Both the position numbers and the translations under genes were made by a program. From an uncultured Roseovarius sp. (GTDB lineage: Bacteria; Pseudomonadota; Alphaproteobacteria; Rhodobacterales; Rhodobacteraceae), in assembly GCA_947499555.1 (NCBI GenBank), contig CANMOU010000001.1, positions 186,001-250,000 of the forward strand: a stretch of 64,000 bases of DNA, given 5' to 3'. Below are positions 1 through 64,000 of the stretch, piece after piece. Every line of letters starts with the position of its first letter. Within the stretch, counting starts at the first letter, position 1. The notes beneath the pieces were generated by a model. It saw nothing but the letters and a program-made list of their open reading frames with translations. It had not been told where the DNA came from and did no database searches.

Positions 1-3
1 GGC

Positions 4-162
4 ATGATCCCCGATCTTGGAAAATATGCCGATGCGGTGCTGTCGGCCTATGGCGTGTCTCTTTTGCTGCTGGTCGGGCTTGTCTGGCTCAGCCTGCGCC
101 GGGCGAAAAAGGTGAAGCGAGAGCTGGAACAGATTGAAGGTAAAGGGAAAACCGATGGCTAA
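4..162 (+). CDS. ccmD: heme exporter protein CcmD
   Basis: A 52-residue protein with an initial MIPDLGKYADAVLSAYG stretch, one hydrophobic membrane segment (about residues 14-30) and a basic, charged C-terminal tail. This is the usual make-up of CcmD, the small inner-membrane subunit that helps release holo-CcmE from the CcmABC heme-handling complex during cytochrome c maturation. Its stop codon lies inside the start of ccmG (8-base overlap), so the two are translationally coupled. The rest of the ccm operon must lie upstream of the window. Short proteins give weak family signals; the position before ccmG is the strongest support. Confidence 0.85.
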   Translation: MIPDLGKYADAVLSAYGVSLLLLVGLVWLSLRRAKKVKRELEQIEGKGKTDG

Positions 163-694
163 AGTCTCTCCTCTGATGATAGCGCCAATCGTCTGTGCAG
201 CCATGATTGCCGGTGCTGTTGTGGCGCTCAACACAAGCGAAGGACGCGATCAGTTGCCGTCGGCCTTTGAGGGGCGCGCCGCACCGACAGTGGCGCTTGA
301 GGCCTTGGGTCAGAAACCTGTTTTTGATGATGCCATGCTCCGCGATGGCGACGTGAAGCTCGTGAATTTCTGGGCCAGCTGGTGCGCGCCGTGCCGGGTC
401 GAACATCCGCATTTGACGGCGTTGGCCGAAGAAGGAGTCACGGTTTACGGCGTGAACTACAAGGACAGTCCGGCCAATGCGCTCGACTTTCTCGAAGAGC
501 TGGGCGACCCCTATGCAGGGATCGGGACCGATTCAAATGGCCGCATGGGGCTTGACTGGGGGCTATACGGCGTGCCGGAAACCTACGTCATCAACGGCGA
601 AGGCCAGATTGTTCTGCGCTTTGCTGGTCCGATCACGCAGCGGGTGATGGACAGCGAAATCCGCCCGGCCATCGAACGTGCAAAGGCTCAGTGA
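155..694 (+). CDS. ccmG: thiol:disulfide interchange protein CcmG/DsbE
   Basis: A periplasmic, membrane-anchored thioredoxin-fold protein that reduces apocytochrome c cysteines before heme ligation. The N-terminus has an uncleaved-looking anchor (about residues 5-26), and the active site WCAPC has cysteines at about residues 77 and 80, followed by RVEHP as usual in this family. A later cis-proline segment GVPETYVI is present. I chose the ATG at 155 because it overlaps the ccmD stop; an upstream ATG at 134 would add seven residues. The length of 179 residues is normal for CcmG. Confidence 0.93.
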   Translation: MAKVSPLMIAPIVCAAMIAGAVVALNTSEGRDQLPSAFEGRAAPTVALEALGQKPVFDDAMLRDGDVKLVNFWASWCAPCRVEHPHLTALAEEGVTVYGVNYKDSPANALDFLEELGDPYAGIGTDSNGRMGLDWGLYGVPETYVINGEGQIVLRFAGPITQRVMDSEIRPAIERAKAQ

Positions 695-828
695 GCCGCC
701 TGGCACTGCCCTGCGGCGGCAACCTCATTAACAGCGCAGGCATGGGCATCCTGCGCGCCGGTTGTCGCGCCGATAAGGGCAACACAGCACAGGATGGCAA
801 CCTGGGACGCAATCAAAAACATACGCAT
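688..828 (-). CDS. small exported peptide, unknown function
   Basis: A 46-codon reading frame on the minus strand, convergent with and slightly overlapping the end of ccmG. The product has a hydrophobic signal-like N-terminus (MRMFLIASQVAILCC...) followed by a short polar tail with two cysteines (HACAVNE, QCQAAH). No clear ribosome site other than a weak purine run is visible. The composition looks like a genuine exported micro-protein, but I know no family for it and it could be a chance frame. Confidence 0.4.
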   Translation of the reverse strand: MRMFLIASQVAILCCVALIGATTGAQDAHACAVNEVAAAGQCQAAH

Positions 829-1054
829 GGCTTGGTCTTTCTCAAACTCTTGTCTCAATCTGAGATCTAGACTTGGGGTCTTCGAGGGGAAAAACTAAGT
901 CAGGAAACCCATACCTTTGTGGCTTTTAACGCGCATTTGATACATCTTGAGCGCGGGGTGAGGTGGCCGGGTTCTCTTGCGCCGCGCGCGCGCTGTTGCT
1001 ATCTGGCGAGGGCTTATCCGATTGTTTTGATCGGGAAACTGGAGACAACAGCAC
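829..1054. other. intergenic region upstream of ABC ATPase
   Basis: Divergent region between the small minus-strand peptide and the ABC ATPase gene. Apart from the GGAG ribosome site at 1041-1044 I see no hairpin, operator or further gene in it. Confidence 0.5.
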
Positions 1055-2137
1055 TTGCCCGAGACACCCCCAAGGCTTGAAACCAAAAACCTGATGCGCC
1101 GCTATGAGGGGCGTGTTGTGGTGGATGATGTCTCGCTAAAGGTGCAGCCGGGGCAGGTGACCTGTCTTCTGGGCCCCTCGGGCTGCGGCAAGTCAACGAC
1201 GTTGCGGATGATTGCAGGCGTTGAAATGCAGGATGAGGGCGAGATTTGGGTTGATGGCAATCTGGTTTGCGACACCGTGTTCCGTGTCCCTCCCGAGCGG
1301 CGCAATATTGGCCTGATGTTCCAGGATTTTGCGCTTTTTCCCCACCTGCAGGTTGGTGAAAACATCGCGTTCGGTCTGAGTGGCGAGAAAGCTCAAAAAG
1401 ACGCGCGTGTAGGCGAGCTCTTGGAACGGGTGGGGCTCGAGGGCTACGCACGCAAGTACCCCCATGAACTTTCAGGCGGCGAGCAACAACGCGTGGCGCT
1501 GGCCCGTGCGCTCGCGCCGCGACCGCGCATCATGCTGATGGATGAGCCGTTTTCCGGACTTGATAACCGGCTGCGTGACGGCATTCGCGATGAAACGCTT
1601 GATGTTTTGCGCGAAGCGGACACTGCCGTGCTGCTGGTGACTCATGAGCCGGAAGAAGCGATGCGCATGGCCGACAATATCGCACTCATGCGCCACGGCC
1701 GGATTGTGCAGCAGGGCGCACCCTACAATATCTACAACGCGCCGGCTGACCGCGACGCAGTGGCATTTTTTAGCGATATCAATGTGATACGCGCTGAAGT
1801 TTCCGGCGCGCTAGCGCAAACCCCTTTTGGTCAGTTTCTCGCGCCAGCGATTTCGGATGGCCAGTCCGTGGACATCGTGATCCGCCCGCAGCATGTGAAG
1901 ATCGACTTTGACCGCAACGGCGTCGGCCCGTCGCCCACGATCAGTGACGGCACCGCCGCACGGGGGCAGGTTCAACGCGCCCGGTTCATGGGGTCAGAAA
2001 GCCTGGTTGAGTTCCGGATGGACCATGATGGATCAATCTTCAAGGCGACGGTGCCCGCCGTCTTCCTGCCGAAACCCGGAACGCCGCTCTGGCTGATGAT
2101 CCGTCGTGACAAGTGTTTCTTGTTCCCGGTCGAATAG
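1055..2137 (+). CDS. ABC transporter ATP-binding protein, Fe/polyamine (FbpC/PotA) type
   Basis: Cytoplasmic ATPase subunit of an importer. Walker A GPSGCGKST is at residues 40-48, the signature LSGGEQQ at 139-145 and Walker B LMDEP at 161-165, followed by FSGLD. Residues after about 240 form a TOBE-like regulatory domain, which together with the 360-residue length points to the spermidine/putrescine or ferric-iron family rather than ModC. The start is a TTG at 1055 preceded by GGAG (1041-1044); no ATG gives a full N-terminus. No permease or binding protein gene is adjacent, so its partners are elsewhere or it works alone. The substrate cannot be read from sequence. Confidence 0.85.
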   Translation: MPETPPRLETKNLMRRYEGRVVVDDVSLKVQPGQVTCLLGPSGCGKSTTLRMIAGVEMQDEGEIWVDGNLVCDTVFRVPPERRNIGLMFQDFALFPHLQVGENIAFGLSGEKAQKDARVGELLERVGLEGYARKYPHELSGGEQQRVALARALAPRPRIMLMDEPFSGLDNRLRDGIRDETLDVLREADTAVLLVTHEPEEAMRMADNIALMRHGRIVQQGAPYNIYNAPADRDAVAFFSDINVIRAEVSGALAQTPFGQFLAPAISDGQSVDIVIRPQHVKIDFDRNGVGPSPTISDGTAARGQVQRARFMGSESLVEFRMDHDGSIFKATVPAVFLPKPGTPLWLMIRRDKCFLFPVE

Positions 2138-2158
2138 ACCTTGTCGGTCGCGGCTAAC

Positions 2159-3238
2159 CTAGCCGTCCTCCTCGTCCTCTTCGGCTTCCGCCGCGACAAG
2201 GGTTATCTCGCCCCTCGCTTCCAGCTGGCGAATGGCATTCACCACCTGCGTCATTGCCGCCTCTCCATCCTTTTTCTTGATCGGGCCGCTTTCTTGCATT
2301 TCTTCACGCAACGCTTCAGCCATCCGTTTTGACAGATTTTCGAGGATGAAGCTGGCGGCAGCGGCGGTATCGTCCGATTTCTCAGCGGTGGCCAGGGCCA
2401 TAACCAGCACGGCCGGATCCACCTCTCGCGTGATTTTTGGCACATCTGTCGGCTCGAGCCGGTCGGGGACATTCACAAAGGTGAAAATGGCCTTGCGGAC
2501 CAGGGCGGCAAACCCTTCATCTTCTTCATCAAGCCCGGTGAGCACATCGTCGCGCGTAAACGCGGTTGAATAATTGAGAATGGCGCCCACCCGCTCCACC
2601 GGTCCTTCGTCAAAGGCGGTTTCCGGCACGTTGTGCAATTGCGCGGCCAGCGAAAGGCCGATCCGGTCTACTGCATCGGGCGTCACGGACCCTGTCTGTG
2701 ACATGGCCAACGCCACGCTTCGCGCCGTCGCGCCAGCCAATTCGCCCATCAGTTCTGCGGCGCGCATGACATCAAGTTTTGACAAAAGCACCGCAGAAAC
2801 TTCAACGCTTTCCCGCTGAATGATCTCCAGAAGCGCTTCTGTTTTGGCGGCCCGCACCTGTTCCCACGGATCACCGAACTGACGCACGCCTGCTTCCTTT
2901 TTGAGCCGTGTCGCCGTTTGCGGGCTGATGCGGCCGTCAAGCGCGCTCAGCGCGCCGGCCACACCACGCGGAAAGGTCAGGCCCATGGCCTCAAGCTCTG
3001 ACGCAAATTCGGCAACCACATCGGCCAGCGTCGTTCGATCCACATAGCGCATCGATCCCATCTGCGTGGTCAGTTGCGCCTGCAGGTCATCAGGCAGATT
3101 GGAAAGCGAAAGCTCTGCGCCCTCATTGAGCAAAAACCGCACGATAATCGCCGCCTTCTGGCGGGGCGACAGTCGGACCGGTGCCGGTGTCGGCTCAGAT
3201 CCCGGGCTGGACAGGCGTGCAAGTGGTTGGTTCCCCAT
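2159..3238 (-). CDS. fliG: flagellar motor switch protein FliG-like
   Basis: A 359-residue protein with the FliG layout. An N-terminal region starts with LSPRQKAAIIVRFLLNEG, the middle domain has repeated armadillo-like helices, and the C-terminal motor domain has charged residues around FTFVNVPDRLEPTDVPKI. It ends in a very acidic tail. FliG forms part of the rotor C-ring and transmits torque from MotA. No other flagellar gene lies nearby; it stands tail-to-tail with the ABC gene and downstream of purB on the same strand. The start at 3238 is preferred over 3271, which lacks a ribosome site. It could be the only FliG of the cell or a paralogue. Confidence 0.85.
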   Translation of the reverse strand: MGNQPLARLSSPGSEPTPAPVRLSPRQKAAIIVRFLLNEGAELSLSNLPDDLQAQLTTQMGSMRYVDRTTLADVVAEFASELEAMGLTFPRGVAGALSALDGRISPQTATRLKKEAGVRQFGDPWEQVRAAKTEALLEIIQRESVEVSAVLLSKLDVMRAAELMGELAGATARSVALAMSQTGSVTPDAVDRIGLSLAAQLHNVPETAFDEGPVERVGAILNYSTAFTRDDVLTGLDEEDEGFAALVRKAIFTFVNVPDRLEPTDVPKITREVDPAVLVMALATAEKSDDTAAAASFILENLSKRMAEALREEMQESGPIKKKDGEAAMTQVVNAIRQLEARGEITLVAAEAEEDEEDG

Positions 3239-3430
3239 GGTGTTTCCCAAAGTTGATTTTGGGCGCACCATAGGGGCAGAGGGAAAAGAAAACCCTAAGT
3301 GAAGATGAAGAATTCCCTAATTTCAGGGCCTTACGATCTGAAAGTGAAGTCCGCGCCACTCGTGGCGAAGCGGGTGACAAAGTTGTCCTTCCAGACGCCT
3401 GCGCCATCAAAGCCGGGAATGGGTTTCAAT

Positions 3431-4738
3431 TCAGCATTCGCCAAACACACGGGTAAAAATCGTATCCACATGTTTGGTGTGATAGCCCATGTCGAAATTC
3501 TCTTCGATGACATCCACGCCAAGGGCTGCCACAACATCTGCGTCGGCCAGAAGTTCCTCTTTGAAATCCGTGCGGTGTTCCCAGACCTTGAGCGCGTTGC
3601 GCTGCACCATGGAATAGGCATCCTCACGGCTCACACCGGCCTGAGTGAGGGCAAGAAGCACCCGTTGCGACATCACCAATCCGGGGAATTTGTTCATGTT
3701 ATCAAGCATGTTTTCCGGGAAAATCAGCATCTTGTCGATCACACCGGTGAGCCGCGCTAGGGCAAAATCAAGCGTCACTGTCGCATCGGGGCCAATCATG
3801 CGCTCAACCGAGCTGTGCGAGATATCCCGCTCATGCCAAAGCGCCACGTTCTCCATCGCTGGGATGACGGCCATGCGCACCAGTCGCGCCAGACCGGTCA
3901 GGTTCTCGGTCAGCACTGGGTTTTTCTTATGCGGCATGGCCGAAGAGCCCTTTTGCCCCATCGAGAAAAACTCGGCCCCCTCAAGGACCTCGGTGCGCTG
4001 CATATGGCGGATCTCGATCGCGACGTTTTCAATTGACGAGGCAATCACACCCAGAGTAGCGAAAAACGCCGCATGGCGGTCACGCGGAATGACCTGTGTG
4101 CTGATGGGTTCGGGCGTCAGTCCCAACTGCGCACAAACATGTTCCTCAACCCGAGGATCAATGTTTGCAAACGTGCCAACCGCCCCGGAAATGGCGCCGG
4201 TGGCGATCTCGGACCGGGCCGTGCGCAGGCGCGTGAGGTTACGATCCATCTCGGCATAAAACCGGGCAAAGGTCAGACCCATGGTGGCGGGTTCGGCATG
4301 AATGCCATGGCTGCGGCCGACGCGCAGGGTGTCTTTGTGCTCAAAGGCCCGGCGCTTGAGCGCGGCCAGAAGGTCTTCCATATCCGCAATCAGAATATCA
4401 GCCGCACGCACCAGCTGCACGTTAAGGCACGTATCTAGCACGTCGGAACTCGTCATCCCCTGATGCACGAACCGCGCTTCCTCTGACCCCACATGTTCGG
4501 CCAGGTGGGTTAGAAACGCGATCACGTCATGCTTGGTCACGGCCTCAATCTCATCAATGCGCGCCACGTCAAATTCCACCTCCTTGGCTTTCCACACGGC
4601 CTCGGCATTCTCGCGCGGGATCACGCCCAGACCGGCCATCGCGTCACAGGCATGCGCCTCGATCTCGTACCAGATGCGGAACTTGGTGGCAGGCTCCCAA
4701 ATGGCAACCATATCAGGGCGGGAATAACGCGGGATCAT
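3431..4738 (-). CDS. purB: adenylosuccinate lyase
   Basis: Homotetrameric cytosolic enzyme of the fumarase/aspartase superfamily. It cleaves SAICAR and adenylosuccinate in purine synthesis. Visible motifs are TSSD (96-99), the GRSHGIHAEP active-site segment (141-150, with the catalytic histidine) and the flexible signature loop GSSAMPHKKNP (264-274). The length of 435 residues is typical of the short (Bacillus-like) PurB class. It diverges from the DUF6314 gene at 4762 with only 23 bases between starts, so the promoters must overlap the coding regions or each other. Confidence 0.97.
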   Translation of the reverse strand: MIPRYSRPDMVAIWEPATKFRIWYEIEAHACDAMAGLGVIPRENAEAVWKAKEVEFDVARIDEIEAVTKHDVIAFLTHLAEHVGSEEARFVHQGMTSSDVLDTCLNVQLVRAADILIADMEDLLAALKRRAFEHKDTLRVGRSHGIHAEPATMGLTFARFYAEMDRNLTRLRTARSEIATGAISGAVGTFANIDPRVEEHVCAQLGLTPEPISTQVIPRDRHAAFFATLGVIASSIENVAIEIRHMQRTEVLEGAEFFSMGQKGSSAMPHKKNPVLTENLTGLARLVRMAVIPAMENVALWHERDISHSSVERMIGPDATVTLDFALARLTGVIDKMLIFPENMLDNMNKFPGLVMSQRVLLALTQAGVSREDAYSMVQRNALKVWEHRTDFKEELLADADVVAALGVDVIEENFDMGYHTKHVDTIFTRVFGEC

Positions 4739-4761
4739 ATCGGGCAGACCTTTGGAATTGC

Positions 4762-5244
4762 ATGTGTGGTTGCGCGCGGTTTAGACCGTTGGGCAAGGCG
4801 CAGCAAGGCAGGAGCGGGCGGTTGTTTCCCCGATTGCAGGATTTCACGGGCGAATGGCGTGTCACACGCGATATTGCCCATGCCGACGGGGCCGCAGCGA
4901 AGTTCGAAGGGCGGGCGCGTTTTGTGCAGGATGGTGCCAAGGCGGTTTATTCGGAGACAGGCACGCTGCGTCTTGCAACCGGCGAAAGCATCAAGGCCGA
5001 GCGCCGCTATCTCTGGGCGGAAGACCAGATTGGCACCTTACAGGTTTTTTTCGAAGATGGTCGTCACTTTCACGAGATTTCGGCGGAAGAAACGGTGGCT
5101 GAACACTGGTGCGGCCCCGACACGTATCACGTGACATACGATTTCGGTGATTGGCCGTCCTGGTCCAGCGTCTGGCGCGTCAAAGGTCCGCGCAAAGACT
5201 ATTGCATGACCAGCCACTATTGGCGAACGTTGGCCTCATCATGA
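4762..5244 (+). CDS. DUF6314 family protein
   Basis: A 160-residue protein with the aromatic-rich pattern of the DUF6314 family: LQDFTGEWRVTR near the N-terminus, then ERRYLW, VFFEDGRHFHE, WCGPDTYHVTYDF and VKGPRKDY. The family probably forms a small beta-barrel, lipocalin-like or nitrobindin-like fold; its function is unknown. The start is uncertain, because the first 20 residues from the ATG at 4762 look non-conserved and a TTG at about 4822 is possible. Its stop overlaps the next start (ATGA at 5241-5244), so both are made from one transcript. Confidence 0.75.
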   Translation: MCGCARFRPLGKAQQGRSGRLFPRLQDFTGEWRVTRDIAHADGAAAKFEGRARFVQDGAKAVYSETGTLRLATGESIKAERRYLWAEDQIGTLQVFFEDGRHFHEISAEETVAEHWCGPDTYHVTYDFGDWPSWSSVWRVKGPRKDYCMTSHYWRTLASS

Positions 5245-5987
5245 CGGCCATTCTGCAAAGCCATATTCCCTACGATGTCGCGGCCAAATCGCTGCCCGGT
5301 GTCTCTCCGCTGGCGATGCAGGACTGGCTTTGGCAGGATGACGCCTTTGCCGCGCAGATGGCGTTGCGCGATCACCTGATCGAGACGCGGCCAAAGGATG
5401 TTGTCGCGGCGTTGGATGGCTCTGAGGCTGGCGTGCAAGAGTTGCTTGAAACGGTTCTGTACTGGCTGCGCCGCTCCGGCGAAGGGTATGCGTTTGAGAC
5501 CTCTTCGGTCCTGCGGCCCGACGGCGTTCGGGTCACGCTGGATCGATCAAGGCCGATGCACACGCTTGGCAGACTGTTACAGGAAGACCTGTGTCTGATG
5601 GAAAAACATGGGGATCAGCACGTCCTGACCGCGGCGGCGCTCTGCTTTCCTGCCAACTGGTTTCTGTCAGAGAAGATTGGTCGGCCGCTCACCACGATCC
5701 ATGATCCGGTGCCACAATACGACGCCGCCATTGCGCGCAGGGTGCAAAGGCTCTTCGATGGGGTTCGGCCTGATCGGCCTTTATGGCGGTTCAATGCGCT
5801 GCACTACGCCGATGCCGACCTCTTTCAGCCTGAACGACGGTATGGTGAATATTATGGCCTGCCGGAAGGCAGCTATCCGTATTTCAGATCAGAACGGCAA
5901 TGCATCCTGCGTCTGCCTGAAACAAACGCGTGCGTGTTTTCGATACACACGTTTGTCATTGAGCGAGTGGGTCAGGCGGTTTCCTGA
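5241..5987 (+). CDS. DUF3445 / heme-dependent oxidative N-demethylase family protein
   Basis: A 248-residue protein recognised as DUF3445 from the motifs RLLQEDLCLM, LTAAALCFPANWFLSEKIGRPL, IHDPVP and the C-terminal RSERQCILRLPET...FSIHTF. The best characterised member is the catalytic subunit of heme-dependent oxidative N-demethylase (HODM), which uses heme and O2 to demethylate small secondary amines. No HODM reductase or accessory subunits are adjacent here. Translation is coupled to the DUF6314 gene by an ATGA overlap. The stop overlaps the end of the convergent gene at 5972. Family assignment is fairly secure; the substrate is not known. Confidence 0.8.
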   Translation: MTAILQSHIPYDVAAKSLPGVSPLAMQDWLWQDDAFAAQMALRDHLIETRPKDVVAALDGSEAGVQELLETVLYWLRRSGEGYAFETSSVLRPDGVRVTLDRSRPMHTLGRLLQEDLCLMEKHGDQHVLTAAALCFPANWFLSEKIGRPLTTIHDPVPQYDAAIARRVQRLFDGVRPDRPLWRFNALHYADADLFQPERRYGEYYGLPEGSYPYFRSERQCILRLPETNACVFSIHTFVIERVGQAVS

Positions 5988-6760
5988 CCGTCCTCTTCGT
6001 TTTCACCTTTGGTGATGTCACGCAGCATCGAGTAAGTGAAGAGAAACGCCCCAAGTGGCGCGCTATAGAGCATCAGCGAAAGGGCCATCGTGTGGACCGT
6101 CAGGCGCAAGGGCTGTGTCGGTTCCGCCTGATCCTGTAGCCACTGCGGTGTATCGGGCAGGGAATCTCCCAGATCATCCAACTCGATGATCCCTTCGGGA
6201 TCAAAGCGGTCGCGCGCCCGCTTGCGGGGCGGCTTGGGCGAGAGCGTGTCGTCATGGTCAATAACCGATGCATCCACAGTCGCGGCAGTGTCCAGAATGA
6301 ACGACGATGCGTCTGCATGCTGGGTTGCGGTCATCCCTTCGGCATGGTCAAGCAATTCCAGAAAACCGCGCACAAGTTTGGCGTCCACCGCCTCAGGCGT
6401 TTCAGCCCTGAGATCGGTGTCATAAGGCATCGTTTGCTTGACCCAAGAGGCCAGCTTGTCGGTGCGTTTGGCATGGGTCTTGCGGTTGGGGCGTGCGCCC
6501 TCCATGTCCGGGGCATTGCCAACGGCGAACACAAGATGGCTGCAAAGCCCTTCGGTGGCCGCTTGCTGGCGACCGATCACAACACGGACACCGACATGGT
6601 CAAGCAATGCAACATCATCACCGTCCAGGGTTGTCTTGACGGGTCGGTCATCTGCAGTCTGCATGGCGGCTTTGATCGTTGATGCAATGGTCTGCAGCGG
6701 CGGAATCACACCACTGCGATAGCCAAAAGCAGCAATTGCCCCGTGTTCCTCGATTTGCAT
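5972..6760 (-). CDS. conserved hypothetical protein with C-terminal membrane segment
   Basis: A 262-residue protein of unknown role. The N-terminal two thirds are soluble and polar. A basic stretch PKPPRKRARDRF is followed by an acidic linker, and a hydrophobic segment near residues 225-250 (LALMLYSAPLGAFLFTYSML-like) suggests a C-tail anchor with a short acidic cytoplasmic end. It is convergent with DUF3445 and overlaps its 3' end by 16 bases. I recognise no catalytic motif. The codon use matches its neighbours, so it is a resident gene. Confidence 0.65.
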   Translation of the reverse strand: MQIEEHGAIAAFGYRSGVIPPLQTIASTIKAAMQTADDRPVKTTLDGDDVALLDHVGVRVVIGRQQAATEGLCSHLVFAVGNAPDMEGARPNRKTHAKRTDKLASWVKQTMPYDTDLRAETPEAVDAKLVRGFLELLDHAEGMTATQHADASSFILDTAATVDASVIDHDDTLSPKPPRKRARDRFDPEGIIELDDLGDSLPDTPQWLQDQAEPTQPLRLTVHTMALSLMLYSAPLGAFLFTYSMLRDITKGENEEDGQETA

Positions 6761-6925
6761 CGTACCCTTACCTTAAAACAAATTTACTCAAACAGTATCG
6801 TTTAGAACTGGGACCCTGTTGGGATCAGAATGAGACCTCTTCATGACCTCGGTTCCGCTGTTACCCGCAGAATATGGCTTTTCCGCGTAATTTCGGATTG
6901 CGCCCGGAAACAGTCTGTTGCCGAT

Positions 6926-7729
6926 TTAGCCGTCGATCTTGGCGGCCATGATCGCGATGGCCTTTTGATAGACGCTCGCCGCATTCCAGGCTTGAATTGC
7001 CGCAAAATTCGGTTGTCCCGGCTGATATCCTTGACCCGGCTTCCAGCCTTTCTGACGTAGAAAATTTGCCGTAGAAACAAGGGCATCTGTCTGGTTGTAA
7101 AAGTCCACACGCCCATCCCCATTGCCATCGACGCCGTATTTGAGCGCGTTGCCAGGCAAAAATTGCGTGTGGCCCAACTCGCCATGCTTGGCGCCTTTGG
7201 TGTTGATGGTGATGCTGCCGCGATCCACAAGCTTCAAGGCCCCGATGGCATGTGGCTTGAAAAAGTCCGAGCGGCGGCAATCAAAGCTCAGGGTCACGAT
7301 CGCCGAGACGACCGAGCTGTCCCCCATGAAGCCGCCAAATCCGGTCTCCATACCGTGTATCGCAAGGATGACGCCTGCGGGCACACCGTATTGCCGCTCA
7401 ATCGCTTGGAAATACGCGGCATTCTGCGCCTTGCGTTTGCGCCCCTGAGACACGATGGCATTCGCACCGCGCACCTGCATGAACTTCTCCAGGCTGTACC
7501 GGAAACTTTTCTGGTTCCGATCCGCCGCAATGGTTCGCTGGGCATATTGCGCTTGCGCCAGGGCCTGCAATCCGCGCTGACCGACGCCGGCTGATTTGGC
7601 CTCTTGCGCGAAGGCGCTTTTCCACGCATCGAACCCGGCGGATGTGTTGCCGCATTGTGCGGCCAGCGCGGCTGATGCGCAAACGGACAGGCCGAAACCC
7701 ACAGCAAATGACTTCAATGACGGCAGCAT
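6926..7729 (-). CDS. lytic murein transglycosylase, MltB (SLT_2) type
   Basis: Exported enzyme that cleaves peptidoglycan glycan strands to 1,6-anhydro products. The signal peptide covers about residues 1-23 (ends SAALAAQ). The catalytic glutamate is in HGMETGFG (E128), and the family segments ELGHTQFLPGNALKYGVDGNG and DALVSTANFLRQKGWKPG follow. The 267-residue length is short: it lacks the C-terminal peptidoglycan-binding domain found in many relatives. It stands alone between a hypothetical gene and glnA. Single cysteines at positions 26 and 150 might pair in the periplasm. Confidence 0.88.
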   Translation of the reverse strand: MLPSLKSFAVGFGLSVCASAALAAQCGNTSAGFDAWKSAFAQEAKSAGVGQRGLQALAQAQYAQRTIAADRNQKSFRYSLEKFMQVRGANAIVSQGRKRKAQNAAYFQAIERQYGVPAGVILAIHGMETGFGGFMGDSSVVSAIVTLSFDCRRSDFFKPHAIGALKLVDRGSITINTKGAKHGELGHTQFLPGNALKYGVDGNGDGRVDFYNQTDALVSTANFLRQKGWKPGQGYQPGQPNFAAIQAWNAASVYQKAIAIMAAKIDG

Positions 7730-7819
7730 GAAAATTCTCCGGTACTTGCAAAGGACCAGACCAGTTTAACCCGCTTGTGTGACCTGACAACGACTTTTCA
7801 GCAGGAGCATGATCTGCGC

Positions 7820-7849
7820 AAAAAAAAGGGCGCCCATGACAGGCGCCCC
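7820..7849 (-). terminator. rho-independent terminator of glnA
   Basis: A seven-base GC-rich stem (7828-7834 pairing with 7842-7848) with a 7-base loop. On the minus strand it is followed by a run of seven T residues (7821-7827). It lies about 28 bases beyond the glnA stop. Confidence 0.9.
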
Positions 7850-7876
7850 ACAGGGAATATTCGAAAAAACCGTGGA

Positions 7877-9283
7877 TCAGCAGCTGTAATACATCTGGAA
7901 TTCCATCGGGTGTGGCGTGTGCTCATACGCCTCGATCTCTTCCATCTTGAGCTCGATATAGCCGTCGATCTGGTCTTTGGTGAACACGTCACCGGCCAGA
8001 AGGAAGTCATGATCTGCCTGCAGCTCACCGATAGCTTCACGAAGAGAGCCACAGACGGTCGGGATGCCTTCAAGCTCTTCGGCTGGCAAGTCGTAGAGGT
8101 TTTTATCCATCGCCTCACCGGGATCGATCTTGTTGGTGATCCCGTCCAGGCCGGCCATCAGCAGGGCGGCAAAGCACAGGTACGGGTTGGCCGACGGATC
8201 AGGGAAGCGGGCCTCGACGCGTTTGGCTTTCGGGCTTTCCGTCCATGGGATTCGGACACAGCCTGAGCGGTTGCGCGCGGAATAGGCCCGCAGAACCGGA
8301 GCTTCAAAGCCCGGGATCAAACGCTTGTAGCTGTTGGTCGATGGGTTGGTGAAGGCGTTGAGCGCCTTGGCGTGCTTCAGAATACCACCGATATAGTAGA
8401 GCGCTTCCTGGCTAAGATCGGCATATTTGTCGCCTGCAAACAATGGCTTGCCATCTTTCCAGATCGACATGTTGCAGTGCATGCCGGTGCCGTTGTCGCC
8501 TGCAATCGGCTTCGGCATGAAAGTTGCCGACTTGCCATAAGCCTGCGCCACGTTGTGGATGACATATTTGTACTTCTGAAGCTCATCAGCCTGTTTGGTC
8601 AGGCTGTCAAAGATCAGGCCCAACTCGTGCTGGCACGACGCCACCTCGTGGTGGTGCTTGTCGACCTTCATGCCCAGACGTTTCATCGTCGACAGCATTT
8701 CCGAACGAATGTCCTGCGCATCGTCAGTGGGGTTCACCGGGAAGTAGCCACCCTTGACGCCCGGACGATGGCCCATATTGCCCATCTCGTACTCAGTATC
8801 GGTGTTCCAGGACGCATCAAGCGCATCAACTTCGTAAGATACCTTGTTGATCGATGTGGAAAAACGCACGTCGTCAAACAGGAAAAACTCGGCCTCCGGG
8901 CCAAAGAACGCGCTATCGCCGATACCCGAAGATTTCAGGTAGGCTTCGGCCTTCTGGGCCGTGCCGCGTGGGTCGCGATCATAGGCCTCACCTGTGTCAG
9001 GCTCGACCACCGAGCAGTGCACGCACATGGTTTTCTCGGCATAGAACGGGTCGATATAGCCCGAGTCTGTGTCCGGCATCAGCTTCATGTCCGAGGCTTC
9101 GATCGATTTCCAGCCTGCGATGGAAGAGCCGTCAAACATGAACCCTTCTTCGAGGAAATCCTCATCCACCTGATCGGCCATAACTGTCACGTGCTGCAGT
9201 TTGCCACGCGGGTCGGTGAAGCGGATGTCGACATATTCGACGTCCTCGTCCTTGATCGTCTTGAGCAGGTCTTTTGCGCTCAT
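7877..9283 (-). CDS. glnA: glutamine synthetase type I
   Basis: Dodecameric cytosolic enzyme making glutamine from glutamate, ammonia and ATP. The 468-residue length, N-terminal beta-grasp region, [10 protein letters not shown] segment, and Tyr397 within [10 protein letters not shown] (the GlnE adenylylation site) identify the GSI-beta subtype, switched off by adenylylation under nitrogen excess. It lies directly downstream of glnB on the same strand (gap of 32 bases), the standard glnBA operon of alphaproteobacteria, and ends at a strong hairpin terminator. Confidence 0.98.
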
Positions 9284-9315
9284 GGTCCTTGATCCCCTTG
9301 GTTGATTTGAGTGCG

Positions 9316-9774
<459 letters not shown>

Positions 9775-9827
9775 TTAGGCAGTTTGCTCAATATATGAGC
9801 GGAATTGAATCGAGGGCTAGGAGAGAG

Positions 9828-11486
9828 ATGACCGAATTGCTCACAGCAGCCCAAATGCGGGCCATCGAACAAGCCGCGATTGAGTCGGGAGAGGTCACAG
9901 GGCTTGAGCTTATGGAACGCGCCGGGCGCGGTGTGGTTGAGGCGGTGTTCGAGGAATGGCCGGATCTCGCCAAAGCCCCGCACCGGGCCGTGGTTTTGTG
10001 TGGCCCTGGGAACAATGGCGGCGATGGGTTTGTCGTGGCGCGACTTTTGAAGGAGTGGGGCTGGGAGGTGGAGGTGTTTCTCTACGGCGACCCTGAGAGG
10101 CTGCCGCCCGATGCGAAGGAGAATTATGAGCGGTGGTTGGAGATGGGGCGAGTGATGCCCATCTCCGAATTTCCTGAGGACGAGCCAGAGTTGTTAGTGG
10201 ATGCTCTTTTTGGAACAGGTTTGACCCGGCCCATCGAAGGGCTTTTCGATCAATTCCTCCATCTCAATGAAGAAGTTGTTCGAGCAAGTTACTTTGATTT
10301 TGCAAATCTTCGGTTGACATGCATTGACCTGCCAAGCGGTGTTTGCAGCGACAGCGGACGCATCCTGGCATCTAACAACTGGACCGAGGAGGCGCAGTGG
10401 TTTCGACCAACAGCGCTGAAAGGCCAACTGACCGTTACTTTTCATAGCTTGAAATTGGGCCATGTGCTTAAAAACGGCGCTGCTAGTTGCGGCAAAACCG
10501 TCGTTAGCAGCATCGGCTTGGAGGGCAGCCCGACGGCGACGCCGGGCGAGGTGGTTCTTATAGTCGAAAAGCCCTCCATCCAAATTTTGAAAGCACCCTC
10601 ATTTCACAAATACCACCACGGCCACGCTCTCATCCTCTCCGGCCCTCCCGGCCAAACCGGCGCCGCCCGACTTGCTGCCAGAGGCGCGCTGCGCATTGGG
10701 GCAGGGCTTGTCACCCTCGGCGTGCCGCCTGCGGCGCAACAGGAAGTGGCGAGCCAGATCACCGCCATCATGCTCAAACGGGTCGAGAACGCGGAGGCGC
10801 TGGCCGATGTCTTGCAGGATGATCGTTTGAATGCGCTGTGCCTTGGCCCGGCGTTGGGGCTGGATGAGAGGGCGCGCGAGCTTGTAAAAGTGGCATTGAC
10901 GGCCCCGTATCTCGAAAGCGAAGATGCGGTGCCCGCGATGCCCCCGGTCTTAATCGGTGAGGGCCCGGATGCGCGGGCGGTGCGATCGATGGTATTGGAT
11001 GCTGATGCTCTGACGCTGATATCGCGTGATAAAGACCTTTTTTCACTTTTACACCCTGGTTGCGTCCTCACCCCACACGCTGGCGAATTTGCCCGCCTCT
11101 TTCCGGACATCGCCGAGAAACTCAACACGCCCGCCACCAAAGGCCCGGCCTATTCCAAAGTCGACGCAACACGCGAGGCCGCCGCGCGGGCCGGGTGCAT
11201 CGTCCTGTTCAAAGGCCCCGACACCGTGATCGCCGCCCCGGACGGGCGCTGTTCGATCAACTCCGCGCAGTACGACCGCGCCGCGCCCTGGCTCGCCACT
11301 GCAGGATCGGGCGATGTGCTGGCCGGGTTCATCACAGGGCTTCTCGCACGGGGGGTTCCGCCGATGTCGGCTGCGGAAACGGCGGCCTGGCTACATGTGG
11401 AATGCGCGCTTGGTTTTGGTCCCGGCCTGATTGCTGAGGACTTGCCAGAGGAACTGCCAAAGGTGTTCCGCGCTTTGGGTGTCTGA
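9828..11486 (+). CDS. nnr: bifunctional NAD(P)H-hydrate epimerase/dehydratase
   Basis: Repair enzyme for damaged NAD(P)HX. The N-terminal YjeF domain (epimerase; CGPGNNGGDGFVVARLL) is followed by a C-terminal ribokinase-like domain (ADP-dependent dehydratase). That domain has GHALILSGPPGQTGAARLAA at its start and the anion-hole motif AGSGDVLAGFITGLLARG. The ATG at 9828 has a clear AGGAGAGAG site; longer frames lack one. Between about 10200 and 10620 the base composition drops and codons become unlike those on either side. This covers the end of the epimerase domain, so the gene may be a recombination mosaic. All 552 residues remain in frame. Confidence 0.93.
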   Translation: MTELLTAAQMRAIEQAAIESGEVTGLELMERAGRGVVEAVFEEWPDLAKAPHRAVVLCGPGNNGGDGFVVARLLKEWGWEVEVFLYGDPERLPPDAKENYERWLEMGRVMPISEFPEDEPELLVDALFGTGLTRPIEGLFDQFLHLNEEVVRASYFDFANLRLTCIDLPSGVCSDSGRILASNNWTEEAQWFRPTALKGQLTVTFHSLKLGHVLKNGAASCGKTVVSSIGLEGSPTATPGEVVLIVEKPSIQILKAPSFHKYHHGHALILSGPPGQTGAARLAARGALRIGAGLVTLGVPPAAQQEVASQITAIMLKRVENAEALADVLQDDRLNALCLGPALGLDERARELVKVALTAPYLESEDAVPAMPPVLIGEGPDARAVRSMVLDADALTLISRDKDLFSLLHPGCVLTPHAGEFARLFPDIAEKLNTPATKGPAYSKVDATREAAARAGCIVLFKGPDTVIAAPDGRCSINSAQYDRAAPWLATAGSGDVLAGFITGLLARGVPPMSAAETAAWLHVECALGFGPGLIAEDLPEELPKVFRALGV

Positions 11487-11520
11487 GCAGACGGGGACCG
11501 GATAAGACCAGGATCGCCGC

Positions 11521-12015
11521 CTAGGCAGCTTTGGTGCCGGCCTGCACAGTGGTCAGCGTGCCAAGCTCAAGCCCGTCGGCGTAGATCACATGAAGTGCGT
11601 CGAAATGCAGCTGGTAAAGCGTATGAGTTTGCAACCCAAGGTCGGAAATGAATTCTCCGTCCACCAGCCGCCCGGCAGGCACCAAGGCCTGCGCGGCGCC
11701 AAAAACAGCTTCGGCACGCCAGTCACGTATCAGCACAGGCTGATCTGCGGGCAACGTCACATCACGTTCAGGCCGGGTATGGCCCAGCGACCCGGCCTTG
11801 ATCTGCACAAAACCGGTCTCTGCCTCGTGCCGCTCCATCGCTCTGAGCGCGACCGCGCCCCGATCACGGGTGATGATCCGCATGCCAGAGCGAAGCGCCT
11901 CAACCGGCTGTTCACCTTCCAGTGTCAAGACTATGGTCCCGGCCAGCAATCCAGCAGGGGATGTTTCCAAGGATATCGATTTGGCGTCAGCTGTGCTGAC
12001 CCTGTCTGCCGTCAT
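11521..12015 (-). CDS. Hint-domain protein
   Basis: A 164-residue protein built almost only from a Hedgehog/intein (Hint) domain: AGTIVLTLEGEQPVEALRSG, then LPADQPVLIRDW and a C-terminal LHVIYADGLELGTL. Roseobacters carry many such proteins, often at the end of RTX-type secreted proteins. Here the usual first-position nucleophile (Cys before the TLI-type strand) is replaced by Ala-Gly, so self-splicing or autoprocessing chemistry is doubtful. No signal peptide is seen. It is convergent with nnr. Function unknown. Confidence 0.75.
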   Translation of the reverse strand: MTADRVSTADAKSISLETSPAGLLAGTIVLTLEGEQPVEALRSGMRIITRDRGAVALRAMERHEAETGFVQIKAGSLGHTRPERDVTLPADQPVLIRDWRAEAVFGAAQALVPAGRLVDGEFISDLGLQTHTLYQLHFDALHVIYADGLELGTLTTVQAGTKAA

Positions 12016-12166
12016 CGGTTTGCTCGCTCTGATCTTGCCTGTTTTTTGCAGCAGATTATGGCAAGAATTCGTAAATGTCGCGTGTTTTCTGCAGGTCTAA
12101 TTTCCACGAAAGCCGCGACGATTTCCTCTCGCATCCCGGCCAGCGCTTTGCTAAGAGCGGCGCGAT

Positions 12167-12251
12167 GCGGGTGTGGCGAAATTGGTAGACGCACCAGATT
12201 TAGGTTCTGGCGCCGCAAGGCGTGGGGGTTCAAGTCCCTCCACCCGCACCA
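12167..12251 (+). tRNA. tRNA-Leu (UAG anticodon)
   Basis: Acceptor arms GCGGGTG and CACCCGC pair perfectly, the D-arm contains the AATTGGTAGACGC pattern, and the anticodon stem CCAGA/TCTGG closes a 7-base loop with TAG at 12201-12203. A long variable arm (GCGCCGCAAGGCGT region) marks a class II tRNA, and the T-arm has GGTTCAAGTCC. The 3' CCA is encoded (12249-12251). The 85-base length is normal for leucine tRNA, reading CUA and other CUN codons. Confidence 0.97.
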
Positions 12252-12532
12252 GTTTTCCCAAGAACTGGACCTTGTTGTGCCTTGACGCAAAAGGCATGAC
12301 ACCTGCGTTCTTCCCAAAGCCTGATACGACCTCTTTCATCAACATCCTCTCGGTTTTCGGCAGCAGGCCGCTTAGACGCTCTGCTCTCTTGAAAATATGA
12401 TCCCCGCCGGGCTCCTTTTCTGCGTTAGGACATTTGAGATTGGGCCAAGCTGGGCTAATTTCATAACTGGGATTCTGGTGGCAACTCTCAGACACGCATG
12501 GGATAACGGGCCGCAGATTGGAGCGTTCTTTC

Positions 12533-14329
12533 GTGATTTCGCCGATTTTTTTCCGGGTCATGTTTTTCTGCGTCGTCGCACTGGCCGCCACCCGCGCGGC
12601 TTTCGCAGTCGAGGTGTCGTTGCGCGCGCCGGGGGCGAGCGAGGATTTCGTGGAGTACCTGGAATCCGCGTCGCTTTCGGTTGAAACATCGCGCGTCGAA
12701 GGCGCCGTCGCTCAAGACATCCTGGCAGCGGCGCGCGCAGATTATCAGCGCCTTCTCAGCGCGCTTTATGAACGTGGGCGTTACAGCAGCGTGATCAGCA
12801 TCAAGGTCGATGGGCGCGAGGCCGCGGGCATCCCACCCGTGGGCGGGACGAAGACCGTCTCTCGCGTCGAAATCCTGGTTCAGACCGGGCCAGCCTTTCG
12901 GTTCGCCACGGCGCGCGTCGCGCCGCTTGCCGCCGGAACTGAACTGCCCGAAGGATTTGCCGCAGGCGCTTTGGCGCGGTCCGACACCATCGTTGATGCC
13001 GCGCAGGCTGGTGTGGACGGGTGGCGTGATCAGGGACATGCCAAGGCACGTGTCAGCAACCAGTTGATCATCGCAAATCACGCCAGCTCAGAGCTGACAG
13101 CCGATATCAGGCTGGCACCGGGTCCGCGACTGCGCTTTGGCAACCTGAAGGTCGATCCAAATGGAAGGGTACGGCCGGAGCGGATTAGGGCGATAGCCGG
13201 CCTGCCCACGGGCGAGGTCTATTCGCCCGAAGCATTGCAAAAATCGAGCCAAAGATTGCGCCGCTCAGGCGCCTTTCGCTCAGTCGTTCTAAGCGAGGCT
13301 CAGACGCCCGGTCCGGATGGCACGCTCGACATCATGGCAGAGCTTGTTGACGCCAAGCCAAGACGGTTTGGCGTCGGTCTTGAACTGGCCTCGGTCGAGG
13401 GGTTTTCCTTTAGCGCTTTCTGGATGCATCGTAATCTTCTTGGTGGCGCGGAGCGGCTGCGCTTTGAAGGCGAAGTCCGGGGCGTCGGTGGAGACACTGA
13501 TGGCGTCGACTACAGATTATCAACACGGTTTGAACGCCCGGCCACGTTTACCCCCGATACGACGCTCTTTCTTGGGGCCGCCATCGAGGATCAGGACGAG
13601 CCGGAATTCAATGAGCGCAGCGTCCTTATCGGGGCAGGTCTTTCGCATATTTTCTCCGATGAGCTATCCGGCGAAGCGGGCATCGCCTACAGGTTTTCAG
13701 ACATCGATGATGATGCGGGGCCAAGAACGCTCGAACAGGTCTTGTTCCGCACCAGCCTGACCTATGATGATCGGGACGACCCTTTGGATGCGCATGAAGG
13801 ATATTTTGGCAATCTCGAAGTGACCCCGTTTGCGGCTGTGGGCGATGGTGGCTCTGGCGCGCGGCTCTTTCTTGATGCGCGGACCTATTTCGGCTTTGGC
13901 AAAGACAGGAGGCATGTCGCGGCCTTCAGAGGGCAAATCGGCTCAGTGCTTGGGGCAGGGCTTACCGAAGTGTCGCCGGACATGCTGTTTTTCTCTGGTG
14001 GGGCCGATACCGTGCGAGGACAACCCTTCCAATCGCTGGCAGTAGACCTTGGAGGCGGCAATCGCCTTGGCGGGCGATCCTTTGCTGCAGCTTCCGCTGA
14101 ATTTCGAACCGACTTCAATGACACCTGGGGCGCTGTCATATTTACCGATGCCGGTTTCGTCGGTGCTGACAGTTTTGGCGCCAGCAGCGGTGAATTTCAT
14201 GCAGGCGCGGGGTTTGGTGTGCGCTATCATACAGGGATCGGGCCCATCCGCGTCGATTTTGGCACCCCGATTGGCGATGACGCAGGCGAGGGGTTTGAAT
14301 TTTACATCGGCATAGGACAGGCATTTTGA
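12533..14329 (+). CDS. tamA: translocation and assembly module outer-membrane protein TamA
   Basis: Omp85-family barrel that, with TamB, inserts or feeds outer-membrane proteins and lipids. A signal peptide ends around TRAAFA, POTRA domains fill roughly residues 25-260 (RFGNLKVDPNGRVRPERIRAIAGLPTGE is a POTRA-type segment), and the C-terminal half is a 16-strand barrel. It carries the Omp85 VRGQPFQS lid motif and ends in an aromatic FYIGIGQAF strand. The GTG at 12533 has GGAG at 12520-12523; a TTG at 12518 lacks a ribosome site. The stop overlaps the tamB start (TGATG). Confidence 0.93.
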   Translation: MISPIFFRVMFFCVVALAATRAAFAVEVSLRAPGASEDFVEYLESASLSVETSRVEGAVAQDILAAARADYQRLLSALYERGRYSSVISIKVDGREAAGIPPVGGTKTVSRVEILVQTGPAFRFATARVAPLAAGTELPEGFAAGALARSDTIVDAAQAGVDGWRDQGHAKARVSNQLIIANHASSELTADIRLAPGPRLRFGNLKVDPNGRVRPERIRAIAGLPTGEVYSPEALQKSSQRLRRSGAFRSVVLSEAQTPGPDGTLDIMAELVDAKPRRFGVGLELASVEGFSFSAFWMHRNLLGGAERLRFEGEVRGVGGDTDGVDYRLSTRFERPATFTPDTTLFLGAAIEDQDEPEFNERSVLIGAGLSHIFSDELSGEAGIAYRFSDIDDDAGPRTLEQVLFRTSLTYDDRDDPLDAHEGYFGNLEVTPFAAVGDGGSGARLFLDARTYFGFGKDRRHVAAFRGQIGSVLGAGLTEVSPDMLFFSGGADTVRGQPFQSLAVDLGGGNRLGGRSFAAASAEFRTDFNDTWGAVIFTDAGFVGADSFGASSGEFHAGAGFGVRYHTGIGPIRVDFGTPIGDDAGEGFEFYIGIGQAF

Positions 14330-17300
14330 TGCGGATCGTCAGCCTGATAACTCTACTTCTCTTTTGCGCCGTGGCGGCTTTTGCGCAGACCGCAAGCGAG
14401 GAAGACGACAAAAGCTTTATCGAGAATTGGCTGGAAGAGAACCTATCAGAGGCGGGTCGTCAGGTAATTGTCACCGGCTTTCGCGGGGCGCTGTCGTCCA
14501 ATGCAACACTCGACAGCCTGACGATTTCTGACGAAGACGGCGTTTGGTTCACGCTCAGGGACGCGTCGATTGTCTGGTCCAGAAGCGCGCTTTTGCGAGG
14601 GCGGCTTGACGTGACGGAACTTGTTGCCGGGGAAATGGTCCTTGCCCGGCTGCCCAAGACAGAAGGGGCCGTAGAGCCCGAGGATTCGCAGGCCTGGACT
14701 TTTAAGCTGCCCGATCTGCCGGTGGCCATCGATATCGAGAAGATGGAGGCCAAGCGGATCACTCTGGAAGAGCCGGTCATTGGCGAGGCGGCCAATCTTT
14801 CCTTGGAGGGCGCTCTCTTTCTGGACGACGGGGTGGCGACGGCTGACCTCAAGATCCTGCGGCTTGACCGCGATGACAGCCTTGTCTTTGCCGGCGCGTT
14901 TTCGAATGAAACCAGAGTCTTGGCGCTTGATCTTGATTTCGTTGAAGCCAAGGACGGGCTTGTCTCAAAGCTTTTGCGAATTCCGGGTGGTCCGGCGCTT
15001 GGCCTTCAGCTTGAAGGTGAGGCCCCATTATCAGACTTCACTGCACGTCTGGCGCTATCGTCCGACGGCGTTCGGCGGTTTGGCGGGACGGTACAGATCG
15101 CGACGCTTGAACAAGAAGGCTCGGAAGCCGGTGGGCATAGTTTCCTGGCAGACCTTTCTGGGGATGTGCGCCCGCTCTTCAAACCTGAATTTCATCCGTT
15201 CATGGGGGAAAATGCCACGCTCGCAGTTGCCGGAGAAAGCCTTTCGGACGGACGCCTGATGCTTGACACTTTGCGCCTTGCCTCTGGCGCCATGGATATC
15301 GCAGGCCAGCTCGCGCTTGCCGCAGACGGCTGGCCGGAGAGCTTCGATTTTCAGGCGAGGATTTCTGGTGACGGCCCCACGCGTCTTCCGGTGTCGGGTG
15401 CTGAACTCTCGGTTGGCTCAGCGCAGTTTACGGCGGGATACGACGCACTGGCAGGGGATAGCTGGCGTCTGAATGCGGTTGTTGACGCGTTAAAGCGTGA
15501 TGGGCTGGCGATTGGTCGAGCCGAACTTGTCGGTGATGGCACCATCACGCGTGGCGGCACAGGAGAGGTGGTTGCTGACCTGGCGTTTGAGGCGAAAGGC
15601 CTACGCCATGAGGATGACGATCTGGCTCGAGCCATCGGGACCGAACCACGGGGAAGGGCGAAACTGCGATGGTCAGTGCAGTCGCCTCTTCTGATTGAGG
15701 CGCTCAGCGTGATCAGTGGCGACGTGTCGCTTGAGGCGAACGGGAGGCTCGACGGATTGGCCGATGGTTTCCCGGTTTCGGGTCAGGCCAGTATCCGCAG
15801 TGCTGATCTTGATCGCTTTTCGGGCCTTGCCGGGCGTGACCTATCTGGCGTCGTGAAGCTTGATCTGAGCGGAGACGGTGCCCTTTTGGGTGGGGCGTTT
15901 GATCTGGAACTGATGGCGGAGACAGCTGATCTTGTGATCTCAGATCCTCGGATCGACCCGCTTCTGGCCGGGCGCGGGGCCTTGATGGTGACCGCGGCAC
16001 GCAACACGACCGGCACAACGCTGGAGCAGTTCACGATAAAGACCCCGGCGGTTGACGCGGAGGCCCGTGGCCGATTGACGCCCGAAAGCGGGCAGCTCGA
16101 TCTGAGGGCCGGACTGACCGAGATTTCCCTGGTCGAGCCACGGATGTCCGGGCCTGCGAATGTATCAACTAGGCTGTCCTGGCAGAACGGTGGTGCCCTG
16201 ACCTTGGAGGATCTGAGGTTTGAGGCGTTGGCGGCGGTTCTGACTGGCCAAGCGACGCTGATGCCCGAAGACCCTGAAATGCCCGTTGAGGGCCGTCTTC
16301 TTCTGGAAAGTCAGGATCTGTCGCGCCTGTCGGAGATCCTGGCCCGCCCTCTCTCCGGTCAGGCAACCTGGCGTGTCGAAGGCGGCGGATCGATCGAAAG
16401 CAAAGAGATCGATCTGACGACTGATCTTCAGGCCAAGGGCTTCACCTCGGGCAATGCCCTACTGGACCGGCTTGTCGCTGGTGATCTGGATTTCAAGACA
16501 TCGTTTGCCCTGGGAGATGCCGCGCCGCATCTGCGCTATCTTAACGTTGATGCTTCGGGCTTTGAGATAGACGCTCAAAGCGAAGCGGCTGGCGCACCAA
16601 TCGTGCTTGCCGCGCGACTGGCTGATATCGGCGTGTTCGCACCAGAGTTCTCCGGGCCAGCCGCAGCCGAGGGGCAGATCACTGTCGAGGATCAAGAGGC
16701 AAAGCGCGTGCTTGTGGCACTCTCGGCAACGGGCCCCGCAGGAACACAGGCGCGCATCACTGGGCGCGTCGATGAGTATGCGCAGAGGCTCGCGCTTGAT
16801 GTCCTTGGGTCTGCTCCGCTGGGGCTGGTCAATGCGCTTCTTGATCCTGTCTCTGTCGCGGGACTTGCGCAGTTTGATCTGCGCGTCGATGGGCCCGCCG
16901 CCCTGGGATCGATTTCGGGCACCGTAACCGCCACGAACGGGCGCGTGGTTCTGCCCCGTGCCGGGTTCGTTCTGGAAGATCTACAGGCAGGCGCCAACCT
17001 GTCTGCCGGTCGGGCTGTTACCGAAGTGACAGGTTCGGCAGGAGCAGGGGGGTCTTTCCGGGTGACCGGGCCGATCACGCTGACAGCGTCGTTGCCCGCG
17101 TCTCTTGACGTGACCCTAAGCCGTCTGCGGCTGCGGGACCCCAACCTCTTCGAAACGACGGTTGACGGCGGGCTGACGGTTGAGGGGCCGCTGACCGGCG
17201 GCGCCCGCATCGGAGGCAGCGTCTCGCTTGGAACGACCGAGCTTGTCGTGCCATCAGGGTCGTCGGTCACGCCGGGCAGCATTCTTGACGTCAAACATGT

Positions 17301-18072
17301 CAATACACCCAAAGCCGTGCGCATCACACAGGACCGCGCCGGCTTAAATCAGCGCAAGAAGAGCGGCCCTGCCGTCGCCTTTCCGCTCGACGTGCTGATC
17401 CGCGCCCCAAACCAGATTTTTGTACGCGGTCGCGGTCTTGACGCTGAATTGGGTGGGCGATTGCGGCTGGGTGGCACCACCGCGAACGTCACTGCCAGCG
17501 GTGTCTTCGAGCTTATTCGAGGTCGTCTGGACATACTGGGGCGTCGCCTTGTTCTGACCGAGGGCCTTATTGATCTGCGTGGCGCACTTGATCCATTCTT
17601 GCGCTTTGTGGCCGAAACCCAGTCCGATGAATTCATCGTTCGGGTGATCATCGAAGGGCTGGCCAGCGAACCGGCTGTGCGGTTCGAATCTGACCCAGAC
17701 CTGCCGCAGGAAGAGGCAGTGGCGCGGCTTTTGTTCGGGCGCGGACTTGAAAGCATTTCGCCCTTCCAGGCCGCACAGCTTGTGTCTGCGGCCGCGACGC
17801 TTTCGGGCCAGCGATCCGGCGGACTCGTCGGTAATCTGAGATCAACTCTGGGATTAAGCGATCTGGATGTGACCACAACTGAAGACGGTGCAAATCAACT
17901 GCGCGCCGGGGCTTATATCAACGACAATCTCTATTCGGAAGTCACCGTCGACAGTGAGGGCAACCAAGAGATCAACCTCAATCTCGATATCAATCGCAGC
18001 CTTACTGTGCGCGGTGGTACCAATTCGGAAGGCAACACCGGTGTCGGTATCTTCTTCGAGAAAGACTACTGA
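14329..18072 (+). CDS. tamB: translocation and assembly module inner-membrane protein TamB
   Basis: A 1247-residue AsmA-like bridge protein. It has an N-terminal signal anchor (about residues 3-20), a very long beta-rich periplasmic body of repeating hydrophobic/polar strands that forms the lipid-conducting groove, and a C-terminal DUF490 domain. That domain starts near FELIRGRLDILGRRLVLTEG and ends in the near-terminal EVTVDSEGNQEINLNLDINRSLTVRGG segment. It overlaps tamA by one base, so the pair is translationally coupled, as is typical in proteobacteria. The size is in the usual range (1200-1400). Confidence 0.94.
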   Translation: MRIVSLITLLLFCAVAAFAQTASEEDDKSFIENWLEENLSEAGRQVIVTGFRGALSSNATLDSLTISDEDGVWFTLRDASIVWSRSALLRGRLDVTELVAGEMVLARLPKTEGAVEPEDSQAWTFKLPDLPVAIDIEKMEAKRITLEEPVIGEAANLSLEGALFLDDGVATADLKILRLDRDDSLVFAGAFSNETRVLALDLDFVEAKDGLVSKLLRIPGGPALGLQLEGEAPLSDFTARLALSSDGVRRFGGTVQIATLEQEGSEAGGHSFLADLSGDVRPLFKPEFHPFMGENATLAVAGESLSDGRLMLDTLRLASGAMDIAGQLALAADGWPESFDFQARISGDGPTRLPVSGAELSVGSAQFTAGYDALAGDSWRLNAVVDALKRDGLAIGRAELVGDGTITRGGTGEVVADLAFEAKGLRHEDDDLARAIGTEPRGRAKLRWSVQSPLLIEALSVISGDVSLEANGRLDGLADGFPVSGQASIRSADLDRFSGLAGRDLSGVVKLDLSGDGALLGGAFDLELMAETADLVISDPRIDPLLAGRGALMVTAARNTTGTTLEQFTIKTPAVDAEARGRLTPESGQLDLRAGLTEISLVEPRMSGPANVSTRLSWQNGGALTLEDLRFEALAAVLTGQATLMPEDPEMPVEGRLLLESQDLSRLSEILARPLSGQATWRVEGGGSIESKEIDLTTDLQAKGFTSGNALLDRLVAGDLDFKTSFALGDAAPHLRYLNVDASGFEIDAQSEAAGAPIVLAARLADIGVFAPEFSGPAAAEGQITVEDQEAKRVLVALSATGPAGTQARITGRVDEYAQRLALDVLGSAPLGLVNALLDPVSVAGLAQFDLRVDGPAALGSISGTVTATNGRVVLPRAGFVLEDLQAGANLSAGRAVTEVTGSAGAGGSFRVTGPITLTASLPASLDVTLSRLRLRDPNLFETTVDGGLTVEGPLTGGARIGGSVSLGTTELVVPSGSSVTPGSILDVKHVNTPKAVRITQDRAGLNQRKKSGPAVAFPLDVLIRAPNQIFVRGRGLDAELGGRLRLGGTTANVTASGVFELIRGRLDILGRRLVLTEGLIDLRGALDPFLRFVAETQSDEFIVRVIIEGLASEPAVRFESDPDLPQEEAVARLLFGRGLESISPFQAAQLVSAAATLSGQRSGGLVGNLRSTLGLSDLDVTTTEDGANQLRAGAYINDNLYSEVTVDSEGNQEINLNLDINRSLTVRGGTNSEGNTGVGIFFEKDY

Positions 18073-18313
18073 GATCACGCCGCTGCGATTTTGCCGGGCG
18101 TAGGATTCTCAACCGAGTTTCTTGATGAGGCAGGCGAGGCTTTCACAATCGCGTCACTGCTATGAGAGAATGAGGTGTATAAGTCACTAATCAGAAACGA
18201 TTTTCCCTTTGAGGCTTCTGTGATCGGGCAGCCATCCGCCGAGAAAGATGTTGTTCAAAAACCGCGTGGTATGTTTGTCTGAACAAAACGTCACATTTGG
18301 GAGGTCGATCTTC

Positions 18314-18763
18314 ATGAAACGCTTAACTTTAGCCCTAGCACTCGGGCTTGCTCCGATGGCTGCGCAGGCCACCGAGGGCGAGCGCATCCAGATCAGGGGC
18401 GAGATCATCGACACCTGGTGTTACTACTCGGGCGTGATGGGCGGCCCGGACGCCGTTGTCGGCTCCTCGCACCATACATGCGCGCTCTGGTGTTCTGCAG
18501 GCGGCATCCCAGTCGGCCTTCTTGGCGAAGATGGGCAAGTTTACATGGTTCTTAAGATCGACGGCGACGATGGCTCAGCCAGCGGCGACACACAGCTGAG
18601 CCTGGCGGCGCATGAGATCACCGCAGATGGCCTGCTCTATAAGCGGGATGGGTTGAACTACATTGTCGTGGAAAGCGTCGTGACCGACCACGGTATCGCC
18701 AAGCTCACACATGAAGATTACGGGCCTGTCCCCGGCTTCGCCATTCCCAAACCCAAGAAGTAA
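18314..18763 (+). CDS. exported CxxxC protein A (SCO operon, unknown function)
   Basis: A 149-residue protein with a clear signal peptide (MKRLTLALALGLAPMAAQA) and a GGGAGG-type ribosome site. The mature part begins with a short strand ending IIDTWC. It then has SSHHTCALWCSAGGIPVGLL, that is, an HHxC pair next to a CxxxC motif, followed by a beta-rich remainder. The Cys/His set suggests metal (copper) binding or thiol redox in the periplasm. It is first in an operon with a related exported protein (gap 12 bases) and a SCO-type copper chaperone. I recognise no named family. Confidence 0.7.
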   Translation: MKRLTLALALGLAPMAAQATEGERIQIRGEIIDTWCYYSGVMGGPDAVVGSSHHTCALWCSAGGIPVGLLGEDGQVYMVLKIDGDDGSASGDTQLSLAAHEITADGLLYKRDGLNYIVVESVVTDHGIAKLTHEDYGPVPGFAIPKPKK

Positions 18764-18775
18764 GGAGCGGATGAT

Positions 18776-19348
18776 ATGAGACGCATAATTGCACTGGCCG
18801 CCGCTCTGGTGATGCCGATGGCTGCGGCGGCAGAGGATTTTTCCGCAGGCTCCGAGGCAAAAACCTGGAACCTTTTCGCCGAGCAGCCAGCCCGGTTTGA
18901 AGCCAAAGTGGTTGATATTCTTTGTGAACTGACGGGCGATTGCCCCGACAATTGCGGTGATGGCAAGCGCCAGCTGGGCCTGTTGCGGGCTGCGGACGGT
19001 GTCTTGGTCTTTCCCAACAAGAACAGCCAGCCTGCCTTTACCGGTGCGGCGCTGGAACTGGCGCCTTATTGTCAGGCTGATGTTGAGGTGGATGGTCTGT
19101 TGATTGAAGACCCCGATCTAGGCGCCAAGAACATCTACCTGATCCAGAAGATCCGCAATGTCGGGGACGCCGACTGGGTCAAGGCCAACACCTGGACCAA
19201 GAAATGGGCCGCAGCCCATCCCGAAGCCAAAGGCAAGGGACCATGGTTCCGCCGTGATCCGCGCGTGAAGGCGATTATCGCGGAAGAGGGCTATCTTGGT
19301 CTTGGCCTTGAGACCGATGCGGCCTTTATCGAAGAGTGGTTCGAATGA
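18776..19348 (+). CDS. exported CxxxC protein B (SCO operon, unknown function)
   Basis: A 190-residue protein with a signal peptide ending AAAAE. The segment VVDILCELTGDCPDNC, followed by a GLL-x(3)-DG-V pattern, can be laid on the matching part of the gene upstream (IIDTWC ... CALWC ... GLL-x(2)-DG-V). The two therefore look like diverged relatives sharing a VxD-x-x-C...CxxxC core. The C-terminal part is rich in Trp and Lys. Its stop overlaps the start of the SCO gene (ATGA at 19345-19348). Role unknown; metal or thiol handling in the periplasm is inferred from context. Confidence 0.7.
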   Translation: MRRIIALAAALVMPMAAAAEDFSAGSEAKTWNLFAEQPARFEAKVVDILCELTGDCPDNCGDGKRQLGLLRAADGVLVFPNKNSQPAFTGAALELAPYCQADVEVDGLLIEDPDLGAKNIYLIQKIRNVGDADWVKANTWTKKWAAAHPEAKGKGPWFRRDPRVKAIIAEEGYLGLGLETDAAFIEEWFE

Positions 19349-19986
19349 AGACATGGCTTATGGCCTTTGCAGCGGCCTCTCTGGCCGTTGCAGCACAGGC
19401 TCATGATGGTGAAGATCACAGCGGCGGCTCAGCGGCGTCTGCGATCTCACCTGATGTGGAAGAGGCGCTGAAGAACGCGCCAACTGCGCTGCCATGGGAG
19501 GTCGGGGGGGCATTTGCGTTGACCGATCATACCGGCGTCGACCGGACCGAGGCCGATCCGGATGGCAAGTATCAGCTTCTATTCTTCGGCTACGCAAACT
19601 GCCCCGGCATTTGCAGCGCGGCACTGCCGATGATGGCGCAGGCCGCCGAGCAGCTAGAACAGGATGGCGTGGATGCACAGGCGCTTGTCGTCACGATCGA
19701 CCCCAAGCTCGACAATCTTGAGACAATGGGCCCGAGCCTCGCCAAGATCTCTGACCGGCTTCTGGGCCTGACCGGCACGCCGGAGGCGCTGAACGTGGCC
19801 TATGAGGCCTATAATGTGGAGTTCGAGCATCTCTTTGACGATCCGCAATACGGACCGATCTACTCTCATGGCAGTTTCATCTACGTGCTGGACCCTGAAG
19901 GCAATGTGCTCACCCAAGTACCCCCGATCCTGCCGCCCGAACAGGTAAGCAAGATCGTGCAGAAATACGCCAAGACGGGGTCTTAG
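19345..19986 (+). CDS. SCO1/SenC family copper chaperone
   Basis: Exported thioredoxin-fold protein that delivers copper to, or reduces cysteines of, the CuA site of cytochrome oxidase or related enzymes. The signal peptide ends AVAAQA. The copper site CPGIC is in FFGYANCPGICSAALP, and the distal histidine is in YSHGSFIYVLDPEG. A His/Asp-rich mature N-terminus (HDGEDHSGG) may add metal affinity. It is third in an operon and coupled by ATGA to the gene before. Because its neighbours are unusual exported CxxxC proteins and not oxidase genes, its target may not be cytochrome oxidase. Confidence 0.9.
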   Translation: MKTWLMAFAAASLAVAAQAHDGEDHSGGSAASAISPDVEEALKNAPTALPWEVGGAFALTDHTGVDRTEADPDGKYQLLFFGYANCPGICSAALPMMAQAAEQLEQDGVDAQALVVTIDPKLDNLETMGPSLAKISDRLLGLTGTPEALNVAYEAYNVEFEHLFDDPQYGPIYSHGSFIYVLDPEGNVLTQVPPILPPEQVSKIVQKYAKTGS

Positions 19987-20165
19987 GAGAGCGCCCTCCA
20001 TAGGGTTGCAATTTGCCCGGAACAAACGCGCGAATCGCAGCCGCGCAGCGCCCGGCTGCGGTCTGGCCATCAAGCGGTTCATCAGGAAAACTCCTTGACG
20101 GCTGCTTTGAGCCCTGAGCTGCCGTAGCCATTAACACACTAAGTTATTTGTAGTGTTCGTCAGTT

Positions 20166-20708
20166 ATGACTACTGATCGCGGCCTTAAATTACTAACTCA
20201 AATGGACGGAGAGGAAGTCGATAGCCAATTGGCTCTAGCTTGCCTTCAGAGTTCCAATCTTTTCGAACAGGCCTTGAGTTTCCTAGTTTTCTTGAGCCGG
20301 TTCCGGGATGACATTGTCCCTCAAACCCCCAAAGATATCGATATACCGATTCTGCTCTTGGAGTACCTTCTAAACTGTATCGAAGCGGACATAACGCCAG
20401 AAGACGAAGAACTATTCGGCGGGTATGTGTATGATAAGGGAGGTGCTTTTCTTGATCTTCGGGTTCCGCTCGACCCGTATTGGGCGAAGCACGATTGCGA
20501 ATTGACGGAGGAGCGTTATTTCGAGCGAATTGCAGAGTTCCTGAAGAAGCATTCAAACAAATATTATCACGAGCTTCCGACTCATGTTCTTGAAGCATGG
20601 TCGCCACGGCAAAAGCCGTTCTCAACCATCATGAAAGGGTGGAAAGAAGACCCAATTCTAAAGAGGTACGTTGCTGATTTAGAGTCCATTTTTCAACTGA
20701 TCATATAA
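20166..20708 (+). CDS. hypothetical protein, low-GC orphan
   Basis: A 180-residue, apparently soluble protein rich in acidic and aromatic residues, with many AT-rich codons (TTA, ATA, AAT) unlike the genes on both sides. No signal peptide, membrane segment or known motif is visible. The compact alpha-helical look (LLLEYLLNCIEADITPEDEEL) resembles small immunity or contact-system proteins, but nothing more specific can be said. It stands alone between the SCO gene and tig, and is likely a recent acquisition. Confidence 0.65.
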   Translation: MTTDRGLKLLTQMDGEEVDSQLALACLQSSNLFEQALSFLVFLSRFRDDIVPQTPKDIDIPILLLEYLLNCIEADITPEDEELFGGYVYDKGGAFLDLRVPLDPYWAKHDCELTEERYFERIAEFLKKHSNKYYHELPTHVLEAWSPRQKPFSTIMKGWKEDPILKRYVADLESIFQLII

Positions 20709-20925
20709 CGCTTGTTCTACCTGAAAATAATGAGCCCACGGCAGCTTCGTCCGCATAGCAGACATTCGAAACACTCCCACACCCTGAAAATGCAAACGCA
20801 TTCATGACATCTTGGCGACCTCCACAAACTTCGCTTGCACACCGGTAATCCCCCTCATAGAAGACCCCAGTGATTTTGACCGCCGCGGACGCCTCTGCGG
20901 CCCCAGATGCAATGGAAGGACGAAC

Positions 20926-22254
20926 ATGCAGGTCACAGAGACGCTCAAGGACGGGCTCAAGCGCGAATACAAGATGGTGCTGACAGCCAAAGAACTTGAA
21001 GACAAGGTCATGGAAAAGCTCAAGGAAGCGCAACCCGATATCGAGATGAAGGGTTTTCGCAAGGGCAAGGTGCCGCTGCCGCTTTTGAAAAAGCAGTTTG
21101 GCGAGCGCGTGCTGGGCGAAGCCATGCAAGAAGCCGTTGATGGCGCCATGAACACGCATTTCGAGGAAAGCGGCGAACAGCCTGCCGCACGTCCCGATGT
21201 GAAGATGACCAATGAGAACTGGACGCCCGGTGACGATGTCGAAGTTGACATGTCCTATGAGGCGCTGCCGGAAATCCCTGAGGTCGATCTCAGCAAGGTC
21301 AAGGTCGAGCGCCTTGTGGCAAAGGCCGCCGACAAGGATGTCAAGGAAGCGCTGGAAAACCTGGCCAAGACGGCGCAGGACTTCAAGGATCGCAAGAAGG
21401 GCACCAAGTCGAAAGATGGCGACCAGGTTGTCATGGATTTCGTGGGTCGCGTGGGCGGCGAAGCGTTTGATGGCGGCAGTGCCGAGGACTACCCCCTTGT
21501 GCTGGGCTCCAACAGCTTTATCCCCGGATTCGAGGAGCAGCTTGTTGGCGTGAAGGCGGGCGAGGAGAAAATCGTCAAGGTGACATTCCCCGATGAGTAC
21601 CAGGCGCCGAACCTTGCCGGTCAGGATGCCGAATTCACCTGCACCATCAAGGAAGTCAAAGAGCCGGTCGCTGCCGAGATCAACGACGCGCTGGCCGAGA
21701 AATACGGCGCCGAGAACCTCGATGCGCTCAAAACCCAGATCGGTGAGCGGCTTGAGGCGGAATATGCCGGCGCGGCACGTGCCGTAATGAAGCGCGGCAT
21801 ACTGGATGAGCTGGACAAGATGGTAAGTTTCGAGCTGCCGCCTTCGATGGTGAAGGCCGAGGCGGACTCGATCGCGCATCAGCTCTGGCATGATGAGAAC
21901 CCGGACGTGGAAGGACATGATCACCCCGAGATCGAACCAACGAAAGAGCACACGACATTGGCCGAACGCCGTGTGCGTCTTGGGCTCTTGCTGGCTGAGA
22001 TTGGCAAGAAGGCCGAGGTTGAGGTCTCTGATGCCGAGATGACCCAGGCGGTCATGGAGCAGGCCCGGCAATATCCCGGTCAGGAGCGGGAATTCTTTGA
22101 ATTCGTGCAGAAGAATCCTCAAATGGGACAGCAGCTTCGGGCGCCGATTTTCGAGGAAAAGGTGATCGATCACATCGCTGAGCAGGCGAAAGTGTCCGAG
22201 AAAGAGGTCACCAAGACCAAGCTTGAAAAAGCGGTTGAAGCGCTCGAGGACTGA
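20926..22254 (+). CDS. tig: trigger factor
   Basis: Ribosome-associated chaperone and peptidyl-prolyl isomerase. The N-terminal ribosome-binding domain has the [17 protein letters not shown] signature at about residues 44-60 (ribosome contact GFRxGxxP). An FKBP-type PPIase domain is in the middle ([20 protein letters not shown]), and a helical chaperone domain fills the C-terminal half. The start at 20926 (GGAAGGA upstream) gives the canonical [15 protein letters not shown]. It is monocistronic, followed by a strong terminator. clpP is not adjacent. Confidence 0.96.
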
Positions 22255-22280
22255 TCTGTTCGAGAGGTTACGGTTGATAA

Positions 22281-22315
22281 AACGGGCCGCAGCGAAAGCG
22301 CGGCCCGTTTCTTTT
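22281..22315 (+). terminator. rho-independent terminator of tig
   Basis: A perfect 10-base stem (22281-22290 with 22300-22309) around an AGCGAAAGC loop, followed by TTTCTTTT on the plus strand. Confidence 0.9.
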
Positions 22316-22331
22316 GCTGCTCGAGTATGAG

Positions 22332-23129
22332 TTACGCGTCGAAAGCTCGCGTTCTGCCTGTCTGAACGCCGGCCAGGGCGTTTTGCAGCGCAATCGCCGC
22401 TGCACGCTCTCGTTCATTCGTGGCAGCGTCGATCTGGTCGCGGCAATAGGCGGCGACAGTCGGATCCAGAACTGCATCATTCGTGATCGCCAGGGCGCTG
22501 GCCACTTCTTCTTCCGGCAGGAAAATGTTGCCGGTTATTCCGGCAAAATTTCGCACTTTTTGAATGCGTTCCTCGCTGCAGTCGATGAGCGCTGCCAATG
22601 CCTTGACCTTGCCCATATCAGCGGTCTTGCCGACATAGTCATAAGGCGCATTGTCAGAGCGGTGCAGGATACGATCCATGAGCGGATCGATGACGGTAAT
22701 GATGTCTGTAATGCCCGATGATTTCGCGTATTCGAGGATCCCCACCATCAACTCAGAAGTTGTATAAGATACCGTATTCGTGCCTTGGCCACCTGATAGC
22801 AGCTTTCGGTCAACGCAAAAGCGTGTTGATTCCCAAAGGTTTGCGCTGCGCAGTGGCGGCTCGCCGTCCAGAATGTCGTGAAACACATCTGAAAGCATGT
22901 GCGGCCCCGTGGTCTGCAGCAGCCGAGCGCAGCCTGTCACCTCGTAGCTGTTATTCAAAGTCAAGACATAGGCCGGGTCCAGCCCGTCAAACAGATCGAT
23001 TTCGCGGCCGTGTCTTACATTTACATCCCAGCCCATGCGGTCTTGAAAGACACGTGCGCGCAGCTGGTACATTTGATCGAGCAATGCCCCAAAACGATGC
23101 TTGTTCAGAGCGTCTACAATTAACAACAT
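22332..23129 (-). CDS. acyl-homoserine-lactone synthase, LuxI family
   Basis: Makes the quorum-sensing signal from S-adenosylmethionine and an acyl-ACP. All invariant LuxI residues are visible: R24 and F28 (RARVF), W34, D45 and D48, R69, and E100/R103 in WESTRFCVD. The 265-residue length is about 50 more than typical LuxI proteins. The extra part is a C-terminal helical tail after about residue 210 (begins near ASALAITNDAV), rich in Ala and charged residues. It is downstream of luxR on the same strand (gap 117 bases with a palindrome), so it is probably induced by the LuxR protein. The acyl chain cannot be predicted. Confidence 0.93.
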   Translation of the reverse strand: MLLIVDALNKHRFGALLDQMYQLRARVFQDRMGWDVNVRHGREIDLFDGLDPAYVLTLNNSYEVTGCARLLQTTGPHMLSDVFHDILDGEPPLRSANLWESTRFCVDRKLLSGGQGTNTVSYTTSELMVGILEYAKSSGITDIITVIDPLMDRILHRSDNAPYDYVGKTADMGKVKALAALIDCSEERIQKVRNFAGITGNIFLPEEEVASALAITNDAVLDPTVAAYCRDQIDAATNERERAAAIALQNALAGVQTGRTRAFDA

Positions 23130-23192
23130 TTTCGATTCCTTCCCGTGAAAATTGAAAATACGGGAAAGATAACAACTTTGACGAATGTCTAT

Positions 23193-23210
23193 ATTAGGGA
23201 AATCCCTTAG
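23193..23210. promoter_or_regulatory. imperfect palindrome upstream of luxI (possible lux box)
   Basis: AGGGA and TCCCT arms flank a central AA (23196-23207), with partial matches outward (18 bases in total). It sits in the luxR-luxI gap about 65 bases before the luxI start, a position suited to a LuxR site next to the promoter. It does not fully match the classical CT-N12-AG pattern. Confidence 0.45.
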
Positions 23211-23246
23211 TCGTCGGGACCTTGTGTTGGCGAGTGGTTCGCCTTG

Positions 23247-23960
23247 CTAGCCGGGCATGATCAACCCAAGGCTGATGGCGCGCCCCACAGCCTGCGCTGT
23301 CGTCAACGTTCCCAGCTTTTCACGGCTGGAGCGAAGATGCACCTCAACGGTACGCGATGAGATGGCCAGAATGTCACCGATGTCTTGCTGCGACTTTCCC
23401 GCAGCCGTCCATTGCAGAACTTCGCGTTCGCGCGAAGATAGCTCTGCCCGGCGTAACAAGTGTGTCAATCTTTCCGAATTCATCACCGAGTCGTGCAGGT
23501 TGACTGCCACGGTCTGAAGCTCTTGGATCACCTTGGATTTGTGACTATGCCAATCTGATGCTGTGAGATCGGATGTGACGCTCAAAAGGCCGGTGTCACC
23601 GAATGGGCCGCGCACGGGTATCGTAACACCGGATTGTGGCAAGCCGAAATCATGGGCACGGTTGAAGACGGACTGAAAATCCCGATCCTGATTGAGCCGT
23701 TGCCAATCTACGGGTGCAATACTGCGCGAGGCTGCTCTGAGAGTTGGGTCGAGCAAATGAAATCGCTCGCTCATATAGTGGTTTTTCCACTCATCGGGGT
23801 AGGTTGTGAAAGCGTGGACATGACCGGTGATCGGATTGGTCGATGCATAAGACGCGTAGTCCAATCCCAATGACGAACATATGGCGTCCAGGTGTCCGAC
23901 AAAGTCGGTTTGCGACCCCGGCGAATTCGCGAGGTCAACAAGGCTTGTATAGGGTGTCAT
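23247..23960 (-). CDS. LuxR-family autoinducer-binding transcription regulator
   Basis: A 237-residue regulator with an N-terminal acyl-homoserine-lactone-binding domain. The ligand-contact residues W58, Y62, D71, P72 and W86 match TraR W57, Y61, D70, P71 and W85. The C-terminal LuxR helix-turn-helix runs from LSSREREVLQWTAAGKS through SSRTVEVHL. The ATG at 23960 overlaps the stop of the XRE gene (ATGA), so the regulator is translationally coupled to it. It lies just upstream of luxI and is the evident receptor for the signal that LuxI makes. Confidence 0.93.
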   Translation of the reverse strand: MTPYTSLVDLANSPGSQTDFVGHLDAICSSLGLDYASYASTNPITGHVHAFTTYPDEWKNHYMSERFHLLDPTLRAASRSIAPVDWQRLNQDRDFQSVFNRAHDFGLPQSGVTIPVRGPFGDTGLLSVTSDLTASDWHSHKSKVIQELQTVAVNLHDSVMNSERLTHLLRRAELSSREREVLQWTAAGKSQQDIGDILAISSRTVEVHLRSSREKLGTLTTAQAVGRAISLGLIMPG

Positions 23961-24322
23961 TGGATTTGATTGAACGGGGGCGGCTGAAATTGGTTGGAGA
24001 CCGAAGATGAAAGAGCATGAATGCGGTTGAGCACGCACATGATCTCTTCGTGCGACAGGTTCTCGAATAGCCGGAGCATATCCTGGATCTCTTTTGGGTC
24101 ATCGCCATCGGCGCTGCCATCCTGAAAGAACCGGATCACAGAAACCCCAAGCACTTCGGCGGCTTGCCATAGGGCCGAGGGCGCCATGCGCTTGCTGCCA
24201 CCTTCAAACGCCTGCAGGGTCTCAAGCGGAAGTCCGAGCCGGTCGGACATTTCTGCCTGGCTCATTCCTACATGTCTACGCCGTGCTCGAAGCCGCTCAC
24301 CAATTACTTTGTCAATCTGCAT
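23957..24322 (-). CDS. XRE-family DNA-binding regulator
   Basis: A 121-residue protein with an N-terminal helix-turn-helix domain (GERLRARRRHVGMSQAEMSDRLG, then LETLQAFEGGSKR) and a short C-terminal helical part that may dimerise. It is the first gene of a three-gene unit XRE-luxR-luxI; its stop overlaps the luxR start by four bases. A perfect palindrome directly upstream (24341-24353) could be its own operator. I infer that it sets the expression of the quorum-sensing receptor; whether it represses or activates is not visible. Confidence 0.9.
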   Translation of the reverse strand: MQIDKVIGERLRARRRHVGMSQAEMSDRLGLPLETLQAFEGGSKRMAPSALWQAAEVLGVSVIRFFQDGSADGDDPKEIQDMLRLFENLSHEEIMCVLNRIHALSSSVSNQFQPPPFNQIQ

Positions 24323-24340
24323 CGCTACCGTCCATATATA

Positions 24341-24353
24341 CTACCTAAGGTAG
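24341..24353. promoter_or_regulatory. palindromic operator upstream of XRE-luxR-luxI
   Basis: CTACC and GGTAG arms around a TAA centre, embedded in an AT-rich stretch with TATATA on one side and AATATAT on the other, 19-31 bases before the XRE start. XRE repressors bind short palindromes like this overlapping the -10 region, so autoregulation is likely. Confidence 0.55.
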
Positions 24354-24415
24354 AATATATTAAATGAAAATTCCGTAAAGGTTTTAAATGCGACAAATTG
24401 TACGGGGCAACTTTC

Positions 24416-24457
24416 AATAAAAAAGGCCGCCTAATGCACTGATCAGGCGGCCCTTTT
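24416..24457 (-). terminator. rho-independent terminator of rpsF-rpsR-rplI
   Basis: An 8-base GC stem GGCCGCCT/AGGCGGCC (24425-24432 with 24445-24452). It is flanked by an A-run (T-run on the minus strand) and by TTTT on the plus side, so it can work in both directions. Confidence 0.85.
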
Positions 24458-24471
24458 ACTTGATAAGACGT

Positions 24472-25122
24472 TTAGCTTTCGTCGTCGCCCTCAGCGTCTG
24501 CGTTATCTGCAGATGCTTCCGGTAGGACGTCTTCGACGGCTTCAGCGAGATCTTCGTCCTCATTCGCCGCAGAGCCAATGTCGTCAAAGAGTTCGGCGAT
24601 CTCAAAATCGGCGGCTTCCTCTTCTTCGGCGGCAAGCTCTTGGATGGTTCGGCCCGATGCCTGAAGCTCTGCTTCTTCCTCTGAACGCGCAACGTTCAAC
24701 TGAATGGTTGCATCGACTTCAGGATGCAGGTTGATGGTCACATCATGCAAACCCAGTTCTTTGATAGGGTAGGCAAGCGCCACTTGTTTACGATCAACGG
24801 AGAAACCTGCGTCAGAGGCCGCATCTGCCGCATCGCGGGTTGTCACAGAGCCGTAAAGCGACCCGGCATCCGACGCCTGACGAATCACGATGAACTTTTG
24901 TCCATCGAGCTTTTCTGCCAGTGACTCGGCTTCACTCTTGGTTTCCAGGTTGCGCGCCTCAAGCTGCGCCTTTTGTGATTCAAACTGAGCTATGTTTTCT
25001 TTTGAGGCGGTAAGCGCCTTGCCCTGCAGCAACAGATAGTTGCGTGCATAGCCCGGCTTAACGTCGACCACTTCGCCCATTTGGCCAAGCTTTGCGACAC
25101 GTTCGAGAAGGATCACTTGCAT
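24472..25122 (-). CDS. rplI: 50S ribosomal protein L9
   Basis: Binds 23S rRNA at the base of the L1 stalk. The N-terminal domain starts [30 protein letters not shown]-like (canonical GYARNYL present) and is joined by a long helix to the C-terminal RNA-binding domain ending near [12 protein letters not shown]. The protein is 216 residues, about 65 longer than the common form. The excess is a strongly acidic tail ([15 protein letters not shown] and many Asp/Glu to the end), which is seen in Rhodobacteraceae. Last gene of rpsF-rpsR-rplI. Confidence 0.96.
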
Positions 25123-25134
25123 GGGTCTTTCTCC

Positions 25135-25362
25135 TTACTTCACAGCGTAGGGCAGCAGCGCCAGAAAGCGCGCGCGTTTGATGGCACGGGCCAGTTCGCG
25201 CTGCTTCTTGGCCGAAACCGCGGTGATGCGGGAGGGCACGATCTTGCCGCGCTCAGATATGTAGCGCTGCAGGAGTTTCGTGTCCTTGTAATCGATTTTG
25301 GGTGCGTTCTCGCCGGAGAAGGGGCATACTTTACGACGGCGGAAAAATGGTTTTGTAGCCAT
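25135..25362 (-). CDS. rpsR: 30S ribosomal protein S18
   Basis: A 75-residue basic protein with the S18 pattern [20 protein letters not shown], then [36 protein letters not shown]. It pairs with S6 in the central domain of the small subunit. It is placed between rpsF and rplI on the same strand with short gaps (12 and 26 bases), the standard operon. Confidence 0.97.
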
Positions 25363-25388
25363 GGTTTACTGTCCTTTCCTCAAGCAGA

Positions 25389-25745
25389 TCAAGCGCGACG
25401 CTCGCGGCGTTCGCCACGTTCTTCACGTTTTTGCATTTGCACGGATGGGCCTTCTTCATGTGCATCGACCTTGACGGTCAGAATACGCATCACATCATCA
25501 TGCAGGCGCATCAGGCGTTCCATTTCCTGAACCGCCGCGGCAGGCGCGTCAGTCTTCAGAAAGGCGTAATGGCCCTTGCGGTTCTTATTGATCTTGTAGG
25601 CCATCGTCTTGACCCCCCAATACTCGGATTCGACGATCTTGCCGCCATTGTCCGAAAGTACGGTGCCAAAATGTTCGATGAGCCCTTCGGCTTGCGCGTT
25701 GGACAGGTCCTGACGCGAGATAAAAACATGCTCATAGAGCGGCAT
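25389..25745 (-). CDS. rpsF: 30S ribosomal protein S6
   Basis: A 118-residue ferredoxin-like fold protein. The start at 25745 gives MPLYEHVFISRQDLS, the normal S6 N-terminus; upstream in-frame residues are not conserved. Family segments YWGVKTMAYKINKNRKGHY and MERLMRLHDDVMRILTVKVD are present, and the C-terminus is a highly basic/acidic Arg-Glu tail (REERGERRERRA). First gene of rpsF-rpsR-rplI; the promoter must lie in the 273-base gap shared with the divergent gene at 26019. Confidence 0.97.
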   Translation of the reverse strand: MPLYEHVFISRQDLSNAQAEGLIEHFGTVLSDNGGKIVESEYWGVKTMAYKINKNRKGHYAFLKTDAPAAAVQEMERLMRLHDDVMRILTVKVDAHEEGPSVQMQKREERGERRERRA

Positions 25746-26018
25746 GTGTGGTTCCACTTCTGTCAAGGCGCATTTCAAAGGCGGGCCATTTGCCTTTCGC
25801 GACCCGTCCACGAGAGACTGCGCGGTTCAAACGTTAGAGCGAAAGGAAGCCGGGCTATACGACGGATCGCCGTGTGGTGCAAGCGCAGCTGTTAGGAGGA
25901 CTGCCCGTAGGGCAAATCGCCATGACCCTGCCGAAAGCTGGCCGCATTTCTGTCTCGATTGCTTGGCATTTTAGGGATCAGGACGGCGATTGTAACAGAT
26001 TTGGCAAGGTAACAAGCG

Positions 26019-26501
26019 ATGACGGCGGTTTCTGAACATTCCGACTCTCAAAACCACGATATGTCTGACGCGGTGTTTGAGGCCAATGAGCAACCAAGCT
26101 CTGCACGTCGCGCTATCGCGGCCTGTGCTGGCGGCGCGCTTTACATGGCGGCTTTGGGCATCTGGCTGGTCCCCGCCGAGGACAGTGCGATGCAACTCAT
26201 CAAACTCGTTGCCTCATGTGTCATGGTCGCGGGAGGTGCGTTCTTGTTTCACGGCGTCTCAGCACGGGCAAAAGAGCCGGAAGTGCAGGTTGACCTGATC
26301 ACCCGGCAGCTGCGGGTTTATGAATATGACGCGCGCGGAAAGGCTGTTCTAAAGGCTTGCCACGAAATGGATGACCTGCAGGAACTTTCGCTGCGGAAAG
26401 ATCGCCTGCGCGCGCGCGACGACCAAGGTGAGCTGATGGTTGACGTTGCGATCGGCGAGGACGAGGGCAAGGCGCTTTTGCGCAGCCTGAAAGCGCAGTA
26501 G
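26019..26501 (+). CDS. hypothetical membrane protein
   Basis: A 160-residue protein with a polar N-terminus of about 30 residues, two closely spaced hydrophobic segments (about 33-50 and 60-78) and a soluble C-terminal region rich in charged residues (LITRQLRVYEYDARGKAVL, LSLRKDRLRARDDQGELMVDV). The tail may form a small beta domain on one face of the membrane. Divergent from rpsF. No family is recognised. A later ATG (MSDAVF, 26061) could be the real start. Confidence 0.6.
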   Translation: MTAVSEHSDSQNHDMSDAVFEANEQPSSARRAIAACAGGALYMAALGIWLVPAEDSAMQLIKLVASCVMVAGGAFLFHGVSARAKEPEVQVDLITRQLRVYEYDARGKAVLKACHEMDDLQELSLRKDRLRARDDQGELMVDVAIGEDEGKALLRSLKAQ

Positions 26502-26661
26502 CCGCAGGTTTCAGGACACTCGAAAGATTGGGGGCGCACAGTTGGGTGCCCTTTCTGTTCATTGCTCCACACCAAGTGTTGAAAAGTGACAACTTGCTCT
26601 GAGGCGTTGATGGGCCATTTTATTGGGCATCCATCAATCGATATGCCAAGGAGCATTAGAC

Positions 26662-27240
26662 ATGAAATTCACCGCTATCGCCGCAGCTCTCGCTCTGGCC
26701 ACCACCGCTACTGCGTCCTTTGCCGCGCCAGAGAAATACAATCTTGATGCCAGCCACAGCCAGGTTGTGTTCGCCTATAACCACCTGGGGTTCTCGACGA
26801 CTTACAATATGTTCTCAGGATTCGAGGGCGAAATCCTCTTTGATAAGGAAAACCCGGAGAATTCGAGTGTTTCCGTCGCCATGCCCGTCAAATCGTTGTT
26901 CACGGGATGGGAGGCGCGCTTCAAACATTTCATGGGTGATGATTTCTTCGGCGCCCAAGATGGTGACATGATCACATTTACGTCGACGGGCATCGAGGTG
27001 ACAGGCGAGAATACGGCCAATATCACGGGCGATCTGACGATCAACGATGTGACGCAATCGGTTGTGCTGGATGCCAAGCTGAACCAGAGCGGAGAAAACC
27101 CGCTGAATGGCAAGCAATGGGCCGGTTTCGATGCGACAACCGTTATCAAGCGATCAGATTTCGACCTTGGGGCCTTTGCCCCGAATGTGAGCGATGAGCT
27201 TGACGTTCAGATTTCGGTAGAAGCCGGGAAAGCCGAGTAA
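26662..27240 (+). CDS. YceI-family periplasmic protein
   Basis: Exported lipocalin-like protein; relatives bind polyisoprenoids or other lipids. The signal peptide (MKFTAIAAALALATTATASFA) is followed by the YceI pattern: YNLDASHSQVVFAYNHLGFST, FSGFEGEILFD, TFTSTGIEV and a late KRSDFDLGAFAPNVSDEL segment. The ATG at 26662 has AAGGAG eight bases upstream. It is monocistronic with its own terminator. The 192-residue length is typical. Confidence 0.93.
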   Translation: MKFTAIAAALALATTATASFAAPEKYNLDASHSQVVFAYNHLGFSTTYNMFSGFEGEILFDKENPENSSVSVAMPVKSLFTGWEARFKHFMGDDFFGAQDGDMITFTSTGIEVTGENTANITGDLTINDVTQSVVLDAKLNQSGENPLNGKQWAGFDATTVIKRSDFDLGAFAPNVSDELDVQISVEAGKAE

Positions 27241-27260
27241 GGTACTTTGTTTCCCTGTAG

Positions 27261-27288
27261 AAGGTCCGGTCTTTGCCGGGCCTTTTTC
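27261..27288 (+). terminator. rho-independent terminator after YceI gene
   Basis: A 7-base stem (27263-27269 with 27276-27282, one G-T pair) followed by TTTTT, about 20 bases beyond the stop. Confidence 0.8.
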
Positions 27289-27447
27289 GTTTTGGCGGGA
27301 GAGACGCGGAATTTTGCCCATCTTCGCCGAAGTTCGGTAACAGACAATGGGATGCCGATTTGTGGATATCAAAGCGTCCGGTGTTGAGGCATTCTGTGCC
27401 ATGCTCGGAATTTCGACGAGCGATTATCATGCTGAGGGGCCTAAGCC

Positions 27448-28191
27448 ATGATCATCTACCCGACATTGGAACTTCATAACGGTAAATGTGTTTCCCTGAC
27501 CCGGGGTCGTCTTGACGATCGCGTTCTTTGGCATGTTGACCCGCTGGAGATGGCAAAGGGATTTGCCACCGCAGGTGCGGAATGGATGCATGTCACAGAT
27601 ATCAATGCGCTTGCGGGGGATGGCAACAACAACGGGTTGCTGGAAGACATCATTCGATCAGCCGGAATTCCCGTGCAGCTCGGAGGAGGGTTTCGGTCGC
27701 GCGAGGTTGTCGAACGCTGGATCGAGAAAGGGGCTGGTCGGATCGTGATTGGAACCATGGCTGCGTATGAGCCTGATCTGGTACGAGAACTGGCAAAGTG
27801 GCACCCCGACCAGATTGTGCTGTCCGTGGACATCTATCAGGGTTCGGTGATGACTGAGGGCTGGCGGACGAAAAGCGCCTTTGACCCCGCAACATTCGTC
27901 AGGGCCTTCAACGACGTGCCGCTGGCGGGATTGATCGTCACAGATATCGACGCAGATATCGAGGACGCCGACGGATCCGTCGGGGTTATCTCTGGCCTCG
28001 CCGCTGAAACGTGCCATCCGGTGATCGCACGTGGCACAGTGCGGAAGGTCGATGACGTCTCATTGCTGAGATATGTCCCAAATATCTCGGGAGCGATCAT
28101 TGGCCGGGCACTGTTTTCAAAGGACATCGATCTTTCCGAGGCCCTGTCAGTTGCACAGGCCACGCCAGAGCCGGTGGCCGATTTCCAGTAA
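27448..28191 (+). CDS. divergent HisA/HisF-like TIM-barrel protein
   Basis: A 247-residue protein aligning with HisA, the phosphoribosyl-formimino-AICAR isomerase of histidine synthesis, along its whole length (MIIYPTLELHNGKCVSLTRG; IPVQLGGGFRS; TDIDAD; GAIIGRALF). Key sites differ: the catalytic Asp of the first strand (IDLxxG in HisA) is Glu (TLELHNG), and the SGGI-type phosphate loop of strand 7 reads RGTV. Strand 5 keeps its Asp (LSVDIYQG). It is not near his genes, and no true HisA is in this window. Likely a paralogue with another substrate; a non-canonical HisA is the alternative. Confidence 0.75.
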   Translation: MIIYPTLELHNGKCVSLTRGRLDDRVLWHVDPLEMAKGFATAGAEWMHVTDINALAGDGNNNGLLEDIIRSAGIPVQLGGGFRSREVVERWIEKGAGRIVIGTMAAYEPDLVRELAKWHPDQIVLSVDIYQGSVMTEGWRTKSAFDPATFVRAFNDVPLAGLIVTDIDADIEDADGSVGVISGLAAETCHPVIARGTVRKVDDVSLLRYVPNISGAIIGRALFSKDIDLSEALSVAQATPEPVADFQ

Positions 28192-28318
28192 GTCTGACGG
28201 TGGTTTGAAAGCCAAAGACGCGGCGGCAATGTTGCGCGGCTCTTCGCCTTGATGGGCTTGCCCCTTGGGGGCAAGGCGCGGTAAGAGCAGCGAAAGAACT
28301 TTGGAAGAGGGCAGCAGT

Positions 28319-29578
28319 ATGCGGCGTGTCGTTGTCACCGGCCTTGGGCTGGTTACTCCATTGGCTTCAGGCGTTGAAGAAAGCTGGAAACGGATATTGG
28401 ATGGACAGTCGGGCGCGGGGACAATCACCCGGTTTGACCCCGTCAACGTCGCCACAAAATATGCCTGTGAGGTGCCTTTGGGAGATGGTTCTGACGGCAC
28501 ATTCAACTCTGAAGACTTCATGGAGCCGAAAGAGCGCCGGAAGGTGGACGACTTTATTCTTTACGGCATGGCGGCTGCGGATATGGCTGTGCGCGATGCA
28601 AATTGGATGCCCCAGGACGAAGAAAGCCGCACACGCAGCGGTGTGATGATGGGCTCGGGCATTGGTGGGCTGCGTTCGATTGAAGAGACCACCAATATCA
28701 TTCGCGACAAGGGTGTGCGTCGGGTTTCGCCGTTTTTCATCCCCGGTGCGCTTATCAACCTGATCGGTGGGCAGGTGAGCATTCGCTATGGCTTCAAAGG
28801 GCCGAACCATGCGGTGGTAACCGCTTGTTCGACTGGCGCGCATGCGATCGGTGATGCCTCACGGCTGATCATGTTCGGGGACGCGGACGTGATGGTGGCA
28901 GGCGGGGCCGAGGCTGCGATCTGCGAGATTGGCATTGCCGGTTTCAATGCCTGCAAGGCCTTGTCAACGAAACGCGCCGATGACCCGACGGCGGCCAGCC
29001 GCCCCTATGATGCAGACCGCGACGGATTTGTCATGGGCGAAGGCGCGGGCATGGTTGTGCTTGAGGAATTTGAGCATGCCAAGGCGCGTGGCGCGAAGAT
29101 TTATGCTGAAGTGCTGGGCTATGGATTGTCCGGTGACGCGTTTCACATCACCGCGCCGAGCGAAGACGGGGATGGCGGTTTCCGGGCTATGAAATCGGCG
29201 TTGAAAAATGCCGGGCTTGAGGCCTCGGATGTGGATTACATCAATGCCCACGGCACCTCGACCATGGCCGACACAATTGAATTGAAGGCGGTTGAGACGC
29301 TTCTGGGCGATGCGGCCACGAAGGCGACAATGTCTTCGACCAAGTCTTCGACCGGCCATTTGCTTGGAGCGGCCGGCGCGATTGAGGCGATATTCTCAAT
29401 CCTGGCGGTGCGGGATCAGGTGGCCCCACCGACGATCAACCTTGATAACCCGGCTGTTGAAACACCGCTCAACCTTGCGGCCAACGCCAAGCATGAGCGG
29501 GAGATCAGTGTCGCGCTGTCTAACAGCTTTGGCTTCGGTGGCACAAATGCGTCCCTTTGCGTAGGAAAACTTCGCTGA
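28319..29578 (+). CDS. fabF: beta-ketoacyl-ACP synthase II
   Basis: Condensing enzyme of fatty-acid elongation. The thiolase fold has nucleophilic Cys in VVTACSTGAHAIGDA (about residue 163), and the two active-site histidines are in NAHGTSTMADTIE and STKSSTGHLLGAAGA. Length 419. The ATG at 28319 follows a weak GAAGAGG site; longer forms have no conserved sequence. Its stop overlaps the mltG start (TGATG). acpP and fabG are not adjacent. Confidence 0.96.
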   Translation: MRRVVVTGLGLVTPLASGVEESWKRILDGQSGAGTITRFDPVNVATKYACEVPLGDGSDGTFNSEDFMEPKERRKVDDFILYGMAAADMAVRDANWMPQDEESRTRSGVMMGSGIGGLRSIEETTNIIRDKGVRRVSPFFIPGALINLIGGQVSIRYGFKGPNHAVVTACSTGAHAIGDASRLIMFGDADVMVAGGAEAAICEIGIAGFNACKALSTKRADDPTAASRPYDADRDGFVMGEGAGMVVLEEFEHAKARGAKIYAEVLGYGLSGDAFHITAPSEDGDGGFRAMKSALKNAGLEASDVDYINAHGTSTMADTIELKAVETLLGDAATKATMSSTKSSTGHLLGAAGAIEAIFSILAVRDQVAPPTINLDNPAVETPLNLAANAKHEREISVALSNSFGFGGTNASLCVGKLR

Positions 29579-30738
29579 TGTGGCGCAATATCGCCTCGAC
29601 CTTTCTTACGCTGCTGGTGGTGATCGTCTTTCTTCTAGGCGGTGTGATCCTTTGGGGGCAGAACCAGTATCAAAGCGCGGGACCGCTGGCGGAGCCGATC
29701 TGCCTCCAAGTGCCGCGTGGCAGCTCGATGCGAGGGATTTCCGAAGAGCTTGAAGCACAGGGCGCAGTGTCCAGCGGGACGATTTTCCGGGTTGGCGTGG
29801 ATTATGCCGACAAGCGCCATCTGCTGAAGGCCGGAAGCTGGCTTATCCCCGAAGATTCGAGCATGAGCGAGATTGCAGACATCATCACGCGTGGCGGCGC
29901 CAGCACCTGCGGCACGGAAGTGGTGTACCGGGTTGGGGTGAATTCGGCGCAGATCGAAGTGCGCGAGCTTGATCCGGCGACAAACCGGTTTGTTGAACGC
30001 GTGTCTTTTGCGGCGGGCGAGGACGTCCCTGCTGATTATGCGGAAGTCCGCGAAAAATCGGACACCCGTTACCGTGTGGCCGTGGCGGAAGGGGTTACCA
30101 GCTGGCAAATCGTCAATGCCCTGAATGCCGTGGACGCGCTCGAGGGCGAAATCGAGGAAGTGCCGCCGGAAGGCAGCCTTGCGCCGGACAGCTATGAATT
30201 CAGTTCTGGCGACGACCGCGCAAGCGTTGTTCAGCGCATGCGGGACGCGCAGGACGCAATTCTGGCGGAGGTCTGGGAAGGCCGAGATGCGGATATTCCT
30301 CTGACAGAACCGTATGAGGCGCTGATCCTGGCCTCGATCATCGAGAAAGAAACAGGCGTTGCCGAGGAGCGCGGACAGGTGGCCAGCGTGTTTACCAACC
30401 GTCTGCGACAGGGCATGCGGCTGCAGACCGACCCGACGGTGATCTACGGGATCACCCGTGGCGAGGGCGTTTTGGGCCGGGGCCTACGGCAAAGCGAATT
30501 GCGTGGTGAGACGCCCTACAACACTTATGTGATTGACGGGCTGCCGCCGACGCCGATTGCCAATCCGGGTCGGGAGAGCATCGAGGCCGCTGTCAAACCG
30601 CTGGAGACGGATTATATCTTCTTCGTCGCCAAATCGCTGAATCCGAGAGACGGGCATCTTTTTGCGGAAACGCTTGATGAGCATAACCGTAATGTTGCCG
30701 CCTATCGCGCTTTGGAACGTGCGCAAGGCGATCAGTAG
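29578..30738 (+). CDS. mltG: endolytic murein transglycosylase MltG
   Basis: Inner-membrane enzyme that cuts nascent glycan strands and sets their length. One N-terminal membrane segment (about residues 7-27), a LysM-like region (LQVPRGSSMRGISEELEAQG) and the YceG catalytic domain are present. The active-site Glu is in ILASIIEKETGVAEER, and LQTDPTVIYGI and YNTYVIDGLPPTPIANPG follow. It is coupled to fabF. The gene immediately precedes the GTA remnant. Confidence 0.95.
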   Translation: MWRNIASTFLTLLVVIVFLLGGVILWGQNQYQSAGPLAEPICLQVPRGSSMRGISEELEAQGAVSSGTIFRVGVDYADKRHLLKAGSWLIPEDSSMSEIADIITRGGASTCGTEVVYRVGVNSAQIEVRELDPATNRFVERVSFAAGEDVPADYAEVREKSDTRYRVAVAEGVTSWQIVNALNAVDALEGEIEEVPPEGSLAPDSYEFSSGDDRASVVQRMRDAQDAILAEVWEGRDADIPLTEPYEALILASIIEKETGVAEERGQVASVFTNRLRQGMRLQTDPTVIYGITRGEGVLGRGLRQSELRGETPYNTYVIDGLPPTPIANPGRESIEAAVKPLETDYIFFVAKSLNPRDGHLFAETLDEHNRNVAAYRALERAQGDQ

Positions 30739-30929
30739 GCACTTTTTTCCTTTCAAAATGAAAAGTTTGTGCAAGACATTGCGCGGCGTCCTCCTGCGCC
30801 GTGCGGTCCCAAGAGAGGTTGTTAAGCTTGTCTGATCAGTCTGTCGGCAAGCGCATTGCAGACGGACCGGGCCCAAGGCCCACTCTTGCTGGCGCTGTCG
30901 AATGAACCAGCGAGGCCAACCTCCATATT

Positions 30930-31280
30930 ATGCCCCTGATCACGCTTAGCCAGACGCCTAGCGCCCTGACCACATCCGTGGACAGGCTGGCACGCCAGCT
31001 TGCCGATTTAGGCCATGAGCTGGACGCTATGTATGAGCGCGTCAGGGATGGTGATTTCGGCGAGTTGAAGAATGCAACCAAAGCGACGGCGGATCTCCGG
31101 CAGTGGCTGAGGATTGCCATCGAAGCGGAGGCGCAACTTGCAACCCGAGAAAAGCAAGAGCTTGGTATCGTCAACTCCTACGGCCTTGACCTCGACTGGG
31201 CCAAAGAGACGATTGGATGTGAACTGGATCGTCTCAGAAGGTCCAGAGATTCAGTCGGAGTTTCTCGAGAATCTGAATGA
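30930..31280 (+). CDS. GTA gp1-like protein (terminase small subunit)
   Basis: A 116-residue, mostly helical protein immediately before the large-terminase remnant, matching the size and position of gene 1 of the Rhodobacterales gene transfer agent, which acts as the small terminase (TerS). Helices with many charged residues (ALTTSVDRLARQLADLGHELDAMYERV-like) make a coiled-coil ring plausible. Its 3' end overlaps the start of the next frame by 62 bases. The gene is intact although the capsid and tail genes it would serve are missing here, so it is probably a relic. I rely on context more than on motif. Confidence 0.6.
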   Translation: MPLITLSQTPSALTTSVDRLARQLADLGHELDAMYERVRDGDFGELKNATKATADLRQWLRIAIEAEAQLATREKQELGIVNSYGLDLDWAKETIGCELDRLRRSRDSVGVSRESE

Positions 31281-33645
31281 CGGCGAGATGCTTGCCTTGC
31301 CCTATCTCTTTGAGTTCTGGGCGATGGATCATCAACTGCCGCCCGAAGGTGACTGGCGCGCCTGGGTGGTGATGGGCGGACGCGGCGCTGGCAAGACCCG
31401 CGCAGGCGCAGAATGGGTGCGTGCGCAGGTCGAAGGATCGCGACCGCTTTATACCGGAAGATGCAAGCGCATCGCTTTGGTTGGCGAAACGATCGATCAG
31501 GTGCGCGATGTGATGGTTTTTGGCGAAAGCGGCATTATGGCCTGTTCGCCGCCAGACCGTCGCCCAAGCTGGCAAGCGACGCGCAAGCGGCTTCTATGGC
31601 CCAACGGTGCGATTGCGCAGGTCTATTCGGCGCATGATCCGGAGAGTTTGCGTGGCCCGCAGTTTGACGGAGCCTGGGTTGACGAATATGGATGCGCGGC
31701 GGTGGACAAGGCCACAAATCATCCGAACCGGTTTATCGACGAAAAATCCTCGGAATCGCTTTTGCCCGCTTTTTCAGACGGTAAGCGCGATGAGTTGATC
31801 CAATTTCAATATCTCCGCGCGATTTCGGAATACTGGATTACCCCCGATAACAACCCTGTATCCGAGGTCTATGACGCGCCGATGATCGACATGGATCATG
31901 CCTATGTCTGGGCTTGGGATATGCGCCCGTATCCTCAGTTTCCCAACAATCAGGATTTATGGAGTGATGGCGCGAACTATGCGCGCGGTCATTGGATCAA
32001 TGGCCGTGTTTCGGCACGTTCGCTGGCATCGGTGGTTGAAGAGGTCTGCGCAAGGACCGGCCTTAGGCAGGTCGATGTAAGCGCTCTCTACGGGCTTGTG
32101 CGGGGCTACAGCGTGGACCAGGTCGGCGAGGCCCGCGGCACGTTGCAGCCTTTGAGCCTGCGGTACGGATTTGATGCGGTCGAGCGCGACGGTGTGCTGC
32201 AATTTGCCATGCGCGATGGTCAGGTGGACACGGTGATCGATCCGGACCTGCTGGTTCGTGATCCTGACATGGCGGGGCTCATCGAACTGACGCGCGGCAG
32301 TGCCATTGAGCTCGCTGGCCGCGTCAGGCTTCGCTTTGTTGAAGCGGATGGCGATTTCGACGTGATTGCGGAGGAAGCAATCTTGCCTGATCAGGCGACA
32401 CATTCGGTCTCAACCTCCGAGTTTCCGCTTGTCATGACACGGGCAGAGGGGCGGCAGACGGTCGAGCGTTGGCTGGCCGAGGCGCGAACGGCCACAGATA
32501 CATTGCGGCTTACCCTGCCACCCTCACAGATGTGCGTTGGTGCAGGCGATGTGATTGCCATCCCCGAAGATGGTGGGCAGGGGCATTATCGTATCGATCG
32601 CACGGAGCAACTGGCCGGCGCGCAAAAAGTCGAGGCGGTGCGCGTCGAGGCAGACACTTATGAGACGGTAGACATCGCGGAATCGACTGCGCCATTGGCG
32701 ACCTTTCAGCCACCCAGTCTTGTGACGCCGCTATTTTTGGATCTTCCCCTGATCACGGGTGAAGAGACGCCGCATAGTCCGCATGTGGCGGCTTTTGGCA
32801 GTCCATGGCCCGGCAATGTCGCGATTTATGCCTCTGACGAAGATGCGAATTATGCGCTCAACACGTTGATCGAGGCACAAAGCGTTGTCGGTGTCCTAGA
32901 AACAGCACTTGCACCCGCCTGCGCGGGCCGGGTTGACCACGGCGGTGTTGTGCAGGTTCGAATGCTGAACGGCACGCTGCAAAGTGTGAGCGACCAGGCC
33001 TTCCTTGGCGGGGCAAATCTTTGCGCGATCGGTGACGGAACGCCCGGCCACTGGGAGCTCGTGCAGTTTCGCGATGCAGAGCTTGTGGATACCAACACCT
33101 ATCTTCTGTCGCATCGCCTGCGCGGCCAAGCTGGCACCGAGACTGCCATTGCATGGCCTGAGGGGAGCTATTTTGTGCGTCTTGATGGCAGTGCGAGACA
33201 AATCGAGATGGCCGAAGCCCGGCGTGGATTGGCGCGGTATTACCGGATCGGACCAGCCGCTCGCGCGGTCGATGATCCTTCCTACAGTGCAGCACTTCTC
33301 GCGTTTGACGGGATCGGGCTGCGCCCGCTGAGCCCGGTGCATTTGCGTCTAAGTGGAGCCGCTGGATACGACCGAACCCTGACCTGGATCCGACGCACGC
33401 GAATTGATGGAGATCGGTGGGACACGCTGGATGTACCGCTCGGCGAGGAAAACGAAAGCTACCTTGTGCGCGTCCGTCAAAATGGCGCTGTGCAGCGGGA
33501 GGCAGTCGCGAGCGCCTCAAGCTGGACGTATTCAACCGCGGCACAGGCCGAGGATGGGCTGGTTGGCGACTACAACATCGAGGTGGCGCAAATCTCGGCC
33601 AAATTCGGGCCGGGCCAACCTGCCGTGTTGCACGTGACAGGTTGA
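31219..33645 (+). pseudogene. GTA large terminase fused in frame to GTA gp15 C-terminal part (deletion relic)
   Basis: One open frame of 808 residues made of two halves. Residues 1-156 are the N-terminus of the GTA/phage large terminase: LPYLFEFWAMDHQLPPEGDWR, Walker A GGRGAGKT (53-60), LVGETIDQVRDVMVFGESGI, WPNGAIAQVYSAHDPESLRG and the start of Walker B (AWVDE). From about residue 157 the sequence becomes the C-terminal part of GTA gp15, the large baseplate/host-specificity protein: YGCAAVDKATNHPN, DEKSSESLLPAF, YVWAWDMRPYPQFP, DGANYARGHWINGR, and an intact end. The join lies at about 31681-31689, where both parents have a D/E-E codon context. The nuclease domain, portal, protease, capsid and tail genes are absent. 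GTG start at 31219. Confidence 0.8.
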
Positions 33646-33657
33646 GCTTGCCCGCGG

Positions 33658-33996
33658 TCAGCCCCGGGCGCAGTCGACGCATTTCAAGGCCGCCGGATCA
33701 AGCTGCAAGCGGCCTTTGGCAATCTCGTCTCCGCAATCATCGCAATACCCGAATTCCCCGTCATCCAGCCTCTCCAGTGCTGCCAGAAGACGCCCGCGCT
33801 CGGCGTCTCTGCGCGCGCCGGTGGCCTTGGCCATCGCCTGGTTTTGCAGGGCATCCATGCGGCTTAGCCGTCCGACGGCCTGCTGGTCGAGCTCAACCGT
33901 GGCTTTTCCGGCCTCTCCCAGAACATCTTCGCCGCTCAGAGCGTGCAGACGCGCCTCGATCAGGGATCGGAATTCAGCCGCCAAACTATCATCCAT
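33658..33996 (-). CDS. TraR/DksA-family C4 zinc-finger protein
   Basis: A 112-residue protein with a long N-terminal coiled-coil region and a C-terminal zinc finger whose cysteines are in FGYCDDCGDEIA and LKCVDCARG (C-x2-C...C-x2-C). DksA-like proteins bind RNA polymerase in the secondary channel and modulate transcription with ppGpp. It is shorter than DksA itself, so closer to the small TraR/YbiI group. It is convergent with the GTA chimera, ending 12 bases beyond it. Confidence 0.88.
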   Translation of the reverse strand: MDDSLAAEFRSLIEARLHALSGEDVLGEAGKATVELDQQAVGRLSRMDALQNQAMAKATGARRDAERGRLLAALERLDDGEFGYCDDCGDEIAKGRLQLDPAALKCVDCARG

Positions 33997-34082
33997 TTTT
34001 GTGACCCTTCACATAACAGCTTTGCATTTTACCCCGGATGCCTATCTGATATACATGAATGCGTTGAGGAAGGAGCCTTACC

Positions 34083-34892
34083 ATGGCCGAAACCCGTGCG
34101 AAACTTGCTGAACTTGATCCCGTATGGGCTCAGATTACTGTTGAAGCCGAGGCGGCTGTTCGCGATGAGCCGCTTTTGGGCGGCTTGGTGCACAGCTCAA
34201 TTCTGCACCATAAAACGATCGAATCTGCGCTTGCATACAGGATTTCTCTCAAACTGGCGTCCAATGAAATGCCTGAGCAGATTTTACGAGAAATCTGCGA
34301 CATGGCTTTCGCCGCCGATGCGCGGATTGGCCATGCGGCGCGTGCGGATATTGTGGCTGTGAATGACCGCGACCCGGCCTGTGATCGTTTCATTCTTCCG
34401 ATGCTCTATTTCAAGGGTTTCCAGGCCGTGCAAGCCTATCGCGTTGCGCATTGGCTTTGGAACAATGACCGCAGAGATATGGCGCGGTTTTTCCAGATGC
34501 GCTGCTCTGAGGCGTTTGGCGTTGATATTCACCCGGCCGCCAGGATCGGTAAGGGCGTCATGATCGACCATGCACATTCCATCGTCATTGGCGAAACCGC
34601 CGTTGTGGGCGACAACGTGTCGATGTTGCATTCGGTGACGCTGGGCGGCACCGGCAAGGAAGAAGAAGACCGCCATCCCAAGATCAGTGATGGGGTTCTG
34701 ATCGGGGCCGGTGCCAAGGTTCTTGGCAACATCAGAGTGGGTCATTGCTCGCGCATTGCCGCCGGATCCGTGGTTCTGGCCGAAGTGCCGCCCTGCAAGA
34801 CCGTGGCGGGTATCCCGGCGCGTATTGTTGGCGAGGCTGGCTGTGATCAGCCGTCACTGTCGATGGACCATATGCTGGGAAAAGATCAGTAA
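34083..34892 (+). CDS. cysE: serine O-acetyltransferase
   Basis: Makes O-acetylserine from serine and acetyl-CoA, the first step of cysteine synthesis. An N-terminal helical domain is followed by a left-handed beta-helix with hexapeptide repeats (GVDIHPAARIGKGVMIDHAHSIVIGE ...). The catalytic His-Asp pair is in the MIDHAH and MLHSVTLGG segments. An AAGGAG ribosome site is upstream of the ATG at 34083. Length 269. It lies just before cysK on the same strand, and the two enzymes can form the cysteine synthase complex. Confidence 0.96.
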   Translation: MAETRAKLAELDPVWAQITVEAEAAVRDEPLLGGLVHSSILHHKTIESALAYRISLKLASNEMPEQILREICDMAFAADARIGHAARADIVAVNDRDPACDRFILPMLYFKGFQAVQAYRVAHWLWNNDRRDMARFFQMRCSEAFGVDIHPAARIGKGVMIDHAHSIVIGETAVVGDNVSMLHSVTLGGTGKEEEDRHPKISDGVLIGAGAKVLGNIRVGHCSRIAAGSVVLAEVPPCKTVAGIPARIVGEAGCDQPSLSMDHMLGKDQ

Positions 34893-35002
34893 CCGAAGCG
34901 GGTTATCAGGAAAACCTTCCTTAGTGCGCGCACGCCTCTGGTCTGCGCGCCTATTTTATTCCTATGCTGGACCCATCCAAAGCATTTGAAGGAGGGGGAG
35001 AC

Positions 35003-36070
35003 ATGGGAATTCGTCAGACCAAAGGCCGGGGGCGGCTTTTTGACAGCGTGCTGGACACGGTCGGTGACACACCGACGATCCGGATCAATTCCATCGCACC
35101 CGATCATGTCACAGTTTACGTAAAGTTTGAGGCATTTAACCCTGCCGGGTCGGTCAAGGACCGGCTGGCGCTTAATATTATCGAGGCTGCCGAACGCGAC
35201 GGGCGTCTGAAGCCCGGCCAGACGGTGGTTGAGGCCACATCAGGCAACACCGGGATCGGGCTGGCGATGGTCTGTGCGGCCAAAGGGTATCCTCTGGTCG
35301 TCACCATGGCCGATAGTTTCTCGATTGAGCGGCGCAAGCTGATGCGGTTTCTGGGTGCCAAAGTGGTGCTCACGCCCCGCGCGCAGAAAGGCTTTGGCAT
35401 GTACCAGAAGGCCAAGGAACTGGCCGAGGCCAATGGCTGGTTTCTAGCCTCGCAATTTGAGACGCCAGACAATGCCGACATGCACGCAAGCACCACGGCG
35501 CAAGAGATTCTGGGCGACTTCAAAGGTGAGAAGCTGGATTATCTGGTGACGGGCTATGGCACGGGCGGCACGGTTTCCGGTGTTGGTCGAGTGCTGAAGA
35601 AGGAACGCCCGGATGTGAAGATCATCCTGACTGAACCCGCCAATGCCGCGCTTGTTGCATCGGGCTACATCAACACCCGCAACGACGAACATCAGCCGAC
35701 AGAGGGGCATCCGAATTTCGAGCCGCACCCGATTCAGGGATGGACGCCGGATTTCATCCCTTGGGTTCTGCAAGAGGCGTTGGATCAGGGCTATCACGAT
35801 GAGCTTGTGCCGATCCCGGGGCCGGAGGGCATTGCCTGGGCCAAACGTCTGGCCGCCGAAGAGGGGATATTTACCGGTATCTCAGGCGGATCGACCTTCG
35901 CCGTCAGCATGAAATTGGCCGAAACCGCGCCCAAGGGCTCTGTCATTCTTTGCATGCTGCCCGACACCGGAGAGAGGTATCTCTCGACGCCGTTGTTCGA
36001 CGGGATCGCCGAAGAGATGACCGAGGAAGAAGAGGCCCTGTCAAAATCCACGCCGGGCTATCAGATGTAG
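35003..36070 (+). CDS. cysK: cysteine synthase A (O-acetylserine sulfhydrylase)
   Basis: PLP enzyme that joins sulfide to O-acetylserine. The PLP lysine is K52 in NPAGSVKDRLALNII; substrate loop TSGNTGIGLA and phosphate-binding GTGGTVSGVG are present. It has 355 residues, longer than the 310-320 of classic CysK, because of an insert around LVASGYINTRNDEHQ and a C-terminal extension beyond MLPDTGERYLST, which are common in this family's alphaproteobacterial members. The ATG at 35003 has GGAGGGGGAG upstream. A strong hairpin follows the gene. Confidence 0.94.
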   Translation: MGIRQTKGRGRLFDSVLDTVGDTPTIRINSIAPDHVTVYVKFEAFNPAGSVKDRLALNIIEAAERDGRLKPGQTVVEATSGNTGIGLAMVCAAKGYPLVVTMADSFSIERRKLMRFLGAKVVLTPRAQKGFGMYQKAKELAEANGWFLASQFETPDNADMHASTTAQEILGDFKGEKLDYLVTGYGTGGTVSGVGRVLKKERPDVKIILTEPANAALVASGYINTRNDEHQPTEGHPNFEPHPIQGWTPDFIPWVLQEALDQGYHDELVPIPGPEGIAWAKRLAAEEGIFTGISGGSTFAVSMKLAETAPKGSVILCMLPDTGERYLSTPLFDGIAEEMTEEEEALSKSTPGYQM

Positions 36071-36083
36071 ATTTGTTTCAAAA

Positions 36084-36109
36084 CAGGCGGCCCTGGGGTG
36101 GGCCGCCTG
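36084..36109 (+). terminator. GC-rich hairpin after cysK
   Basis: Perfect 10-base arms CAGGCGGCCC and GGGCCGCCTG around TGGGGT, 14 bases past the stop. A T-run is missing, so termination strength is uncertain; it may instead protect the 3' end of the message. Confidence 0.6.
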
Positions 36110-36176
36110 ACCGGGTCCGCGCATCTTGCTTATGCGTCGGCCCTTATATTCAGCAGCACTGGGTATACGTCCCCCA

Positions 36177-36353
36177 TCACATAACACCATCTGCCGAAGC
36201 TGTTTCCACCGGCGGTGCCGGCAGCGTTTCGACGCTCACGTGAGGGGGCGTCGTAAAGGCACGCACGGCATCGTCGGGCGCGTTGAGCAATGGCAGCCAG
36301 TTCGGGCTGAGTGCGGCCAGAACAAGCGTGTTGGTCAAAATAAAAAGCTTCAT
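36177..36353 (-). CDS. small exported or membrane peptide, unknown function
   Basis: A 58-residue frame preceded by a good ribosome site (AGGGGG, seven bases before the ATG at 36353). The N-terminus MKLFILTNTLVLAALS is hydrophobic and signal-like, and the rest is polar and proline-rich (PLLNAPDD, TTPPHVSVETLPAPPVE). It stands alone between cysK and the pdh cluster. No known family; the ribosome site and signal-like start make a real gene likely. Confidence 0.5.
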   Translation of the reverse strand: MKLFILTNTLVLAALSPNWLPLLNAPDDAVRAFTTPPHVSVETLPAPPVETASADGVM

Positions 36354-36434
36354 TTTCGAACCCCCTGGAACGTCGCAAAGCCGTTGCATTTCAAGTAACA
36401 GGCAACAGATGGCGCAAAGCGGGGTCGTCATACA

Positions 36435-36463
36435 ATAACAGCCCGCGGGAAACGGGCTGTTAT
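36435..36463 (-). terminator. hairpin downstream of pdhC
   Basis: Perfect 11-base arms (36435-36445 with 36453-36463) around a CGGGAAA loop, some 45 bases beyond the pdhC stop. On the minus strand the stem is followed by TGTATG, so only a weak T-run. Confidence 0.65.
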
Positions 36464-36506
36464 CAGATAACAAAGCGGGTCAAGGCTTTGAAACTAAGAC
36501 CAATTC

Positions 36507-37808
36507 TTAGGCAAGCATGACCATCGGGTTTTCCAAGTTTTGCACGATCTGCTCCAGCAGCTGTGCACCCAACGCGCCGTCGATCACCCGGTGATCAACG
36601 CTGAGCGTCACGGACATGACCGTTGCGACGGTCAATTCGCCATCTTCGCCGACCACAGGCTTCTTCACGCCAGAACCAACCGCAAGGATACCGCCATGCG
36701 GTGGGTTGATGACAGCGTCGAAATTGTCGATGCCGAACATACCAAGGTTGGAAATGGCAAAGCTACCGCCCTGATACTCATGCGGGGCAAGCTTGCGGTC
36801 GCGGGCGCGGGCAGCAAGGTCTTTCATCTCGGCCGACAGCGCGGAGAGCGATTTCATATCGGCGTCCTTGAGGACCGGTGTAAAGAGACCGCCCTCGATC
36901 GCCACGGCCACGGCCACGTCCGATGGCTTCAGCTTCAACACCTTGTCGCCCGCCCAAACCGCGTTGCAGTCCGGCACGGCCTGAAGGGCAAGTGCGCTCG
37001 CTTTTATGATGAAGTCATTTACTGAGAGCTTCACGCCACGCGCTTCAAGCTGCTTGTTGAGCTGGCTGCGGAATTTCAAAAGCGCATCAAGTTTGATATC
37101 GCGCCGCAGGTAGAAATGCGGGATGGTTTGCTTGGCCTCCGTGAGACGCGCAGCAATGGTTTTGCGCATGCCATCAAGAGACACTTCTTCATACTCGCGG
37201 CCCTCATACATCGCCGCGACTGCACTGGCAGACGGGCCGGAGGGCGCTGCCGCTGGTGCAGATGCCGCTGCAGCCGGAGCCGCATCAGTGGCGGGTTTGG
37301 CCGCACCTGGCTGAGCACCTTCCACATCCGCCTTCACGATCCGGCCATGTGGGCCCGAGCCCGAAAGCGAGGCCAGATCAATACCCTTCTGCGCTGCGAT
37401 CCGCCGCGCCAGTGGCGAAGCAAAGATGCGGTCTCCCTTGGCGCTCACCGGCGCTGCCGGGGCAGGGGCCGCAGCAGGCGCTGCCTCTGCTGGCGCTTCG
37501 GCCGGGGCTTCAGCCGCTGCGGCAGGCGCAGGCGCGCTGACCTCTCCGATGTCGTCGGCGCTTTCGCCATCCTCGAGCAGAACGGCAATCGCCGTATTCA
37601 CTTTCACATTCTCAGACCCTTCGGCCACGAGGATTTTGCCGATCACCCCCTCATCGACGGCCTCGAATTCCATCGTGGCCTTGTCGGTCTCGATCTCGGC
37701 CAGCAAGTCGCCAGAGCTGACAGTATCGCCTTCCTTGACCAGCCATTTGGCCAGAGTGCCCTCTTCCATTGTGGGCGACAGGGCGGGCATGAGAATTTCA
37801 GTTGGCAT
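36507..37808 (-). CDS. pdhC: pyruvate dehydrogenase E2, dihydrolipoamide acetyltransferase
   Basis: Core of the pyruvate dehydrogenase complex; transfers the acetyl group to CoA. One N-terminal lipoyl domain (Lys43 in ETDKATMEF) is followed by an Ala/Pro-rich linker, a peripheral-subunit-binding domain ([24 protein letters not shown]) and an acyltransferase domain with the catalytic His in [15 protein letters not shown]. Length 433. It is last in pdhA-pdhB-DUF5076-pdhC. The lpd (E3) gene is not in the window. Confidence 0.97.
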
Positions 37809-37818
37809 CGTGTTACCT

Positions 37819-38097
37819 TTAATTTTCTATCTGCCCTGTGGGCGTGTCAGTCGGATTTTCGATCTCGGCTTGGTACATCGCGCGAATGTCGGCCAGGGCG
37901 GATTCCACGGATGATGACTTGCCGGAATAGGCGAGCGCGTTGGCGAAGTGGCTTTCCAGGTCGGCAAGAATGATCCCCGCCCAACCCGGTTCCTGAAGTT
38001 GATCGGGGTCAATGCGAACATTCAGCGACCCGTCTTCCTCGAAGAAGGCGACCAGCAGTGGATTTTCAAGTTTGACCGTCTTCTTGCGTCCGAACAT
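37819..38097 (-). CDS. DUF5076-like protein
   Basis: A 92-residue soluble protein starting [21 protein letters not shown], wedged between pdhB and pdhC with gaps of 10 bases on each side. A protein of this type appears to be a regular member of the pdh cluster in Rhodobacteraceae; I assign DUF5076 from memory of that context. Function unknown, perhaps assembly or regulation of the complex. No catalytic motif is visible. Confidence 0.65.
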
Positions 38098-38107
38098 GGT
38101 TTCTGCC

Positions 38108-39481
38108 CTATCTGTAGGTGACTTGTTTCACGGCCTCCAGAACCTCGGCGGTCGAGGTGAGGGCCAGTTTCTCAAGGTTGGCGGCATAGGGCATCGGTAC
38201 GTCCTTGCCCGTGCAGTTGACGACCGGCGCGTCGAGGTAGTCAAACGCGCGCTCCATCAGCGTGGCGGAGATGTGGTTGCCAATTGACGCCACGGGCCAG
38301 CCTTCCTCGACTGTCACGCAGCGATTGGTTTTCATCACCGAGGCGATCACCGTGTCATAATCGAGTGGACGCAGGGTGCGCAGGTCAATGACCTCGGCGC
38401 TCACGCCATCTTCTGCAAGCTTTTCAGCCGCTTCCAAGGCGTATTGCATCCCGATGCCAAAACTGACGATGGTCACATCCTCGCCCGAACGCACGACGCG
38501 TGCCTTGCCAAATGGAATGGTGAAATCATCCAGCACCGGCACATCAAAGCTGCGTCCATAAAGGATCTCGTTTTCCAAGAAGACAACCGGGTTCGGGTCG
38601 CGAATGGCGGATTTCAGGAGACCCTTGGCATCCGCTGCCGAATAGGGTTGGACCACTTTCAATCCCGGCACCTGCGCATACCAGGCTGCGTAATCCTGGC
38701 TGTGTTGGGCTGCCACGCGCGCGGCTGCGCCATTCGGACCACGGAACACGATGGGGCATCCAAGCTGGCCGCCGGACATATAGTTCGTCTTGGCCGCAGA
38801 GTTGATGATGTGGTCAATCGCCTGCATCGCAAAGTTCCAGGTCATGAACTCCACAATCGGCTTCAGCCCACCCCAGGCCGCACCAACACCGATCCCGGCG
38901 AAGCCATGTTCGGTGATTGGCGTGTCGATCACACGTTTCGCGCCGAATTCTTCCAGCAAGTTCTGGGTGATCTTGTAAGCGCCCTGGTACTCGGCCACCT
39001 CTTCGCCCATGACGAAAACCGTCTCATCGGCGCGCATCTCCTCGGCCATGGCCGCGTTGAGCGCCTCGCGCACGGTCATCTTCTTCATCTCGGTGCCCTC
39101 GGGCCAGTCTGGGCTGCTGTCTGGCGCAGGTGCATCCGGAGCGGGTGCTGCCGCGACGGGTGCGGCCGGGACGCTGGCAGGCGCGGCTTCTGCCGCAGGG
39201 GCAGGGGCGCTTGTCTCGCCGATGTCATCCGCGCTCTCGCCGTCTTCCAGCAGGACGGCAATGGCGGTGTTGACCTTCACATTCTCGGTGCCCTCGTCCA
39301 CGAGGATCTTGCCGATCGTGCCTTCATCGACAGCCTCGAATTCCATCGTGGCCTTGTCGGTTTCAATTTCGGCCAGAATGTCACCGGAGGATACGGTGTC
39401 ACCCTCTTTGACAAGCCACTTGGCAAGCGTTCCCTCTTCCATCGTAGGCGACAGGGCCGGCATCAGGATTTCTGTTGGCAT
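38108..39481 (-). CDS. pdhB: pyruvate dehydrogenase E1 subunit beta with lipoyl domain
   Basis: A 457-residue subunit. Residues 1-80 are a lipoyl domain almost identical to that of pdhC (Lys43 in ETDKATMEF), followed by an Ala/Pro linker and the transketolase-type E1 beta domain ([48 protein letters not shown]). The extra lipoyl domain is a known feature of alphaproteobacterial PdhB. The start at 39481 gives the [15 protein letters not shown]-terminus shared with pdhC. Confidence 0.97.
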
Positions 39482-39510
39482 CTCTTCAATTCTCCTGGAA
39501 TTTCTGTCGC

Positions 39511-40506
39511 TCACGCGTCTACGTAGATATCGGTCCAAAGTTCCTCGAGCGCAGGCTCGGGGCTTTCCTTGGCAAAATCGGCGGATTTGCTGACGATGTC
39601 CTTGATCTCTTTGTCGATCGCCTTGAGATCATCTTCGCTGGCATGTTTGCCGCTCAGGAGCATGTCACGCACATTCTCGATGCAGTCTTTCTCCTCGCGA
39701 ACTTTCTGCACTTCCTCGCGCGTCCGGTACTTGGCCGGGTCCGACATGGAGTGCCCGCGATACCGGTATGTCTTGACCTCAAGGATGTAAGGCCCCTTGC
39801 CCGACCGACAATGCGCGACCGCCTTGGCACCGGCCTCTTTGACCGAAAGCACATTCATACCGTCCACTGCCTCGCCTGGAATGCCGAAAGCGGCACCACG
39901 GGTGTAGATATCGGGTGTCGAGGTGGAGCGTTTCTGCGAGGTGCCCATGGCGTATTGGTTGTTCTCGATCACAAACACGACCGGCAGGGACCAAAGTGCT
40001 GCCATGTTGAAGGTCTCGTAGACCTGACCCTGGTTGGCGGCCCCGTCGCCGAAATAGGTGAAGGTCACGCGGTCGTTGCCCAGATACTGATCGGCCAGCG
40101 CCAGACCCGCGCCAAGCGGCACATTCGCGCCCACGATGCCATGGCCGCCATAGAAATGCTTGTCGCGGCTGAACATATGCATCGAGCCGCCCTTGCCTTT
40201 GGAGTAGCCACCCTCGCGGCCCGTCAGCTCGGCCATCACGCCATCCGGGTCCATCCCGCAGGCCAGCATATGACCGTGATCGCGGTAGGTGGTGATGCGC
40301 TTGTCGCCCTCTTCGGTATTGGCCTCAAGCCCGACAACAACCGCCTCTTGTCCGATATAAAGGTGGCAGAAGCCGCCAATAAGACCCATCCCGTAAAGCT
40401 GACCTGCCTTTTCCTCGAATCGGCGAATGAGCAGCATGTCGCGATAGAGCTGTTTCAGTTCATCAGCGGAAACGTTTGACTTCTTTGTGGATTTTCGGGC
40501 GGCCAT
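39511..40506 (-). CDS. pdhA: pyruvate dehydrogenase E1 subunit alpha
   Basis: Thiamine-diphosphate subunit that decarboxylates pyruvate. The ThDP motif [12 protein letters not shown] and following ENNQYAMG are present, with the conserved phospho-loop-like segment [14 protein letters not shown]. Length 331. First gene of the pdh cluster, with AAAGGAG before the ATG and a perfect inverted repeat (40532-40553) just upstream. Confidence 0.97.
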
Positions 40507-40531
40507 GGATGGATGGCTCCTTTGTTAGAGA

Positions 40532-40553
40532 GATAGTTTAGCGTTAAACTATC
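40532..40553. promoter_or_regulatory. perfect inverted repeat upstream of pdhA
   Basis: Arms GATAGTTTA and TAAACTATC are separated by GCGT, 26 bases upstream of the pdhA start. With 22 bases of symmetry and no T-run it looks like an operator for a dimeric regulator, probably controlling pyruvate dehydrogenase. The sequence does not match a binding site I can name. Confidence 0.6.
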
Positions 40554-40804
40554 TTTTACAACAAGCCGACGCAATTTGCGAGGGAGTTTTTGACGCAGGG
40601 GCAAGCCAAGCGTTAACCACCTGATAACAGGCTTGTTCAGAGCGAGAATTGACCCATGTCAAAAACCAGCCGCGCCTCTTGGTCCGAGGGTGGGATACGG
40701 GTAGTTGCAACAAGAAAGAAGCCAGACCGCGCCGCGTCTTTCTTGTTCAAAATACACAAGCCGGGCCGGGGCAGGCAAAATCATCTGATCTGCCATGGTC
40801 GGCG
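40554..40804. other. intergenic region between pdhA and ftsB
   Basis: About 250 bases between the pdhA operator and the ftsB stop. It has no convincing gene. It includes a GC-rich stretch and a short plus-strand frame (40656) without ribosome site that I treat as noise. Confidence 0.5.
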
Positions 40805-41104
40805 TTACCGGATTACGATCTCATCTGACCGCAGAAGTCCCAGCACGTCACGCGCTTGCTGGTCCAGAAGATCGAGATCCAGGTAGCTGTCTGACAGACG
40901 CTTTGTCAGGTTCTCCATCCGCACGACCTGCGCTTCCAGATCGGCAAGCTGTTCGCGCAACATCACCTCACCAGCCTCGATCTCGGCGCGGCGGAAGAGG
41001 CCGTAATCGCCCTGAATGGCGGCAAAGGCAAAATAGGCGCCAAGGCCAAAGGCGATGACGCTGAAGATAAAAAGACCAATCGCGGGGCGCTTGAGCGCTG
41101 TCAT
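40805..41104 (-). CDS. ftsB: septum formation initiator FtsB-like
   Basis: A 99-residue bitopic protein with an N-terminal membrane helix (about residues 8-30) and a periplasmic coiled coil rich in Leu, Glu and Arg (REQLADLEAQVVRMENLTKRL), ending DVLGLLRSDEIVI. This is the FtsB/DivIC pattern: part of the FtsQLB divisome complex. Upstream of pdhA, pointing the same way, as is common in alphaproteobacteria. Confidence 0.88.
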   Translation of the reverse strand: MTALKRPAIGLFIFSVIAFGLGAYFAFAAIQGDYGLFRRAEIEAGEVMLREQLADLEAQVVRMENLTKRLSDSYLDLDLLDQQARDVLGLLRSDEIVIR

Positions 41105-41243
41105 CGGGATCTCTGCCTTGCCTCTCTTGCCCGCCTCTTGCCGAACGGTGCCGGATCACCATGCCATAGGCGAATCGCTTTGTGAATCCCCTTTTCACCC
41201 CGATGTCAGAATGGGTAGAACTGGGATCGGAGGAGAGTCTTTC

Positions 41244-42869
41244 ATGCCACATCTGCCGCCTCGGGATGCGCTGCCCACCCATGATGTGACAAACCAGCCC
41301 GAACCGCTTGCCGCTCTGCCGTTGTGGCAGGGCGATCCGGGCCTGCACACCCATGCCAGCGCGGCGGGCGCTGACACCGCCCATCTGGCCCATTTCGCGG
41401 ACGTCATCGGAACCCCGGAGATGGCCGAGGCAGGGCGATTGGCCAATCGGAACGGACCGGAACTGATGCTCTTTGATGCGGGCGGCAGACGGCTTGATGA
41501 GGTGAGGTTTCACCCGGCCTATCATCAGCTCATGCAGGCGGGCATCGGCGCAGGTTATGCGGCCATCGCCTGGGAAGGGGGCACAGGCGGGCACGCCACC
41601 CACGCCGCCATGGTTTATATGATGAGCCAGGTCGAGCCGGGCGTCTGCTGCCCCATGACCATGACCTATGCCGCCATACCTGCGCTCAGCGCTGATGAGG
41701 CGCTCTTTGCGAAATGGGGGCCGAAACTCATGTCTCGCGTCTATGACGGCGCGCCGAAACCGCTGGCGCAGAAACCAGGCGCCACGCTCGGCATGGCGAT
41801 GACCGAAAAACAGGGCGGCTCGGATGTGCGCGCCAACACCACGCGCGCGACGCCCTCCGACGGCGGCTACCGCTTGCGCGGGCATAAATGGTTCTGTTCC
41901 GCACCGATGTCGGACGGGTTTCTGACACTGGCGCAGGCGCCGGGCGGGCTGACCTGTTTTCTCGTGCCGCGGTGGCTAGAGGACGGGCGCAACGGGATCC
42001 AGATCCAACGCCTGAAGGACAAACTGGGCAACCGTGCCAATGCCTCCGCCGAGATTGAATACCACGACGCGCTGGCCTTTCGGCTCGGCGACGAGGGCGA
42101 AGGCGTGAAAACCATCATCGAAATGGTCCATCACACGCGCCTTGATACCGCGCTGGCGCCTGCGGGCCTGATGCGCGCCGCCCTGGTCCATGCCACCCAC
42201 TGGGCGGCTCACCGCACGGCCTTTCAGAGCCGGCTGATCGACCAGCCGCTCATGCAGTCGGTGCTGGCCGATCTGGCGCTTGATTGGGAAGGCACGCTGG
42301 CCTTGGGGCTGCATGTGGCCCGCGCCTTTGACGGCAAATCCGAGGCCAACCGCGCCTTTGCCCGTCTTGGCGTGGCGCTGGCGAAATACATGGGCAACAA
42401 GCTTTGCCCCAATTTCGTCTATGAGGCGATGGAGGCGCTTGGCGGCATGGGCTATGTCGAGGACACGGCCCTGCCGCTCCTTTACCGCGAAGCCCCGCTC
42501 AACTCGATCTGGGAAGGCTCCGGAAACGTCATCTGTTTGGATATCCTGCGCACCTTGCAGCGCGCACCCGAGGCCGGTGAAGCGCTGAGTGAGGAGCTAG
42601 CCTCTGTGGGCGGGCAGGATCGGGCCTATGATACAGCGCTCAAGGCGCATATGACGCGGTTCCCCAAGCTGCCCGAAGAGGGGCAGGCGCGGTGGTATGT
42701 CGAAAGCCTTGCCACGTTGCTGACGGCGTCAGCATTGATGCGAACCGCTCCAGGGGCCGTCAGTGAGGGATATGTGCGCACCCGTCTGGTCGGTGAGCGG
42801 GGGCGCACGACCGGGGCGATCAATGGCGTCGATGTGGCCCGAGTTCTGGAGCGCATCGGTGGCGGGTAG
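41244..42869 (+). CDS. aidB: AidB-like acyl-CoA dehydrogenase
   Basis: A 541-residue flavoprotein that tracks E. coli AidB along its whole length: THDVTNQPEPL, VRFHPAYHQLMQAGI, GMAMTEKQGGSDVRANTT, the LKDKLGNRANAS segment, EAMEALGGMGYVE and NSIWEGSGNV. AidB has acyl-CoA dehydrogenase fold, binds DNA and belongs to the adaptive response to alkylation, though its chemistry is debated. The ATG at 41244 has GGAGGAGAG. Divergent from ftsB. No ada or alkB is next to it. Confidence 0.93.
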   Translation: MPHLPPRDALPTHDVTNQPEPLAALPLWQGDPGLHTHASAAGADTAHLAHFADVIGTPEMAEAGRLANRNGPELMLFDAGGRRLDEVRFHPAYHQLMQAGIGAGYAAIAWEGGTGGHATHAAMVYMMSQVEPGVCCPMTMTYAAIPALSADEALFAKWGPKLMSRVYDGAPKPLAQKPGATLGMAMTEKQGGSDVRANTTRATPSDGGYRLRGHKWFCSAPMSDGFLTLAQAPGGLTCFLVPRWLEDGRNGIQIQRLKDKLGNRANASAEIEYHDALAFRLGDEGEGVKTIIEMVHHTRLDTALAPAGLMRAALVHATHWAAHRTAFQSRLIDQPLMQSVLADLALDWEGTLALGLHVARAFDGKSEANRAFARLGVALAKYMGNKLCPNFVYEAMEALGGMGYVEDTALPLLYREAPLNSIWEGSGNVICLDILRTLQRAPEAGEALSEELASVGGQDRAYDTALKAHMTRFPKLPEEGQARWYVESLATLLTASALMRTAPGAVSEGYVRTRLVGERGRTTGAINGVDVARVLERIGGG

Positions 42870-42979
42870 GGCGTTTGCCTGGGCCGCGATACAGATGGCT
42901 GGTTTGAGGCCGGAAGCGACAATTGAGTTTCAAGAGTCACGAGCTAAGCAAATGACCTACACTATGGGGACAAGCGAAT

Positions 42980-43648
42980 TTGGCTAGAGACATAGAAGAC
43001 TGGGAAGAGTGGACATGCTTTCCGAACCAGTTGTGCGATATCCCAACATCTGCACGAAGGGCATTGTTTTATCGCGAGCGAAACTCCCATCGAGGGATAC
43101 ATCAATTTCAGAATCTGGAGAAACTAAAAGCGCGAGTAGTAAATCAGGATTTTCTAGAAGAAATTTGCGAACTGAAAAACTTGAAATTCCTTTCCCTGGA
43201 ACGAGTCTCCGCAAAAGACCTGAAGCCGCTGAAGAAACTTAATAATTTACGGACACTCAAAATCGAAACTGCAAACCAAGTAATTGATTTTTTGTGTCTA
43301 TCTGAACTCACTCACTTGAACGCACTTTATCTTTGTAACGCCAAACATCTGAGTTCAATCGAGTTTCTGTCTGAGAGTCACCATCTGGCAAGAATTGGTG
43401 TGGAGGGCTCAATGTGGGCACAACAACGTATAGAAACTTTGGAACCATCGGCTGGTTTAAAATCGCTACAAGAAATTTTCATGAGCAGCGTGAGGTTAGT
43501 AGATAAAAACCTGACCTATCTTGCAAATTGTCCAAAACTCGAGGTTTTTGAATGCGCGAGGTTTGCGCCAAAGAGTAGCTTTGAAGAGTTACGGCAATTG
43601 ATGCCAGACCTGTCATGTCGTTGGTGCGATAAATACGAAATCGACTAG
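42980..43648 (+). CDS. leucine-rich-repeat-like protein, low-GC orphan
   Basis: A 222-residue protein with several repeats of about 22 residues (LKNLKFLSLERV, LNNLRTLKIETA, LTHLNALYLCNA, LKSLQEIFMSSV, CPKLEVFECARF), so probably a leucine-rich-repeat solenoid for protein contact. It starts at TTG 42980 with GGGGA upstream. Codons are AT-rich and unlike aidB or the aminotransferase gene, which marks it as foreign. No signal peptide or membrane segment. Role unknown; a toxin-immunity or defence role is possible but unsupported. Confidence 0.65.
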   Translation: MARDIEDWEEWTCFPNQLCDIPTSARRALFYRERNSHRGIHQFQNLEKLKARVVNQDFLEEICELKNLKFLSLERVSAKDLKPLKKLNNLRTLKIETANQVIDFLCLSELTHLNALYLCNAKHLSSIEFLSESHHLARIGVEGSMWAQQRIETLEPSAGLKSLQEIFMSSVRLVDKNLTYLANCPKLEVFECARFAPKSSFEELRQLMPDLSCRWCDKYEID

Positions 43649-43705
43649 CTGCTTTCATTGCAAGACAATGACAGCTCCGCTCCGCAATCCAACCTGTCCC
43701 ACATC

Positions 43706-43742
43706 TCAAAAGAAAACCCCCGCCGGATTGCTCTGGCGGGGG
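43706..43742 (-). terminator. terminator of the 27-codon peptide gene
   Basis: Perfect 8-base stem CCCCCGCC/GGCGGGGG (43717-43724 with 43735-43742) around a 10-base loop. On the minus strand it is followed by a T-rich tract (complement of 43706-43716). It lies 27 bases downstream of the peptide stop. Confidence 0.85.
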
Positions 43743-43768
43743 CTTCGCTTTGCGTGCCCTGGATATCT

Positions 43769-43852
43769 TCAGAAGGCCGCCAGAATGGCCGCCGGTACGC
43801 CTACCATGCCACCAAGAATGATGGCCATGGATGTTGTCAAACCTTTGAACAT
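43769..43852 (-). CDS. 27-residue hydrophobic peptide
   Basis: A tiny frame on the minus strand starting MFKGLTTSMAIILGG and ending AILAAF. It is a single potential membrane helix with one lysine near the N-terminus. The ribosome site GGGAGAGA lies about 6 bases before the ATG, and a strong hairpin terminator follows the stop. It comes directly after the aminotransferase gene (79 bases between), so it could share its transcript or have its own promoter. The combination of ribosome site, hydrophobic helix and terminator makes a real small membrane protein likely. Confidence 0.65.
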   Translation of the reverse strand: MFKGLTTSMAIILGGMVGVPAAILAAF

Positions 43853-43930
43853 GATTTCTCTCCCGCTTGCGTCTTCGAGATAGATAAATCGGGTCGATCG
43901 ACCGAGCAGGCGACAGGCTGTCGCAGGTCC

Positions 43931-45109
43931 CTATGCAGCCCGGGCGAGACCTTGTGCCATGTTCAGAAGATGCCCAAGCGCGTCTTCCAGCCGGTCATCT
44001 GCCACGGTGAGCGCCACGCGCACATGCCCGGCCGCGGCTTCACCGAAGCTCTCGCCGGGCATCACCGCCACATGATGCTGGTCGAGAAGCTGCATGGCAA
44101 AACCCTCACCCGAAAGCCCCGTGGCGCGGATATCAAGCATCACATACATCGCGCCCTGGGCCGGGACCGCGCGCACCACGTTCTGGCCAGCCACAAGGTT
44201 CAGAACCAGATCACGCCTGCGCCGAAACGGTGTGGCAATCTGCGCCTCAAACGCGTCGCCCTGGCCAAGCGCGAAATAGGCTGCCTCCTGCACAAAGCCT
44301 GCCACGCCATAGGTGGTGTGGGTCGCCAGATTGCCGATGTGAAAAATCGCCTCTTCCGATCCGATGATCCAGCCGATGCGGCTTCCGGTCATGGCATGGC
44401 TTTTCGACAGCGACCCAATCACAAGTGTCCGATCCGCCATGTCGGGAAGGGTGCGCGCGCTGATATGCTCACCCTCCCAAAGCTGGGTGTCATAGACCTC
44501 ATCAGAAATAAGCCAAAGGTCATGATCCTGGCAGACCTGCGCGATCCCCGCCATCGTTTCACGGCTGTAGACCGCTCCGGTGGGGTTATTGGGCGAATTG
44601 ATGAGAAGGCTTTTGGCCCCCTCTGCCCGGGCGGCGATATCATCCGGGTCCGGTTGAAAATTCCGCTCCGCGCGCGCTGGCACGGCCACAGGCCGCGCGC
44701 CCACACCCCGGATCGTGCCGGGATAGGTGGCATAATAGGGATCAATGAAAAGTGCTGCATCGCCTTCGTCACAGGCCGCGTGATGCGTCGCGAAAAGCCC
44801 GGCTTGTCCACCCGGCACAATAAGCACATTGGCAGGCGTCGTCGTCACACCGGTGCGCGCTGTCACACGCTCGGCCACGCGTTGGCGCAAATTGGCGTTG
44901 CCGCTGAACATGGAATAGCCCACATGGCCCGCCTTGGCGGCGTCATACATCGCATCCAGTATCGAGATATCCGTGCCGATATCATGCTCGCCGATGGTCA
45001 GCATGGCGATATCGATCCCGGCCTCCTGCATGTCCTTGGCGCGGTAGTAGACATCCCACCCGTCAGAGCCGCCACCGGTCAGCCCGGTGATCCGTTTTGA
45101 AAACGCCAT
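43931..45109 (-). CDS. PLP-dependent aminotransferase, class I/II
   Basis: A 392-residue fold-type I enzyme. The pyridoxal lysine lies in GSLSKSHAMTGSRIGW and the NSPNNPTG motif precedes it, as in the aspartate aminotransferase family (subgroup I). Substrate is not readable; relatives transaminate aspartate, aromatic or other amino acids. It diverges from soxR by position only: both are on the minus strand, soxR upstream. The small peptide gene lies downstream. Confidence 0.92.
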   Translation of the reverse strand: MAFSKRITGLTGGGSDGWDVYYRAKDMQEAGIDIAMLTIGEHDIGTDISILDAMYDAAKAGHVGYSMFSGNANLRQRVAERVTARTGVTTTPANVLIVPGGQAGLFATHHAACDEGDAALFIDPYYATYPGTIRGVGARPVAVPARAERNFQPDPDDIAARAEGAKSLLINSPNNPTGAVYSRETMAGIAQVCQDHDLWLISDEVYDTQLWEGEHISARTLPDMADRTLVIGSLSKSHAMTGSRIGWIIGSEEAIFHIGNLATHTTYGVAGFVQEAAYFALGQGDAFEAQIATPFRRRRDLVLNLVAGQNVVRAVPAQGAMYVMLDIRATGLSGEGFAMQLLDQHHVAVMPGESFGEAAAGHVRVALTVADDRLEDALGHLLNMAQGLARAA

Positions 45110-45183
45110 GATGCACCTCCCTTGTGACGTGACATGCGATCTGGCGGACTTGGCCTGCGCCTCTGGCCAATGTCAACCCATGC

Positions 45184-45660
45184 TCAGCTTCGGGCCGCCT
45201 CGGGCATATCTCCCATCAGGTATCTTGGACCGGCCCCCCGCCGCGCTGCCCGGTCGCGCGGGTTGTAAAGCGCACAGGTCTTCAGAGACAAACACCCGCA
45301 GCCGATACAGCCATCCAGCCGGGCGCGAAGGCTCTGCATTCGGGCAATACGATCATCCAACGTCACACCGAACCGCCGCGAGATGCGCGCCCAGTCGGCC
45401 TTGGTCGGTGCACGGCTTTGCGGCAGATCGCTAAGAGCCTCGCGGATCTCGGCGATGGAAAAGCCAAGCCCTTGGGATATCATCACAAAACTGAGCCGCC
45501 GCAAATCACCGCGCGTATACCGCCGATGCCCGCTGGCGTTCCGATCAGGAAAAACCAGCCCTTCCTCCTCGTAATACCGAATGGCCGAGGGCGGCAGGCC
45601 CGTGCGCTCGGACACAAAGCCGATTGTCAGGCCACGAGAGGTTAGTGCATTGTTTTGCAT
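45184..45660 (-). CDS. soxR: redox-sensitive transcriptional activator SoxR
   Basis: A MerR-family regulator of 158 residues with N-terminal helix-turn-helix (TIGFVSERTGLPPSAIRYYEEEGL), a dimerisation helix and the [2Fe-2S] cluster motif CIGCGCLSLKTC with cysteines at about residues 118, 121, 123 and 129. Oxidised by redox-cycling compounds, it activates promoters with a 19-bp spacer. Outside enteric bacteria SoxR usually controls small detoxification genes and not soxS; here the divergent VOC gene is the evident target. Confidence 0.95.
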   Translation of the reverse strand: MQNNALTSRGLTIGFVSERTGLPPSAIRYYEEEGLVFPDRNASGHRRYTRGDLRRLSFVMISQGLGFSIAEIREALSDLPQSRAPTKADWARISRRFGVTLDDRIARMQSLRARLDGCIGCGCLSLKTCALYNPRDRAARRGAGPRYLMGDMPEAARS

Positions 45661-45674
45661 CACTATTTTACCTA

Positions 45675-45705
45675 TTGATCTAAAGTATACTTGAGAAAAT
45701 AAACT
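45675..45705 (+). promoter_or_regulatory. SoxR-dependent promoter and SoxR box
   Basis: A -35 box TTGATC (45675-45680) and -10 box TAAACT (45700-45705) are separated by exactly 19 bases, the overlong spacer typical of MerR/SoxR-activated promoters. Centred in the spacer is a dyad CTAAAG-TATA-CTTGAG (45680-45695), one mismatch from the SoxR core CTCAAG-N4-CTTGAG. It reads toward the VOC gene and sits 15 bases upstream of the soxR start. Confidence 0.85.
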
Positions 45706-45741
45706 CAAAATCAAGTAGATTCAAAGATAAAGGAAACCGTC

Positions 45742-46116
45742 ATGCCCCTTGAACATGTCAACATCACAGTCCCCGAGCCCAAGGTCAGCGCCGCGGCCTT
45801 ATGTGAACTTTTTGACTGGCAGATCCGCTGGGAAGGTGAGGCACGCGACAACGGCTATTCCGTGCATGTAGGCGATGAAGAGAGCTATCTGGCGCTTTAT
45901 GCGCCCAGCTACACGCTCAACCCCGAGGCGCAACGGTATCATCACGTTGCGGGTCTGAACCATGTCGGCGTGGTGGTGCGTGATCTTGATGCGGTGGAAA
46001 AACGCGTGATCGCAGCGGGTTACAGCCGGACAGACCGCGAGGACTATGAGCCGGGCCTGCGGTTCTATTTCGACGGGCCGGACGGGATCGAATTTGAAGT
46101 GGTGCAGTATGACTGA
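45742..46116 (+). CDS. VOC (glyoxalase/bleomycin-resistance) family protein
   Basis: A 124-residue single VOC domain protein: MPLEHVNITVPEP, LFDWQIRWEG, GLNHVGVVVRDLDAVEKRV and the final FYFDGPDGIEFEVVQYD with a metal-binding His/Glu set (H5, H about 72, E near the end). Such proteins are metal-dependent lyases, dioxygenases or antibiotic binders. Its SoxR-type promoter suggests a role in handling redox-active or electrophilic compounds. AAAGGA ribosome site upstream. Confidence 0.9.
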   Translation: MPLEHVNITVPEPKVSAAALCELFDWQIRWEGEARDNGYSVHVGDEESYLALYAPSYTLNPEAQRYHHVAGLNHVGVVVRDLDAVEKRVIAAGYSRTDREDYEPGLRFYFDGPDGIEFEVVQYD

Positions 46117-46269
46117 ACTCCATCAAACGATCTGGTCTACCGACAAACGTCAAGCCATGCTCTTTTGAGCTGTATGCCAAAAGGCGCAAAACCGTAACTG
46201 GGCAGCCTTGACGCGTAGTCTGGATCGTAAGACGGTGGTTGACATCTATTGTGTGCATTTGGATGCGTT

Positions 46270-47109
46270 ATGTCTTATATTCGAAAGCTTTTTCTGTCAG
46301 TTTTGCTCACATTGGCCACCGGAGTGGTCTCTGCTCAGGCCGAGACGCCGCCGCCTTTGCCCCCTGCCATGAAACATCTTGCGAACGACGCAACGATGAA
46401 AGCGCTTTGGCGACATGAAGCGACAACCGTTAACACAGCCGATATGGCCGATGCCGCCATGCGCATTTTGTTTGCACTATCCTATCACGTGGCGGGATGT
46501 CACGGGCCTGATGCAGTGGTCATCCCGATTTCCATTACCTCGACGACAACGACTAAAGACGGGTTTGGCACTATCAAATCTCAAGAAACTGACACGTTCG
46601 AAAAGGTGCTTAAAGTTCGCCCGGAATTTGCACAATTAGCCCGAAAAACGGTGCGTTATTATTCAGACAATGTGAATAATCGCCGGTTTGTGGCCGTGCG
46701 CGACTTGATCTCACAAGACCGCTGCGATGGTCCGCGCCTGCGGCATCTTGAAGAAGGTCTCGCAAAGGCCGCAGCGGTCAGGCTTCCTGCAGTGGCGACC
46801 GTGGATACGAATCTTGGCGCGGATTGGCGTGGTTTTGTCATGGACTGCATGAGTGCGACTGTCCCGGATATCATCAACAATGAGCTCAACGGCGCCCGAA
46901 TTTGCAATGTCGCAGAGGCTGCGCTTGTTGAGCTTGGCAACTCCGACATCTACGCTGTTTTCCGACAAAAGGGCCTTGCTGCCGGGAAAGAGTTGAGTCA
47001 GGCGGATCTGGACCGTTTCAATGCCAAGTTTGATTTGCTCTATAAGGACCGCGATAACCCGGTGCATGCCCGCGGTGAGACATTTGTGTCGGAGGCAGGT
47101 TTGTTCTGA
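46270..47109 (+). CDS. exported protein of unknown function
   Basis: A 279-residue protein with a signal peptide (MSYIRKLFLSVLLTLATGVV, cleavage near AQA) and a mixed alpha/beta mature part. Four cysteines are placed in AGCHGPD, DRCDGPR, MDCMSA and ARICNV and could form two disulfides. No known motif. It is monocistronic. The ATG at 46270 is preferred over a GTG at 46249 because the signal peptide then starts normally. Confidence 0.6.
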   Translation: MSYIRKLFLSVLLTLATGVVSAQAETPPPLPPAMKHLANDATMKALWRHEATTVNTADMADAAMRILFALSYHVAGCHGPDAVVIPISITSTTTTKDGFGTIKSQETDTFEKVLKVRPEFAQLARKTVRYYSDNVNNRRFVAVRDLISQDRCDGPRLRHLEEGLAKAAAVRLPAVATVDTNLGADWRGFVMDCMSATVPDIINNELNGARICNVAEAALVELGNSDIYAVFRQKGLAAGKELSQADLDRFNAKFDLLYKDRDNPVHARGETFVSEAGLF

Positions 47110-47288
47110 TGCGCGCACGCAGCGAGGCTTGCCACACCGAGCCAGGCAGCATATAACCGCGCCATGACGAGAACCTGCATCATTATCTGCTGCATTACCG
47201 ACTGAGATATCTCAGGCGGGCCGTCCTCTATTCCATCTCAAGATCATAGTTGCTAAGCCCGCCGCGGGATCACGCGCGCGAGGACGCT

Positions 47289-48734
47289 ATGGAAGTGAAA
47301 AAACCGGAGATCAAACTCCACAACACGCGAACGCGGAAGAAAGAGGTGTTTGCCCCCCTCGATCCCAAAGATGTGCGCATGTATGTCTGCGGCCCCACGG
47401 TCTATGACCGTGCCCATCTGGGCAATGCGCGCCCCGTGGTGGTGTTTGACGTGCTCTACCGGCTTTTGCGCCATGTATACGGGCCAGATCACGTCACCTA
47501 TGCGCGCAACTTCACGGATGTGGATGACAAGATCAACGCGCGGGCGGCGGAAAGCGGAAGGGCGATTTCCGAGATCACCGCCGAGACCACGCAGTGGTTT
47601 CTCGATGACATGGGGGCCTTGGGCGCACTGGAGCCCGATCACATGCCGCGTGCGACGCAATACATCCCGCAAATGGTGGCGATGATCGAAAGGCTCATTG
47701 AAAAGGACCACGCCTATGCCGCCGAGGGTCATGTGCTTTTTGCCGTGGATAGCTGGAAAGAACATTATGGTAAGCTTTCGGGACGTTCCGTCGATGACAT
47801 GATTGCCGGCGCGCGTGTCGAGGTGGCGCCATATAAGAAAAACCCGATGGACTTCGTACTCTGGAAACCGTCCTCGGACGACCTGCCGGGATGGGACAGT
47901 CCTTGGGGCAGGGGACGGCCCGGCTGGCATATCGAATGCTCCGCCATGGCGCATGAGCTTCTGGGGGAGAGCTTTGACATCCACGGCGGCGGCAACGACC
48001 TGATGTTCCCGCATCATGAGAACGAGATCGCGCAAAGCTGCTGTGCGCACCCCGAGGGGGAGTTCGCAAGGGTCTGGATGCACAACGAAATGCTGCAGGT
48101 CGAGGGCAAGAAGATGTCCAAGTCACTGGGCAATTTCTTTACCGTGCGGGATTTGTTGGATCAGGGCATCCCCGGCGAGGTGATCCGCTTTGTGTTTTTG
48201 AGTACGCATTACCGCAAACCAATGGACTGGACGGCTGAGAAGGCGCGGGAGGCGGAGGCAACACTTCGTAAGTGGCGTGCATTCGCCAGTGGAATTGAGC
48301 CAATGGGTGGTCCTGATGCGTCTGTTGTTAGGCACCTGATGGACGACCTAAACACACACGGTGCAATCACCGAGTTGCATCGTCTTTACAAAGAAAGTGA
48401 TGCTCATGTGTTCCGTCAGTCGGCAGAACTTCTGGGATTGCTAAATGAAGATTTGGACACTTGGAATTGGCGTGGCGCCGAAGCCTATCCAGACACTGGC
48501 CAAGTCGAAGTGTTAGGGTTTCCACCTTCTGTTACGGCAACTAGTTTCATTGAGCTGGTGGAGAAGCTGAAGAAACTACGAGTACAAGCCATTCAGTCGA
48601 AAGATTTTTCTGATGTTGATCAGCTCAAATCTGCCCTAATTTCAGCTGGCGTTGAGGTGCGCATGAGTAAAGACAGCGTTGAACTCGTTCCCGGTCCAGA
48701 CTTCGACCCCGCCAAGCTGGAGGCCCTCAAATGA
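47289..48734 (+). CDS. cysS: cysteinyl-tRNA synthetase
   Basis: Class I synthetase. The catalytic HIGH-type site is in [17 protein letters not shown], whose Cys is also a zinc ligand; other zinc-site residues are in the HIECSAM and HHENEIAQS segments. The KMSKS loop reads [11 protein letters not shown]. The length of 481 residues is normal. From about 48250 to 48700, the anticodon-binding C-terminal part, codon use becomes AT-rich, as if this half came from another lineage by recombination; the frame stays open. GAGGA ribosome site before the ATG at 47289. Confidence 0.96.
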
Positions 48735-48848
48735 ACTCTCAGCAAAGCATAGGGTCGCGCCGGAGCCGGGGTGCCCCCGGGCGAAATTCATATTCCGAGG
48801 GCTCCTCCCTCACGATTGCACGTTCATCCGTTAACCCATTGTTAACGC

Positions 48849-48872
48849 AAATGTTTCGCGCGCGAAACATTT
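48849..48872. promoter_or_regulatory. perfect 24-base palindrome upstream of cimA
   Basis: Two 12-base arms, AAATGTTTCGCG and CGCGAAACATTT, meet without spacer, ending 28 bases before the cimA start. A GTTAAC-N5-GTTAAC pair is just upstream (48830-48846). Such extended dyads are operators for dimeric regulators; a role in controlling cimA and the two genes coupled to it is inferred. Confidence 0.6.
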
Positions 48873-48900
48873 CCCAAACGGCGCCCTTGGGAGGCCTTCA

Positions 48901-50541
48901 ATGACCAGAACCCGCCTCTCCCTTTACGACACCACCTTGCGCGACGGGCAGCAGACGCAGGGCGTGCAATTCTCCACCGAGGACAAGCAGGCCATCGCCC
49001 AAACGCTGGACCAGCTTGGCGTGGATTACATCGAAGGCGGCTGGCCCGGGGCGAACCCCACCGACAGCGCCTTTTTTGACGCCACCCCCAAGACCCGCGC
49101 CACCATGACCGCCTTTGGCATGACCAAACGCGCCGGGCGCAGTGCCGAGAATGATGACGTACTGGCCGCCGTCATGAACGCCAACACGCCCGCCGTTTGC
49201 CTTGTGGGCAAAACCAACATCTTCCACGTCACCGAAGCGCTGGGCATCAGCCCTGAGGACAATGTCGAAAACATCCGTGCCTCGGTGGCCCATATCGTGG
49301 CCAAGGGGCGCGAGGCGCTTTTTGATGCCGAGCATTTCTTTGACGGCTACGCGCTCGACCCCGGCTATGCCATCGCCTGTCTGGACGCCGCGCGCGAAGC
49401 GGGCGCACGCTGGCTGGTGCTCTGCGACACCAATGGCGGCACGCTGCCTTCGCGCATCTCTGAGGTGGTGGACAGACTCACCGCAGGCACCACAGAACGC
49501 AAAGCCTTCCCCGGCAGCCACCTGGGCATCCACACCCATAACGACACCGAACAGGCCGTCGCCGGGTCACTGGCCGCGGTCGAGGCCGGGGCTTGCCAGA
49601 TCCAAGGCACGCTTAACGGTCTGGGAGAGCGCTGCGGCAATGCCAATCTGATCGCGCTGATCCCTACGCTTTTGCTGAAAGAGCCCTATGCCAGCCGCTT
49701 TGAAACCGGTGTCTCTGAGACCGCGCTCGAAGGCCTTACCCGCGCGTCTCGGCAACTCGATGAAATCCTCAACCGCGTGCCCCAAAAGCAAGCCGCCTAT
49801 GTCGGCGCCTCTGCCTTTGCTCACAAGGCCGGGCTGCATGCCAGCGCGATTGTCAAAAACCCTGCAACCTATGAGCATATCGACCCCGCCCAGGTGGGCA
49901 ATGCGCGCATCATCCCGATGTCGAACCAAGCCGGGCAATCCAACCTGCGCCGTCGCCTGGTTGAGGCTGGTGTTGAGGTTGAGAAAGATGATCCCGCGCT
50001 GCCGCGCATCCTTCGGGTCGTCAAAGAGCGCGAGGATCGCGGTTATACCTATGACATGGCGCAGGCCTCGTTTGAGCTGCTGGCTCGCGAGGAACTTGGC
50101 CTGCCAAGCCAGATGTTCGAGGTCGAGCGCTACCGTGTCATCTCGGAGCGCCGCCGCAACGCGCGTGGGCAGGTCGTGGTGGAATCCGAGGCCGTCGTGA
50201 CGGTGCAACTCAAGGACGGCTCCAAGCGCACGGGGTTCTTCAAGAACGAGCACGCGATGGACCTGCATGATGATGGCCCCGTGAACGCGCTCTGGCAGGC
50301 GCTGCGCCAGGATCTGGGCCCCTACCAGACCGCCATTGACGGCATACGCCTTACCGACTTCAAGGTGCGCATCACCAATGGCGGCACCGAGGCGGTCACC
50401 CGCGTCATCATCGATTTCAAGGATGAGGCCGGGCGCACATGGTCCACTGTGGGCGTGAGCCCGAATATAGTGGATGCGTCCTTCGAGGCGCTTCTGGACG
50501 CGATCAACTGGAAGCTCACACGCAACGGGTCTGACACGTGA
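48901..50541 (+). CDS. cimA: citramalate synthase
   Basis: Homologue of isopropylmalate synthase that condenses pyruvate with acetyl-CoA to (R)-citramalate, starting the threonine-independent route to isoleucine. TIM barrel with LYDTTLRDGQQTQGVQF near the start (the metal-binding DTTLRDG motif), HTHNDTEQAVA (metal His pair), the GERCGNANL loop and a C-terminal allosteric LeuA_dimer domain. Length 546 fits the CimA (TIGR00977-like) class. GGGAGG ribosome site. Its stop overlaps the methyltransferase start (GTGA). Confidence 0.94.
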   Translation: MTRTRLSLYDTTLRDGQQTQGVQFSTEDKQAIAQTLDQLGVDYIEGGWPGANPTDSAFFDATPKTRATMTAFGMTKRAGRSAENDDVLAAVMNANTPAVCLVGKTNIFHVTEALGISPEDNVENIRASVAHIVAKGREALFDAEHFFDGYALDPGYAIACLDAAREAGARWLVLCDTNGGTLPSRISEVVDRLTAGTTERKAFPGSHLGIHTHNDTEQAVAGSLAAVEAGACQIQGTLNGLGERCGNANLIALIPTLLLKEPYASRFETGVSETALEGLTRASRQLDEILNRVPQKQAAYVGASAFAHKAGLHASAIVKNPATYEHIDPAQVGNARIIPMSNQAGQSNLRRRLVEAGVEVEKDDPALPRILRVVKEREDRGYTYDMAQASFELLAREELGLPSQMFEVERYRVISERRRNARGQVVVESEAVVTVQLKDGSKRTGFFKNEHAMDLHDDGPVNALWQALRQDLGPYQTAIDGIRLTDFKVRITNGGTEAVTRVIIDFKDEAGRTWSTVGVSPNIVDASFEALLDAINWKLTRNGSDT

Positions 50542-51275
50542 GCCAGCCGGACAGCCAGATGGAAGCCTTTCTTCTGCTGCACCGCGAGATGACGCGGCAG
50601 GGGCCGGGCACGCCGGAGGATGTGCGCTGGGCCCTGAGCCAGATCGCCTTGCCCGAGCAGCCCCGCGTGCTGGATGCCGCCTGCGGGCCGGGGGCCGATC
50701 TGGTCACTCTGGCCGAGGCGCTGCCCTTGGCGCAGATCGAGGGGATCGACCAACTGCCGCACCTGGTGGCGGAGGCCGGGGAAGCAACAGAGCACTTTTC
50801 CAACGTGACCGTGTCGGAAGGGGATATGTCGCAGATCACAGGTTTCTATGATCTTATCTGGTGCGCCGGTGCGCTTTATTTTCTGGGTGTGACCGAAGGC
50901 CTGCGCCTGTGGCGCAACGCGCTTGCCCCCGGCGGCACAGTCGCCTTCTCGGAACCGGCTCTGGAGGCGGACGCCTCCGACGACGCCCGCGCCTTTTGGG
51001 CGGACTACCCGCAGGTGACGGATCTGCAGGGCGTCTGCGCCCGGGTGGAAGAGGCAGGCTACGAGGTGCTGGGCACCCGCCTGATCAAAGGGCTGGCCTG
51101 GGCGGGGTATTACGCGGAACTCTCTGCACGGATCAACGGGTTGCGCGGCGAAGGCAACGCGGCCCTCACCGAGGTTCTGGACGCCGCAGAGCGCGAAATA
51201 GCCCTCTGGCGCGCCGCCCCGGATCAGGTTGCCTATGTGCTGGTTCTGGCCCGTCCGCGCCTTATGGCGCTGTGA
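50538..51275 (+). CDS. class I SAM-dependent methyltransferase
   Basis: A 245-residue protein with the SAM-binding motif VLDAACGPGADLVTLA (motif I), an acidic end of strand 2 (IEGIDQLP) and a later APGGTVAFSEPAL segment. The starting codon is GTG at 50538, overlapping the cimA stop by four bases; its own stop overlaps the next ATG (TGATG). Substrate unknown; small-molecule methylation is likeliest from the fold. Codon use matches the operon. Confidence 0.85.
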   Translation: MSQPDSQMEAFLLLHREMTRQGPGTPEDVRWALSQIALPEQPRVLDAACGPGADLVTLAEALPLAQIEGIDQLPHLVAEAGEATEHFSNVTVSEGDMSQITGFYDLIWCAGALYFLGVTEGLRLWRNALAPGGTVAFSEPALEADASDDARAFWADYPQVTDLQGVCARVEEAGYEVLGTRLIKGLAWAGYYAELSARINGLRGEGNAALTEVLDAAEREIALWRAAPDQVAYVLVLARPRLMAL

Positions 51276-52045
51276 TGTTTGATGCCGATATGACAGCCTG
51301 TGCAGGCATTGTCGAACGCGGAGACCCCGACCGTTTTGCCGCCACCATGGCCGCTCCCGTTGCGGCGCGGCTCAAGCTTTTCCCGATCTACGCCTTCAAC
51401 GTCGAGGTCGCCCGCGCGCCCTGGGTCACACAGGAAAGCATGATCGCCGAGATGCGCCTGCAATGGTGGCGCGATGTGCTGGGCGAGATTGCCGAAGGAG
51501 GCCCGGTGCGACGCCATGAGGTCGCGACGCCCCTGGCCAAGGTTCTAAAGCCAGACATGGCGCGGCGGCTCGACGCGGCGGTGGAGGCACGCCGCTGGGA
51601 CATCTACCGCGACCCGTTTGAGGATATGACGGCGTTTCGGGGGCATATCGAGAATACGTCTGGTTTGCTGCTTCTGGCAGCAGCGCGTGCCTTGGGAGAA
51701 GTCGATGAGGCGTCGGTGCTGAAGGCAGGTTATGCGCTTGGCCTCTGCAACTGGCTGCGCGCCGTGCCTGCGCTGGAACGGGCAGGGCGGGTGCCATTGG
51801 TGGATGGCAGACCCGAAGCCGTGCGGGCGCTGGCTGAAGAGGGTCTGGCGGCTTTGAGTGAGGCGCGCCGGTTGTTGGGCGTGCCTAGACCCGTGCGCCC
51901 GGCGATGCTGGCGGTGTGGCAGGTGGAGGGGCTTCTGAGGCAGGTGCTGCGAGAGCCGGGCGTTGTAGCGGAGGACCGTATGGCGCTGTCGCCTTTCAGA
52001 AGGCGGTTTGGATTGATGGTAAAGGGGGTGATGGGGGTGTGGTGA
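51275..52045 (+). CDS. squalene/phytoene synthase-like protein
   Basis: A 256-residue all-helical protein of the phytoene/squalene synthase superfamily (LKLFPIYAFNVEVARAPWVTQESMIAEMRLQWWRDVLGEI-type opening, with a later LGLCNWLRAVP). The aspartate-rich DxxxD motifs that bind prenyl diphosphate in true synthases are not seen: the first position reads RLQWWRDVL. This pattern is nearer the NDUFAF6-like group, which assists respiratory complex I, than carotenoid enzymes. Third in a coupled cimA-methyltransferase operon. Confidence 0.75.
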   Translation: MFDADMTACAGIVERGDPDRFAATMAAPVAARLKLFPIYAFNVEVARAPWVTQESMIAEMRLQWWRDVLGEIAEGGPVRRHEVATPLAKVLKPDMARRLDAAVEARRWDIYRDPFEDMTAFRGHIENTSGLLLLAAARALGEVDEASVLKAGYALGLCNWLRAVPALERAGRVPLVDGRPEAVRALAEEGLAALSEARRLLGVPRPVRPAMLAVWQVEGLLRQVLREPGVVAEDRMALSPFRRRFGLMVKGVMGVW

Positions 52046-52102
52046 AAAAGCTGTTCTTTGCCCCATCCTGTCTGATGGCGAAGCGCCCCCGCACTCAATC
52101 CG

Positions 52103-52169
52103 GTAGGGTGGGCAATATTGCCCACCTATTCGTAACGATGGTTTTTGGTGGGCAGACTGCCCACCCTAC
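52103..52169. repeat. nested palindromic repeat (REP/MITE-like)
   Basis: Outer arms GTAGGGTGGGC and GCCCACCCTAC (52103-52113, 52159-52169) enclose two inner palindromes: a perfect 20-base one at 52107-52126 and a 9+1+9 one at 52147-52165. All share the GGTGGGCA word. This matches small non-coding palindromic elements scattered in proteobacterial genomes. It sits between convergent genes, where it may also act as a transcript end. Confidence 0.75.
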
Positions 52170-52209
52170 ATGCGTTTCGAAAACGTGTCAGGTGAGGGAC
52201 GCAAACTCT

Positions 52210-53436
52210 TCACCCCCTTACCTCCTCCGGCCGCAACACCAGCCAGATCAGCGCCGCGCCTGCCAGCGTCAGGAACGGCACCATGGCGAGGTTGACCGAC
52301 AGCCACCCCACCTCCGGCGCGCCCCCGGTACAGTTCATCAAACCGCCAGAGGCCAGTGAGGCCACGGTCACGCCGCCAAAGACGATGAGGTCATTCATCC
52401 CCTGCATGCGCCCGCGCTCTTCGGGTTCATGGGCCGAGGCCAGCATGGTGGTGGCCCCGATGAAGCCAAAGTTCCAGCCCAAGCCCAGCAGGATCAGCGC
52501 GATGAAGAAATTCTCAAGCTCGACCCCGTGCATGGCCACAGCGCCTGCACAAGCGAGGATCACCAGACCCGCGCCAAGGATCTTCTCCACGCCGAACCGC
52601 GCGATGAGATGCCCGGTAAAGAACGATGGCGCAAACATCGCCAGCACATGGCCCGTGACCACATCCGCGGCGTTGTTCTGCGTGAACCCACAGCCCACCA
52701 CCGCCAGCGGTGTGGATGTCATGACAAGGTTCATGAGCGCGTAAGACACGGTCGCACAGATCACCGCCACGGCGATGCGCGGGGTTGTCAGAAGCTCCCA
52801 CCTTGTGCGGCCGCGCGGGGTGTCTTCGGTCACCGGCGCGGGCTTGGGGATGTCGAGAAAGAGAAACAGGAAGGCGCCGATCAGGTTGATAGCAATGACC
52901 GCAAAATACGTGCCTAGAAACGGAATCACCATCGCATCTGCCGTCACTTTTACAAGCTGTGGGCCGATAATGGCACTCGCCAGCCCACCCGCCATCACAT
53001 AGGAGATTGCCTTGGGGCGGAACGCGTCGCTCGCGGTATCGGTAGCGGCAAAGCGGTAGAACCCTTGCGCTGACATGTAGATGCCGGTCATGAAACTGCC
53101 CAGAAGGTAAATCGGGAAAGAGGCCACATAAAGCCCGTAGGCTGCGACAGACGCGCCCAACGCGCCCCCCATTGCGCCAATGAGAAACCCCGCACGCCGC
53201 CCGAACCGCTGCATCGCCATGGAAAGCGGGTTGGCCGAGATCATCGAACCCAGAACGATGAGCGAGATGGGCAAAGTGGCAAAACAGATATTGCTGGCAA
53301 GGCTTTGGCCTGCCAGACCGCCCACTACAAAGATCATCGCCATTTGCGCGCCCAGAAACGCCTGCGCAAAGACGAGCACCCAGACATTCCGCTTCGCACG
53401 GCTGTCATCGGCAGGGCTGATCACGGCATCCGTCAT
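52210..53436 (-). CDS. MFS transporter
   Basis: A membrane protein of about 408 residues with twelve hydrophobic segments and major-facilitator signatures (the loop between segments 2 and 3 reads RFGRRAGFLIGAMGG). C-terminal half segments are less conserved. Substrate not readable. Start: ATG at 53436 or GTG at 53466, adjacent to the cobB stop on the same strand; neither has a strong ribosome site and the GTG would couple it to cobB. An operon with cobB does not by itself imply a cobalamin-linked role. Confidence 0.85.
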   Translation of the reverse strand: MTDAVISPADDSRAKRNVWVLVFAQAFLGAQMAMIFVVGGLAGQSLASNICFATLPISLIVLGSMISANPLSMAMQRFGRRAGFLIGAMGGALGASVAAYGLYVASFPIYLLGSFMTGIYMSAQGFYRFAATDTASDAFRPKAISYVMAGGLASAIIGPQLVKVTADAMVIPFLGTYFAVIAINLIGAFLFLFLDIPKPAPVTEDTPRGRTRWELLTTPRIAVAVICATVSYALMNLVMTSTPLAVVGCGFTQNNAADVVTGHVLAMFAPSFFTGHLIARFGVEKILGAGLVILACAGAVAMHGVELENFFIALILLGLGWNFGFIGATTMLASAHEPEERGRMQGMNDLIVFGGVTVASLASGGLMNCTGGAPEVGWLSVNLAMVPFLTLAGAALIWLVLRPEEVRG

Positions 53437-53466
53437 GGGCTCCGTGCTAGACCTCTTTTCCGGCAC

Positions 53467-54747
53467 TCACAAGGGGCGAGAGGCCGCATCGATGATATGC
53501 GCAAAGGAGCCTTGCACGCGGCCTTGGCGCAGTCCCATGTCAGGCAGGACGGCGCCTTCGGCATCCTGCGCCTGAAAGAGCGGCTCGCCCTCGGCTTTCA
53601 GGGTGGTGGCATAATGGAATTCATGCCCGGCATAAGATCCGGCCATCGGGCCTTTACTGGCCCGCAGATGCCTGTATCCCAGATGCAGCTTGCGGGTGGC
53701 AAAGGAGGTTTCCAGCTGCAATAGCCCCGCCATGGCGTGCCGGTCGCCCTCGGCGTCGACGAGACCTTCGCCCAGCATCATGTAACCGCCGCATTCGCCA
53801 TAGATATGAGTGGTTTCCGCGGCGCGCTTCAAGCTGCTCAAAAACACATCTGCTGCCGCCAGCCGCCCGGCATGAAGCTCCGGATATCCCCCCGGCAGAA
53901 ACACGAAGCCCGCTTCCGGGACCGGGTCGTTCGCGAGGGGAGAAAAAAACCGTATCTCGGCGCCCGCCGCCTGCCAGTCCATGAGCAGATGAGGATAGGC
54001 AAAGGCAAAAGCTGCGTCCCGGGCGATGGCGATAACCTGTGCCGGTGGCGCAAGTGCTTTTGCCGGTCCGGCGACCGGGAGGGGCCGCGCCAGCGCCAGC
54101 AATGCCTCTTGATCGAGGCTTTGCGCCAAAGTGTCCGCGGCCTCATCCAGAAAGACCTCCAGATCGGGGCGCTCTTCGGCCTGCACCAATCCAAGATGGC
54201 GCGAGGGCAGGGCAAGTGTTGCGATCCGCCGCATCACGGCCAGCACCGGCAGACCCAAAGGCGCCAGTGCCCGGCGCAACATGGCCTCATGCCGGTCGCT
54301 GCCCACATTGTTCAGGATCACACCGGCCACGCGCACCTTTTCGTCGTGGCCTGCGAACCCGGCCACAAGCGGTGCGACGGACCCGGCCTGTCTGGCCGCA
54401 TCCACCACCAGAACCACCGGCAGATCGAACTGGCGCGCCAGTTCGGCCACCGCGCCTTTACCATCAGGTGGCGCCCCGTCAAACAGCCCCATTGCCCCTT
54501 CAATGACCAACAGCCCCTCGCCAGTCGCCAGCGCGGCGAGGCGCGCAGGGCTCATCGCCCAGGCATCGAGATTCACGCAAGGCGTACCAGAGGCTGCCTC
54601 GTGAAAGCGTGGATCGATATAGTCCGGCCCCGATTTCGCCCCACGCACCGCCAGACTCTGCCGCGCCAGAAGCCGCAACAGCGCCAGCGTGACAGTGGTC
54701 TTACCACTGCCCGAGGCCGGGGCCGCGATGATCAGACCCTGGCCCAT
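53467..54747 (-). CDS. cobB: cobyrinate a,c-diamide synthase
   Basis: Amidates the a and c side chains of (hydrogeno)byrinate using glutamine and ATP in cobalamin synthesis. N-terminal dethiobiotin-synthetase-like ATPase (IIAAPASGSGKTTVTLALL, KSGPDYIDPRFH) and a C-terminal class I glutamine amidotransferase with the catalytic Cys in YGECGGYMMLGEGL and FLPGGYPELHAG nearby. The ATG at 54747 gives the conserved start; the longer upstream frame runs through the tandem repeat and is spurious. 426 residues. Confidence 0.94.
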   Translation of the reverse strand: MGQGLIIAAPASGSGKTTVTLALLRLLARQSLAVRGAKSGPDYIDPRFHEAASGTPCVNLDAWAMSPARLAALATGEGLLVIEGAMGLFDGAPPDGKGAVAELARQFDLPVVLVVDAARQAGSVAPLVAGFAGHDEKVRVAGVILNNVGSDRHEAMLRRALAPLGLPVLAVMRRIATLALPSRHLGLVQAEERPDLEVFLDEAADTLAQSLDQEALLALARPLPVAGPAKALAPPAQVIAIARDAAFAFAYPHLLMDWQAAGAEIRFFSPLANDPVPEAGFVFLPGGYPELHAGRLAAADVFLSSLKRAAETTHIYGECGGYMMLGEGLVDAEGDRHAMAGLLQLETSFATRKLHLGYRHLRASKGPMAGSYAGHEFHYATTLKAEGEPLFQAQDAEGAVLPDMGLRQGRVQGSFAHIIDAASRPL

Positions 54748-54783
54748 AGAGCCGTTTCTTTCTTGTCTGAAGTACCCCGGGGA

Positions 54784-54871
54784 GCGCGAGGGGCAGGCCC
54801 CTCGTAAAAAGATGCAGCGCGAGGGGCAGGCCCCTCGTGAACAGATGCAGCGCGAAGGGCTGACCCCTCGT
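54784..54871. repeat. three tandem 33-bp units with palindromic core
   Basis: Units begin at 54784, 54817 and 54850, a regular 33-base period. Units 1 and 2 share the palindromic core CGAGGGGC-AG-GCCCCTCG and the GATGCA tail; unit 3 is diverged (CGAAGGGC-TG-ACCCCTCG). The array lies between cobA and cobB, just upstream of the cobB start, so it is in the leader of cobB or separates the two genes. No protein reading is credible. Confidence 0.8.
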
Positions 54872-54897
54872 CCAAGTCTTTTCTGAAATGACTTGTC

Positions 54898-54920
54898 CAA
54901 AAGCTTTCAAAAAGCTTTTG
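54898..54920. repeat. perfect hairpin after cobA
   Basis: 10-base arms CAAAAGCTTT and AAAGCTTTTG with a CAA loop, 20 bases beyond the cobA stop. It could end the cobA transcript on the minus strand, but no T-run follows. Confidence 0.6.
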
Positions 54921-54940
54921 CGCCTTCGCAATAGGGCGTA

Positions 54941-55792
54941 TCACGCGCTTTCCGCCGGTCGCCCCCGGCCCAGCGGATCGAGATCACGCGGCGCGTGGCC
55001 GTCCAGCATCGCCTGCCAGTCCAGCACCTGCCGCATCAGAACGGAACGTCCGACACAAAGGATCGCAGGCGGCTCCAGGCCGCTGTCCTCAATATCGCGC
55101 GCCATATGGCCCAACGAGGTCTCTAGCACCTGCTGATCGCCGGTCGTGGCGGACGAGACCACGGCGCAGGGTTCATCTGGGGCGCGGCCAGCCTTGAGCA
55201 AGGCCCCCGTGATCTGCTGGGCATGTTTCATGCCCATGTAGATCACAATGACCTGGCTGCCCTCGGCAATGGCGCGCCAGTTGAGCGAAGACGGCGTCTG
55301 GCCCGACTGGTCATGGCCGGTCACAAATGTCACGGATTGGTTCACATCGCGATGCGTCACCGGAATGCCAGCATAGGCCAGCCCGCCGATCCCGGCGCTG
55401 ATGCCGGGGATGATGCGAATGGGCACGCCGTGCTGCACGAGCGTCTGCGCCTCTTCGCCGCCACGGCCAAAGACAAAGGGGTCGCCGCCCTTGAGCCGCA
55501 GCACGCGTCTGCCCGCCTTGGCCTGCTCCACCAGCCGCAGCGAGATGTCGCGTTGCTTGGCCGAAGGCTTGCCGCCGCGCTTTCCGGCATAGATGTGCTC
55601 GGCTTGCGGGGCCCAGTCTAGAATGCGGTCTTCCACCAGCGCATCATAGACCACCACATCGGCCTGCCGCAGCGCATTCAAGCCATGCAGCGTCAGAAGC
55701 CCCGGATCGCCCGGTCCAGCCCCACAGAGCCAGACCCAGCCCGGCAAAAGCTGGGGCCATGCGGCATCAGGAAGGGTCAGAGACTCGGTCAT
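54941..55792 (-). CDS. cobA: uroporphyrinogen-III C-methyltransferase
   Basis: Methylates uroporphyrinogen III at C2 and C7 to precorrin-2, the branch point toward cobalamin and siroheme. CLCGAGPGDPGLLT-type SAM site (GAGPGDPGLLT), VVYDALV, RLKGGDPFVFGRGGEE and GIPVTHRDVNQS signatures are present. 283 residues, the stand-alone (not CysG-fused) form. It diverges from cbiD; the 130-base gap between the starts must hold promoters for both. Confidence 0.96.
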   Translation of the reverse strand: MTESLTLPDAAWPQLLPGWVWLCGAGPGDPGLLTLHGLNALRQADVVVYDALVEDRILDWAPQAEHIYAGKRGGKPSAKQRDISLRLVEQAKAGRRVLRLKGGDPFVFGRGGEEAQTLVQHGVPIRIIPGISAGIGGLAYAGIPVTHRDVNQSVTFVTGHDQSGQTPSSLNWRAIAEGSQVIVIYMGMKHAQQITGALLKAGRAPDEPCAVVSSATTGDQQVLETSLGHMARDIEDSGLEPPAILCVGRSVLMRQVLDWQAMLDGHAPRDLDPLGRGRPAESA

Positions 55793-55922
55793 TTATCCTC
55801 TATGCCGGGCTTTGGCGCGGCGCGAAAGCCCCGGAACGACGGGTTGGGCGTTAAGAGGCGACATTTAGAGAGAAATTTTGGACATTGGCGTGGGAAGGCG
55901 CGCTGCCTATAGTCCGCCCGAC

Positions 55923-56981
55923 ATGGCCCGTAAACCCGATGGACCTTTGCGCCGTGGCTGGACCACCGGCACTTGTGCGACCGCAGCCACCAAAGCGGCG
56001 TTGATGGGGCTGTGGGGGGACGGCAGGCCGCCACGCGTCGGTGTGATATTGCCGGGCGGAGAGAGGCCGGAATTTCCGCTTTCGCACTGGGCGGAGGGCG
56101 CAGATTGGATCGAGGCGGGCATCATCAAGGATGCAGGCGACGACCCGGATGTCACCCACGGCGCGGAAGTGCGGGCGCGCGTCAGCGGATCGAGCGGTGG
56201 CGTGGTTTTTCGCGCAGGCGAAGGCGTGGGTATTGTCACCATGCCGGGCCTGCCCATTCCGCCGGGCGAGCCCGCCATCAATCCCGTGCCACGGCAGATG
56301 ATGACCCATGTGGTCGAAGAGATGGCGCTGGAATGGGGCGAAAAACCCGATATCGAGATCACGGTGTCCATTCCCGGCGGTGGGGCTTTGGCGCAAAAGA
56401 CATGGAATCCCCGTCTGGGCGTGAAAGGGGGCCTGTCGATCCTCGGCACGACTGGCATCGTGCGGCCGTTCTCCTGCGCCGCCTGGATTGCCTCGATCCA
56501 CCGCGGCATCGATGTGGCGCGCGAAACGGGCCTTGCCCATGTTGCAGGTTGCACCGGTGCCACCAGTGAAAAGGCAGTGCAGCAGCTTTATGACCTGCCG
56601 GATCACGCCATGCTGGATATGGGGGATTTTGCCGGTGGCTTACTCAAGTATCTCGCCAAACACCCGCTTCCGCGCATCACCATCGGAGGCGGGATCGGCA
56701 AGATGACCAAACTGGCGCAAGGTGCGCGCGATCTGCATTCCGGGCGCAGCCAGGTGGATTTCGCAGCACTGGCAGAGGTGCTGGGGCGCGCGGATGTCAA
56801 AAGCATGAACACGGCCTTGCAGGCCTATGAGAGTGCAGGAAAAGACATGGCAGAGTGGGTGGCACAGTCAGCCTGCGCGCAGGTGCGGGAAATGCTGCCC
56901 GACAGCGTGGCCTGCGATACGGTTGTGATTGATCGCGAGGGGAAGATCCTGGCGCAAAGCGGTGCGGGAGGTTGCACATGA
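55923..56981 (+). CDS. cbiD: cobalt-precorrin-5B C1-methyltransferase
   Basis: Methylates C1 of the corrin ring. RRGWTTGTCATAATKAAL at the N-terminus, SGGVVFRAGEGVGIVTMPGLPIPPGEPAINP, ISILGTTGIVRPFS-like segment and VAGCTGATSEKAVQQLY are characteristic of CbiD. 352 residues. CbiD belongs to the oxygen-independent route although cobB/cobA names are used here; mixed routes occur. The start at 55923 is preferred over a TTG at 55878. It overlaps cobK by four bases (ATGA). Confidence 0.95.
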   Translation: MARKPDGPLRRGWTTGTCATAATKAALMGLWGDGRPPRVGVILPGGERPEFPLSHWAEGADWIEAGIIKDAGDDPDVTHGAEVRARVSGSSGGVVFRAGEGVGIVTMPGLPIPPGEPAINPVPRQMMTHVVEEMALEWGEKPDIEITVSIPGGGALAQKTWNPRLGVKGGLSILGTTGIVRPFSCAAWIASIHRGIDVARETGLAHVAGCTGATSEKAVQQLYDLPDHAMLDMGDFAGGLLKYLAKHPLPRITIGGGIGKMTKLAQGARDLHSGRSQVDFAALAEVLGRADVKSMNTALQAYESAGKDMAEWVAQSACAQVREMLPDSVACDTVVIDREGKILAQSGAGGCT

Positions 56982-57706
56982 CGCTTCTGTTGCTGGCGGG
57001 GACAGGCGAAGCGAAGCAGATCGCCGAGGCACTGGCCAAAAAAGGCGTGCTGGCGCGGGCATCGCTGGCGGGGGCCACTCGCGTGCCAAGCCCCTTGCCC
57101 TTGCCCACCGACCGTGGCGGGTTCGGTGGCAGGGAGGGCTTTAAGGCTTACCTGCAAGACCATGATATCTCGGCAGTTCTCGACGCCACGCACCCGTTTG
57201 CGCATCGTATCTCGCACCGCACGGCGCAGGTCTGCGAGGAGATGAGCTTGCCTTATTGTCAGGTTCTCCGCCCACCTTGGGAGCCGGGGACGGAAGATCG
57301 CTGGACGCGGGTGGATCAGGAGGAAGAGGCGGCAGAGCACATCCCACAAGGTGCAACCGTGTTTCTGGCCACGGGGCGGCAGACGCTGGAGCGGTTCGCC
57401 AATCTGGCCGCCTGCCGGCTTATCTGCCGTCAGATTGATCCGCCGGATCGGCCGTTTCCCTTTCCCAACGGCGAGTTCTGCATCGGGCGACCACCCTTTA
57501 CCGAGACGGATGAAATGCGCCTTTTCAAGGAGTTGGGTGTTGATTGGCTGATTGCCAAGAATGCTGGCGGGCCGATCCCGCGTACCAAGCTGGATGCGGC
57601 GCGGCAGTTGGGGATTGGCGTGATCCTGATCAACCGCCCACCGCAACCCGATGCGCCGCGCGTGGAGACGGTGGCCGGGGCGCTTGACTGGGTGCGGGCG
57701 CTGTGA
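56978..57706 (+). CDS. cobK: precorrin-6A (cobalt-precorrin-6A) reductase
   Basis: NAD(P)H-dependent reductase of the corrin ring. LLLLAGTGEAKQIAEALAKKG at the start (Rossmann-like GTxEA motif), VLDATHPFAHRISHRTAQVCEE, the VFLATGRQTLE segment and DWLIAKNAGG near the end. 242 residues. Coupled to cbiD before and the glycosylase gene after (GTGA). Confidence 0.94.
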   Translation: MTLLLLAGTGEAKQIAEALAKKGVLARASLAGATRVPSPLPLPTDRGGFGGREGFKAYLQDHDISAVLDATHPFAHRISHRTAQVCEEMSLPYCQVLRPPWEPGTEDRWTRVDQEEEAAEHIPQGATVFLATGRQTLERFANLAACRLICRQIDPPDRPFPFPNGEFCIGRPPFTETDEMRLFKELGVDWLIAKNAGGPIPRTKLDAARQLGIGVILINRPPQPDAPRVETVAGALDWVRAL

Positions 57707-58332
57707 CGGGTCGGATCATTGTCAGTGATGCCGATGTGGCGGAGGGCGCGCAGGCGCTGTGCGACATCTGTCCGCGTATGGCCGAGGCTTATGCTCAGAC
57801 CGGCCCGCTGCCGCTGCGTAGAAAGCCCGATGGTTTTGCAGAGCTGCTAAGCGCGATTGTCAGCCAACAGGTCAGCGTCGCCTCGGCACAGGCGATCTGG
57901 GGCCGCATGAAAGACGCAGGTCTGACCGGCCCGCGCAAGATCATCTGGGCCAGCGACGATGATTTGCGCGCGGTGGGACTGAGCCGCCAGAAAATGCGCT
58001 ATGCAAGGGCGTTGGCCGGCGCAGGGATCAACTACCCCGCTTTGCGTGACGCCCCGACCGAAGAGGTGATTGAAACGCTCACTGCTGTGCCCGGGATCGG
58101 GGTGTGGACGGCCGAGATTTACGCCATGTTCTCGCTTGGGCGCGCCGATGTGTTCGCGCCCGGTGATCTGGCCCTGCAGGAGGCGGCACGGATCTTGTAT
58201 GATCTGCCGGAGCGGCCCAAAGAGCGGGAGCTAAGAGAGATGGCCGAGGCCTGGTCGCCATGGAAGTCCGTTGCGGCCCGGCAGCTTTGGGCATTCTACC
58301 GTGTGTCGAAAAACCGCGAAGGGGTGCGCTAG
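57703..58332 (+). CDS. DNA-3-methyladenine glycosylase II (AlkA/HhH-GPD)
   Basis: A 209-residue base-excision repair glycosylase. The helix-hairpin-helix is LTAVPGIGVWTAEIYAMF, followed by the catalytic Asp in VFAPGDLALQEA. N-terminal segment FAELLSAIVSQQVSVASAQAIWGRM is typical of AlkA-type enzymes. The GTG at 57703 overlaps the cobK stop by four bases, so the repair gene is translated from the cobalamin transcript. No iron-sulfur cluster cysteines. Confidence 0.92.
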   Translation: MTGRIIVSDADVAEGAQALCDICPRMAEAYAQTGPLPLRRKPDGFAELLSAIVSQQVSVASAQAIWGRMKDAGLTGPRKIIWASDDDLRAVGLSRQKMRYARALAGAGINYPALRDAPTEEVIETLTAVPGIGVWTAEIYAMFSLGRADVFAPGDLALQEAARILYDLPERPKERELREMAEAWSPWKSVAARQLWAFYRVSKNREGVR

Positions 58333-58366
58333 GGCGGCAGGACGTGTAGTGCGGTTTGTCGCACGT

Positions 58367-58410
58367 GGAAACTTGAAAAGTTTCCGGTCCGATTTCTTTT
58401 CAAGAAATCG
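58367..58410. repeat. pair of perfect short-loop hairpins
   Basis: Two adjacent palindromes: GGAAACTT-GAA-AAGTTTCC (58367-58385) and CGATTTCTT-TTC-AAGAAATCG (58390-58410). They fall between convergent genes (glycosylase and agmatine deiminase-type) and may end both transcripts. The arms lack GC-rich stems of a normal terminator. Confidence 0.65.
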
Positions 58411-58428
58411 CCAATCGCACGACCATGG

Positions 58429-59460
58429 TTACACCGGCTGCTGCTGCGTCACGCAATGGATGCCGCCGCCATTCTCATAAATCCGGTCCATGTCCAACAT
58501 CACGACTTTCCGGCCCGGGAAAAATTCGCCCAGCACCGCCTCGGCCCGGGCGTCGGCAATGTCATCGCCGAAATGCGGCGAGTAGACCGCGCCGTTGCCC
58601 ACGTAGAAATTGGCATAGCTGGCAAAAAAGCGGGGGTCTTGCGACCGGGTCCTGTTGGCCCAGGGCAGTTCCACGATTTCAAAGCGTCGGCCCTGCGCGT
58701 CTCGGGCGTTTTGCAGGCGTTGGCGCGCGTCGCGGTAATCGTCGTCCCAGATCGTGTCGTGGCCCCAACGATCTGTCACGCCGTCTGTTCCGCTCATCAG
58801 GATCAGACCGGGGCGGATCACGCGGACATAGCCATCGATGTGACCGTCGGTTTCCTCTTCTCCGGCCACACCTTTGAGCCAGATGACCTGCTGCGTGCCC
58901 AAGACGCGATTGAGTTCTGTGGCAATGGCAGTGCGGGAAAGGCCGGGATTGCGGTTGGGATTGACCCAGCAGCTTTCGGTGAGCAAGAGCGTGCCTTGAC
59001 CGTCATACTCAATCCCGCCGCCTTCGCCGACGACTGCAGCTTTGATTTCCGGCACACCGATATGATCCAGAAGGCGAGTTGAGAGTGTCGCATCAACGGG
59101 CAGGTCCAGTTTCCGGCCCCATGCGTTGAAATTAAACGTGACCCCCGCCTTGCTGCCCGAAACATCCTTCACAAAGACCGGCCCGGTGTCGCGCGCCCAC
59201 ATGTCGTCGGTGGCAATAGGAGCGATCTCAACCCGATCACCGCAATAAGACTGCGCTTCGGTCATGTGATCAGGGCCAGCGCAGAGCGTGACGGGTTCAT
59301 TCTCTGCAATTGCAGAGGCCAGACGGCCAATCGCGGCTTTGACATCGTCATGGTAGTCTTTGGGCCTTTTGCCATACTGATAGATATCCCGCCGCGACGG
59401 CCAGCACATCCAGGTCCGGGCATGCGGGGTTTCTTCGGCGGGCGCGACGTAGTGTGGCAT
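58429..59460 (-). CDS. agmatine deiminase family protein
   Basis: Guanidine-modifying enzyme (PAD fold) that hydrolyses agmatine to N-carbamoylputrescine or acts on a related arginine derivative. MPHYVAPAEETPHARTWMCWPSR, DDMWARDTGPVF, GGGIEYDGQGTLLLTESC, EETDGHIDGYVR and, at the very end, the nucleophilic Cys in GGGIHCVTQQ. 343 residues. No signal peptide. Neither aguB nor polyamine genes are adjacent, so arginine-related substrates are open. Confidence 0.9.
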   Translation of the reverse strand: MPHYVAPAEETPHARTWMCWPSRRDIYQYGKRPKDYHDDVKAAIGRLASAIAENEPVTLCAGPDHMTEAQSYCGDRVEIAPIATDDMWARDTGPVFVKDVSGSKAGVTFNFNAWGRKLDLPVDATLSTRLLDHIGVPEIKAAVVGEGGGIEYDGQGTLLLTESCWVNPNRNPGLSRTAIATELNRVLGTQQVIWLKGVAGEEETDGHIDGYVRVIRPGLILMSGTDGVTDRWGHDTIWDDDYRDARQRLQNARDAQGRRFEIVELPWANRTRSQDPRFFASYANFYVGNGAVYSPHFGDDIADARAEAVLGEFFPGRKVVMLDMDRIYENGGGIHCVTQQQPV

Positions 59461-59606
59461 GACAGTGTCCGATGCTCTTTGCCGGGGAGGATAGAGACCG
59501 GAACACCCGTTGCCCATATGTTTCCCTCGCAGGTTAACCAAGCCAGAGGTTGAACCCACCTTCGTCACCCCCTACACCCTAAGAACGCAAGGAAGGGAAG
59601 GACCCA

Positions 59607-60272
59607 ATGACACGAGTTTTGAACGCGGGCCGCAAAGAGCCTTTGTCGGGCACCACCCGGTCGGTTGTGGTTTTCTTGCATGGCTATGGGGCCAACGGGG
59701 CCGATCTTCTGGGGCTGGCCGATCCTTTGGGGGAACACCTGCCGGATACGCTTTTTGTGGCGCCTGATGCGCCTGAAACCATCCCCGGCGCGCCCTTTGG
59801 CTTTCAATGGGCGCCGATCCCGTGGATTGACGGCTCGTCCCAGGAAGCCGCAGAGACTGCCTTTCGCGCCTCTGCCGCAGATGTGGATGCGTTTCTCGAT
59901 GCGCTGATGGTGGATGAGGATGTGCTGCCCGAACAGGTGGTTCTCTTTGGCTTTTCGCAAGGCACGATGATGTCCCTGCATGTGGCGCCGCGGCGGGAAG
60001 ATCCGGTGGCGGGGATCGTGGCCTTCTCGGGCCGCCTTTTGCAGCCCGAACTGCTTGCCGACGAGGTGATCAGCCGTCCGCCGGTTCTTTTGGTGCATGG
60101 CGATGCCGATGATGTCGTCCCGCCGCAATCCCTTCCTGAGGCCGCCGAGGCGCTGCAGGGGGCAGGCTGGAAAGACGTCTACGCCCATGTGATGAAAGGC
60201 ACAGGCCACGGGATCGCACCCGATGGTCTGTCGGTGGCGCTGGCGTTTATGCGCGACAAGCTGGGGCTCTGA
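59607..60272 (+). CDS. alpha/beta hydrolase (carboxylesterase/phospholipase type)
   Basis: A 221-residue serine hydrolase: VVVFLHGYGANGADLLGLA (oxyanion loop), nucleophile in LFGFSQGTMMSLHVA, Asp in LVHGDADDVVPPQSL and His in KGTGHGIAPDGL. This is the Abhydrolase_2 group of small esterases/YpfH-like lysophospholipases. Natural substrate unknown. Divergent from the agmatine deiminase-type gene. Confidence 0.9.
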   Translation: MTRVLNAGRKEPLSGTTRSVVVFLHGYGANGADLLGLADPLGEHLPDTLFVAPDAPETIPGAPFGFQWAPIPWIDGSSQEAAETAFRASAADVDAFLDALMVDEDVLPEQVVLFGFSQGTMMSLHVAPRREDPVAGIVAFSGRLLQPELLADEVISRPPVLLVHGDADDVVPPQSLPEAAEALQGAGWKDVYAHVMKGTGHGIAPDGLSVALAFMRDKLGL

Positions 60273-60393
60273 GCCCGGCATCTGCAAGTCTTTGCCAACC
60301 TGGATTGCGCCTGACCGTGGGCCTTACAGGGCATGGATTTCTGGGTTACGATGATCTTGAAGCCAAGGCGTTGAGCGAAAGGGTGAAATCCGC

Positions 60394-61383
60394 ATGGCAC
60401 ACCGGCAAACCGGACGGGCCGCGGGCCTGTGTTTTGGCCTTGCGTCGGCGCCGGCCGCACTGGCCTGCGCATTTCATGGTTACATCCCTGATCCGACGGT
60501 TGTGGATCACCTGCTTGACACCGAACAGGTGGTTGTGGCGCGGTTGGATGTCTCGCGTCCGGGTCAATACCAACTGATCGAGGCGTTGATGGGGCCGCTG
60601 ACGCCCGATCTGTCCTTGACCGCGACACCCACTGCAAAAGAGCGGCTTTCCGCAGACCCGAAGGCCACGGTGCTTCTGGCACGCGACGGGGCCTATGGCG
60701 GTTGGCGGGAACTGGCGGTGATGGATGCGCGTTACCGGGGTGTGATTGATCAGGTGATGGCGCGACAATCGGCCTGGCAACTGGGTGAGGAGGCGACGCG
60801 GCTGGCGCTATTTGCCAGCCATCTGAACGATCCCAACCCGGATTTGCGGCGGTTGGCCTTGCGCGAGCTTGACCGTGTGTCCTACCAGTCGCTGAAGGTG
60901 GTGGCGCTTCCGTCGATGCCGACGCTCGCGCAGGATCTGAACAGCAACGAGACCGATCTAGCGCCCATACGTGTGCTGCTGGCGGGGCTGTCGCAGGACA
61001 GCAAATTCACACCCCCATTGCAGGCGGGTCTGGAGGAGGCGGTCACGCAAAACCTGCCCTATATGGGGGCCTATGCGACCGCGCTCATTGAACTGGAGAA
61101 GGAACGCGGCGTAGAGCATGTCCTGGAACGGTACTTGCGTGATCCGGACCTGTCGCTTCCGGCGCGGTTCAAACTTATGGAAGCCTTGTCCGTCCAGCAT
61201 CAAACGGCCTCGGGCCAAACACGTCGCGCCATCCTTTCAGGGGTGCGGGCGCTTTTGAAAAGCGACCCAACAATGGCCGATGTCGTTGAAGCCCAGTTTG
61301 GGCTGCGCAGCCCCTGGAGCGGGGGCGGATCTGCTTTTGGCGCAACTGGCAACGTGCGCAAGCAAACTGATCCGGAACGCTGA
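60394..61383 (+). CDS. exported HEAT-like repeat protein, unknown function
   Basis: A 329-residue protein with a Gly/Ala-rich signal-like N-terminus ending near ALACAFHG, a small beta region, and a long helical part in which LALRELDRVSYQSL, VLLAGLSQD, AYATALIELEKE and YLRDPDLSLPARFKLMEAL fit HEAT/armadillo-type repeats. Such solenoids bind other proteins. It stands between an esterase and a LuxR-type regulator. No family recognised; signal peptide atypical. Confidence 0.6.
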   Translation: MAHRQTGRAAGLCFGLASAPAALACAFHGYIPDPTVVDHLLDTEQVVVARLDVSRPGQYQLIEALMGPLTPDLSLTATPTAKERLSADPKATVLLARDGAYGGWRELAVMDARYRGVIDQVMARQSAWQLGEEATRLALFASHLNDPNPDLRRLALRELDRVSYQSLKVVALPSMPTLAQDLNSNETDLAPIRVLLAGLSQDSKFTPPLQAGLEEAVTQNLPYMGAYATALIELEKERGVEHVLERYLRDPDLSLPARFKLMEALSVQHQTASGQTRRAILSGVRALLKSDPTMADVVEAQFGLRSPWSGGGSAFGATGNVRKQTDPER

Positions 61384-61501
61384 GCGCGCATCGCCGTTCA
61401 CTTCTTGCCGAGTTTCTCAGAAACCGGACTCGCCCGGGCGTTTGATTTCTCGACGGTAATGCCGTACCCATCTACCGGGGTTGACGTGGGGTAAGGGTAA
61501 G

Positions 61502-62722
61502 ATGGCGCAAGCACGGTCCGAGCTTCAGGATCTGAGCGATCTCATTGGGGTGGTTTATGATTCAGCCCTGGAGCCCAAGCAGTGGCAGCAGCTTTTGGTG
61601 ACGCTTAACCAGAAATTCAAAGGCTTTATGGGCGCGGTCTACACGCAGGAAGGCGAGAAATTCATCGGCATGTACAATCCCGATGGGTTCAACACGTCCT
61701 CTCAGGAAGTTTATGACAGGCACACCGTGGAGGGCAAAGTACGCGGCATAAAGGACGAGCAGAACGACCACCGCCGTGAGCTTCTCAAGCGGATCGATCC
61801 GCAGATTGGCGATGTTTATTATTCGCGCGAGATATTCACCGATGAAGAGTTCCGCGCCTCGACATCTTACAAAACCGTCTTGGAGCCTGCGGGCATCGGC
61901 CATTGGGTGTCGCTAAAATTCGCCCAAAGCGGTGTGCGTGAGGCGGTTTTCATCTTTTTCGAGAACGAAAAAAGCACCGATACGCCCGACCCGGAGGCGC
62001 TGAAACAGGTGTTTGAGCTGATCTCGCCGCATGTTGTGCGTGCCACGCGGATCGCGCGGGCGTTGCGCATGGCCAAGGAAGCGTCAGAGACCTTTCAGGG
62101 GTTTCTCGATGCCATTGCTCTGCCCATGTTGGTCACGGACCGCGAGGCGCGGCTGGTGTTCTCCAATGCGGCGGGACAGAGGCTGCTGGAACGCGATGTG
62201 CTTTTCCGCACCGATGCCTCGGGGCGTCTGGTGCTGAGCGATCCGCACAACACAAGCGCTGTCTACCGCCAGATTGCCGGAACCGCGCAAAACGACGTGC
62301 CCGCCGGGCTCAGGCTGGAGGAAAATGATGGGCCTGTGTCGCTCTGTATCGCGCCCTTTCACCCTTCGATGGCAGAAGCAGGTGAGGCCGATAAAGACCT
62401 TTTTGATGCACGCAGGCTTTATGCGGTTTTTGTCGGCAGTCAGGGGGACGAGCCCGTCAATACCGGGCTTTTGCGCGATGTCTTTGAGCTGACCGAACGC
62501 GAGGCAGAGATTTGCAGTGCTGTGGTCGCGGGGCAAAACCCCTCCGAGATCGCCGCAGCAACCGGGCGGGCCGAAAAGACCATCCGCAACCAGATCCAGG
62601 CGGTCTATGAAAAGGTCGGCGTGAACTCTGCGCAGTCGCTTAATGACGCATTGTCCGTCTTCAAGACGGTTGGGGCGATTTTCAACGTGGAAGACAAACA
62701 CATGTTTGAGCTTCGCAGCTGA
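61502..62722 (+). CDS. LuxR-type HTH regulator with PAS-like domain
   Basis: A 406-residue protein. Its N-terminal and central regions (about 1-300) include a PAS-like segment FLDAIALPMLVTDREARLVFSN and are not an acyl-homoserine-lactone domain. The C-terminus carries a LuxR helix-turn-helix (LTEREAEICSAVVAGQNPSEIAAATGR, then TIRNQIQAVYEKVGVNS). Possible ligand or redox sensor. The start at 61502 (GGGTAAGG upstream) is preferred over 61481. No cognate partner is adjacent. Confidence 0.85.
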   Translation: MAQARSELQDLSDLIGVVYDSALEPKQWQQLLVTLNQKFKGFMGAVYTQEGEKFIGMYNPDGFNTSSQEVYDRHTVEGKVRGIKDEQNDHRRELLKRIDPQIGDVYYSREIFTDEEFRASTSYKTVLEPAGIGHWVSLKFAQSGVREAVFIFFENEKSTDTPDPEALKQVFELISPHVVRATRIARALRMAKEASETFQGFLDAIALPMLVTDREARLVFSNAAGQRLLERDVLFRTDASGRLVLSDPHNTSAVYRQIAGTAQNDVPAGLRLEENDGPVSLCIAPFHPSMAEAGEADKDLFDARRLYAVFVGSQGDEPVNTGLLRDVFELTEREAEICSAVVAGQNPSEIAAATGRAEKTIRNQIQAVYEKVGVNSAQSLNDALSVFKTVGAIFNVEDKHMFELRS

Positions 62723-62791
62723 AAACCGCCCCGAGCCCGCTCAATTTGGAGGAGAGAACAGGCTCGTTTCTTGAGAAAGAGACGCTATTCG

Positions 62792-63076
62792 TCAGGACCA
62801 GTCGGCGATCACGTCAAAGCCCGACACATCCGGAGGCGCGGCCAGATGATCTGCGAACTGCGCCCATAGCTGTGACACGGCCTCCTGGTTGGCCTCTGAC
62901 ACAGCGCGGCTTTCGACCAACGCAATGACGCAGCCGCTGCCATCGTCGTTGAGCGTGTTGATGAAGCGCTGCATGCCGGGCAGGCTCATGATGGCCGGTT
63001 TCATCTGTTCCAGCTTGGCTTTGGCGTCGTCAACCATATCTGGTTTCATTTTGTAATGCGTAACGCGTGCAAACAT
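62792..63076 (-). CDS. small ABM-like protein
   Basis: A 94-residue single-domain protein, MFARVTHYKMKPDMVDDAKAK then LPGMQRFINTL, VIALVESRAVSEANQE, with the ferredoxin-like alpha/beta pattern of antibiotic-biosynthesis-monooxygenase/EthD-like proteins. Family function covers heme degradation, quinone chemistry or just dimer scaffolds. GGAGGGG ribosome site before the ATG at 63076. Downstream of an exported-protein gene on the same strand. Confidence 0.7.
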   Translation of the reverse strand: MFARVTHYKMKPDMVDDAKAKLEQMKPAIMSLPGMQRFINTLNDDGSGCVIALVESRAVSEANQEAVSQLWAQFADHLAAPPDVSGFDVIADWS

Positions 63077-63146
63077 AGTGCCCCTCCTTTTCAAGGTCTG
63101 AGAGGCTCTTCCCCAAGAGCCTCCGGTGGTTTTGGCGAATTTTTTG

Positions 63147-63623
63147 TCAGGGCTTGCTGACAGCGCCCGTGAGTGTGATTTTCTGCGCGCCGGTTTCTGG
63201 GTTGGTGAGGCTGCGATAGGTGCCGCCTCCGGTCAGCCCTTCCATCGTGCCGTTGCCAGAGACCATGACCCATCGCCCTTCAAAGGCACCATCCGCGCCA
63301 AGGCCGGTCACGGTCCAGCGATTGGCGGCCATGCTGCCATCCGCCCCAGTGTAGACACACATGCCGCCGCCTGTCGCAGACGCCCCGCGTATCTCGGCCG
63401 CGCCAGTGCACGAGCCGCTCATGCCGGAAAACGGATGATCCGCAGCCGCCATTTGAAATTCATCGTGGGTTGAGCGCAGTTCGAGCACCAGATGGCCCTC
63501 ATGCAGCGCGTGGATTGTGCTGGTAGACTGGCCGGTCACAGTTCCGGTTGAATCGAATGTCCCTCCGGCCTGTGCCGCGCTTGCGACACTCATGCAGAGC
63601 GCAGCTGCTACATATCTCTTCAT
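63147..63623 (-). CDS. exported beta-rich protein, unknown function
   Basis: A 158-residue protein with signal peptide MKRYVAAALCMSVASAAQA and a glycine- and threonine-rich mature part with repeating GxGxxxG-type turns (GVSGNGTMEGLTGGGTYRS-like). Two cysteines (SCTGAAE and GMCVYTG) may pair. GGAGGAGGAGA ribosome site. It may be a small periplasmic or outer-membrane-associated beta-barrel; no family is recognised. Confidence 0.7.
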   Translation of the reverse strand: MKRYVAAALCMSVASAAQAGGTFDSTGTVTGQSTSTIHALHEGHLVLELRSTHDEFQMAAADHPFSGMSGSCTGAAEIRGASATGGGMCVYTGADGSMAANRWTVTGLGADGAFEGRWVMVSGNGTMEGLTGGGTYRSLTNPETGAQKITLTGAVSKP

Positions 63624-63743
63624 CGTCTCCTCCTCCATTGAAGATGTTGGCGCGGCCCAAGTATGGGCGCGCTGTGTGAACGAAAGTTTAGAGGAGAAAC
63701 CCGACTGCACGCATGGGCAAAATTGCCCAAAACGGGATCGGGA

Positions 63744-63762
63744 ATTCCTTTTAGAAAGGAAT
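63744..63762. repeat. perfect short-loop hairpin
   Basis: 8-base arms ATTCCTTT and AAAGGAAT around TAG, about 40 bases downstream of the dehydrogenase gene on the minus strand; it may terminate it. Confidence 0.6.
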
Positions 63763-63801
63763 CCCCAAGAGCGTTCTGAAAGGTTTTGGGATAGGCGCGC
63801 C

Positions 63802-64000
63802 TTAGCCCAGATTGCGCAACCGCTTGAACAGGCTTGATGTGTCCCAGCGACCGCCGCCCATTTTCTGCACATCCTTGTAGAACTGATCGACAAGCGCCGT
63901 GACGGGCAGGGAGGCCCCGTTCTTGTTGGCGCTGGCCAGGCAAATGCCCAGGTCCTTGCGCATCCAGTCCACCGCGAATCCGTGGTCGAAATGATCGTCA
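63802..64000 (-). CDS. NAD-dependent hydroxyacid dehydrogenase, 3' end (partial)
   Basis: The last 65 codons of a minus-strand gene entering from beyond the window. FAVDWMRKDLGICLASANKNG and LPVTALVDQFYKDVQKMGGGRWDTSSL match the C-terminal helical domain of 3-hydroxyisobutyrate / 2-hydroxy-3-oxopropionate dehydrogenases, where the Lys of DWMRKDLG is close to the active-site lysine region. The N-terminal NAD domain is outside. Confidence 0.85.
   Translation of the reverse strand, partial: DDHFDHGFAVDWMRKDLGICLASANKNGASLPVTALVDQFYKDVQKMGGGRWDTSSLFKRLRNLG

Follow-up and report, generated by a model that had tools for sequence, protein, structure and literature searches.

The closest described system is the RcGTA-type head-tail cluster of gene transfer agents (GTAs; genes g1–g15), which occupies the same locus, with g1 and the terminase gene (TerL) at one end, the "megatron" gene (gp15) and cysE at the other and, mostly, fabF–mltG upstream; its TerL and megatron are homologous to the two halves of the gene reported here. 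In contrast to that cluster, everything from the C-terminal half of TerL to the N-terminal half of the megatron is gone at the present locus, and only g1 and a TerL–megatron chimera are left. Precise excision that joins two gene parts is known from the nifD element and skin, developmentally excised elements located inside genes; unlike in those cases, we found here no repeat and no retained excised segment, and the product is a chimera of two genes rather than a repaired one. Recurrent pseudogenisation and loss of GTA genes, together with "cheater" lineages, have been described (PMC10883770), and the present locus resembles those cases in that some lineages within a group that bears GTAs have lost these genes and in that the genomes carrying the fusion keep a GTA-family holin. 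It is unlike the losses described there in consisting of a chimera with a joint fixed to one codon pair, and the word "fused" is absent from that text. Compared with the RcGTA megatron gp15 (6tba/6teh; domain names and map as given in PMC7296036), the chimera retains the end of the peripheral/TIM part, the central hub-like domain and the fibre-binding domain, whereas the ATPase half of TerL stands in place of the iris/penetration and adhesin-like domains, along with the greater part of the peripheral domain.

The window analysed is a stretch of 64,000 nt from an uncultured Roseovarius sp., whose genome is labelled G000 (other G numbers denote compared genomes, and L numbers denote loci). The features of the locus are as follows.

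30930..31280, + strand: gene in the position of GTA gp1 (116 aa), kept 5' of the chimera; named by position
31219..31683, + strand: N-terminal half of TerL (residues 1–155), from the P-loop (GGRGAGKT) to Walker B (WVD); Terminase_6N
31684..31686, + strand: joint codon GAA (Glu), where TerL WVD-E and megatron FT-E coincide; found in 21 distinct genomes
31684..33645, + strand: C-terminal 653 residues of the megatron (gp15); Pfam and NCBIfam matches, and a match to residues 613–1299 of RcGTA gp15 (6tba_8A)
33658..33996, - strand: DksA/TraR-type zinc-finger gene bordering the GTA locus; zf-dskA_traR
34083..34892, + strand: serine acetyltransferase-like gene at the downstream border of the locus, taken to be cysE

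Positions 31219–33645 form one open frame, without an internal stop as far as the stop codon ending at 33645 (TTG 31114 is an alternative start farther upstream), and this frame, present in a single copy in its own genome, encodes residues 1–155 of the GTA terminase followed by the last 653 residues of the megatron. The first-pass annotation had proposed an uninterrupted in-frame fusion of two GTA-derived halves, and domain matches from both parents bear this out: Pfam Terminase_6N at residues 51–157 (50 bits), GTA_TIM at 147–242 (profile positions 204–299 of 299), Phage-tail_3 at 301–463 and Rcc01698_C at 556–653, and NCBIfam GTA_megatron (NF048004) at 151–804 (profile positions 643–1297 of 1299, 755 bits). 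The last of these scores below the curated cut-off of 800 bits and covers the C-terminal part of the profile only, which places the chimera outside the equivalog. Walker A and Walker B are both present, predicting a terminase ATPase half, and the sequence departs from TerL at residue 156, the C-terminal half (presumably the nuclease half) being absent. The TerL half is ~77–86% identical to the corresponding half in other Roseovarius.

At the joint (31683/31684), TerL reads GAWVD up to 31683, the Glu codon occupies 31684–31686, and the megatron follows as YGCAAVDK. Roseovarius loci without a deletion here mostly read GAWVDEMAKW or GAWVDELAKW at the joint point of TerL, and KPVRFTEYGCAA or variants at that of the megatron; the deleted stretch begins at TerL codon 156 and extends as far as a Glu codon within the final part of the TIM domain of the megatron. 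In Roseovarius nubinhibens ISM, a strain without the deletion, the megatron continues through the joint point. Among 25 Roseovarius clusters with no deletion or only a partial one, the two points are 11.3–12.7 kb apart in 24, and 4.0 kb apart in the remaining one (G020), which carries a partial deletion.

The surroundings of the chimera are those of the standard locus. The gp1-position gene has a homologue at the corresponding position of Roseovarius loci both with the fusion and without the deletion (75–77% identity to those of G079, G030 and G031); searches with it gave no Pfam match above the curated cut-off and, at the limits applied, no match in NCBIfam or PHROGs. The conserved chromosomal arrangement mltG–cysE is found in the source genome, and 17 of the 18 fused loci with flanks read have cysE downstream (the remaining one is cut by a contig end) and 16 have mltG upstream, no mltG being found near the loci of G014 and G027. 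The zinc-finger gene adjoins the megatron in 28/34 Roseovarius regions, some of which are incomplete.

The earlier annotation had suggested a genome-wide search for GTA structural genes. Our query combined the C-terminal half of TerL, a portal fragment, the greater part of the capsid and a section of the N-terminal half of the megatron; it gave no match anywhere in the source genome, and all four of its parts were matched in the control genomes G079, G007 and G033. In 16 other fused genomes it gave only weaker matches, which occurred in four of them (G067, G018, G027 and G176; 31–54% identity) and are taken as other phage elements; beyond these, no excised segment was found elsewhere in the 17 fused genomes. 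The source genome has therefore lost the genes for the C-terminal half of TerL, the portal, the capsid and the N-terminal half of the megatron, and does not hold the set of portal, capsid, whole TerL and whole megatron that marks a productive RcGTA-type cluster. The holin family PF11351 (GTA_holin_3TM) was present in all 34 genomes searched, namely 14 unfused genomes and 20 fused ones (all but Litoreibacter; partial in G188). This combination of missing structural genes and a GTA-family holin persisting elsewhere in the genome is that expected of a non-producer, or "cheater". We read the chimera as the mark of a GTA-null locus, in which gp1 and the fusion are left and 11–13 kb are gone.

The view of the locus as the relic of a deleted GTA is thus right as far as the missing parts go, but the deletion is not a one-off, as the identical GAR joint codon was found in all 21 genomes with the chimera. 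These are 9 of the 85 Roseovarius genomes (the source genome included), one genome from each of eight other genera, three more from one of these eight, and one from Litoreibacter; each species is represented by a single genome in the set. A protein search of the 85 Roseovarius genomes, which is independent of the joint, gave matches from the start of TerL to the end of the megatron in G000, G012, G014, G017, G018, G027, G046, G047 and G067, and all nine spanning matches listed have the same joint. A degenerate pattern of the joint matched ten times in 394 genomes of the family (393 genera), nine of these matches being chimeras (the source genome included) and one a chance match, and the reversed control of the pattern gave one match in the same survey. 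Since the pattern misses megatrons with Ile or Met after the Glu, these counts are lower bounds. No match was found in the 380 genomes from outside the family within a 385-genome sample of the class, whose codons the pattern may not fit, and a joint pattern had no match in viral contigs. In the second genus (that of G139), the pattern matched five of 62 genomes, four of them real, and a protein search of 60 genomes returned the same four spanning matches, 4/4 with the same joint. No chimera joined even one codon off occurred among the matches listed in the two protein searches. The residue following the joint Glu is Y, L or F, in each case a type native to the megatrons of the family or of the lineage. 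Among the titles and abstract openings listed by searches of the open-licence PMC literature, none mentions a TerL–gp15 fusion.

A second protein search, covering 53 loci, returned three with a match extending from TerL as far as the end of the megatron. One of them, in Roseovarius sp. MMSF_3350, has this joint and is not counted apart from G067, and an uncultured Litoreibacter has a TerL–megatron match with this joint as well. The third, L046 from a Rhodobacteraceae MAG, has a different deletion and is out of frame; in its positions 10001–13319 the TerL frame is nearly whole, and the megatron starts from ~37 codons upstream of the usual joint.

That the chimera is an artefact of assembly is close to negligible as an explanation. 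The source assembly is a draft of 23 contigs, which leaves room for such an error, but the same joint occurs in many independent assemblies of different sequence, some of them in few contigs (one for G139, two for G014, three for G188, and six each for G046 and G047), and this makes an assembly collapse very unlikely. A metagenome contig end (L076), considered as the branch point in the assembly of a mixed population, was set aside because it ends ~12 nt before the joint, an offset that does not fit.

Fused and unfused alleles are interleaved in the trees of both halves. The tree of the megatron half (43 rows) contains 8 changes between the fused and unfused states, at least 7 of them forced, and the DNA tree of the TerL half also contains 8, at least 4 of them forced, with none of 200 bootstrap trees showing a single change. 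When clusters from 12 further genomes outside Roseovarius were taken in (55 rows), the megatron-half tree had 15 changes, against a mean of 15.2–15.3 after shuffling, with at least 9 forced by the starred branches, and the TerL protein tree had 12, only 2 of them forced. Only 3 changes were forced in the cysE tree and only 1 in the TerL tree of the second genus. Rows treated as intact in these trees are those without a deletion at the joint, and include G020 (partly deleted), G019 and G911 (each with a stop), and G030 and G031 (each with a frame change in TerL). Several sister relationships recur in both halves, the source strain grouping with G079, G030 and G031, and G017 with G033, and G007 falls within the fused group of G046, G047, G012 and G067 in both; for the second genus, the megatron half groups G904 with G905 and the TerL half groups G891 with G907. 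A single vertical clade of fusions kept by function was rejected on account of this interleaving. The tree of middle genes from 25 clusters, compared by eye, largely agrees with that of the megatron half, so that the clusters look vertically inherited, and reintroduction of whole clusters was rejected on the same ground.

Damage of other kinds is also present among the Roseovarius clusters. Deletions with different ends run from the portal to the megatron in G001 (L149), from the end of TerL to the end of the megatron in G061 (L151), and from the end of TerL to g13 in G020 (L100). The TerL genes of G030 and G031, close relatives of the source strain, have a frame change in the N-terminal half, by which their GTA may be broken too. 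In G084 (L152), TerL is frameshifted and was the only GTA gene found in the region examined. TerL and the megatron lie ~60–80 kb apart in G035, G059, G023 and G041, as if the cluster had been split by rearrangement. The single-contig genome G051 contains five matches to the megatron; a further three, listed with identities of 37–38%, are probably prophages.

The first-pass annotation had explained the joint by microhomology, as an ordinary recent deletion in this strain unrelated to any other. Loss of GTA genes recurs in alphaproteobacteria, according to the available part of PMC10883770, and the other deletions and frameshifts in Roseovarius, together with the TerL-to-megatron deletion with other ends in L046, agree with such a history. 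Microhomology, however, finds no support at the joint: the parents have at most the GAR codon in common, and the local repeat scores 2–7 across 36 clusters, in which 828–158,322 in-frame pairs of TerL and megatron positions score as well or better. We consequently rejected repeat-mediated deletion, the joint repeat being unremarkable among such pairs. With 21 identical joints in interleaved lineages as well, an ordinary deletion is contradicted by the data and appears very improbable; since one codon pair is joined in every case, independent random deletion cannot explain the joint.

Sequence features that could direct an enzyme to the two places were likewise not apparent. Shared direct 7-mers reached a top of 11/37 clusters, similar to shifted controls (tops of 5–12), and inverted 7-mers around both sites reached at most 8/37, a figure that stands without a control. 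A core or recognition sequence common to both ends was not found, only GAR being shared, although a two-base core flanked by unlike arms would still be conceivable. Wobble positions at both sites differ in their nucleotides, a variation that an enzyme recognising a fixed sequence could not easily tolerate. An intein with a homing endonuclease, inserted in TerL at Walker B, was the single enzyme route put to the test and was rejected as the cause: no intein was found at this place in GTA TerL in the 394 family genomes, in which Intein_Nterm matched in six (five over the cut-off), none of the seven loci convincingly matching GTA proteins.

Two observations were made in passing. In L202 (G911), an otherwise open megatron frame of 1316 codons has as its sole internal stop a TAA that replaces the Glu at the joint codon, a single case that may be due to chance. 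In L215 (G386), a terminase-like gene unrelated to GTA TerL carries, as judged by eye, an apparent intein at Walker A.

The fused gene is generally in good condition. The frame is full-length in 19 of the 21 chimeras, the exceptions being G139, which is frameshifted, and G223, which is cut by a contig end; 16 fused frames (the source one included), counted from the aligned start, are free of stops over 797–812 aa, and three further ones in the second genus are open over 835–874 aa. We computed dN/dS for each half, as had been proposed, and obtained 0.03–0.26 (TerL) and 0.11–0.25 (megatron) for five fused–fused pairs, near the 0.015–0.14 of seven valid TerL pairs and the 0.065–0.24 of nine megatron pairs that are unfused; these values are rough, as many dS values exceed 1, and the TerL ranges leave out two unfused pairs and one fused–unfused pair affected by the frame change of G030/G031. 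No significant excess of changes at otherwise invariant sites was seen in the fused rows (TerL, p = 0.57; megatron, p = 0.24), and Walker A is kept in 18/18 fused rows checked. The chimera evolves like its unfused counterparts, with no sign of relaxed constraint, and the fused copies are therefore young, or constrained, or continually converted.

Constraint on the protein would be expected if deletions arose at random and only this in-frame chimera, running from Walker B through the Glu into the megatron, folded and conferred a benefit, so that it was selected each time. The full frames, the dN/dS values, the preserved Walker A and the absence of an excess at conserved sites all agree with such convergent selection. 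On the other hand, young copies predict the same constraint, joints at nearby codons should be permitted if folding alone were selected, yet none is among the matches listed, and G139 carries its frameshift. In addition, no head-tail partner for the retained hub and fibre-binding domains was found with the four proteins tested; because no other head-tail protein was found in the cell, we see no clear role for the chimeric protein. Taken together, we regard convergent selection as distinctly unlikely.

The invariance of the joint would follow at once, in all 21 genomes, if there had been a single old deletion that persisted as an intraspecific polymorphism and was transmitted vertically or through recombination in its two homologous arms, with resident DNA converting the arms up to the joint. 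The clean frames and unrelaxed constraint would then be the outcome of constant conversion. GTA packets hold ~4.4 kb in R. capsulatus, and the cluster exceeds packet capacity (PMC6209664, in the available part of that text); we suggest that packets from producers could convert the arms in non-producers, but could not refill a gap of 11–13 kb. The DNA beside the joint agrees with an exchanged allele in part. G046 and G047 are mosaic to the left of it, being 97% alike over the last 60 nt before the joint and 88% over the last 120, and in Roseovarius the similarity on the right is slightly higher between two fused clusters than between two unfused ones (0.82 versus 0.78 over the 60 nt next to the joint, then 0.81 versus 0.73), in a pairwise comparison uncorrected for clade. 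G027 (both sides) and G018 (right side) have their nearest relatives in fused genomes from different clades, and over 120 nt to the left, G000 is closest, by a very small margin, to fused G012 and G047.

Other parts of this DNA point the other way. G033 is the closest relative of G017, and G905 that of G904, in the 60-nt windows on either side; G891 and G907 have in common an Asn codon ~20 nt to the right of the joint, and the right side of G000 carries from about nt +28 a signature common to G030 and G031. In several lineages, though not in all, the arms immediately flanking the joint are those of the lineage itself. Kinship near the joint is not always to the sister, G014 (both sides) and G018 (left side) being nearest to G058. 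Over the last 30 nt to the left, fused–fused pairs are no more alike than others (0.862 versus 0.856), and no consistent haplotype common to the fused alleles was seen beside the joint, the nearest kin being mixed in several genomes; horizontal spread in the form of a shared joint haplotype was rejected for this reason. Given the native type of the residue after the Glu, conversion would have had to reach within ~3 nt of the joint. Persistence over many genera is also hard to explain for an old allele without an advantage over ordinary GTA loss, an advantage that might come from the chimera. We consider one old joint allele a possible explanation, if a somewhat doubtful one.

The reading that we tentatively place first, by a narrow margin, is that the deletion would be made afresh in many lineages, by a process acting at these two places, with a putative recombinase or nuclease as its agent. 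The full frames and dN/dS values make each loss look young, yet the joint is invariant, and a site-specific process fits a joint with zero variance whose arms are native in several lineages. Also counting for such a process are the other Roseovarius deletions, which have different ends, the interleaved trees and the retained holin; the lack of a recognition sequence and of an intein in GTA TerL, the unremarkable repeat, the wobble variation and the non-sister kinship near the joint count against it. Under recurrent site-specific deletion, the outcome would be young non-producer strains within species that otherwise keep their GTA. Such strains would still receive DNA without paying the cost of lysis, and would be short-lived on an evolutionary time scale, leaving the frame without time to decay, so that the chimeric protein need have no function. 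The stronger proposal, that Rhodobacteraceae excise the GTA core by a precise recurring event between the Walker B codon of TerL and a conserved Glu codon of the megatron, as a programmed or enzyme-driven switch from producer to permanent non-producer, seems to us somewhat unlikely. A site-specific process and an old, exchanged joint allele fit the evidence about equally well.

At the level of DNA, the finding poses the puzzle of how one codon pair comes to be joined in many lineages without a repeat. It also touches on the open question of how costly GTA production survives against non-producers: the details of selection on production versus non-production are described as unknown in the available part of PMC10883770, as are the forces maintaining GTA genes in that of PMC6209664. 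A single GTA-null joint, detectable by PCR, would allow non-producers to be counted in cultures and in seawater, and would let their de novo origin, their coexistence with producers, or their sweeps be tested.
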